A stretch of 31,420 bases of DNA from an uncultured Amaricoccus sp. (lineage in GTDB: Bacteria; Pseudomonadota; Alphaproteobacteria; Rhodobacterales; Rhodobacteraceae): the NCBI RefSeq assembly GCF_937858865.1, contig NZ_CALLYO010000534.1, positions 1-31,420 of the forward strand. Direction: 5' to 3'. The notes beneath the pieces were generated by a model, which saw nothing but the letters and a program-made list of their open reading frames with translations, had not been told where the DNA came from and did no database searches. The position numbers were made by a program, and so were the translations under genes. Within the stretch, counting starts at the first letter, position 1. Each line of letters opens with the position of its first letter. Shown here in pieces: positions 1 to 31,420 of the stretch.

Positions 1-445
1 GGTTCGCCTCCGCCTCCGGATCGAGCCCCGCCGCCCGCCGCCGCGCCAGCTCCTCCGCCGTCGCCGGGGCGCGAAAGCCGTCGAGCCGCGTCACGCAGGC
101 CGCCTCCAGCGCCGCGAGCTCCGGCGGCGCCGCCTCCGGCACCAGCGCCAGGAAGGCCCCGAGCGCCGCCACCCGCAGCCCGAGCTCGAAGCGGGCGCAC
201 TCCGCCGCCACCCCGGCCGCCGCCGCATCGAGCTCCGCCTCGCCCCGCCCCGCGGCCAGCCGGAACGGCGCCTTCAGTGTCGCATGGAAGCCGTAGCGCG
301 CCGGCTCGGCCACCAGCGCCGCGCGCGGCACCGGCAGCCCCGGCAGCTCGAAAGATCCCTCTCCCAGCCAGTCCGACCCGAAGCGGGCCAGCGCGCTCCC
401 CTCGGCGGGCGCGAAATAGATTGCATGCCGCCGCCAGCCGTCCAT
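1..445 (-). CDS. DUF1045 family phosphonate-metabolism protein (C-terminus outside window)
   Basis: Reading leftward from ATG at 443-445, the frame stays open to the window edge (148 codons). The protein starts MDGWRRHAIYFAPAEGSALA and continues with ARFGSDWLGEG and YGFHATLKAPFRLA, the hallmark N-terminus of the DUF1045 'putative phosphonate metabolism protein' family, a branch of the 2H phosphoesterases. The HAT triplet in YGFHATLKAPF is the first HxT motif; the second would lie in the missing C-terminal part. Members usually sit beside C-P lyase genes, and here phnM lies divergently with only about 16 bases between start codons, so the two promoters must be inside each other's coding regions. 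The exact reaction is not established for the family. The start is well supported because family members begin a few residues before the R/HAIYFAP motif. Confidence 0.85.
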   Translation of the reverse strand, partial: MDGWRRHAIYFAPAEGSALARFGSDWLGEGSFELPGLPVPRAALVAEPARYGFHATLKAPFRLAAGRGEAELDAAAAGVAAECARFELGLRVAALGAFLALVPEAAPPELAALEAACVTRLDGFRAPATAEELARRRAAGLDPEAEAN

Positions 446-461
446 CTTGGTCCCCGAGCAG

Positions 462-1643
462 ATGAGCAGGCCCATGCCATACGACCTCCGCCCGGCGCAA
501 CCGCGCACCCTCCTCCTCGCCAACGCCCGCATCGTCCTCGAGACGGAAACGATGACCGGCAGCCTCCTGGTCCGCGACGGCCGGATCGCCGCCATCGACA
601 GCGGCCCCGCCGTGCCCGCCGGCGCCGAGGACTGCGAGGGCGACTTCCTCGCCCCCGGCCTCGTCGAGCTCCACACCGACAACCTCGAGCGCCACCTCGA
701 GCCCCGCCCCGGCGTCCGCTGGCCGGAGGCGGCCGCCATCCTCGCCCACGACGCCGAGCTCGCCGGCACCGGCATCACCACCGTCTTCGACGCGCTGCGC
801 ATCGGCTCGCTCGTCGCCGGCGGCAAGGCCGGCTTCCGCCGCTACGCCCGCCCGCTCGCCAGCGAGATCCTCCGCCTGCACGCCTCCGGCACGCTGCGCA
901 TCCGCCACCGGCTGCACCTGCGCGCCGAGATCTGCTCCGAGACCCTCGCCGAGGAGATCGCCGAATTCTCCCCCGCCGACCGCGTCGGCATCGTCAGCCT
1001 GATGGACCACACCCCCGGCCAGCGCCAGTTCACCGACATCTCGCGCCTGCGCGCCTACGCCACCGGCCACCGCGGCATGACCGAGGCCGAGTTCCAGGCC
1101 CATGTCGCCAGCCTCCGCGCGCTCAGCGCCCGCAACGGCGCCCGCCACGAGGCCGCCGCCGTCGCCGGCGCCCGCCGCCTCGGCGCCACCCTCGCCAGCC
1201 ACGACGACGCGACCGAGGCCCAGGTCGCCGCCTCCGCCGCCCACGGCGCCCGCATCGCCGAATTCCCCACCACCTTCGAGGCGGCCGCCGCCTGCCGCGC
1301 CCGCGGCATCGCCGTGATGATGGGCGCGCCCAACCTCATCCGCGGCGGCTCGCACGCCGGCAACGTCTCCGCCGCCGCCCTCGCCGAGGCCGGCCTCCTC
1401 GACATCCTCTCCTCCGACTACGCCCCGGCCAGCCTCCTCGCCGGCGCCGTCCGCCTCGGCACGCTCACGGGCGACATGGCCGCCGGCATCGCCCGCGTCA
1501 CCGCCGCCCCCGCCCGCGCCGCCGGCCTCCCCGACCGCGGCCGCATCGCGCCCGGCCTCCGCGCCGACCTCCTCCGCTTCCGCCTCGCCCATGGCCATCC
1601 GGTGCCGCGCGGCGTCTGGGTCGGCGGCGCCCGCGTCGCCTGA
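462..1643 (+). CDS. phnM: Alpha-D-ribose 1-methylphosphonate 5-triphosphate diphosphatase (PhnM)
   Basis: This amidohydrolase-superfamily enzyme of the C-P lyase pathway removes pyrophosphate from ribose 1-methylphosphonate 5-triphosphate in the cytoplasm. The product has about 393 residues, normal for the family. It shows LANARIVLETETMTGSLLVRDGRIAA in two adjoining parts at the N-terminus, the family signature ELHTDNLERHLEPRPGVRW near residue 70 (metal ligands), the SLMDHTPGQRQF block, LASHDDAT, FPTTFEAA, and SSDYAP near the C-terminus (catalytic aspartate region). Start choice is uncertain: ATG 462, ATG 474 and an upstream TTG at 447 are all in frame, and none has a strong ribosome site; 462 is chosen as the longer ATG. 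Only the DUF1045 gene represents the rest of the phn pathway here, so the remaining C-P lyase genes probably lie to the left of the window. Confidence 0.92.
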   Translation: MSRPMPYDLRPAQPRTLLLANARIVLETETMTGSLLVRDGRIAAIDSGPAVPAGAEDCEGDFLAPGLVELHTDNLERHLEPRPGVRWPEAAAILAHDAELAGTGITTVFDALRIGSLVAGGKAGFRRYARPLASEILRLHASGTLRIRHRLHLRAEICSETLAEEIAEFSPADRVGIVSLMDHTPGQRQFTDISRLRAYATGHRGMTEAEFQAHVASLRALSARNGARHEAAAVAGARRLGATLASHDDATEAQVAASAAHGARIAEFPTTFEAAAACRARGIAVMMGAPNLIRGGSHAGNVSAAALAEAGLLDILSSDYAPASLLAGAVRLGTLTGDMAAGIARVTAAPARAAGLPDRGRIAPGLRADLLRFRLAHGHPVPRGVWVGGARVA

Positions 1644-1650
1644 GGCGGCC

Positions 1651-2424
1651 TTGCTCTCCTACCAGCACGCCTACCACGCCGGCGGCCCGGCCGACCTGCA
1701 CAAGCACATCGTCCTGGCCGAGCTCCTCGCCCGCCTGACCGCCAAGCCGCGCGGCATCTCCTACGCCGAGACCCACGCCGGCCGCGCCCTCTACGACCTC
1801 GCCGCCCCCGAGGCGCTCAAGACCGGCGAGGCCGCCCAGGGCATCGCCCGCCTCGCCCCCGACCCCGCCACCCCCTTCGGCCGCGCCCTCGCCGCCACCC
1901 GCACCCAACACGGCCCCACCGCCTACCCCGGCTCCCCCCTCATCGCCCGCACGCTCCTCCGCCCGCAGGACCGCCTCACCCTGATGGAGCTCCACCCCGC
2001 CGAGCACGCCGCGCTCGCGAAAGCCCTCCCCGGCGCCGCCATCCACCGCCGCGACGGCTACGAGGGCCTCCTCGCGCTGGCCCCGCTCGCCCCGCGCCGC
2101 GGCCTCGTCCTCGTCGACCCCTCCTACGAGATGAAGGGCGAATACGCCGCCGCCGCCGGCTTCGCCCGCCGCCTGCTCGCCAAATGGCCCGAAGCGGCGA
2201 TCCTCCTCTGGTACCCCCTCCTCCCCGAGGCCCGCCACCGCGCCCTCCTCGCCGCCCTCGCCCCCCTCGCCCTTTTCGTCGACGAGGTCGCCTTCGCCCC
2301 CCGCCCGTCCCGCGGCATGACCGGCTCCGGCCTCGCCCTGCTCAACGCCCCCTGGGGCGCCGCGGCAGCCTTCGCCGCCGCCCACGCCCAGGCCGCCCCG
2401 GTCCTCGTCCCGAAGACACGTTAA
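1651..2424 (+). CDS. rlmJ: 23S rRNA (adenine(2030)-N(6))-methyltransferase RlmJ
   Basis: This SAM-dependent enzyme methylates A2030 of 23S rRNA. The product of about 257 residues begins LSYQHAYHAGGPADLHKHIV, closely matching the conserved RlmJ start (MLSYxHxxHAGNxADxxKH). That fixes translation at a TTG codon at 1651, seven bases after the phnM stop, preceded by a purine-rich GAGGCGG. Further motifs are ETHAGRALYDL, the binding-site block LTLMELHPAEHAAL, and the catalytic VLVDPSYEMKGEY (a DPPY-like motif), then WYPLL and the GSGLALLNAPW C-terminal block. A longer reading frame from ATG 1591 would overlap phnM and adds residues not seen in the family. It is probably read from the same transcript as phnM. 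Its stop codon lies inside the conserved GTTAAC of the downstream repeat. Confidence 0.93.
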   Translation: MLSYQHAYHAGGPADLHKHIVLAELLARLTAKPRGISYAETHAGRALYDLAAPEALKTGEAAQGIARLAPDPATPFGRALAATRTQHGPTAYPGSPLIARTLLRPQDRLTLMELHPAEHAALAKALPGAAIHRRDGYEGLLALAPLAPRRGLVLVDPSYEMKGEYAAAAGFARRLLAKWPEAAILLWYPLLPEARHRALLAALAPLALFVDEVAFAPRPSRGMTGSGLALLNAPWGAAAAFAAAHAQAAPVLVPKTR

Positions 2425-2507
2425 CGAAGATTGCCGTCCGGTTACCGGAAAGGAAATTTCCAAGCGATACCAGCGAGATGCTCCGGGTGGGCGCGCGCGC
2501 CCACCCG
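2417..2507. repeat. Intergenic repeat copy 1, ending in a perfect 24-nt palindrome
   Basis: This sits at the convergent rlmJ/galE junction. It starts with CACGTTAACGAAGATTGC, continues with TCCGGTTACC, has a variable A/G-rich middle, and ends in a perfect 24-base palindrome at 2484-2507 (CGGGTGGGCGCG followed by its reverse complement). A second copy at 22709-22799 has the same left end, the same right palindrome core and exactly the same spacing between them (78.5 bases from the first base to the palindrome centre). The hairpin could stop transcription from both genes, but there is no T-tract. Confidence 0.8.
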
Positions 2508-2512
2508 CGCCC

Positions 2513-3544
2513 TCAGCGCAGCAGCAGCCGGCTCTGGAAGGCCCACTGGTCGGCGCACATCCGCCGGAGGTCGAGCCCCGCCCGCCAGCCGAACAGCTCC
2601 GCCGCCAGCCGCGCGTCGGCCACCGACTCCGCCACGTCCCCCGCCCGCCGCGGCGCGATGGCATAGGGGATCGCCCGCCCCACCGCCGCCCCGAAGGCCG
2701 CCACCGCCTCGAGCACGCTGTGCCCCCGCCCGCGCCCGAGGTTGACCGCCAGATGCCGCCCCGCCCCCTCCCCGGCCAGCAGGAAGTCGAGCGCCGCCAG
2801 ATGCCCGCGCGCCAGGTCGACCACGTGGATATAGTCGCGGATCGCCGTCCCGTCCGGCGTCGGATAATCGTCGCCGAAGACCGACAGCCGCTCGCGCACC
2901 CCCGCCGCCGTCTGCGCCACATAGGGAAAGAGGTTGTTCGGCACCCCGCGCGGATCCTCGCCGATCAGCCCCGAGACATGCGCCCCCACCGGATTGAAAT
3001 AGCGCAGCGACACCGCCGCGAACTCCGGCCGCGCCGCCACCACCTCGCCGATCGTCTGCTCGACCACGAGCTTGGTCCGCCCGTAGGGATTGACCGCCCG
3101 CAGCGGCGCCCCCTCCGGGATCGGGTTCGCCTCCGGCAGGCCATAGACCGTCGCCGAGGAGGAGAAGACCAGCCGGCCCACCCGATGCGCCAGCATCGCC
3201 TCCATCAGCGCCACCGCCCCGCCCACGTTCACCCGCATGTAGCGCAGCGGCTCGGCGACCGACTCGGCCACCGCCTTCAGCCCGGCCATGTGCACGACCG
3301 CGTCGATCTCGTGGCGGGAAAAGACCATGTCGAGAACGCCCGCGTCGCGGACATCCCCCTCGACCAGCTCCGGCGCCCCGGGCCCGATCGCCGCGATCCG
3401 CTCCGGCACGTCGCGCGCGGCGTTGGAGAAATCGTCGAGAATCACCACCCGCCGCCCGGCCGCGAGCAGCTCCGCCACCACGTGCGAGCCGATGTACCCC
3501 GCCCCGCCGGTGACCAGAACGCTCCCGCCCTCAGCCACGCGCAC
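2513..3544 (-). CDS. galE: UDP-glucose 4-epimerase (GalE)
   Basis: This short-chain-dehydrogenase-type enzyme interconverts UDP-glucose and UDP-galactose for the Leloir pathway and polysaccharide precursors. The 343-residue product has the NAD-binding motif VLVTGGAGYIGSHV near residue 9, DDFSNA, VHMAGLKAV, the catalytic serine block VFSSSATVYG, the YxxxK dyad in NPYGRTK, SLRYFNPVGAH, and TAIRDYIHVVDLARGH. Length and motifs are those of an intact enzyme. The initiation codon is GTG at 3542-3544; a second in-frame GTG at 3538 is an alternative. It lies downstream of pseudoazurin on the same strand but is separated by about 230 bases holding a terminator-like element, so it is probably transcribed separately. 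Confidence 0.95.
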   Translation of the reverse strand: MRVAEGGSVLVTGGAGYIGSHVVAELLAAGRRVVILDDFSNAARDVPERIAAIGPGAPELVEGDVRDAGVLDMVFSRHEIDAVVHMAGLKAVAESVAEPLRYMRVNVGGAVALMEAMLAHRVGRLVFSSSATVYGLPEANPIPEGAPLRAVNPYGRTKLVVEQTIGEVVAARPEFAAVSLRYFNPVGAHVSGLIGEDPRGVPNNLFPYVAQTAAGVRERLSVFGDDYPTPDGTAIRDYIHVVDLARGHLAALDFLLAGEGAGRHLAVNLGRGRGHSVLEAVAAFGAAVGRAIPYAIAPRRAGDVAESVADARLAAELFGWRAGLDLRRMCADQWAFQSRLLLR

Positions 3545-3602
3545 CGCCCGCCCTCGACACGAGCCCCCGCGACCGACCGCCGAACCGGGGCCGCCCCCTC
3601 AC

Positions 3603-3670
3603 ATCTTCGGTCCGCAAATATCCTCGGGGGTGAACTGGCCGCAGGCCAGGAGGGGGCGGAAAGCCCCCTC
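3603..3670 (-). terminator. Double hairpin terminator-like element downstream of pseudoazurin
   Basis: Two adjacent stem-loops are visible: CTGGCC-GCA-GGCCAG at 3635-3649 and GAGGGGGC-GGAAA-GCCCCCTC at 3650-3670. They are followed (reading leftward) by TTCACCCCCGAGGATATTTG and CGGACCGAAGAT. The block lies about 100 bases past the pseudoazurin stop codon and before galE, a sensible place for termination of the leftward transcript. From memory, very similar GGGGGTGAA-plus-GGGGGC hairpin blocks recur between genes in Rhodobacterales genomes; that part is recollection, not something shown here. The rest of 3545-3771 shows no gene. Confidence 0.6.
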
Positions 3671-3771
3671 GCGCCCGCGCCGCAACCGGCGCCGGCACCG
3701 CAGGCCCCGCCGCCCGAAAACGCCGGGGGGCAGCCGAAGCCGCCCCCCGCGATCCGCGCCGCACCTGCCGC

Positions 3772-4212
3772 CTACTGGCCGACCTGCGCGAAGGCAGCGT
3801 CGAACCGCTCCTGCGCCTTCTTCGGATTCTTCGCCGTCTTCGCCGCCTCGAGGTTCGAGGACGGATCGCCGACCGTGATCAGCATCACCATGCCCATCGC
3901 GAGATGCGGCGTGCACTTCACCCCGTAGACGCCCTCCTCGGTCAGCGTCACCTCGAGATCCTCGTTGAGCTTGCCCTTGAAGGGCTCGGCCCCGTCCGGG
4001 ATCATCCCCTTGATGCTCTCGGCGTCGTGGCCCTTGTCGGTGGCGACGAAGTGGATGGTGTCGCCCGGCTGGGCCTTGACGAAGCCCGGCTCGAACACCA
4101 TGACGCCGCTCTCGCCCTTGTTGAGCATCTGGACCTCGAAGGTTTCGGCCGAGACCGCACCCGCGGTCGCGCCCAGCAGGGCCGCCATCAGCAGGGTTCC
4201 GACTAATCTCAT
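3772..4212 (-). CDS. Pseudoazurin (periplasmic type 1 copper protein)
   Basis: This small blue copper protein shuttles electrons in the periplasm, typically to copper nitrite reductase or NosZ. The precursor is 146 residues: a signal peptide [20 protein letters not shown] ending SA|ETFEV, then the cupredoxin fold. The copper ligands are visible as the histidine of TDKGHDAES and the C-terminal cluster [13 protein letters not shown] (Cys, His, Met spaced as in pseudoazurins). [15 protein letters not shown]-like and MLNKGE blocks fit the family. The start at 4210-4212 is chosen because it is preceded by AGGAGA eight bases upstream and begins the signal peptide; the longer open frame upstream has no support. 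It is divergent from nosR and shares with it a region holding two NNR-type boxes, so co-expression with nos is expected. Confidence 0.93.
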
Positions 4213-4273
4213 TTGCTTCTCCTCTGCGGGCTTCCCCCGCGGTTGCGTACCGGGATCTGCGTCCCACGCCGGC

Positions 4274-4279
4274 GATATA
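4274..4279 (-). promoter_or_regulatory. Predicted -10 element of the pseudoazurin promoter
   Basis: On the minus strand this reads TATATC. If it is the -10 hexamer, transcription would start near 4267 and the dyad at 4301-4314 would be centred about 40.5 bases upstream, close to the -41.5 spacing typical of class II Crp/Fnr activation. The leader to the ATG would be about 55 bases. Confidence 0.5.
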
Positions 4280-4300
4280 GGGTCGGTCGGGGCGCGCAGT

Positions 4301-4314
4301 TTGCGCAAGCGCAA
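4301..4314. promoter_or_regulatory. NNR/DNR-type Crp/Fnr binding site (pseudoazurin side)
   Basis: TTGCG-CAAG-CGCAA is a perfect inverted repeat of the TTGCG-N4-CGCAA form recognised by NO-responsive NnrR/DNR regulators. It is 88 bases upstream of the pseudoazurin ATG, with a plausible -10 element correctly spaced on that strand. Confidence 0.75.
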
Positions 4315-4360
4315 GTTGGAAGGCAAGCGGTTGACGACTGCGCGACCCGACGGCCATTCT

Positions 4361-4374
4361 TTGCGAATTTGCAA
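4361..4374. promoter_or_regulatory. NNR/DNR-type Crp/Fnr binding site (nosR side)
   Basis: TTGCG-AATT-TGCAA is an inverted repeat with one imperfect position, centred about 67 bases upstream of the nosR ATG. Class II activation would put the transcription start near 4409, leaving a leader of about 26 bases that includes the GGGAGGCGGAG ribosome site. No convincing -10 hexamer is seen. Confidence 0.7.
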
Positions 4375-4434
4375 CGAGCCGACCACGCGGACGGGTCACA
4401 GAAGTTGCATTCCGGTCCGGCGGGAGGCGGAGAC

Positions 4435-6648
4435 ATGGCCAGACGGCAGAGGGCGGCAGCAGCGGCCCACGCGGCGACCGGCGTGGCGATCGGCGCGATG
4501 CTCGCCCTGCTGCTGCTCGTGCTCGGCGCGCTCCCCGGCGCGGCGAAGACGCTGCAGGAGCATCTCGCCGGCATCGCGCCCGCCGACCTCCTCCCCGGTG
4601 CCGCGAGCTTCGGCCAGCCCGAGGGCGACCCGCCGCTCGTGCCGCTCCTCGGCGCGGACGGCGCGCGCGTCGGCTGGGCCTACCTCAACACCGACTTCAC
4701 CACCTCGATCGGCTATTCCGGCAAGCCCATCCACATCGTCGTCGGCATCGACCCGGCCGGAACGGTCCGCGGCCTGAAGCTCGTCGAGCACCACGAGCCG
4801 ATCGTGCTCATCGGCATCCCCGAGGCCGAGGTGATGGCGGCGCTCAACCAGCTGATCGATCAGGACCTCGGCCCGGTCGCCGCCGGCGCGGCGAAGCCGC
4901 CGCAGGTCGAGATCGTCTCCGGCGCCACCGTCACCGTGCTCGTCATGGGCGACAGCGTGGTCCGCTCGGCGGTGAAGCTCATCCGCAGCGGGCGCCTCGC
5001 GGGCGTCGCGGCCACCGCCGCGGCGCCGGCGGCCGTGACCCGCGCGCTCGACCCGGCCGTCACCGCGATCCGCGACTGGTCGAGCCTCGTCGGCGACGGC
5101 TCGGTGCGCAGCCTGCGCCTCACCGTCGGCGAGGTCAGCCAGGCCTTCACCGACGCCGGACAGCCGGCCGCCGCCGGCCACCCCGAGACCCGCAACCCCG
5201 AGGACCGCTTCATCGACCTCTACGTCGCGCCCGTCTCGGTGCCCTCGATCGGCCGCAGCCTGCTCGGCGACACCGCCTACGAGCGCATGGCCGCGAAGCT
5301 CGCGCCCGGCCAGGCCGCGGTCCTCATCGCCGGCGACGGCGCCTATTCGTTCAAGGGCTCGGGCTACGTGCGCGGCGGCATCTTCGACCGCGTCGAGCTG
5401 CTGCAGGACGGCCAGGGCACCCGCTTCCGCGACCGCAACCACACCCGGCTCAACGCCATCGCCGCCGAGGGCGCGCCGCGGCTGAAGGAGATCGGCCTCT
5501 TCGTGGTGCCGGAGGACTTCGCCTTCGACGCGACCCAGCCCTTCGACCTGCAGCTGCTCGTCCAGCGCACCACCGAGGGGCGCGACAAGACGACGCTGCC
5601 CTTCGACCTCGGCTACACCCTGCCCGAATCCTACCTGCTGCCGGCCCCGCCGCCGCCCGCGCCCGCCGCCGCGACGCCCGCGCCCGAGACGGCGCCGCAG
5701 ACGGCTCCCGCCGGCCTCTCCGACGAGGAGGAGGGCCCCCCGCTCTGGATCTCGATCTGGCAGATGAACCGGGGGCCGATCGCCGTCACCGTCACCGCCC
5801 TCCTCATCCTGACCGTCATCTTCTTCTTCCAGAACACGCTGGCCAGGCGGCCGAAGCTGCTCAAGGGCGTGCGCTACACCTACCTCGCCTTCACGCTGGT
5901 CTGGCTCGGCTGGATCGCCAACACCCAGCTCTCGGTCGTGAACGTCTTCACCTTCTTCAACGCGCTCGTCACCGGCTTCTCCTGGGACTTCTTCCTCTCG
6001 GCACCGCTCATCTTCATCCTCTGGGCCGCGGTCGCCGCCGGCCTGCTCTTCTGGGGCCGCGGCCCCTTCTGCGGCTGGCTCTGCCCGTTCGGCGCGCTGC
6101 AGGAGTTCGCCAGCCTCGCCGCCAAGAAGCTCCGCATCCCGCAGATCACCGTGCCCTGGGCGCTGCACGAGCGGCTCTGGCCGATCAAGTACATGATCTT
6201 CCTCGGCCTCTTCGGCCTCTCGCTCTACTCGCTCGCCTATGCCGAGATGCTGGCCGAGGTCGAGCCCTTCAAGACCGCGATCGTGCTCAAGTTCAACCGC
6301 GAGCTGGTCTTCATCGCGATCGCGCTGCTCTGGCTCCTGCCCGGCCTCTTCATCGAGCGCTTCTTCTGCCGCTACATCTGCCCGCTCGGCGCCGCGCTCG
6401 CCATCCCCGGCCGGCTGCGCATGTTCGAGTGGCTGAAGCGCTGGCCCGAGTGCGGCTCGCCCTGCCACCGCTGCGCCGTCGAATGCCCGGTCCAGGCGAT
6501 CCACCCCGAAGGCAACATCAACGTCAACGAATGCATCTACTGCATGCACTGCCAGGAGCTCTACCACTCCGAGACCCGCTGCCCGCACATGATGATGGTC
6601 AAGGCGCGGCGCGACAAGATTGCCAAGTCCTCAGCCCCCAAACTCTGA
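4435..6648 (+). CDS. nosR: NosR, membrane flavoprotein/ferredoxin needed for nitrous oxide reduction
   Basis: NosR is an inner-membrane protein thought to pass electrons toward NosZ and needed for its expression and activity. The 737-residue product has an N-terminal signal/membrane helix ([15 protein letters not shown]), a periplasmic FMN-binding domain with the flavinylation motif SGATVT at residues 162-167 (Thr167 is the predicted covalent FMN site), an Ala/Pro-rich linker near 405-430, several membrane helices, two cytoplasmic CxxxCP motifs (CGWLCP at 546, CRYICP at 645), and two C-terminal 4Fe-4S cluster motifs (Cys 673, 677, 680, 684, then 700, 703, 706 and RCPH). ATG 4435 is chosen because GGGAGGCGG lies just upstream; the longer open frame starts in the promoter region. 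It is the first gene of the nos operon, and nosZ follows 13 bases later. Confidence 0.96.
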
Positions 6649-6661
6649 AGGAGAGACAGTC

Positions 6662-8557
6662 ATGGCTGAAGAAACAAGGTCCGGCCTCAACCGCCGACAG
6701 CTGCTCGGCACCTCCGCGGCGATCGCCGCCGGCGCTCCCGCCCTCGGGGGCCTCGGCCTGCTCGGCGCCAGCCCGGCCCGCGCCCAGGAGAGCCACGCCA
6801 CCGTCGCCCCCGGCGAGCTCGACGAATACTACGTCTTCGTCTCCGGCGGCCATTCCGGCGAGATCCGCATCGTCGGCCTGCCCTCGATGCGCGAGCTCAT
6901 CCGCATCCCGGTCTTCAACCGTGACAGCGCGACCGGCTGGGGCCAGACCAACGAGAGCCTGCGCGTGCTGACCGAGGGGCTCCTCCCCGAGACGCGCGAG
7001 TTCCTCTCGACCCGCGGCGGCACCTACATGAACGGCGACCTGCACCACCCGCACCCGTCGCAGACCGACGCCACCTACGACGGCCGCTACCTCTTCGCCA
7101 ACGACAAGGCCAACACCCGCGTCTGCCGCATCCGCCTCGACGTCATGCGCTGCGACAAGATCATCCAGCTCCCGAACCAGCACACCGTGCACGGCCTCAG
7201 GGTGCAGAAGTACCCGAAGACCGGCTACGTCTTCGCCAACGGCGAGGACGGCGTGCCGCTGCCCAACGACGGCACGGTCCTCGACGAGCCGGACAAGTAC
7301 TGGTCGATCTTCTCCGCCATCGACGGCGACACGATGGAGGTCGCCTGGCAGATCCGCGTCGACGGCAACCTCGACAACGTCGATGCCGACTACCAGGGCA
7401 AATACTGCTTCTCGACCTGCTACAACTCCGAGGGCGGCGTCACGCTCGCCGACATGATGGCGGCCGACGAGGACTGGGTCGTCATCTTCAACATCAAGCG
7501 CATCGAGGAAGCGGTCGCCGCCGGCAAGGCCGAGATCATCAACGGCGTCCCCGTGCTCGACGGCACGCACGGCTCGCCCTACACCCGCTACGTGCCGGTC
7601 GCGAACGGCCCGCACGGCATGAACACCGCGCCGGACGGCATCCACGTCGTCGCCAACGGCAAGCTCTCGCCCACCGTCACCGTCTTCGACGTGCGCAAGT
7701 TCGACGACCTCTTCGACGACAAGATCGAGCCGCGCGACACCGTCGTCGCCGAGCCCGAGCTCGGCCTCGGCCCGTTGCACACCGCCTTCGACGGCCGCGG
7801 CAACGCCTACACCACGCTCTTCATCGACAGCCAGGTCTGCAAGTGGAACATCGACGACGCCAGGCGCGCCTTCCAGGGCGAGCAGGTCGACCCGATCAAG
7901 CAGAAGCTCGACGTCCACTACCAGCCCGGCCACAACCACACCTCGATGGGCCAGACCAAGGAAGCCGACGGCAAGTGGCTGATCTCGCTAAACAAGTTCT
8001 CGAAGGACCGCTTCCTCAACGCCGGCCCGCTCAAGCCCGAGTGCGACCAGCTCATCGACATCTCCGGCGACGAGATGGTGATCGTCCACGACAATCCGAC
8101 CTACGCCGAGCCGCATGACGCGACGATCGTGCATGCGTCCAAGATCAACCCGATCTCGATCTGGGACCGCGCCGACCCCTTCTTCGCCGAGACGGTGAAG
8201 ATGGCCGAGGCCGACGGCATCGACCTCATGGTCGCGGGCGACGTCATCCGCGACGGCGACAAGGTGCGGGTCTACATGACCTCCGCCGCCCCCGCCTTCA
8301 GCCTCGAGAGCTTCACCGTGAAGCAGGGCGACGAGGTGACCGTCGTCGTCACCAACATCGACGAGGTCGAGGACCTGACGCACGGCTTCTCGATCGTCAA
8401 CTACGGCATCAACATGGAGATCGCGCCGCAGGCCACCGCCTCGGTGACCTTCAAGGCCGACAAGCCCGGGGTCTACTGGTACTACTGCTCCTGGTTCTGC
8501 CATGCGATGCACATGGAGATGAAGGGCCGCATGCTGGTGGAGCCCGCCGGCGCATGA
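6662..8557 (+). CDS. nosZ: Nitrous-oxide reductase NosZ (clade I, Tat-exported)
   Basis: NosZ is the periplasmic multicopper enzyme that reduces N2O to N2. The 631-residue precursor starts with a twin-arginine signal ([17 protein letters not shown], cleavage probably after ARAQ), which marks it as clade I. The seven-bladed propeller carries the CuZ histidines, visible in [18 protein letters not shown], in [28 protein letters not shown] and [11 protein letters not shown]. The C-terminal cupredoxin domain carries the CuA motif [12 protein letters not shown] (Cys609, Cys613, His617, Met620). All key residues expected by eye are present. ATG 6662 is preceded by AAGGAGAGA, an excellent ribosome site. 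Its stop overlaps the nosD start in an ATGA, so the two are translationally coupled. Confidence 0.98.
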
Positions 8558-9933
8558 CCCCGCTCGTCTCCCTGCTCGCGGCCCTCGCCGCCCTGCCCGG
8601 CCTCGCCGCCGCCGAGACGCGCCTGATCGCGCCCGGCGACGACCTCGCCGCCGCGGTGGCCTCGGCCGCGCCGGGGGACGAGCTCGTGCTCGCGGCCGGC
8701 GTCCACGCCGGCCCGGTGGCGCTCGACCGCGGGGTGACGCTCCGCGGCGAGCCCGGCGCTGTCCTCGACGGGGGGGGCGAGGGCAGCGTCGTCACCGTGA
8801 CCGCCCCCGGCGTCACCATCCGCGACCTCACGATCCGCGCCTCCGGCCCGGACCGCGCCGCGATGGACGCCGGTATCGTCCTCGACAAGGGCGCCACCGG
8901 CGCCCTCGTCGAGCGCAACACCCTCCTCGACAACCTGCACGGCGTGCGCATCCAGGGCGCGCAGGACGCCACCGTCCGCGACAACGCCATCACCGGCCGC
9001 AGCGGGCGGCAGGCCGACGCCGGCAACGGCGTCATGATCTGGAACGCCCCCGGCGCGCTGGTCGAGAACAACGTCATCCGCCTCGGCCGCGACGGCATCT
9101 TCACGCGCGTCTCCAAGCGCGACACCTTCCGCGGCAACCGCTTCGAGAAGACCCGCTTCGCCATCCACTACATGTATACGAACGACAGCGTGATCGAGGA
9201 CAACGTCTCGGTCGACAATACCGTCGGCTACGCGATCATGTTCTCCGACCGGCTGAAGATCGCCGGCAACGTCTCCGACGGCGACCGCGACCACGGCCTG
9301 CTGCTCAACTCCGCCAACAAGTCCGAGATCACCGGCAACCGCGTCACCGGCCGCGAGCTTCCCGCCGCCCGCTGGCTCACCATGTCGCAGGGTGCCGACG
9401 CCGACGACGGCATGCCCTCCGCCGAGTCCGCCGCCGGGTCCGCCGCCGAGCCGGCCGCCGCCGCCGCGCCGCATGCCGCCGGCGACCGGGTCGGCCCGGA
9501 GAAGTGCGTCTTCATCTACAACGCCAACCGGAACGTCTTCCGCGACAACCACTTCGAGAACTGCCGCATCGGCATCCACTTCACCGCCGGCGCCGAGGGC
9601 AACGCCGTCTCCGGCAACGCCTTCGTCGGCAACCAGACGCAGGTGAAGTACGTCGGCACCCGCAACCTCGACTGGTCCGAGGACGGCCGCGGCAACTACT
9701 GGTCCGACAACCCCGCCTTCGACCTCGACGGCGACGGCATCGCCGACGCCGCCTACCGCCCGAACGACATCATCGACCGGGTGATGTGGACCGCCCCCCA
9801 GGCGCGCCTCCTCATGACCAGCCCCGCCGTCCAGGTGATCCGCTGGGCGCAGTCCCGCTTCCCCGCCACGCTGCCCGGCGGCGTCGTCGACTCGGCGCCG
9901 CTGATGGCCCCGCCACCGGAACCGCACCCATGA
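8554..9933 (+). CDS. nosD: NosD, periplasmic copper-processing protein for NosZ maturation
   Basis: NosD is the periplasmic partner of the NosFY ABC transporter and is needed to build the CuZ cluster of NosZ. The 459-residue product has a signal peptide ([20 protein letters not shown]) and a right-handed beta-helix of repeated N/D-G-x-x-I/V rungs, for example [29 protein letters not shown] and [15 protein letters not shown], then [21 protein letters not shown] and [21 protein letters not shown]. One rung is interrupted at about residues 269-312 by an Ala/Ser/Pro-rich stretch rich in GCC codons (DNA 9358-9490) that I do not expect from family members. The start overlaps the nosZ stop and its own stop overlaps the nosF start, both as ATGA. 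Confidence 0.95.
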
Positions 9934-10832
9934 CCACGACCACCGTCGCCCTCCACGGCGTCACCAAGCGCTACGGCCCGATCGCCGCCGTGCGCGAGCT
10001 CGACCTCGCGCTCCACGCCGGCGAGGTCATCGCGCTCGTCGGCCACAACGGCGCCGGCAAGACCACGCAGATCAAGATGATGCTCGGCCTCGCCCGCCCG
10101 ACCGAGGGCCGCGTCGAGCTCCTCGGCGGCGATCCGGCCGTGCACGGCCTCGCGCTGCGCCGCGAGGTCGGCTACCTGCCCGAGAGCGTCTCCTTCCACC
10201 TCGCCCTCACCGGGCGCGAGACCCTCGGCTTCTACGCCCGCCTCAAGGGCGTGCCCCTCTCCGAGCTCGACCAGGCCTTCGCCGCCGTCGGCCTCACCGG
10301 CGCCGAGGGCCGCGCCATCGGCACCTACTCCAAGGGCATGCGCCAGCGCCTCGGCCTCGCCCAGGCGCTGCTCGGCCGCCCGCGCGTCCTCATCCTCGAC
10401 GAGCCGACCAGCGGCCTCGACCCGGCGCTCCGCCGCGAATTCTACGCCATCGTCGCCGCCCGCGCCGCCGAGGGGGCGACCGTCCTCCTCGCCTCCCACG
10501 CCCTGACCGAGCTCGAGGGCCGCGCCGACCGCGTCGTCATCGTGAACCGCGGCGCCAAGATCGCCGACGGCACGCTGGCCGACCTGCGCGCCATCGCCCG
10601 GCTTCCCGTCCAGATCCGCATCCGGCCCGCCGCCGGCTTCGCCGGCCCGATGTCGAGCTCCGGCTGGCAGCGCCTCCCCGACGGCAGCCTCGAGGCCGAG
10701 GTGGAGCCCGCCGGCAAGCTCCCGCTCCTCGCGCAGCTCCTCGCCGACCCCGGCGCCGTCACCGACCTCACCGTCACCGAGCCCACGCTCGACGACCTCT
10801 ACGCCCACTTCCTCCAGCGGGAGGCCGCCTGA
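9930..10832 (+). CDS. nosF: NosF, ABC transporter ATPase for NosZ copper/sulfur centre assembly
   Basis: This cytoplasmic ATPase powers the NosDFY complex that supplies the sulfur species or otherwise supports CuZ assembly. The 300-residue product shows Walker A GHNGAGKTT near residue 38, the Q-loop region YLPESVSFH, the ABC signature YSKGMRQRLGLAQALL, Walker B VLILDEPTSGLDP, and the H-loop in LLASHALTELE. The C-terminal 75 residues form the usual short accessory region. ATG 9930 overlaps the nosD stop; the open frame extends upstream but only in a non-coding phase of nosD. The stop overlaps the nosY start (TGATG). Confidence 0.95.
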   Translation: MTTTTVALHGVTKRYGPIAAVRELDLALHAGEVIALVGHNGAGKTTQIKMMLGLARPTEGRVELLGGDPAVHGLALRREVGYLPESVSFHLALTGRETLGFYARLKGVPLSELDQAFAAVGLTGAEGRAIGTYSKGMRQRLGLAQALLGRPRVLILDEPTSGLDPALRREFYAIVAARAAEGATVLLASHALTELEGRADRVVIVNRGAKIADGTLADLRAIARLPVQIRIRPAAGFAGPMSSSGWQRLPDGSLEAEVEPAGKLPLLAQLLADPGAVTDLTVTEPTLDDLYAHFLQREAA

Positions 10833-11701
10833 TGTCCAGCCTCGCCGACACCGCCATCGTCCCCGCCCCGCGCAGGCCGACCATGCCCACCATCCTCATC
10901 CTCGCGGCCAAGGAGATCCGCGAGGGCTTCCGCAACCGCTGGGTCGTCGCCACCACGCTGCTCCTCGCCGCCCTCGCCCTCACCCTCGCGCTGCTCGGCA
11001 GCGCGCCCACCGGCACCGTCGGCGCCAGCCGCCTCGACGTGGTGACGGTCAGCCTCGCCAGCCTGACCATCTTCCTCGTCCCGCTCATCGCGCTCCTCCT
11101 CTCGCACGACGCCATCGCCGGCGAGGCCGAGCGCGGCACCCTCCTCCTCCTCCTCGCCTATCCGGTCGGCCGCACTGCCGTCATCCTCGGCAAGTTCCTC
11201 GGCCAGCTCGCCATCCTCGCCTTCGCCACCGTCCTCGGCTACGGCGCCGCGGCGCTCGCCGTCGGCTGGAACCTCGGCCTCGCCGCCTGGGGCGCCTTCG
11301 CCGCCATGGTCGGCGCCTCGATCCTGCTCGGCGGCGTCTTCCTCGCCCTCGGCCTGCTCGCCAGCACGCTCGTCCGCCAGCGCTCCACCGCCGGCGGCAT
11401 CGCCATCGGCCTCTGGCTCCTCTTCGTCATCCTCTACGACATGGCCTTCCTCGGCCTCCTCGTCGCCACCGGCGGTCACAGCCTGCCGCCCGCCCTCGTC
11501 GACACCCTCCTCGCCCTCAACCCCACCGACGCCTACCGCCTGCTCACCCTCGGCATGGCCGGCACCGGCGGCCTCACCGGCATCGGCGCCCTCGCCGGGC
11601 ACACCGCCCTCACGCCCCCCATCCTCGTCGCCGTCCTCCTCGCCTGGACCGCCGCCCCCCTCGCGCTCGCCGCGCTCGTCTTCTCCCGGAGGGAGCTCTG
11701 A
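10832..11701 (+). CDS. nosY: NosY, ABC transporter permease for NosZ maturation
   Basis: This is the membrane subunit partnering NosF. The 289-residue product has about six hydrophobic segments: near NRWVVATTLLLAALALTLAL, VSLASLTIFLVPLIALLLSHD, LAILAFATVLGYGAAALAV, GASILLGGVFLALGLLAS, AIGLWLLFVILYDMAFLGLL, and the last ending LAALVFSRREL. Family members usually begin close to the ILAAKEIREGFRNRW motif, so the first 17 residues may be an extension and ATG 10883 is an alternative, but ATG 10832 overlaps the nosF stop as elsewhere in the operon. Its last 17 codons are found again, with almost only synonymous changes, just upstream of nosL. Confidence 0.94.
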   Translation: MSSLADTAIVPAPRRPTMPTILILAAKEIREGFRNRWVVATTLLLAALALTLALLGSAPTGTVGASRLDVVTVSLASLTIFLVPLIALLLSHDAIAGEAERGTLLLLLAYPVGRTAVILGKFLGQLAILAFATVLGYGAAALAVGWNLGLAAWGAFAAMVGASILLGGVFLALGLLASTLVRQRSTAGGIAIGLWLLFVILYDMAFLGLLVATGGHSLPPALVDTLLALNPTDAYRLLTLGMAGTGGLTGIGALAGHTALTPPILVAVLLAWTAAPLALAALVFSRREL

Positions 11702-11703
11702 TG
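11647..11703 (+). repeat. nosY-tail direct repeat, copy 1 (the true nosY end)
   Basis: These 57 bases cover the last 17 codons of nosY plus its TGATG stop-start junction. They match 11877-11933 at 50 of 57 positions with no gap. Six of the seven differences are third-position, synonymous changes; the other turns the final Leu into Pro. Confidence 0.85.
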
Positions 11704-11931
11704 CCCGAGCACCCGCACCCGCACCCGCACCCGTCGCCCTCTCCCTATCGGGCAGGTTCCCCCCGCCCCATGCTTGGGGCGGGGGGGAAGGGGGGGGGGG
11801 GTTGGCGCGCGCAACGGCGCGCAGGGCCCCGCGCGCTCACGCGCGGGAGAACGACTCCGGAGCGCAAAGGCGCTCCGACCGCCGCGCCGCTCGCCCTCGC
11901 CGCTCTCGTCTTCTCCCGGAGAGAACCCTGA
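11701..11931 (+). CDS. 76-codon coupled ORF ending in a copy of the NosY tail (product doubtful)
   Basis: An open frame starts in the nosY stop (TGATG) and ends in the same arrangement with nosL. Its last 15 codons translate to PLALAALVFSRREP, the NosY C-terminus. The middle is His/Pro repeats (from four GCACCC units), Gly and Arg, with no family resemblance; bases 11757-11870 are dominated by hairpins and G-runs. It may be translated merely to keep ribosomes moving from nosY to nosL. I do not assign a function. It is recorded because it is exactly in frame to preserve translational coupling. Confidence 0.3.
   Translation: MPEHPHPHPHPSPSPYRAGSPRPMLGAGGKGGGGWRAQRRAGPRALTRGRTTPERKGAPTAAPLALAALVFSRREP
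11705..11876. other. Extra segment between nosY and nosL with hairpins, GCACCC repeats and a G12 run
   Basis: The insert holds four GCACCC units (11709-11732), a 14-bp near-perfect stem at 11757-11770/11775-11789 (TTCCCCCCGCCCCA with one bulged G on the other arm), a run of 12 G at 11790-11801, G/C-rich alternating sequence, and a perfect 8-bp stem CGGAGCGC-AAAG-GCGCTCCG at 11858-11877. It has no resemblance to a gene. Such stems could slow transcription into nosLX. Confidence 0.7.
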
Positions 11932-11933
11932 TG
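11877..11933 (+). repeat. nosY-tail direct repeat, copy 2 (upstream of nosL)
   Basis: This is the partner of 11647-11703, same length, 50 of 57 bases identical. It provides the GGAGAGAA ribosome site and TGATG junction used by nosL. Confidence 0.85.
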
Positions 11934-12458
11934 CGCCCGTTCCCCGCCCTCGCCCTCTGCGCCGGCCTCGCCCTCCTCGCCGCCTGCGACGACGAGGCCG
12001 AGAAGCCCGCCCCCCACACCCTCACCGACGCCGCCATCGGCCACTACTGCGGCATGATGCTGACCGAGCACGAGGGCCCGAAGGGCCAGATCCTCCTCAC
12101 CGGCCAGGACGAGCCGGTCTGGTTCTCCTCCGCCCGCGACACCATCGCCTTCACCCTCCTCCCCGAGGAACCGAAGGACATCGCCGCCATCTACGTCTCC
12201 GACATGGGCGCCGCCGCCACCTGGGCCGACCCCGGCGCCGACAACTGGACCGACGCCCGCGCCGCCTCCTTCGTCATCGAGAGCGACGCCGAGGGCGGCA
12301 TGGGCGGCAGCGAGGCCGTCCCCTTCGCCGACAAGGCCAGGGCCGAGGCCTTCGTCGCCGAGCATGGCGGCCGGGTCGTCGCCTTCGACGCCATCCCGTC
12401 GGCCTACATCCTCGGCGACTCCGCCGCCCCCCCCGAGGAGGACCACGATGCCCACTGA
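11931..12458 (+). CDS. nosL: NosL, copper chaperone lipoprotein
   Basis: NosL is an outer-membrane or periplasmic-facing lipoprotein that binds Cu(I) and delivers it toward apo-NosZ. The 175-residue precursor has a lipoprotein signal (MRPFPALALCAGLALLAAC) with lipobox LAAC, so Cys19 is the likely lipidated residue. The metal-binding block HYCGMMLTEHEGPKGQI is typical of NosL, followed by FSSARDTIAF, AIYVSDMG, NWTDARAA, and the MGGSEAVPFADKARAEAF block. ATG 11931 overlaps the stop of the preceding coupled frame. The gene ends 11 bases inside nosX. Confidence 0.94.
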   Translation: MRPFPALALCAGLALLAACDDEAEKPAPHTLTDAAIGHYCGMMLTEHEGPKGQILLTGQDEPVWFSSARDTIAFTLLPEEPKDIAAIYVSDMGAAATWADPGADNWTDARAASFVIESDAEGGMGGSEAVPFADKARAEAFVAEHGGRVVAFDAIPSAYILGDSAAPPEEDHDAH

Positions 12459-13362
12459 GCGCCTCACCCGCCGTCGCGCCCTCGGCCTGCTCGCCGCCGC
12501 CGCCGGCCTCCCCCTCGCGCTCCGCGCCACCCGCGCCACCGCCGAGGTCGTCACCTGGCACGGCCGCGCCCTCGGCGCGCCGGCGACCCTCATCCTCCAC
12601 CACCCCGACCGCGCCGAGGCGGAAAAGCTCCTCGCCACCTGCGCCGCCGAACTCGACCGCCTCGAAGGGATCCTCAGCCTCTACCGCCCCGCCTCCGCCC
12701 TCTCCGAGCTCAACCGCACCCGCGCCCTCGCCGCCCCCCCGCCCGAGCTCGTCGCCATCCTCGCCGACTGCCGCACCTTCCACACGCTCACCGCCGGCGC
12801 CTTCGACCCCACCGTCCAGCCCCTCTGGCGCCTCTACGCCGACCATTTCCAGACGGGCGGCGCCCCGACCGGCCCCAGCCCGGCCGCCATCGCCGAAGCC
12901 CGCGCCACCGTCGGCCTCGACGCCGTCCTTTCCAGCCCCGACCGCATCGCCCTCACCCGCCCCGGCATGGCGCTGACCCTCAACGGCATCGCCCAGGGCT
13001 GGATCACCGACCGCATCACCGACCTCCTGCGCGTCGCCGGGGTCACCTCGACCCTCGTCGACATGGGCGAGATCCGCGGCCTCGGCCCCGACCCCTGGCC
13101 GGTCGCCGTCGCCGGCACCGACACCCTCGTCCCGCTCACCGACCGCGCCATCGCCACCTCGGCGCCGCAGGGCTTCGCCTTCGACCCGGCCCGCCGCTTC
13201 ACCCACATCATCGACCCGCGCACCGGCGCCACCCCGGCCCGCTGGTCGCGCGTCACCGTCACCGCCCCGACCGCCGCCGAGGCCGACGCCCTCTCCACCG
13301 CCTGCGCGCTTCTCGAAGACCTGCCGGCGCTCCCCGGCGTCACCGTCGACCGCGCCTCATGA
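12448..13362 (+). CDS. nosX: NosX, ApbE-type FAD:protein FMN transferase
   Basis: This periplasmic flavin transferase attaches FMN to the Thr of the SGATVT motif in NosR. The 304-residue product has a Tat-like leader (TRRRALGLLAAAAGLPLAL), then ApbE motifs: EGILSLYRPASALSELN, FHTLTAGAFDPTVQPLW, ALTLNGIAQGWITDRI, STLVDMGEIRGLG, and the C-terminal FTHIIDPRTGATPARWSRVT with SADALSTA-like EADALSTA. ATG 12448 is inside the nosL end and is preceded by GAGGAGGA, a strong ribosome site. The stop codon overlaps by six bases the stop of hemN on the opposite strand, so no room is left for a terminator between the two converging units. Confidence 0.94.
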   Translation: MPTERLTRRRALGLLAAAAGLPLALRATRATAEVVTWHGRALGAPATLILHHPDRAEAEKLLATCAAELDRLEGILSLYRPASALSELNRTRALAAPPPELVAILADCRTFHTLTAGAFDPTVQPLWRLYADHFQTGGAPTGPSPAAIAEARATVGLDAVLSSPDRIALTRPGMALTLNGIAQGWITDRITDLLRVAGVTSTLVDMGEIRGLGPDPWPVAVAGTDTLVPLTDRAIATSAPQGFAFDPARRFTHIIDPRTGATPARWSRVTVTAPTAAEADALSTACALLEDLPALPGVTVDRAS

Positions 13363-14700
13363 GGCGCGGCTGAACCGCCCCCCGGCGGCGAGATAGCCGT
13401 CGAAGCAGCTCGCGACGATCCGCGCCAGCGCCACCCCCTCCGGCCGGATGACGAGCCCGTCCGCATCGAGCGCGACCAGCTCCCCGAACCGCTCCGCCAC
13501 CCCCGCCGCCTCGGCCCTGAGCGCCTCCCCCTCCGGCCCCAGCGCCGCGAAGTCGAGCCGGAAGTCGCAGAGCAGCATCTCGATCGCCCGCGCCCGCACC
13601 CGGTCCTCGCCGCCCATCGCATGCCCCCGCGCGCCCCCGAGCTCCCCCGCCGCGACCCGTCCCTGCCACGCATGGGTGGCGGCGGCGTTCTGCACGTAGC
13701 CTTGCGGAAAGCGCGAGATCGACGAGGCCCCGAGCCCGATCAGCGTCGGACAATCGTCGTCGGTATACCCCTGGAAATTCCGCCGCAGCCGCCCGCCCCG
13801 CGCCGCCCGCTCCAGCCCGTCCCCCGGAAGCGCGAAATGGTCGATGCCGATCCGCCGATACCCGGCCGCCTCGAACCCCTCCGCCGCCAGCCCGGCCAGC
13901 CGCACCCGCGCCACGTCCCCCGGCAGCGCCGCCTCGTCGATCAGCTTCTGCCGCTTCGAGGCCCAGGGCACATGCGCATAGCCGAAGATCGCCACCCGGT
14001 CCGGCGCCAGCGTCAGCACCTGCCCGACCGTCGCCTCGAGCCGCGCCTCGCTCTGGTGCGGCAGCCCGTAGACGAGATCGGTGTTGAGCGAGCCGACCCC
14101 GCAGGCGCGCAGGTCGTCCACCGTCCGCCGGGTCTCCTCGAAGCTCTGCAGCCGCCCGATCGCCTGCTGCACCACCGGGTCGAAATCCTGGATCCCGAGG
14201 CTCGCCCGCGTCAGCCCCTCCTCGGCCAGCGCCTCGATCTTCGCCCGATCCACCAGCGTCGGGTCGATCTCGACCGAGAAGTCGCACCCCTCGGCCGGCG
14301 GAATCGCCGCCCGGACTGCCGCCGCCAGCCGGTGGATCAGCACCGGCGGCAGGATCGTCGGCGTCCCCCCGCCCCAGTGCAGCCGCCCCATCCGCACGCC
14401 CGCCGGCAGCCGCGCCGCCACCAGCGCCAGCTCCACCTCCAGCGCCTCGACATAGGCCTCGACCGGCGCCAGCGTCTTCGTCCCCTGGGTATGGCAGGCG
14501 CAGAACCAGCAGAGCCGCTCGCAGAAGGGGATGTGCAGATAGACCGACACCGGCACCCCCGGATCGACGGCACCCAGCCACTCCCCCTGCGCCGCCGCCC
14601 CCACCCCGGCCGAGAAGTTGGGCGCCGTCGGATAGCTGGTATAGCGCGGCACCCGGCTGTCGAAGAGGCCGAGATCGCGCAGGCGGTCGAGCTGGTCCAT
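13357..14700 (-). CDS. hemN: Oxygen-independent coproporphyrinogen III oxidase (HemN)
   Basis: This radical SAM enzyme decarboxylates coproporphyrinogen III without oxygen, making haem available for the cytochromes used in anaerobic respiration. The 447-residue product begins MDQLDRLRDLGLFDSRVPRY and has the TSYPTAPNF block, the radical SAM cysteine motif HIPFCERLCWFCACHT (CxxxCxxCxC as in HemN), the GGGTPTIL motif, EIDPTLVD, SLGIQDFDPVVQQAIGR and DLVYGLPHQ. The C-terminal part has GASSISRFPQGYVQN. ATG 14698-14700 is preceded by GAGAAG with six bases between. It is the last gene of the leftward nor block, 44 bases after nnrU, and a Crp/Fnr-type dyad sits in that gap. Confidence 0.95.
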   Translation of the reverse strand: MDQLDRLRDLGLFDSRVPRYTSYPTAPNFSAGVGAAAQGEWLGAVDPGVPVSVYLHIPFCERLCWFCACHTQGTKTLAPVEAYVEALEVELALVAARLPAGVRMGRLHWGGGTPTILPPVLIHRLAAAVRAAIPPAEGCDFSVEIDPTLVDRAKIEALAEEGLTRASLGIQDFDPVVQQAIGRLQSFEETRRTVDDLRACGVGSLNTDLVYGLPHQSEARLEATVGQVLTLAPDRVAIFGYAHVPWASKRQKLIDEAALPGDVARVRLAGLAAEGFEAAGYRRIGIDHFALPGDGLERAARGGRLRRNFQGYTDDDCPTLIGLGASSISRFPQGYVQNAAATHAWQGRVAAGELGGARGHAMGGEDRVRARAIEMLLCDFRLDFAALGPEGEALRAEAAGVAERFGELVALDADGLVIRPEGVALARIVASCFDGYLAAGGRFSRAS

Positions 14701-14734
14701 GCCAGGCTTCTCGCCCGTCCCCGCCCCGCTGTCA

Positions 14735-14748
14735 TTGCGCCCGATCAA
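14735..14748. promoter_or_regulatory. Crp/Fnr-type dyad upstream of hemN
   Basis: TTGCG-CCCG-ATCAA combines an NNR-like and an FNR-like half-site. It overlaps the nnrU stop codon and is centred exactly 41.5 bases upstream of the hemN ATG. Class II activation from here would start the transcript at the ATG itself, which conflicts with the visible ribosome site, so the site may act differently or be chance. Confidence 0.5.
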
Positions 14749-15445
14749 AGCCAGCCGAGCGGCAGCGGCGACACCCCGATCACCGCCGGATGCAGCAGCA
14801 GCGCCCCCAGCCAGACCAGCAGCCCGATCACCACCCGCGGCAGCAGCCGGCGCAGGTTCCCCCGCCACCAGCCCGCCTCCCCGAGCGGCGCCAGCGACAG
14901 CGTCGCCGTCGCCGCGAAGAAGGCCGCCGCCTCCCCCGCCGGCAGCGCCGCCGCCGCCGGTCGCCCGCCCGCATGGCGACGAGCGCCATGCCGAGGAACC
15001 CGCCGAAGACGACGACATGCGCCAGATCGCCGTTCGCGACCAGATGCGCCCCCGCCCAGAGCGCCAGCGCCAGGAGCACCGGGTGCCGCGTGACCGCCGC
15101 CAGCCCGGGATCGCCCGGATCGAGGCGCGCGCTGCGCCGCCCGCCGAGCGTGAAGGGCTGCGCCATCCCCAGCCCGCAGGCGGCGAGCACGCAGGCGACC
15201 GGCATCGCCAGGTTCGGCACCCACCGCTGCCAGCCCTGCTGCGGCCAGATCTCGACATAGGGCGCGCGGCCGGCGGCCACGATCACCCAGCCGAGCAGCA
15301 GCAGCGAGAGCAGCCCGTAGGCGGTGAAATACCCCCGGCGCCCGAACCGCGCGACCAGCGCCTCGCGCCAGCCGGTGACGACCGGCAGATAGTGCGACCC
15401 GGCGAAGACCGCGAGCGCCAGCGCGAAGGGAAGCCAGCCCCTCAC
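14745..15445 (-). pseudogene. nnrU: NnrU family membrane protein, frameshifted
   Basis: NnrU proteins are integral membrane proteins linked to NO-dependent denitrification; their biochemical role is unknown. From a GTG at 15443-15445 the frame encodes RGWLPFALALAVFAGSHYLP, GYFTAYGLLSLLLLGWVIVAAG, LAMPVACVLAACGLGMAQPF, RHPVLLALALWAGAHLVANG and VVFGGFLGMALVAMRAGDRRRRR. At 14945-14959, a (CGG)4CGC tract, the coding phase shifts, and the rest of the family sequence resumes in another frame: LPAGEAAAFFAATATLSLAP, then GWWRGNLRRLLPRVVIGLL and the ending HPAVIGVSPLPLGWL. The span is 701 bases, one short of 234 codons, so a single missing base explains it. It may be a true lesion, a slipped repeat in part of the population, or a sequencing error. 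The start overlaps the stop of the 80-residue gene (GTGA). Confidence 0.85.
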
Positions 15446-15684
15446 GGCGCCTCGTCGGCCTCCGTCATCAGCCGGCGGATGTGCCGGGCGAAGACCCAGG
15501 TCACCGGAACCCCGAGCAGGCAGCCGCCGAGCACCGACAGCCCCGGCGTCAGCACCGGCACCCCGACCCAGCTCAGCACCAGCGAGACGAAGAAGAGGTT
15601 CACCGCCACCGCCCCGGCGGCGAACGGATAGACGAGCCCCATCAGCCCCCAGCCGGGATGCCTCAGCGGCGGCCGACCAGCCAT
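15442..15684 (-). CDS. 80-residue membrane protein, NnrT-like
   Basis: The product has two hydrophobic segments, YPFAAGAVAVNLFFVSLVLS and LSVLGGCLLGVPVTWVFARH, with a charged tail IRRLMTEADE. In some Rhodobacter nor operons the order norCBQD-nnrT-nnrU is found, and this gene, directly before nnrU, is the better candidate for nnrT; I recall but cannot verify the sequence similarity. Its function is unknown. ATG 15682-15684 lies inside the preceding 61-residue gene (22 bases of overlap) and its stop overlaps the nnrU GTG, so it looks translationally coupled on both sides, which supports it being real. Confidence 0.75.
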   Translation of the reverse strand: MAGRPPLRHPGWGLMGLVYPFAAGAVAVNLFFVSLVLSWVGVPVLTPGLSVLGGCLLGVPVTWVFARHIRRLMTEADEAP

Positions 15685-15848
15685 TGCGCGACTCCGAGGG
15701 TGCAGAGGAAGAGGACGGAGGCGAGCGCGTAGGAGACGGTCGCCCCGCCCGTCATCGGCTGCGGAAGCTCGCTCGCGGCGAGGACGGGCGCAGGGACCAG
15801 CGCAGGGACCAGCGCAGGGATCAGCGCGAGGATCGGCAGAAGGCGCAT
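15663..15848 (-). CDS. 61-residue secreted or membrane peptide in the nor operon
   Basis: This small gene starts one base after the norD stop (TGAGATG). It encodes a signal-like segment MRLLPILALIPALVPALVPA, then PVLAASELPQPMTGGATVSY, and a C-terminal membrane helix ALASVLFLCTLGVAQWLVG ending RR. It is not assigned to a named family. The layout suggests a short periplasmic loop with one or two membrane anchors. The signal region contains three in-frame copies of a 12-base unit (15788-15823) coding ALVP-like residues. Tight spacing to norD and overlap with the next gene argue for expression with NO reductase. Confidence 0.65.
   Translation of the reverse strand: MRLLPILALIPALVPALVPAPVLAASELPQPMTGGATVSYALASVLFLCTLGVAQWLVGRR
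15788..15823. repeat. Three tandem copies of a 12-bp unit inside the 61-residue gene
   Basis: GCGCAGGGACCA occurs twice and GCGCAGGGATCA once, head to tail. The unit is a whole number of codons, so copy-number change would lengthen or shorten the hydrophobic signal region without shifting frame. Confidence 0.85.
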
Positions 15849-15849
15849 C

Positions 15850-17715
15850 TCAGCTCTCCATCGTCAACGTCTGGTAGATCGCGGGCAGCGCGCGCGGCAG
15901 GCGCGCCGGATAGGGCAGCAGCGTGAAGCCGCCGCGGCCGAAGATGCGCGCGAACCAGTCCTGCCCGTCGGCATCGACCACCACCCCGTGCACGGCGAGC
16001 CCGAGCGCCCGCGCCTCGCGCACCGCCATCCGGCTGTCCTCGATGCCGTGCACCCCCTCGTAGTGGTCGAGGTCGTTCGGCTTGCCGTCGGTCAGCACCA
16101 GCAGCAGCCGCCGCGCCGCCGTCTCCTTCGCCAGCATCGCCGTCGTGTGCCGGATCGCCGCCCCGAGCCGGGTGTAATGCCCGGGCTTCAGGCTCCCGAT
16201 CCGCGCCGTCACCACGGGCGACATCGGCTCGTCGAACCCCTTGGCGCGGGTCACGAACACCCGGTCCCGCCGCAGCGAGGAGAACCCCCAGAGCCCGAGC
16301 CGGTCGCCCGCGCTGTCGATCCCGGCGGCGAGCGCGGCCAGCGCCTCGCGCGCGGTGTCGATCACGCTCGTCTCGCCCACCGCCGCCTCGGTCGAGCGCG
16401 AGCAGTCCATCAGGATCGCGACCGAGAGATCGCGCGCCACCGCCCGCGAATCCTGCCAGACCCGGTCGCTGCCGTTGTGCCCGGAGCGGAGATCCACCTC
16501 CGAGGCCACCGCCGCGTCGAGGTCGAGATCGCTCCCGTCCACCTGCCGCGACAGCATCACCCGCCGCGGATGCAGCGGCGCGAACTGCCGCCGCACGCGG
16601 GCGACCAGCCGGTGATCCGGCACGAAGTCCCCGCCCTCGCCCGCCTCCACCTCCAGCACGCGGCAATGGTCGGGCATGTGCGCCCGCGCGCGATGGTGCC
16701 ATTCGGGATAGGTGAAACGGTCCGCCAGCCGCTCGTGCGCGGCATCCTGCGGCGAGAGGTCGAGCGACACCCGCAGCCGCGTCGCCGCACGGCGGAAATG
16801 CTCGGAGAGCGTCAGATGGTCCTGGTCGTCCACCGCCTTCTGCGCGTTCTCCTGGTCGTCGTCGTCGGTCATCCGGTTGATGTTGAGGCTCTCCGCCCAG
16901 GACATGATCGCCTCGAAGCGGTGAATGATGAAGCTGTCCCGGCGGTTGGCCTGGTCGCGCTCCTCGCGCTTCGCCGTCTTGCGGGTCTGCATGGCGAGCG
17001 CCGGCGCGCGCCCCTCCTCGCCGTCCGGCGCCGCCCCGCGCCCCTCCCCCGCCGGCACCAGCCGCAGCAGGATCGGCACCGGCGCGACGCCGCGATACCC
17101 GCGCGGCGCCCGCGCCGCCGGAGGCTCCCCGGCCGGCGCATCCCCGAGCAGCGCCCGCACCCGCGCCTCCACCGCCGCCTCGTGCCGCGGCAGCAGCACC
17201 CGCCCCCGCTCCGCCAGCAGCTGCCGGCACATCGCCGCATGCGCCGCGACGAGCCCCGGGCAGGCCGCCAGAACCTCCGCCCCCGCCACCCCGAGCGCCT
17301 CGAGACCGGCGAGGTCGGCGCGGCAGGGATCGCCCTCCGGACCGGGGATCACCACCCGCGCCGCCAGCCCGGCCAGCCAGAGATAGGCGGCCCGGTTGAG
17401 CGCCCGCGCCGGGAAGGCGTCGATCACCGGCGGCAGCCGCAGCCGCTCGCCGCTGAAGTCGGCGACATGCACCACCTCGTGCCGCACCCCGATCTCCAGC
17501 CCGCGGCGATGCCCCGCGACCGCCGCCGGCACCGGCACGATCTCCGCCTGCGGCGGCCCACCGAGCGCCCGGAACAGCATCGCGACGCTCGGCCGCATCG
17601 CCTCGAAGCTGACCGCCGCCTCGGCATGGCCCGCGGCCGCCCCGCGGCTCGCCCAGTCGTGCCAGAGGTTGCCGACCGTCTCCTCCGGCTCCATCAGGTC
17701 GAGCGGGCGGATCAT
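15850..17715 (-). CDS. norD: NorD, nitric oxide reductase activation protein
   Basis: NorD works with the AAA+ ATPase NorQ to mature or activate the cNOR complex, probably by insertion of the non-haem iron. The 621-residue product has a helical N-terminal part (LMEPEETVGNLWHDWASRGA), a basic linker around ALAMQTRKTAKREERDQANR, an acidic DDDDQENAQKAVDDQDHLTL region, and a C-terminal von Willebrand A domain with MIDAS motif DCSRS from residue 437 (VAILMDCSRSTEAAVGETS), LGLWGFSS, KPGHYTRLGAAIRH and LLLVLTDGKPND. Length and order agree with the family. ATG 17713-17715 is six bases after the norQ stop. Confidence 0.94.
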   Translation of the reverse strand: MIRPLDLMEPEETVGNLWHDWASRGAAAGHAEAAVSFEAMRPSVAMLFRALGGPPQAEIVPVPAAVAGHRRGLEIGVRHEVVHVADFSGERLRLPPVIDAFPARALNRAAYLWLAGLAARVVIPGPEGDPCRADLAGLEALGVAGAEVLAACPGLVAAHAAMCRQLLAERGRVLLPRHEAAVEARVRALLGDAPAGEPPAARAPRGYRGVAPVPILLRLVPAGEGRGAAPDGEEGRAPALAMQTRKTAKREERDQANRRDSFIIHRFEAIMSWAESLNINRMTDDDDQENAQKAVDDQDHLTLSEHFRRAATRLRVSLDLSPQDAAHERLADRFTYPEWHHRARAHMPDHCRVLEVEAGEGGDFVPDHRLVARVRRQFAPLHPRRVMLSRQVDGSDLDLDAAVASEVDLRSGHNGSDRVWQDSRAVARDLSVAILMDCSRSTEAAVGETSVIDTAREALAALAAGIDSAGDRLGLWGFSSLRRDRVFVTRAKGFDEPMSPVVTARIGSLKPGHYTRLGAAIRHTTAMLAKETAARRLLLVLTDGKPNDLDHYEGVHGIEDSRMAVREARALGLAVHGVVVDADGQDWFARIFGRGGFTLLPYPARLPRALPAIYQTLTMES

Positions 17716-17721
17716 CGGCGG

Positions 17722-18528
17722 CTACCCGTAGACCGAGGCCGCGAGGTCGCGCAGCGCCTGCTGCACCTCCGCCTCGTCGCTCAGCGGCTCGACGACCGCC
17801 GCCTGCAGCGCCCGGTCGACCGGCATGCCGCCCACGATCAGCGTCGCGGCATAGACGAGAAGCCGCGTCGACACCCCCTCCTCGAGGTCCATCCCCGAGA
17901 GCGAGCGGACATGCCCCGCCAGCCTGACCAGCGCCCCCGCCCGAACCGCGTCGAGCCCGCTCTCCGCCGCGACCACCGCCGTCTCCGTCGCCGGATCGGG
18001 GAAGTCGAAGCCGATGGCGACGAACCGCTGCCGCGTCGAGGGCTTCAGCTTCTTCAGGATGTTCTGGTACCCCGGGTTGTAGCTCGCGACCAGCATGAAG
18101 GAGGCCGGCGCCTCCAGCTCCTCTCCCGTCCGGTCGATCACCAGCCGCCGCCGGTCGTCGGTCAGCGGATGCAGCACCACCGTCACGTCCTTCCTCGCCT
18201 CCACCACCTCGTCGAGATAGCAGATCCCCCCCTGCCGCACGGCGCGGGTGAGCGGCCCGTCGGTCCAGACCGTCTCGCCCCCCTTGAGCAGGTAGCGCCC
18301 GATCAGGTCGGCCGCCGAGAGGTCGTCGTGGCAGGCGACGGTGAAGAGCGGCAGCCCGAGCCGCGCCGCCATATGCTCGACGAAGCGCGTCTTGCCGCAG
18401 CCGGTCGGCCCCTTGAGCAGCAGCGGCAGCCGGTTGGCGTGCGCCGCCTCGAAGACGGCGCACTCGTCGGCCACCGGGCGGTAGAAGGGCAGCGCCCGGA
18501 GACCGACCGACGCGTTCACCTCACTCAC
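17722..18528 (-). CDS. norQ: NorQ, MoxR-type AAA+ ATPase
   Basis: NorQ is the cytoplasmic ATPase partner of NorD in nitric oxide reductase activation. The 268-residue product has Walker A GPTGCGKT at residues 40-47, Walker B in GICYLDEVVE near 101-110, the sensor-1 block SFMLVASYNPGYQN, and the MoxR-type arginine region RQRFVAIGFDFPDP. The start is GTG at 18526-18528, overlapping the norB stop by eight bases; no ATG lies nearby in frame, and the GTG fits the conserved N-terminus. Confidence 0.95.
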   Translation of the reverse strand: MSEVNASVGLRALPFYRPVADECAVFEAAHANRLPLLLKGPTGCGKTRFVEHMAARLGLPLFTVACHDDLSAADLIGRYLLKGGETVWTDGPLTRAVRQGGICYLDEVVEARKDVTVVLHPLTDDRRRLVIDRTGEELEAPASFMLVASYNPGYQNILKKLKPSTRQRFVAIGFDFPDPATETAVVAAESGLDAVRAGALVRLAGHVRSLSGMDLEEGVSTRLLVYAATLIVGGMPVDRALQAAVVEPLSDEAEVQQALRDLAASVYG

Positions 18529-19864
18529 CCGGCACCTGCACCGGCCCCGGGGTGATGATCTCCCGGCGCACGATGAACTCGGTGTAGATGAAGAGCAGCG
18601 CCCCGACCCCGACGGCGGCCCCGGCCCCGAAGCGCATCACGTAGAAGAGCGCCAGCTGGTCCTGCACCTCCATGTAGAACATCCCCATCACCCGCTGCAG
18701 GTGCGTCTGCACCACGCCGGCGAAGGTGAGCGTGAAGGTCATGAAGGCCATGCCGCTCGTCATCAGCCAGAAGGAGGCCATGTTGAGCACCTGGTTGTAG
18801 GGCTCGCGGCCCTTCAGCACCGGCATGGCGTAGGTGATCATGGCGAGGTTCAGCATCACGTAGGCGCCGTAGAAGGCGAGATGCCCGTGCGCCGCCGTCA
18901 CCTGCGTGCCGTGGCTGTAGAAGTTGACCCCGTGCAGCGTGTGCAGGAACCCCCAGACGCCCGCCCCGAAGAAGGCGACCACCGAGCAGCCGAGCGACCA
19001 GAGCAGCGCCGCCTTGTTCGGATGGTTGCGCTTGCCCTTCCAGACCATGATGAAGGCGAAGCTCATCATCGCGAAGAAGGGCGCCGCCTCGAAGATCGAG
19101 AAGATCGAGCCGGTCCACTGCCAGTAGCTCGGCGTGCCGATCCAGAAGTAGTGGTGCCCGGTGCCGAGGATGCCGGAGAAGAGCGCGCAGGAGACGATGA
19201 CGTAGAGCCACTTCTCCACCACCTCGCGGTCGACCCCGGTCAGCTTCAGCATCAGGAACCCGAGGATCGCCGCCATCACCAGCTCCCAGGTCGCCTCGAC
19301 CCAGAGGTGCACGACGAACCACCAGTACATCTTGTCGAGCGCGAGGTTGTGCGGGTTGATGAAGGCGAAGATCCACAGCAGCGACAGCAGCCACAGCCCG
19401 AGCAGCAGGATGTTGGTGATCGCCGTCTTGCGCCCGCCGAGCGAGGTCAGCGTGACGTTCGCGAGGAAGATCAGCGCCGCGACCAGGATGCCGAACTTCA
19501 CCCAGAGCGGCTGCTCGAGGAACTCGCGGCCGCCGTGGATGCCGATCAGGTAGCTCCCCACCGCCCCGAGCGTGCCGACGACGAGGATGGCGAGCTGCAG
19601 GTAGGCGAGCTTCACCGAGAAGAGCTCGCGCTCCGCCTCCTCCGGCAGCAGGTAGTAGGTGCCGCCGAAGAAGCCGAGCAGCAGCCAGACGATCAGCGCA
19701 TTGGTGTGGATCATGCGCACGATGTTGAAGGGAAGGGCCTCCGAGAGCGTGTTGGGGGAGATATAGATCCACCCCGCCAGCAGCCCGGCCAGGACCTGGA
19801 TCGCAAAGAGCGCCATCGCCACCGTGAAGTAGGCGAGCGCAACCTTCTGGGACTGGTACTTCAT
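18521..19864 (-). CDS. norB: Nitric oxide reductase subunit B (cNOR cytochrome b)
   Basis: This is the catalytic subunit in the inner membrane, reducing two NO to N2O at a haem b3/Fe_B site. The 447-residue product has about twelve membrane helices in the haem-copper oxidase fold. Visible key parts are MIHTNALIVWLLLGFFGGTYYLLPEEAERE (first haem ligand, split here over helices), VVHLWVEATWELVMAAILG (conserved glutamates), SGILGTGHHYFWIGTP (histidines of the active site) and AAHGHLAFYGAYVMLNLAMI (haem-ligating His). The length is typical of short-chain cNOR, not quinol-type qNOR. ATG 19862-19864 has GAAGAGAGAG upstream, and the gap from norC is 12 bases. Confidence 0.97.
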   Translation of the reverse strand: MKYQSQKVALAYFTVAMALFAIQVLAGLLAGWIYISPNTLSEALPFNIVRMIHTNALIVWLLLGFFGGTYYLLPEEAERELFSVKLAYLQLAILVVGTLGAVGSYLIGIHGGREFLEQPLWVKFGILVAALIFLANVTLTSLGGRKTAITNILLLGLWLLSLLWIFAFINPHNLALDKMYWWFVVHLWVEATWELVMAAILGFLMLKLTGVDREVVEKWLYVIVSCALFSGILGTGHHYFWIGTPSYWQWTGSIFSIFEAAPFFAMMSFAFIMVWKGKRNHPNKAALLWSLGCSVVAFFGAGVWGFLHTLHGVNFYSHGTQVTAAHGHLAFYGAYVMLNLAMITYAMPVLKGREPYNQVLNMASFWLMTSGMAFMTFTLTFAGVVQTHLQRVMGMFYMEVQDQLALFYVMRFGAGAAVGVGALLFIYTEFIVRREIITPGPVQVPGE

Positions 19865-19876
19865 CTCTCTCTTCCC

Positions 19877-20329
19877 TCAGCCGGCGTCGTTCGGCGGCCA
19901 GTTCTGCGTGTCGTTGTGGTCGGCCCAGCGCAGGAACTCCGAGAGGCCACGGATCTCCTCGTCGGTGAGCGCGAAGAACGGCATCTGCCGCCGCCCCTCG
20001 ACCCCCGACGGCTGCGCCTCGAGCCAGGACTTCATGATCTCGAAGGCGGTGTCGGGATCGTCGTAGACCCCCCAGCGCGTGGTCACGTTGCCGAGCTCGG
20101 GCGCGAAATAGGCCCCCTCCCCGTGCAGCGTGTGGCAGTTGATGCAGCTGTGCCGCTCCCAGACCTGCTTGCCGAGCACCACCTCCTCGGTGAGCGGCAG
20201 CGCCGCGGTCGACTTGGTCACGATATAATGGTGGCTGTGCCAGACCATCAGCACGAAGACCGCCGTGAAGAACAGCGAACCGCCGTAGAAGACGTTTCGC
20301 GCCCTCGCCTTGGTGAGGATTTCTGACAT
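19877..20329 (-). CDS. norC: Nitric oxide reductase subunit C (membrane-anchored cytochrome c)
   Basis: NorC receives electrons from periplasmic carriers such as pseudoazurin or cytochrome c and passes them to NorB. The 150-residue product has one N-terminal membrane anchor (VFYGGSLFFTAVFVLMVW), the haem c motif CINCH at 62-66, HGEGAYFAPELGNV, and the distal Met116 in RRQMPFF, as usual for NorC. It is the first gene of the leftward nor operon. ATG 20327-20329 lies 62 bases from the centre of an NNR-type dyad at 20385-20398. Confidence 0.97.
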   Translation of the reverse strand: MSEILTKARARNVFYGGSLFFTAVFVLMVWHSHHYIVTKSTAALPLTEEVVLGKQVWERHSCINCHTLHGEGAYFAPELGNVTTRWGVYDDPDTAFEIMKSWLEAQPSGVEGRRQMPFFALTDEEIRGLSEFLRWADHNDTQNWPPNDAG

Positions 20330-20384
20330 CGCATCCCTCGGTTTTGCCTGTGCCGCAGGCCTAGACTAGCGCCACGCGATCACG

Positions 20385-20398
20385 TTGTCGAAGCGCAA
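20385..20398. promoter_or_regulatory. NNR/DNR-type Crp/Fnr site between norC and the DUF1858 gene
   Basis: TTGTC-GAAG-CGCAA has one perfect half-site and one weaker one. Its centre lies 62.5 bases from the norC start and 61.5 from the start of the rightward gene, so one site could serve both promoters. Confidence 0.65.
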
Positions 20399-20452
20399 AG
20401 AGCGGGCAGAAGGAGCGCGGCAGGGTAGCCGGGAGGCCACGGGAAGGCACGC

Positions 20453-20713
20453 ATGACGCCCGACATCAAGCCCGACATCGACGATCCGGATCTGGTGCTC
20501 GCCGAGCTGTTCCGGGCGTGGCCGGCGGCCGCGCGGGTCTTCCTCGCCCACCATACCGCCTGCGTCGGCTGCCCGATCGCGCCCTTCCACACGGTGAGCG
20601 ACACCGTCTTCCACTACGGCCTCGACGAGGCAGCCTTCCGCGCGGCGCTGCGCGACGCTATCCGGCCGCGGCGCCGCTCAGCACCACGAGGCGATGCGGT
20701 GCCGTCACGGTGA
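20453..20713 (+). CDS. DUF1858 / hybrid-cluster-protein-associated redox disulfide domain protein
   Basis: The 86-residue protein has the DUF1858 core: DPDLVLAELFRAWPAAARVF, then ACVGCPIAPFHTVSDTVFHY with the CxxC pair CVGC, then GLDEAAFRAALRDAI. The paired cysteines are the proposed redox-active disulfide of this family, which often accompanies hybrid cluster protein, NO detoxification and anaerobic metabolism genes; the precise role is unknown. The Arg-rich tail after residue 70 is outside the domain and overlaps the 3' end of the convergent regulator gene by 56 bases, so its natural end may be less conserved. ATG 20453 is preceded by GGGAAGG at good spacing. It is divergent from norC with a shared NNR-type box. 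Confidence 0.85.
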   Translation: MTPDIKPDIDDPDLVLAELFRAWPAAARVFLAHHTACVGCPIAPFHTVSDTVFHYGLDEAAFRAALRDAIRPRRRSAPRGDAVPSR

Positions 20714-21356
20714 TATGGCGGCGGACGCTCTTCACCACCCCGTCCCGCTCCCAGGCCGACAGCAGGCGACTCACCGTGTGAAGCGTCGTGCCGGTCATCT
20801 CGGCGATGTCGGCGCGGGTGACCGGAAAGCCGATCTCGATCCCCTCCGGCCCCTTGCGCCCCGACTGGTTGACCATGCGCAGCAGCGCCGCCGCGACCCG
20901 CTGCTCCACCGCCTGCGTGGCGATCTCGGCCAGGCGCACCTGCACCTCGTCGAGACGCGCGCCGAGCGTGCGGTAGGTCTCGCTGGCGAAGCCCTCGTAC
21001 TTCGCGGCGAAATCCTCCCAGTGGCGCACCGGCCAGCCGAGCGCGAGCGATTCCGAGGCGCAGACCGCCGTCGCCGGATAGGTCTTGCGCCCGATCGCCG
21101 GCGCGATGCCGAAGAGCTGCCCGGGCGGGATGTGCAGCGCGATCACCTGCTCGCCGGCCGGCGTCGTGCGCACCACGCGGATGAAGCCGTCGAGCAGCAG
21201 GTAGAAGCGTTCCGCCGGCTCGCCCTCGCGAAAGACCGCCGAGCCTTCCGGGAACCGCTTCGGCGCCGCGCGGTCGAGGATCTCGCGAATCTGCTGCCGC
21301 GAGAGGCGCGAGAAGGGCGGCAGGCCGGTCAGCAGGCTTTCGTCGAGCTTGGGCAC
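20658..21356 (-). CDS. nnrR: Crp/Fnr family regulator of NNR/DNR type (NO-responsive activator)
   Basis: The 232-residue protein has an N-terminal cyclic-nucleotide-binding-like domain (AVFREGEPAERFYLLLDGFI, then IPPGQLFG), a long dimer helix around 120-160, and a C-terminal winged helix with VTRADIAEMTGTTLHTVSRL (recognition helix about 190-200, SR at 196-197). It has no N-terminal cysteine cluster of the FNR kind, so it is unlikely to sense oxygen through an iron-sulfur cluster. Placement among nor, nos and nnrS, together with nearby TTGCG-N4-CGCAA dyads, makes it an NnrR/DNR-type activator, thought to sense NO by haem. The subfamily name is inferred. A dyad at 21371-21384 lies immediately upstream of its start. 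Confidence 0.85.
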   Translation of the reverse strand: MPKLDESLLTGLPPFSRLSRQQIREILDRAAPKRFPEGSAVFREGEPAERFYLLLDGFIRVVRTTPAGEQVIALHIPPGQLFGIAPAIGRKTYPATAVCASESLALGWPVRHWEDFAAKYEGFASETYRTLGARLDEVQVRLAEIATQAVEQRVAAALLRMVNQSGRKGPEGIEIGFPVTRADIAEMTGTTLHTVSRLLSAWERDGVVKSVRRHITVTAPHRLVVLSGAAAG

Positions 21357-21370
21357 GAGGCATTCCGATG

Positions 21371-21384
21371 TTGCAGTTGCGCAA
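21371..21384. promoter_or_regulatory. NNR/DNR-type Crp/Fnr site between the regulator gene and nnrS
   Basis: TTGCA-GTTG-CGCAA is a good match to the NNR consensus. For nnrS it is centred 97 bases upstream of the ATG, with a -10-like TATCCT or CTATCG near 21403-21412. For the regulator it is only about 21 bases before the start codon, a position more fit for blocking than for activation. A perfect 12-bp palindrome CTATCGCGATAG follows at 21407-21418. Confidence 0.7.
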
Positions 21385-21474
21385 GGAACGTCGGACCCTA
21401 CCTATCCTATCGCGATAGCCAACGGAACAGCACGCGGCGGGATCGTGATTCCCGCCGCACCGAGGACGACCCTG

Positions 21475-22674
21475 ATGGCGAGGCATGCCCCCTACCACGG
21501 CCCGATACTCTTCAGCTACGGCTTCCGGCCGTTCTTCCTCGGGGCGACCCTCCTCGCCCTCGGCGTCATTCCGGTCTGGCTCGCCGTCTGGCAGGGGGCG
21601 GTCACCCTCGCCGGCCCCTTCGCGCCGGTCGACTGGCACGTGCACGAGATGCTCTTCGGCTATGCCGCCGCCGTCATCGCCGGCTTCCTCTTCACCGCGA
21701 TCCCGAACTGGACCGGCCGCATGCCGACCCGCGGCTGGCCGCTGATGATGCTGGCCGCCCTCTGGCTCCTCGGCCGCCTGGCGGTCGCGGGCCTGCTCGC
21801 CCTCCCCCCCGTCGGGGTGATGGCGCTCGACGGCGCCTTCCTGCTCGCCATCGCCGGCATGGCCGGGGTCGAGATCGTCGCCGGCCGCAACTGGCGCAAC
21901 CTCATGGTGCTCGCCCCGGTGACGCTGCTCTTCGCCGCCAACCTCACCTTCCATCTCGAGGCGATGCTGACCGGCACGGCCGACGTCGCGCGGCGGCTCG
22001 CCGTCGCCGTGGTGATCTTCCTCATCACGCTGATCGGCGGGCGCATCATCCCGAGCTTCACCCGCAACTGGCTGGTGCAGCACGGCGCCCGCCGCCTGCC
22101 GGTCCCCTTCGGCCGCTACGACAACCTCTGCCTCGCCGCCGGCGCGCTCGCGCTCGTCGCCTGGACCGCCCGCCCCGAGGGCTGGCCGACCGCGCTCCTC
22201 CTCGCCCTCGCCGGCCTCCTCCACCTCGCCCGCCTCGCCCGCTGGCGCGGCGAGGCCACCTGGCCCTCACCGCTCCTGCTCATGCTGCACCTCGCCTATC
22301 TCTTCGTCCCGCTCGGCCTGCTCGCCACCGCCGGCGCCGCCCTCGGCCTCCTGCCGGCCGCCGCCGGGCTCCACCTCCTCGGCATCGGCGCGATCGGCGG
22401 CATGACCGTCGCGGTGATGATGCGCGCGACCCGCGGCCACACCGGGCGCAGCCTGGTCGCCGGCCCCTGGCTCACCGCCGCCTTCGCGCTCGTCGCCCTG
22501 GCCGCGCTGGTCCGCGCGGCATCGGCCGGCGTCGACGGCATCACCGTCTCGGCCGCCCTCTGGACCGCCGGCTACGGCATCCTCGCCGCCAACCTCGCCC
22601 CCTGGCTGGTGCGGCCGAACCCCGCGCGCCGGACCCCGAGCCGCCCGGCCGCCCCCGCCACGCCCCACCCCTGA
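21475..22674 (+). CDS. nnrS: NnrS family haem-copper membrane protein
   Basis: NnrS is a polytopic inner-membrane protein reported to bind haem and copper and to ease NO or nitrosative stress in denitrifiers and pathogens. The 399-residue product starts [20 protein letters not shown] and has about twelve hydrophobic segments. Conserved blocks include [73 protein letters not shown] and TRGHTGR, containing the family histidines. ATG 21475 is chosen since the conserved N-terminus begins there and GAGGA lies upstream; the longer open frame starts inside the divergent regulator. It ends before the 22.7 kb convergent repeat. Confidence 0.93.
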
Positions 22675-22699
22675 GCGTCGCCCCGCATGCCCGGGTCGC

Positions 22700-22711
22700 G
22701 TGCCCGGGCAC
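22700..22711. repeat. 12-bp palindrome GTGCCCGGGCAC, copy 1
   Basis: A perfect palindrome just left of the repeat at 22709. The identical 12-mer occurs at 26204-26215 in another convergent junction. Confidence 0.7.
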
Positions 22712-22799
22712 GTTAACGATGCTTGCGATCCGGTTAACGCCGGGAGGGGTTTTCCTGCAAAAACAACGCCATGCCCAAGTGGGCACGCGTGCCCACCCG
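22709..22799. repeat. Intergenic repeat copy 2, with 18-nt palindrome
   Basis: It lies at the convergent nnrS/purU junction and begins CACGTTAACGATGCTTGC, TCCGGTTAAC, then a variable middle, and ends in GTGGGCACGCGTGCCCAC (22779-22796, perfect palindrome) plus CCG. Against 2417-2507 the first 30 bases match at 25 positions and the last 21 at 19, at identical spacing, while the middle 40 match poorly. Confidence 0.8.
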
Positions 22800-22801
22800 G
22801 G

Positions 22802-23650
22802 CTATTTCGCGAAGACCACCGTCTTGTGGCCGTTGAGCAGCACCCGGTCCTGCAGGTGCCAGGCCACCGCCTGCGCCAGCACCCGCCGCTCGATGTCGCG
22901 CCCCTTGCGCACCAGGTCGTCCGGCGCGTCGGCATGGCTCACCTGCTCCACGTCCTGGGCGATGATCGGCCCCTCGTCGAGGTCGCCGGTCACATAGTGC
23001 GCCGTCGCCCCGATCATCTTCACCCCCCGCTCGTGCGCCTGGTGATAGGGCTTGGCGCCCTTGAACCCCGGCAGGAAGCTGTGGTGGATGTTGATGCACC
23101 GCCCCGACAGCCACCCCGACAGCCCGTCCGACAGCACCTGCATGTAGCGCGCCAGCACGACGAGCTCCGCCCCGCTCTCCTCGATCACCCGCCGCAGCTC
23201 CGCCTCCTGCGCCGCCTTGGTCTCGCGGGTGACCGGCAGGTGCCGGTAGGGCAGCTCGGCGAACTCGCTCCGCGCCAGCGTGGTGCGCGGATGGTTCGAC
23301 ACGATCCCGACCACCTCCATCGGCAGCTCGCCGATCCGCCAGCGGTAGAGCAGGTCGACCATGCAATGATCGAACATCGAGACCAGGATCAGCACCTTGC
23401 GCAGCCGGTCGGCCGGCCGCAGCGTCCAGTCCATCCCGAAGCGCGCCGCATCCGCGACGAACCCCTCCTCGAAGGCCGCCACCTCGCCCGCCATGCGGAA
23501 GGCCACCCGCATGAAGAACTTGCCGGTCATGCTGTCGTCGAACTGCGCCGCCTCGGTGATGTCGCCGCCGCCCGCGGCCAGCCGCGTCGCCACCGCCGCC
23601 ACGATGCCGGGCCGGTTGTCGCACCGCAGGGTCAGCACATGCTGGGTCAT
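22802..23650 (-). CDS. purU: Formyltetrahydrofolate deformylase (PurU)
   Basis: PurU hydrolyses 10-formyltetrahydrofolate to formate and tetrahydrofolate, balancing one-carbon pools. The 282-residue product has an N-terminal ACT domain ([20 protein letters not shown]) and the formyltransferase fold with [35 protein letters not shown], the catalytic [19 protein letters not shown] (Asn and His), [20 protein letters not shown] and VGQAVAWH-like [13 protein letters not shown]. It is full length. ATG 23648-23650. It is divergent from ndk over about 160 bases. Confidence 0.96.
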
Positions 23651-23809
23651 TGCTCGCCTCGCCGAAAGCCGTCGCCGCCGCAGGTGCCCTCCTTACCAGC
23701 CATCTGCATGCCCGTCTGCGCCGCTTCGCGCGAAGCCTCCGACATTGGGCCTTTCGCGATGCGGGACGCCATGCTAACCGACCGGCCGGACAAGACGAGG
23801 GACCGACCG

Positions 23810-24232
23810 ATGGCCATTCAGCGCACCTTCTCGATCATCAAGCCGGACGCCACGCGCCGCAACCTGACCGGCGCGATCAACGCCAAGATCGAGGCCGCCG
23901 GCCTGCGCATCATCGCCCAGAAGCGCCTCCACCTGACGCTCGCCCAGGCGCAGACCTTCTACGGCGTGCACAAGGACCGCCCCTTCTTCGCCGAGCTGAC
24001 CGAGTTCATCTCCTCCGCCCCCATCGTCGCCCAGGTGCTCGAGGGCGAGGACGCCATCGCGCGGAACCGCGAGGTCATGGGCGCGACCAACCCCGCCGAG
24101 GCGGCCGAAGGCACCATCCGCAAGGAATTCGCCCTCTCGATCGGCGAGAACTCGGTGCACGGCTCGGACGGCCCCGAGACCGCCGCCACCGAGATCGCCT
24201 TCTTCTTCTCCGGCCTCGAACTCGTCGGCTGA
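23810..24232 (+). CDS. ndk: Nucleoside diphosphate kinase
   Basis: Ndk transfers the gamma phosphate between nucleoside triphosphates and diphosphates through a phosphohistidine. The 140-residue product begins [20 protein letters not shown], shows [38 protein letters not shown], and the active-site block [16 protein letters not shown] with the catalytic His. Length and motifs are normal. ATG 23810 fits the conserved N-terminus. The upstream interval 23651-23809, shared with purU, holds a perfect 14-bp palindrome GCTTCGCGCGAAGC at 23723-23736 of unknown role. The 255 bases after ndk (24233-24487) hold no gene I can support. Confidence 0.96.
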
Positions 24233-24487
24233 CCGCTCACTCGGTCTCCGCGGTCGTAGACGCCGGCCCGGACGCCGGAACCGCGGCCGGATGAGCCGGT
24301 CGCGGTGCCGGCGGAGGCGCCAGGCGGATCGTCGAGGGAGGTCGCCATCGGGACCGGGTCGGCCCGCCGGTCGGAGTCCGTCTGCTTACCCTGCTGTTCT
24401 CGCGGCAGCGAGCATCTCGTCAGGCGGCGGGAATGCACCACGACTCCACCCGCCCGTCTGCCGCGCTCAAGCCCTGCCTCCGTCGCC

Positions 24488-25096
24488 TCAGCCGCCCACC
24501 GCCAGCCGGAGCGCGAGCGTCCACATCACCGCCGCGATCGCCCCCTCGAGCACCCGCCAGGCCGCCGGCCGGGCAAACAGCGGCCGCAGCCGCGCCGCGC
24601 CATAGCCGAGCGCGAAGAAGAAGAGGAACGACCCCGCGATCGCCCCGGCGGCGAAGGCCGCCCCGCCGCCCGGAAACCGCGTCGAGACCGTGCCGAGCAG
24701 CACCACCGTGTCGAGATAGACGTGCGGGTTCAGCCAGGTGATGGCGAGGCAGGCGAGAAGCGCGCCCCCGAGCCCCGCCGCCTCCCCCGCCCCCACGGTC
24801 AGCGCGTCGGTCGAGGTCAGCGCCGAGCGCAGGCTCCGCGCCCCGTACCAGGCGAGGAAGGCCGCCCCCCCGACCCGCATCGCCGGCTCGAGCCAGGGCA
24901 GCAGCGCGGCGATCCGGGCGAAGCTCGTTACCCCGACGAGGATCAGCGCCGCGTCGGACAGCGCGCAGGTCAGGCACACGGCGAAGACGTGCTCGCCGCG
25001 CAGCCCCTGCCGCAGCACGAAGGCGTTCTGCGCGCCGATGGCGACGATCAGGCTCAGCCCCATCGTCATGCCGGCGAGAAAGACCGGGAAATCCAT
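24488..25096 (-). CDS. argO: LysE/ArgO family amino acid exporter
   Basis: This inner-membrane exporter for arginine or lysine has 202 residues and about six membrane segments. It begins MDFPVFLAGMTMGLSLIVAI and continues GAQNAFVLRQGLRGEHVFAV, the typical LysE/ArgO N-terminus, then CLTCALSDAALILVGV, AAFLAWYGARSLRSAL, and AITWLNPHVYLDTVVLLG, a strong family motif. It lies divergent from an ArgP-type regulator, the standard arrangement for argO or lysE, so it is probably induced by excess basic amino acids. Whether arginine or lysine is the main substrate cannot be told from sequence. Confidence 0.93.
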   Translation of the reverse strand: MDFPVFLAGMTMGLSLIVAIGAQNAFVLRQGLRGEHVFAVCLTCALSDAALILVGVTSFARIAALLPWLEPAMRVGGAAFLAWYGARSLRSALTSTDALTVGAGEAAGLGGALLACLAITWLNPHVYLDTVVLLGTVSTRFPGGGAAFAAGAIAGSFLFFFALGYGAARLRPLFARPAAWRVLEGAIAAVMWTLALRLAVGG

Positions 25097-25142
25097 GTGC
25101 CGCTCCGACCGATGACCGGCTTGCGCTACCCGGCCCCGATGG

Positions 25143-25176
25143 ATTAGGCAAATTAAACCCCCTAATCTCCGATTAG
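25143..25176. promoter_or_regulatory. Candidate ArgP operator in the argO/argP intergenic region
   Basis: CTAAT-CTCCG-ATTAG (25162-25176) is a perfect inverted repeat, and a further ATTAG half-site lies at 25143-25147. It is AT-rich against a very GC-rich background and only 12 bases before the argP ATG, as expected for a LysR-type site that controls the divergent argO and argP itself. Confidence 0.6.
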
Positions 25177-25188
25177 CCGGACTTATCC

Positions 25189-26085
25189 ATGATCGACTAT
25201 CCCGCCGCCCGCGCCGTGGCCCTGGTCGTGCAGACCGGCAGCTTCGAGGGCGCCGCGCGGGCGCTGAGCGTGACCCCCTCGGCCATCTCGCAGCGGGTGA
25301 AGCAGCTCGAGGAGCGCCTCGGCGCCGTGCTGGTCGAGCGCGGCGCGCCCTGCGTCGCCACCGACAAGGGCGCCTGGCTCTGCCGGCACATGGAGCATGT
25401 CGGCATGCTCGAGAAGGCGCTTCTCGGCCAGCTTCCGGGCCTCGCCGACCCGGCGCACCCGGCCGAGCGCGTCACCCTCAACGTCGCCACCAATGCCGAC
25501 AGCCTCGGCACCTGGTTCCTCGCCGCCGCCGCCGCCTTCGCGCAGCAGACCGACTATCTGCTCAGCATCGCCATCGACGACGAGGAGGATACCGCCGACT
25601 GGCTCCGCCGCGGCCGGGTGCTCGCCGCCGTCACCGCGCTCGCCAAGCCGGTCCAGGGCTGCCAGGTCCGCCCGCTCGGCAGCCTGCGCTACCACGCCAC
25701 CGCAAGCCCCGCCTACATCGCCCGCCACTTCCCCCGCGGCGTCACGCCCGCGGCCATCGCCCGGGCGCCGGCCCTCACCTTCAACCAGAAGGACCGGCTG
25801 CAGCACGAATGGCTCCGCCGGACCCTGGGCGAGAGCATCGCCCACCCCACCCACTGGCTCCCCTCCACCCGGAGCTTCCTCGACGCCACCCTCCTCGGCA
25901 TGGGCTGGGCGCTCAACCCCGCGCCGCTGGTCCGCGACCACCTCGCCGCCGGCCGCCTCGTCGAGCTCGTCCCCGGCGCGACCCTCGACCGCCCGCTCTT
26001 CTGGCAGGTCAACCGCCTCGCCGCCGCCCCCCTCTCCGCCCTCACCCGCGCCGTCCTCGCCACCGCCGAGCACGAGCTGAGCTAG
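25189..26085 (+). CDS. argP: LysR-type regulator ArgP (IciA family)
   Basis: ArgP senses arginine and lysine and activates the exporter gene argO/lysE. The 298-residue product has the N-terminal winged helix-turn-helix: MIDYPAARAVALVVQTGSFE, GAARALSVTPSAISQRVKQL, EERLGAVLVERG, with the ArgP-specific SVTPSAISQRVKQLEE recognition region. The ligand-binding domain shows ATNADSLGTWFLAA, DDEEDTADWLRRGRVLAAVT and ALTFNQKDRLQHEWL, all typical of the ArgP branch. Divergence from argO supports the call. ATG 25189. Confidence 0.94.
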   Translation: MIDYPAARAVALVVQTGSFEGAARALSVTPSAISQRVKQLEERLGAVLVERGAPCVATDKGAWLCRHMEHVGMLEKALLGQLPGLADPAHPAERVTLNVATNADSLGTWFLAAAAAFAQQTDYLLSIAIDDEEDTADWLRRGRVLAAVTALAKPVQGCQVRPLGSLRYHATASPAYIARHFPRGVTPAAIARAPALTFNQKDRLQHEWLRRTLGESIAHPTHWLPSTRSFLDATLLGMGWALNPAPLVRDHLAAGRLVELVPGATLDRPLFWQVNRLAAAPLSALTRAVLATAEHELS

Positions 26086-26192
26086 CGGGCGGATGCTCTC
26101 GGTTCGCGCCGCCCGGCCGCGGTTGACGGGCCCCGCAGCGTCTATACAACGTCTATACGAAAAATTCTCCCGGCCTTTTCAGCCGGTTACAC

Positions 26193-26225
26193 CCCGGGCA
26201 CACGTGCCCGGGCACGCCCGGGCAC
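26193..26225. repeat. Three CCCGGGCAC units forming a 9-bp inverted repeat between argP and yggT
   Basis: CCCGGGCAC occurs at 26193-26201, 26207-26215 and 26217-26225. The first pairs with GTGCCCGGG at 26204-26212 to give a 9-bp stem with a two-base centre. The 12-mer GTGCCCGGGCAC at 26204 is identical to the one at 22700. Position between convergent stops suggests a role in termination. Two CGTCTATAC direct repeats (26139, 26150) and a CCGGC/GCCGG stem (26170-26186) lie just to the left. Confidence 0.7.
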
Positions 26226-26228
26226 GCC

Positions 26229-26516
26229 TCACATGAACATGTAGGCGTTGCGCCCGATCACCACCCGGATCGCGTAGAGGATGACGAGCAGCACCAGGGG
26301 CGAGAGGTCGAGCCCGCCCATGTCGGGCAGCACCCGCCGGATCGGGCGATAGATCGGCTCGAGGACGCCCTCCAGCCCGCGCCAGATCGACCCCACCAGC
26401 GGCTGGTGCCGGTTCAGCACGTTGAAGCCGATGAGCCAGCTCATCACCACATGGGCGATGACGATCCACCAGACGATGTCGAGGACGAAGAAGAGGATGA
26501 TGATGAGCGAACCCAT
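26229..26516 (-). CDS. YggT family membrane protein
   Basis: The 95-residue integral membrane protein has two hydrophobic helices, SLIIILFFVLDIVWWIVIAH and LSPLVLLVILYAIRVVIG, joined by the conserved loop with EPIYRPIRRVLPDMGGLDLS, the YggT signature. The family is implicated in osmotic tolerance and is often near cell-division genes, but its role is not settled. The gene stands alone, convergent with argP and divergent from the thioesterase gene over about 130 bases, where I see no clear control site. Confidence 0.92.
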   Translation of the reverse strand: MGSLIIILFFVLDIVWWIVIAHVVMSWLIGFNVLNRHQPLVGSIWRGLEGVLEPIYRPIRRVLPDMGGLDLSPLVLLVILYAIRVVIGRNAYMFM

Positions 26517-26649
26517 GAGCCCGTTCCAGCTGCGGCGCTGGCCTACCTAGACTGCCCGCGCCCCGCCCGCAAGGCCGCCCGCAAGGCCACCGCTTGCAAC
26601 CGCCGCCCATCCGGGCGACTTAGGGCGCGGCCCAGATCCGGGAGCCGCC

Positions 26650-27183
26650 ATGTACCCCCTCGTCCGGCTCGGCATCGAGCTGGCCCTCGCCCGCGCCGCG
26701 CCGCCGCTGCCGATCGACGGCGTCCACCGCACGCGGCTGACCTGCTGGCCCTGGGACATCGACCCCTGGCGCGAGCTCAACAACGGCCGCACCCTCACCC
26801 TCTACGACCTCGGGCGCGTCCCCCTCGCCGTCCGCTGCGGCCTCGTCCGCGTGCTGCGCGCCAACCGCTGGGGCCTCGCCGTCGCCGGCGCCTCCATCCG
26901 CTACCGCCGCCGGGTGCGCGCCTTCGACCGCGTCGAGCTCCGCTCCGCCTTCGTCGGCCGCGACGCCCGCTTCCTCTACGTCCACCAGGCGATGTTCCGC
27001 CGCGGCGAGCCCACCTCGAGCGGCCTCTTCCGCAGCGCCGTCACCGACGCCGCCGGCATCGTCCCGACCGACCGGGTGCTCGCCGCCCTCGGCGACCCGC
27101 CACTGCCCGCCCTCCCCGCCTGGGTCGCGGCCTGGAGCGCCGCCGAGGCCCTGCGCCCCTGGCCGCCGGAGCTCGCTGCATGA
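26650..27183 (+). CDS. Hotdog-fold acyl-CoA thioesterase family protein
   Basis: The 177-residue protein resembles the 4HBT/THEM6-like thioesterases: RLTCWPWDIDPWRELNNGRT followed by LTLYDLGRVPL matches the core helix motif (x-D-x-x-x-x-x-NNGRYLTLxDLGR) of this branch, then SIRYRRRVRAFDRVELRSAF and FLYVHQAMFRRGE as the strand region. The substrate is unknown. ATG 26650 follows GGGAGCCGCC; the stop overlaps the start of the MFS gene (ATGA), so the two are probably co-expressed. Confidence 0.8.
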   Translation: MYPLVRLGIELALARAAPPLPIDGVHRTRLTCWPWDIDPWRELNNGRTLTLYDLGRVPLAVRCGLVRVLRANRWGLAVAGASIRYRRRVRAFDRVELRSAFVGRDARFLYVHQAMFRRGEPTSSGLFRSAVTDAAGIVPTDRVLAALGDPPLPALPAWVAAWSAAEALRPWPPELAA

Positions 27184-28532
27184 CCGGCCCGGCCAGCCGC
27201 CGCGGCGTCTTCGCCTGGATGCTCTTCGACTGGGCCAACCAGCCGTTCCAGACGCTGATCGTCACCTTCATCTTCGCCCCCTGGTTCGTCGCCGAGGCGG
27301 TCGGCGACCCGGTGCGCGGCCAGGCGCTCTGGGGCACCGCCGCCGCGACCGCCGGGGCCACCGTCGCCCTCCTCGCCCCCTTCCTCGGCGCCATGGCCGA
27401 CCGGACCGGCGCCCGCAAGCGCTGGGTCCTCGCCTGCTCGGTCCCCTTCGTCCTCGGCTGCGCCGGCTTCTGGCTGGCGACGCCCGGCATGCCAGAGCCG
27501 CGGATCATCCTCGTCATCTACGCCGTCGCCTTCATCGGCTCCGAGCTCGGCCAGGTCTTCATCAACGCCATGCTCCCCGGCCTCGGGCCCCGCCGCGAGA
27601 TCGGCCGCATCTCCGGCTCCGGCTGGGCGCTCGGCTACCTCGGCGGCCTCGTCTCGCTCGTCCTCGTCCTCCTCCTCCTCGCCCCCGCACCCGGCCAGAC
27701 CACCACCCTCCTCGGCATCGCGCCCATCCTCGGCCTCGACCCGACCGCCGGCGAGCCGGCCCGCGCCACCGGCCCCTTCGCCGCGCTCTGGTACCTCGTC
27801 TTCGCCCTCCCCTTCTTCCTCCACACTCCCGACGAGCCGGCCCGCCGCGCCCCCGCCCTCGCCCGCACCGCCCTCCGCGACGTCGCCGCCACCTTCCGCC
27901 TCGCCACGCGGCACCGGAGCTTCTTCGCCTTCCTGCTCGCCTCGATGGTCTACCGCGACGCGATGGTCGCGCTCTTCACCTTCGGCGGCATCTACGCCGC
28001 CGGCGTCCTCGGCTGGGGCACCTTCCAGCTCGGCGTCTTCGGCATCGTCGCCGCCGGCGTCGGCGCCCTCGGCGCCTGGGACGGCGGCCGCGCCGACCGC
28101 GCCTTCGGGCCGCGCCCGGTGATCGTCGGCTCGATCTGCGCGCTGATCGCCGTCAGCCTCGTCACCCTCCTCACCACCCGCGCCAGCGTGCTCGGCCTGC
28201 CCGTCCCGCCCGGCTCGCGCCTGCCCGACACCGTCTTCATGGCCGCCGGCGGCCTCCTCGGCGCCGCCGCCGGCGCGCTGCAGGCCGCCTCGCGCACCCT
28301 CCTCATCCACCAGGCCGAGGGCCGCGTGGCGCCCACCCAGGCCTTCGGCCTCTTCGCCCTCTCCGGCCGGGTCACCGCCTTCCTCGGCCCCGCGCTCATC
28401 GCCGCCGTCACCGCCGCCACCGGCTCGCAGCGGCTCGGGGTCAGCCCGGTCATCCTGCTGTTCCTCTTGGGCCTCTGCCTGCTATACTGGGTGAAAATCG
28501 ACAACGAGCAGCCCCAGGAAGCCCCCGCATGA
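27180..28532 (+). CDS. MFS transporter of the UMF1 (Atg22-like) family
   Basis: The 450-residue protein has about twelve membrane segments. Its opening SRRGVFAWMLFDWANQPFQT matches the UMF1 signature WxLYDWANSAF; further marks are PFLGAMADRTGARKR, INAMLPGL, IGRISGSGWALGYLGGLVSL and GAGVGALGAWDGGRADRAFG-like loops, and ASRTLLIHQ. Bacterial members are proposed to export or import amino acids or peptides, with no firm substrate. It overlaps genes on both sides (thioesterase and mepA, each by an ATGA). Confidence 0.9.
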   Translation: MTGPASRRGVFAWMLFDWANQPFQTLIVTFIFAPWFVAEAVGDPVRGQALWGTAAATAGATVALLAPFLGAMADRTGARKRWVLACSVPFVLGCAGFWLATPGMPEPRIILVIYAVAFIGSELGQVFINAMLPGLGPRREIGRISGSGWALGYLGGLVSLVLVLLLLAPAPGQTTTLLGIAPILGLDPTAGEPARATGPFAALWYLVFALPFFLHTPDEPARRAPALARTALRDVAATFRLATRHRSFFAFLLASMVYRDAMVALFTFGGIYAAGVLGWGTFQLGVFGIVAAGVGALGAWDGGRADRAFGPRPVIVGSICALIAVSLVTLLTTRASVLGLPVPPGSRLPDTVFMAAGGLLGAAAGALQAASRTLLIHQAEGRVAPTQAFGLFALSGRVTAFLGPALIAAVTAATGSQRLGVSPVILLFLLGLCLLYWVKIDNEQPQEAPA

Positions 28533-29389
28533 TCCGCCCTCTGCTCGCGGCCTGCCTCGCGCTCGCCGCCCTCGCCGCGCTCGCCACCCCCGCCCCGGCG
28601 CAGACCGCGCGCCAGCTCTTCGCCGCCAGGTCCACCCCGTCGCCGCATGACCCCTATTCCATCGGCCAGCCCTCGCGCGGCTGCCTCGCCGGCGGGGTGC
28701 AGCTCCCCGAGACCGGCCCGACATGGCAGGCGATGCGCCTCGGCCGCAACCACCACTGGGGCAACCCGGCGATGATCGGCTTCATCGAGGACCTCAGCCG
28801 CACCGCGACCCGGGCCGGCTGGAAGGGGATCTACGTCGGCGACATCGGCCAGGCCCGCGGCGGCCCGGTCCCCGGCCACGCCAGCCACCAGATTGGCCTC
28901 GACGTCGACGTCTGGCTCAACCCGCCGCCGCGGCTCGACCTCGGCCGCTCCGAGCGCGAGCGCGTCTCGGCGATCAGCGTGCTCGCCCGCGACAAGCGCA
29001 GCCTCAACGGCAACTGGACCCCCGCGCATGCGGCGATCACCGAGGCCATCGCCCGCGACCCGCGGGTCAACCGCATCTTCATCACCGCCCCGGTCAAGCT
29101 CGCCCTCTGCGCCCAGGCCGGCCCGGGCGACGCCGCCTGGCTGCGCAAGGTCCGCCCCTGGTGGGACCATACCGACCACTGGCACATCCGCCTCAACTGC
29201 CCGAAGGGCGCCCCCGGCTGCGTCGACCAGGCCCCGCTCCCGCCGGGCGACGGCTGCAAGGACGCGATCTGGTGGGTCACCGAGGCGCTGCTGCCGCCCG
29301 ATCCCGACGCCCCGAAGGAACCGCCCAAGCCACCGCTCCGGCTCGCCGACCTGCCGCCGCAATGCGCCACCGTGCTGCAGGCGCGATGA
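28529..29389 (+). CDS. mepA: Penicillin-insensitive murein endopeptidase (MepA)
   Basis: This periplasmic LAS-type zinc peptidase cuts D-Ala-meso-DAP cross-links in peptidoglycan. The 286-residue precursor has a signal peptide ([21 protein letters not shown]) and the family motifs [17 protein letters not shown], the zinc-binding [16 protein letters not shown], and [20 protein letters not shown] with the C-terminal His ligands and cysteines. It appears complete. The start lies inside the previous gene (ATGA) and the stop overlaps the next start, again ATGA. Confidence 0.95.
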
Positions 29390-30267
29390 AGGCGGCCGTG
29401 CTCGCCGCCCTCGCCCTCCTCCTCTGGCCGCAGGCGCTCCCGGCCGAGGGCCCGCGGCTCGTCCCCGGCACCGAGGCGGTCTGGACCGCCTCCGACCCGC
29501 GCTTCGGCGGCTACTCCGGCCTCGCCCTCGCGCCGGACGGCCGGAGCTTCCTCGCCATCTCCGACAGGGGAAGCTGGGCGCGCGGCGAGATCGAGCGCAC
29601 CGACGGCCGCATCGACGCCGTCCGCCTGACCGGCATCGGCGATCTGCACGAGATCTCCGGCGCGCCGGTCGGCGACCAGGCCTTCGACGCCGAAGGGCTC
29701 GCCGTCGACGCCGAGGGACGCGCCTTCGTCTCCTTCGAGGCCTTCCACCGCGTCCGCCGCTACGACGACATCGACGGCCCGGCGGCGAACGTCCCTTCCC
29801 ACCCGGACTTCCGCGGGCTCCAGCTCAACTCCGGCCTCGAGGCGCTGGCCATCGACGCGAACGGCACGCTCCACGCCATCCCCGAGCGGTCCGGCGCCTG
29901 GGAGCGCCCCTTCCCGGTCTACCGCCTGCGGGGCGGCAAGTGGGACCGCACGCTCAGCCTCCGCCGCGACGGCACCTTCCTCGTCGTCGACGCCGACTTC
30001 GGGCCGGACGGCAACCTCTACCTGCTCGAGCGCGACTTCGGCTGGCTGAAGGGTTTCGCCACGCGGGTGCGCCGCTTCACCCCCGGCCCGGACGGCTTCG
30101 GCGACGAGGTGACCCTGCTCGAGACCTCCTTCGGCGCGCTCGACAACATGGAGGGCATCTCCACCTGGCGCGACGAGGAGGGCCGCATCCGCGTCACCCT
30201 CATCTCCGACGACAACTTCTTCCCGCTGCAGCGGACCATGCTCGTCGAATACATCCTCGCCGAGTGA
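29386..30267 (+). CDS. Secreted phytase-like esterase domain protein
   Basis: The 293-residue protein has a short signal peptide ([20 protein letters not shown]) and a beta-propeller of the 'esterase-like activity of phytase' family: [78 protein letters not shown] and [20 protein letters not shown] then ISDDNFF. Family members are periplasmic or secreted; natural substrates are largely unknown, so phosphatase or lipase activity should not be assumed. It is translationally coupled to mepA. Confidence 0.88.
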
Positions 30268-30272
30268 GCGCG

Positions 30273-31420
30273 ATGGATGCCGCACAGCGGAGGGAGATCC
30301 GCGTCTCCCTCGCCCTCGGGACCGGCGCCGCGGTGGCGCTCGGCTTCTCGCGCTTCGCCTATGCCCTGCTGCTGCCGCCGATGCGCGAGGATCTCGCCTG
30401 GAGCTACGTCCAGGCCGGGGCGATGAACACCGCGAACGGCGCCGGCTACATCGCCGGCGCACTCGCCTCGGCCTTCGTCGCCGAGCACTTCGGCATCGGG
30501 CGCGCCTTCCTCGCCGGCATCGCCGGCAGCGCGCTCGCGCTCCTCCTCTCCGGCCTGACCGGAGATTTCCACGCCCTCGTCGCCCTGCGCACCGTCGGCG
30601 GCGCGATGACCGCTTTCGCCTTCATCCTCGGCGCCTCGCTGGCGAGCGCCGTCGCCTCCCGCCCCGAGCGCGCCGGCCACATGGTCGCCCTCTACATCGC
30701 CGGCGCCGGCGGCGGCATCGTCGTCTCGGGCTTCCTGCTGCCGCCGCTCCTCGCGGCGCTCGGGCCGCCCGGCTGGCGCGCCGGCTGGCTCGCCATGGCG
30801 GCGCTCTCCTTCCTCGCCCTCGTCCCGGCTGCCCTCGCCGTGCGCCGCACCCCGGCGGCGGGCCTGCGCCAGCCGGGCCGCCTGCCCCCGCGGGTCGCGC
30901 GCGGGCTCATGCCCACCTTCGCCGGCTACGCCCTCTTCGGCGGCGGCTACGTCTCCTACATGACCTTCATCATCGTCCTAGTGCGCCAGGCCGGCGGCGG
31001 CGCCTGGGCGACGAGCAGCTACTGGGTGCTCCTCGGGGCGAGCTCGATCGCCGGCACCTTCCTCTGGAGCCGCCTGCTCGGCATCGCCAGCGCCGGCCTC
31101 GGCCCCGGCCTCGCCTCGGGCGCCCTCGCCCTCGGCGCCCTGCCGGTCCTCATCTGGCCCGGCCTGCCCGCCGCCTACGTCTCGGCCGTGCTCTTCGGCG
31201 GCACCTTCATGGCCGTGCCGATGGCGATCACCATGCTCGCGCGCCGCCTTCTGCCGCTCGAGCTCGCGACGGCTGCCATCTCAGCGCTCACCGTCACCTT
31301 CGCCCTCGGACAGGCCGCCGGCCCCATCGTCTCGGGCTACGTCACCGACCTGACCGGCTCGATCGCCGCCGGCCTCTGGGTCGCCCCGCTGCTCCTCGCC
31401 GGCGCCGCCCTGCTCTCGCT
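30273..31420 (+). CDS. MFS transporter of the YbfB/YjiJ family (3' end outside window)
   Basis: The frame opens at ATG 30273, five bases after the previous stop, and remains open to the window edge (382 codons). It encodes a leader MDAAQRREIRVSLALGTGAA, then VALGFSRFAYALLLPPMRED, closely fitting the YbfB/YjiJ N-terminal motif (GFGRFAYxxLLPxM), AGYIAGALAS, ALRTVGGAMTAFAFILGASL, GYALFGGGYVSYMTF and GQAAGPIVSGYVTD. About eleven or twelve membrane segments are visible. The substrate is unknown. The C-terminus is missing only because the window ends. Confidence 0.88.
   Translation, partial: MDAAQRREIRVSLALGTGAAVALGFSRFAYALLLPPMREDLAWSYVQAGAMNTANGAGYIAGALASAFVAEHFGIGRAFLAGIAGSALALLLSGLTGDFHALVALRTVGGAMTAFAFILGASLASAVASRPERAGHMVALYIAGAGGGIVVSGFLLPPLLAALGPPGWRAGWLAMAALSFLALVPAALAVRRTPAAGLRQPGRLPPRVARGLMPTFAGYALFGGGYVSYMTFIIVLVRQAGGGAWATSSYWVLLGASSIAGTFLWSRLLGIASAGLGPGLASGALALGALPVLIWPGLPAAYVSAVLFGGTFMAVPMAITMLARRLLPLELATAAISALTVTFALGQAAGPIVSGYVTDLTGSIAAGLWVAPLLLAGAALLS

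Follow-up and report, generated by a model that had tools for sequence, protein, structure and literature searches.

A hairpin-rich repeat and a duplicated nosY end at the nosY-nosL junction of an uncultured Amaricoccus sp.

The REP, BIME and REPIN sequences are short, dispersed, hairpin-forming and apparently non-coding, as outlined in PMC3116915 (see also PMC2817692), and a repeat with these same features is described here from Amaricoccus. The Amaricoccus repeat differs from them in its unit length of about 135-145 bases, in its several different hairpins and in its number, which amounts to 25 model matches in the richest genome with the best 150 candidates scored. A RAYT-type transposase (PF01797, Y1_Tnp) was found in neither of the two draft genomes searched, G000 and G010, while 5 of 14 control genomes were positive.

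The enterobacterial repeats RU-1, RU-2 and RU-3 resemble the Amaricoccus repeat in being 100-170 bases long, in forming stem-loops and in their capacity to carry open frames and to connect the ends of genes, and they lie mostly between genes; according to PMC2759123, they are also accompanied by TA duplications at the target. No TA duplication was recognised at the Amaricoccus repeat, in a flank comparison blind to repeats of 2-8 bases, and the 57-base duplication reported below is unique to one copy among 17.

In homology-facilitated illegitimate recombination, the illegitimate joins are formed at short segments. As described in PMC6382021, this process operates at low frequency in transformable bacteria, with segments of 3 to 10 bp, and its combination of one homologous and one illegitimate side would give the geometry of the locus presented here. 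Compared with the described process, its operation at this locus is an inference, and the microhomology is weak.

The nosY-nosL junction and its duplicated end

The DNA analysed, termed the window, is a stretch of 31,420 nucleotides from the draft genome G000, and all positions refer to it. The window carries a nos cluster, in which nosZ, nosD and nosL were assigned by family models, nosY by an ABC-2 permease model together with its neighbours, and nosF, nosR and nosX by position and similarity, the best NCBIfam match of nosX (ApbE) lying under the cut-off. nosY, the ABC permease gene of the cluster, is complete (10832..11701, + strand; PF12679, E 3.1e-47), and nosL follows at 11931..12458 on the same strand (PF05573, E 1.6e-49).

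The last 17 codons of nosY, its stop, the TGATG junction and one further base form tail copy 1 (11647..11704, +), which recurs as a diverged second nosY tail, tail copy 2 (11877..11934, +), whose TGATG opens nosL. Sequence comparison finds the two copies, both with TGATG, identical at 51 of 58 positions, ungapped and 230 nt apart from start to start; the 50 of 57 given in a preliminary description of this DNA is the same match minus its last base. The copies differ at offsets 9, 12, 18, 27, 45, 48 and 50, and our recount agrees with that description in finding six synonymous differences, the seventh being a Leu to Pro change in the last codon. The local score of the duplication (39.5) exceeds the maximum of 19.0 reached in 200 dinucleotide shuffles, and in a self-BLAST of the window the pair is the strongest direct repeat with copies at most 1500 bases apart (74.3 bits, the next at 56.3). 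Another diverged direct repeat lies near the left end of the window (1096-1185 versus 1216-1314, 74% identical).

Among 80 nosY loci fetched, the three nearest are from Amaricoccus genomes, A. macauensis DSM 101730 (L009, genome G005) and the metagenome-assembled genomes bin99 (L010, G010) and bin551 (L011, G003), whose NosY proteins are 86-87% identical to that of the window. All three have a single nosY tail with nosL immediately behind and no insert. In G007 and G008, where nosY and nosL are more distant, nosL starts at the nosY stop, again with neither insert nor repeated tail, and all five congeners with nosY-nosL thus carry one tail and no insert; the other five of the ten congeneric genomes sampled besides G000 gave no nosY-nosL match or only short ones. 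In a comparison of junctions from relatives, as proposed in the preliminary description, the insert and the second tail are seen in the window alone, five congeners have neither, and no insert-bearing relative was found among the nosY-nosL loci compared. Plasmid records matching 11300-12458 numbered 104, all at 60-80% identity. One fetched locus (L060), titled Bacillus subtilis strain SK6B4, has a nosY 60% identical to the alphaproteobacterial nosY of the window; a mislabelled record or a mixed assembly could account for this.

A NosL match follows nosY in 79 of the 80 loci, and the nosL start could be assigned in 76. Relative to the nosY stop, the nosL start falls in the range from -4 to +7 in 75 of these 76 scored relatives (-4 in 56 of them, -1 in 13) and at 73 in the remaining one, a distribution that marks the junction as constrained. 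None of the 79 other nosY-nosL junctions has a repeated nosY tail when the tail is compared with the 400 bases behind it (best score 16.0, against 40.5 in the window). Since nosY and nosL overlap, most insertions at the junction would damage the end of the former or the start of the latter, and one that duplicates the junction would be among the few to spare both, an argument about survival and not a demonstrated mechanism.

A dispersed hairpin-rich repeat in Amaricoccus

Amaricoccus harbours a dispersed, hairpin-rich repeat family, and the insert in the window is one copy of it. Behind tail copy 1 lies a spacer of 30 bases with four CACCCG hexamers (11705..11734, +), which has no significant similarity to the nosL start. 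The repeat copy itself, delimited by similarity searches and a model, occupies about 11735..11877 (+); its core begins at 11743, the model match covers 11743-11882, and the right edge is uncertain by about 6 bases. Tail copy 2 abuts the repeat directly, with base 11877 common to both. The hairpin-rich character given to the insert in the preliminary description is borne out by four perfect stems between the tail copies (11759-11786, 11807-11822, 11829-11846 and 11858-11877). Taken whole, the region 11690-11945 forms a fold only modestly more stable than those of its shuffled versions (z -1.56), 11 of 200 of which do equally well.

A 151-base query taken from the insert found 23 places in G010, whereas in G000 it found the window itself and the contigs C641 and C527, both at contig ends; a further reverse match in G000 comprises just one hairpin of the window copy. 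A repeat model built from 16 copies, including those of the window and C641, was then scored against the best 150 of thousands of candidates per genome. It matched 25 times in G010, twice in G000 (both of them copies used to build the model), weakly three times in G001 and once in G003, and in none of the seven other congeners at 1e-3. Outside the genus, a sample of the family was searched under strict filters and with the best 21 candidates scored in every genome listed; at 1e-6 one of 149 genomes matched, which was G000 itself, G010 not being among the genomes listed. A narrow literature search found no published description of the family.

The core has conserved hairpins with loops reading GCAAMGGC. 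In 5 of 16 copies, one pair of the last stem is altered at both of its positions, which amounts to 1 of 14 pairs in two named hairpins or 1 of 30 pairs in another tally. Structural conservation of the hairpins is suggestive only, as most pairs never vary. The region 11400-12200 contains no known RNA family (two Rfam matches, E 0.18 and 0.21, fall far below the gathering score), and neither an intrinsic terminator nor a sigma-70 promoter was found in 11600-12000. The internal gaps that distinguish the repeat copies do not come in multiples of three. A crude ORF picker, whose scan was too noisy for a count of intergenic copies, called a mechanical ORF across the repeat at 8 of 18 loci, and some of these ORFs are plainly translations of the repeat.

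Directly upstream of the core, three G010 loci (L127, L131, L132) carry long pyrimidine microsatellites (CTTCTTCC or CCCTTCT units), and the CACCCG hexamers of the window copy lie on the same side. In three further G010 loci (L124, L136, L140) the flanks, read by eye, contain words like GCGATCGCCCGAAGGC upstream and GCCTTCAAGCGATTGCC downstream, which suggest that the unit may be longer in some G010 copies and bounded by an outer inverted repeat; the window copy showed no such outer pair. In two assemblies, contig ends fall within the repeat or a short way behind it (L120, L121, L125, L137, L139), several of them at its G-run hairpin.

Origin of the duplicated junction

The reading that we consider probable is that repeat-bearing DNA inserted at the nosY-nosL junction in the lineage of the window and duplicated the junction in doing so. 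A one-sided recombination would have brought in a piece bearing the repeat, whose nosY end paired with the resident one on one side, while the other side may have been joined at a microhomology of a few bases, ACCGCC, at the edge of the repeat. Copy 1 would then keep nosY intact, and copy 2 would keep the stretch just before nosL, where the TGATG start and probably the ribosome-binding site of this gene lie. Such a duplication would be tolerated because, in an overlapping pair like nosY and nosL, few other insertions would leave both genes undamaged. The seven differences between the tails would stem partly from the two nosY ends that were joined and partly from drift in copy 2, which has ceased to be part of a nosY gene.

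Regarding the proposed join, copy 2 starts with ACCGCC behind CTCCG, and the C641 repeat, the one further copy in G000 whose right end can be read, is likewise followed by ACCGCC, its edge reading CTCCGACCGCC. ACCGCC occurs 86 times on the given strand of the 31-kb window, and most G010 copies have a different run of bases at this edge; because the motif is common and most G010 edges differ, the microhomology is weak evidence.

The differences between the tails were polarised with a parsimony ancestor from three congeners. Copy 1 accounts for two of the changes, each of them synonymous, and copy 2 for the other five, namely four synonymous ones and the Leu to Pro change. Under neutral drift, at least four synonymous changes out of five on copy 2 have a probability of 0.034-0.075 across nine mutation settings, which speaks somewhat against plain drift; the figure for at least six out of seven (0.004-0.015) pools changes on the selected copy. 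Codons of the nos genes end in G or C in 98% of cases, and AGA is absent among the 134 arginine codons of six nos genes. All three A/T-ending codons and the sole amino-acid change lie on copy 2, which thus has 3 A/T-ending codons in 17 versus 49 in 2158 in the six nos genes (Fisher P 0.007), which gives it a partly drifted look. On the other hand, such codons occur more often in bin551 and A. macauensis (0.087 and 0.096 of nosY; 4 of 17 in the bin551 tail), and two states of copy 2 are known in congeners: Pro is the last NosY residue in bin99, and GAA stands at its codon in bin551. As the GAA and CCC codons of copy 2 each occur in a congener, they were possibly inherited rather than new. The preliminary description had argued that a simple recent duplication would not be expected to show almost only synonymous change. 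While the pattern itself, six of seven, holds, it carries less weight than it appears to, given the drift probabilities for copy 2 and its rare A/T-ending codons, and the step from it to allelic replacement is not taken here. As origins of the differences, allelic recombination and duplication followed by drift are both possible, and mostly synonymous differences between two short copies should not be taken as proof of allelic replacement.

Such a replacement is a possible though clearly less probable account of the locus: homologous replacement would have brought in nosRZDFY, with the repeat behind it, from a related strain and left the resident nosY end as copy 2 before the resident nosL. 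The two tails differ by a dS of 0.54 (6 of 15.7 sites; very uncertain) and a low dN of 0.029, and their dS is as large as that between nosY genes of different species, which from the window is 0.26 to bin99, 0.48 to bin551 and 0.65 to A. macauensis. This correspondence favours a replacement, as do the Pro and GAA that copy 2 shares with the nosY ends of bin99 and bin551, respectively. However, gene-by-gene distances to relatives (nosR not computed) reveal no clear break at the nosY/nosL boundary. The dS to bin99 is even across it (nosZ 0.28, nosD 0.26, nosF 0.24, nosY 0.26, nosL 0.25, nosX 0.35), although a donor from a sister lineage would leave no jump. Moreover, copy 2 and nosL would supposedly share one origin, yet A/T-ending codons make up 3 of 17 in the former and 3 of 175 in the latter (Fisher P 0.0099). 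Of the replacement scar proposed in the preliminary description there remains a tail dS in the between-species range, set against the lack of a clear boundary jump and the drift-like state of copy 2.

It is unlikely that the junction is a chimera of the library or the assembly, in which two co-occurring strains were joined at the hairpin. G000 is a fragmented draft of 651 contigs, and further repeat copies are found where contigs break off in both G000 and G010. Hairpin DNA favours template switching, which would suit an artefact of this kind. Yet the join shares just 6-7 bases, and assemblers need longer shared words than that. The estimated contamination of G000 is 0.76%, no second nosY or nosL that could have served as donor was found in it (best ten candidates scored for each gene), and the wider nos cluster is without a clear jump in distance.

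A further account, that the repeat is a transposable element making long target-site duplications of which the window is one case, is very improbable. It would account for tail copy 2 starting right at the end of the hairpin core, but a comparison of up to 300 bases upstream and downstream of each of 17 copies, a test blind to repeats of 2-8 bases, found a flanking duplication in the window copy alone, whose score was attained by 0 of 200 shuffles. The two copies ranking next are each matched by 7 of 200 shuffles, and the 16 other copies have no duplication clearly above shuffles; three of the 17 have short flanks (one with 57 bases upstream, one with about 55 downstream and one with about 160 upstream). 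With one of 17 copies and none of 79 other junctions carrying a duplication, the duplication belongs to the event in the window. The homology also stops short of the left edge of the repeat. A longer target-site duplication that would reach the nosL start was considered and rejected, as its near-match of 11 of 12 bases is attained by 164 of 1000 shuffles and by 182 of 2000 segments taken from the nos cluster.

The ORF list contains a 76-codon frame (11701..11931, +), which, as the preliminary description stated, is coupled at both ends, running from the TGATG of copy 1 to that of copy 2. That this open frame with its two TGATG junctions is translated into a selected peptide, as was also proposed, is scarcely credible, since GC by codon position is flat over its first 59 codons (0.78/0.76/0.80), unlike in the nos genes, 1522 of 2000 shuffles of the insert leave it open, the internal gaps of the repeat copies ignore the triplet, no NCBIfam or Pfam family matches it, and it is absent from all five congeners with nosY-nosL. 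On these grounds, the frame looks like an accidental by-product, and it may help ribosomes to reach nosL.

Possible roles of the repeat

Copies of the repeat also lie next to cbb genes. In G010, one copy, read by hand, closely follows cbbS where contig C43 ends (L125), and a copy identical in sequence opens contig C78 (L137), before cbbX; the sequence shared by these contig ends implies that they probably represent one place. In G000, a copy precedes cbbX at the start of C641 (L120). The presence of the repeat before cbbX in both genomes indicates that one insertion may predate their split.

In the puf operon of Rhodobacter capsulatus, intercistronic hairpins set the segmental stability of the message (a reference cited in PMC6238624). 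By analogy, the repeat might be an operon-junction element, a hairpin barrier that sets the lifetime of the upstream message and comes to lie in overlapping gene pairs solely by way of insertions with a duplicated stop/start junction; we regard this idea as doubtful.

Overall, the locus looks like a real evolutionary scar built from ordinary kinds of parts, and not like a new kind of system. It shows a dispersed repeat settling in an overlapping gene pair with neither gene broken, by way of a duplicated junction, and it adds a family of hairpin repeats in Amaricoccus. If the repeat controls message stability at nosRZDFY/nosLX or cbbLS/cbbX, it would touch N2O reduction and carbon fixation.
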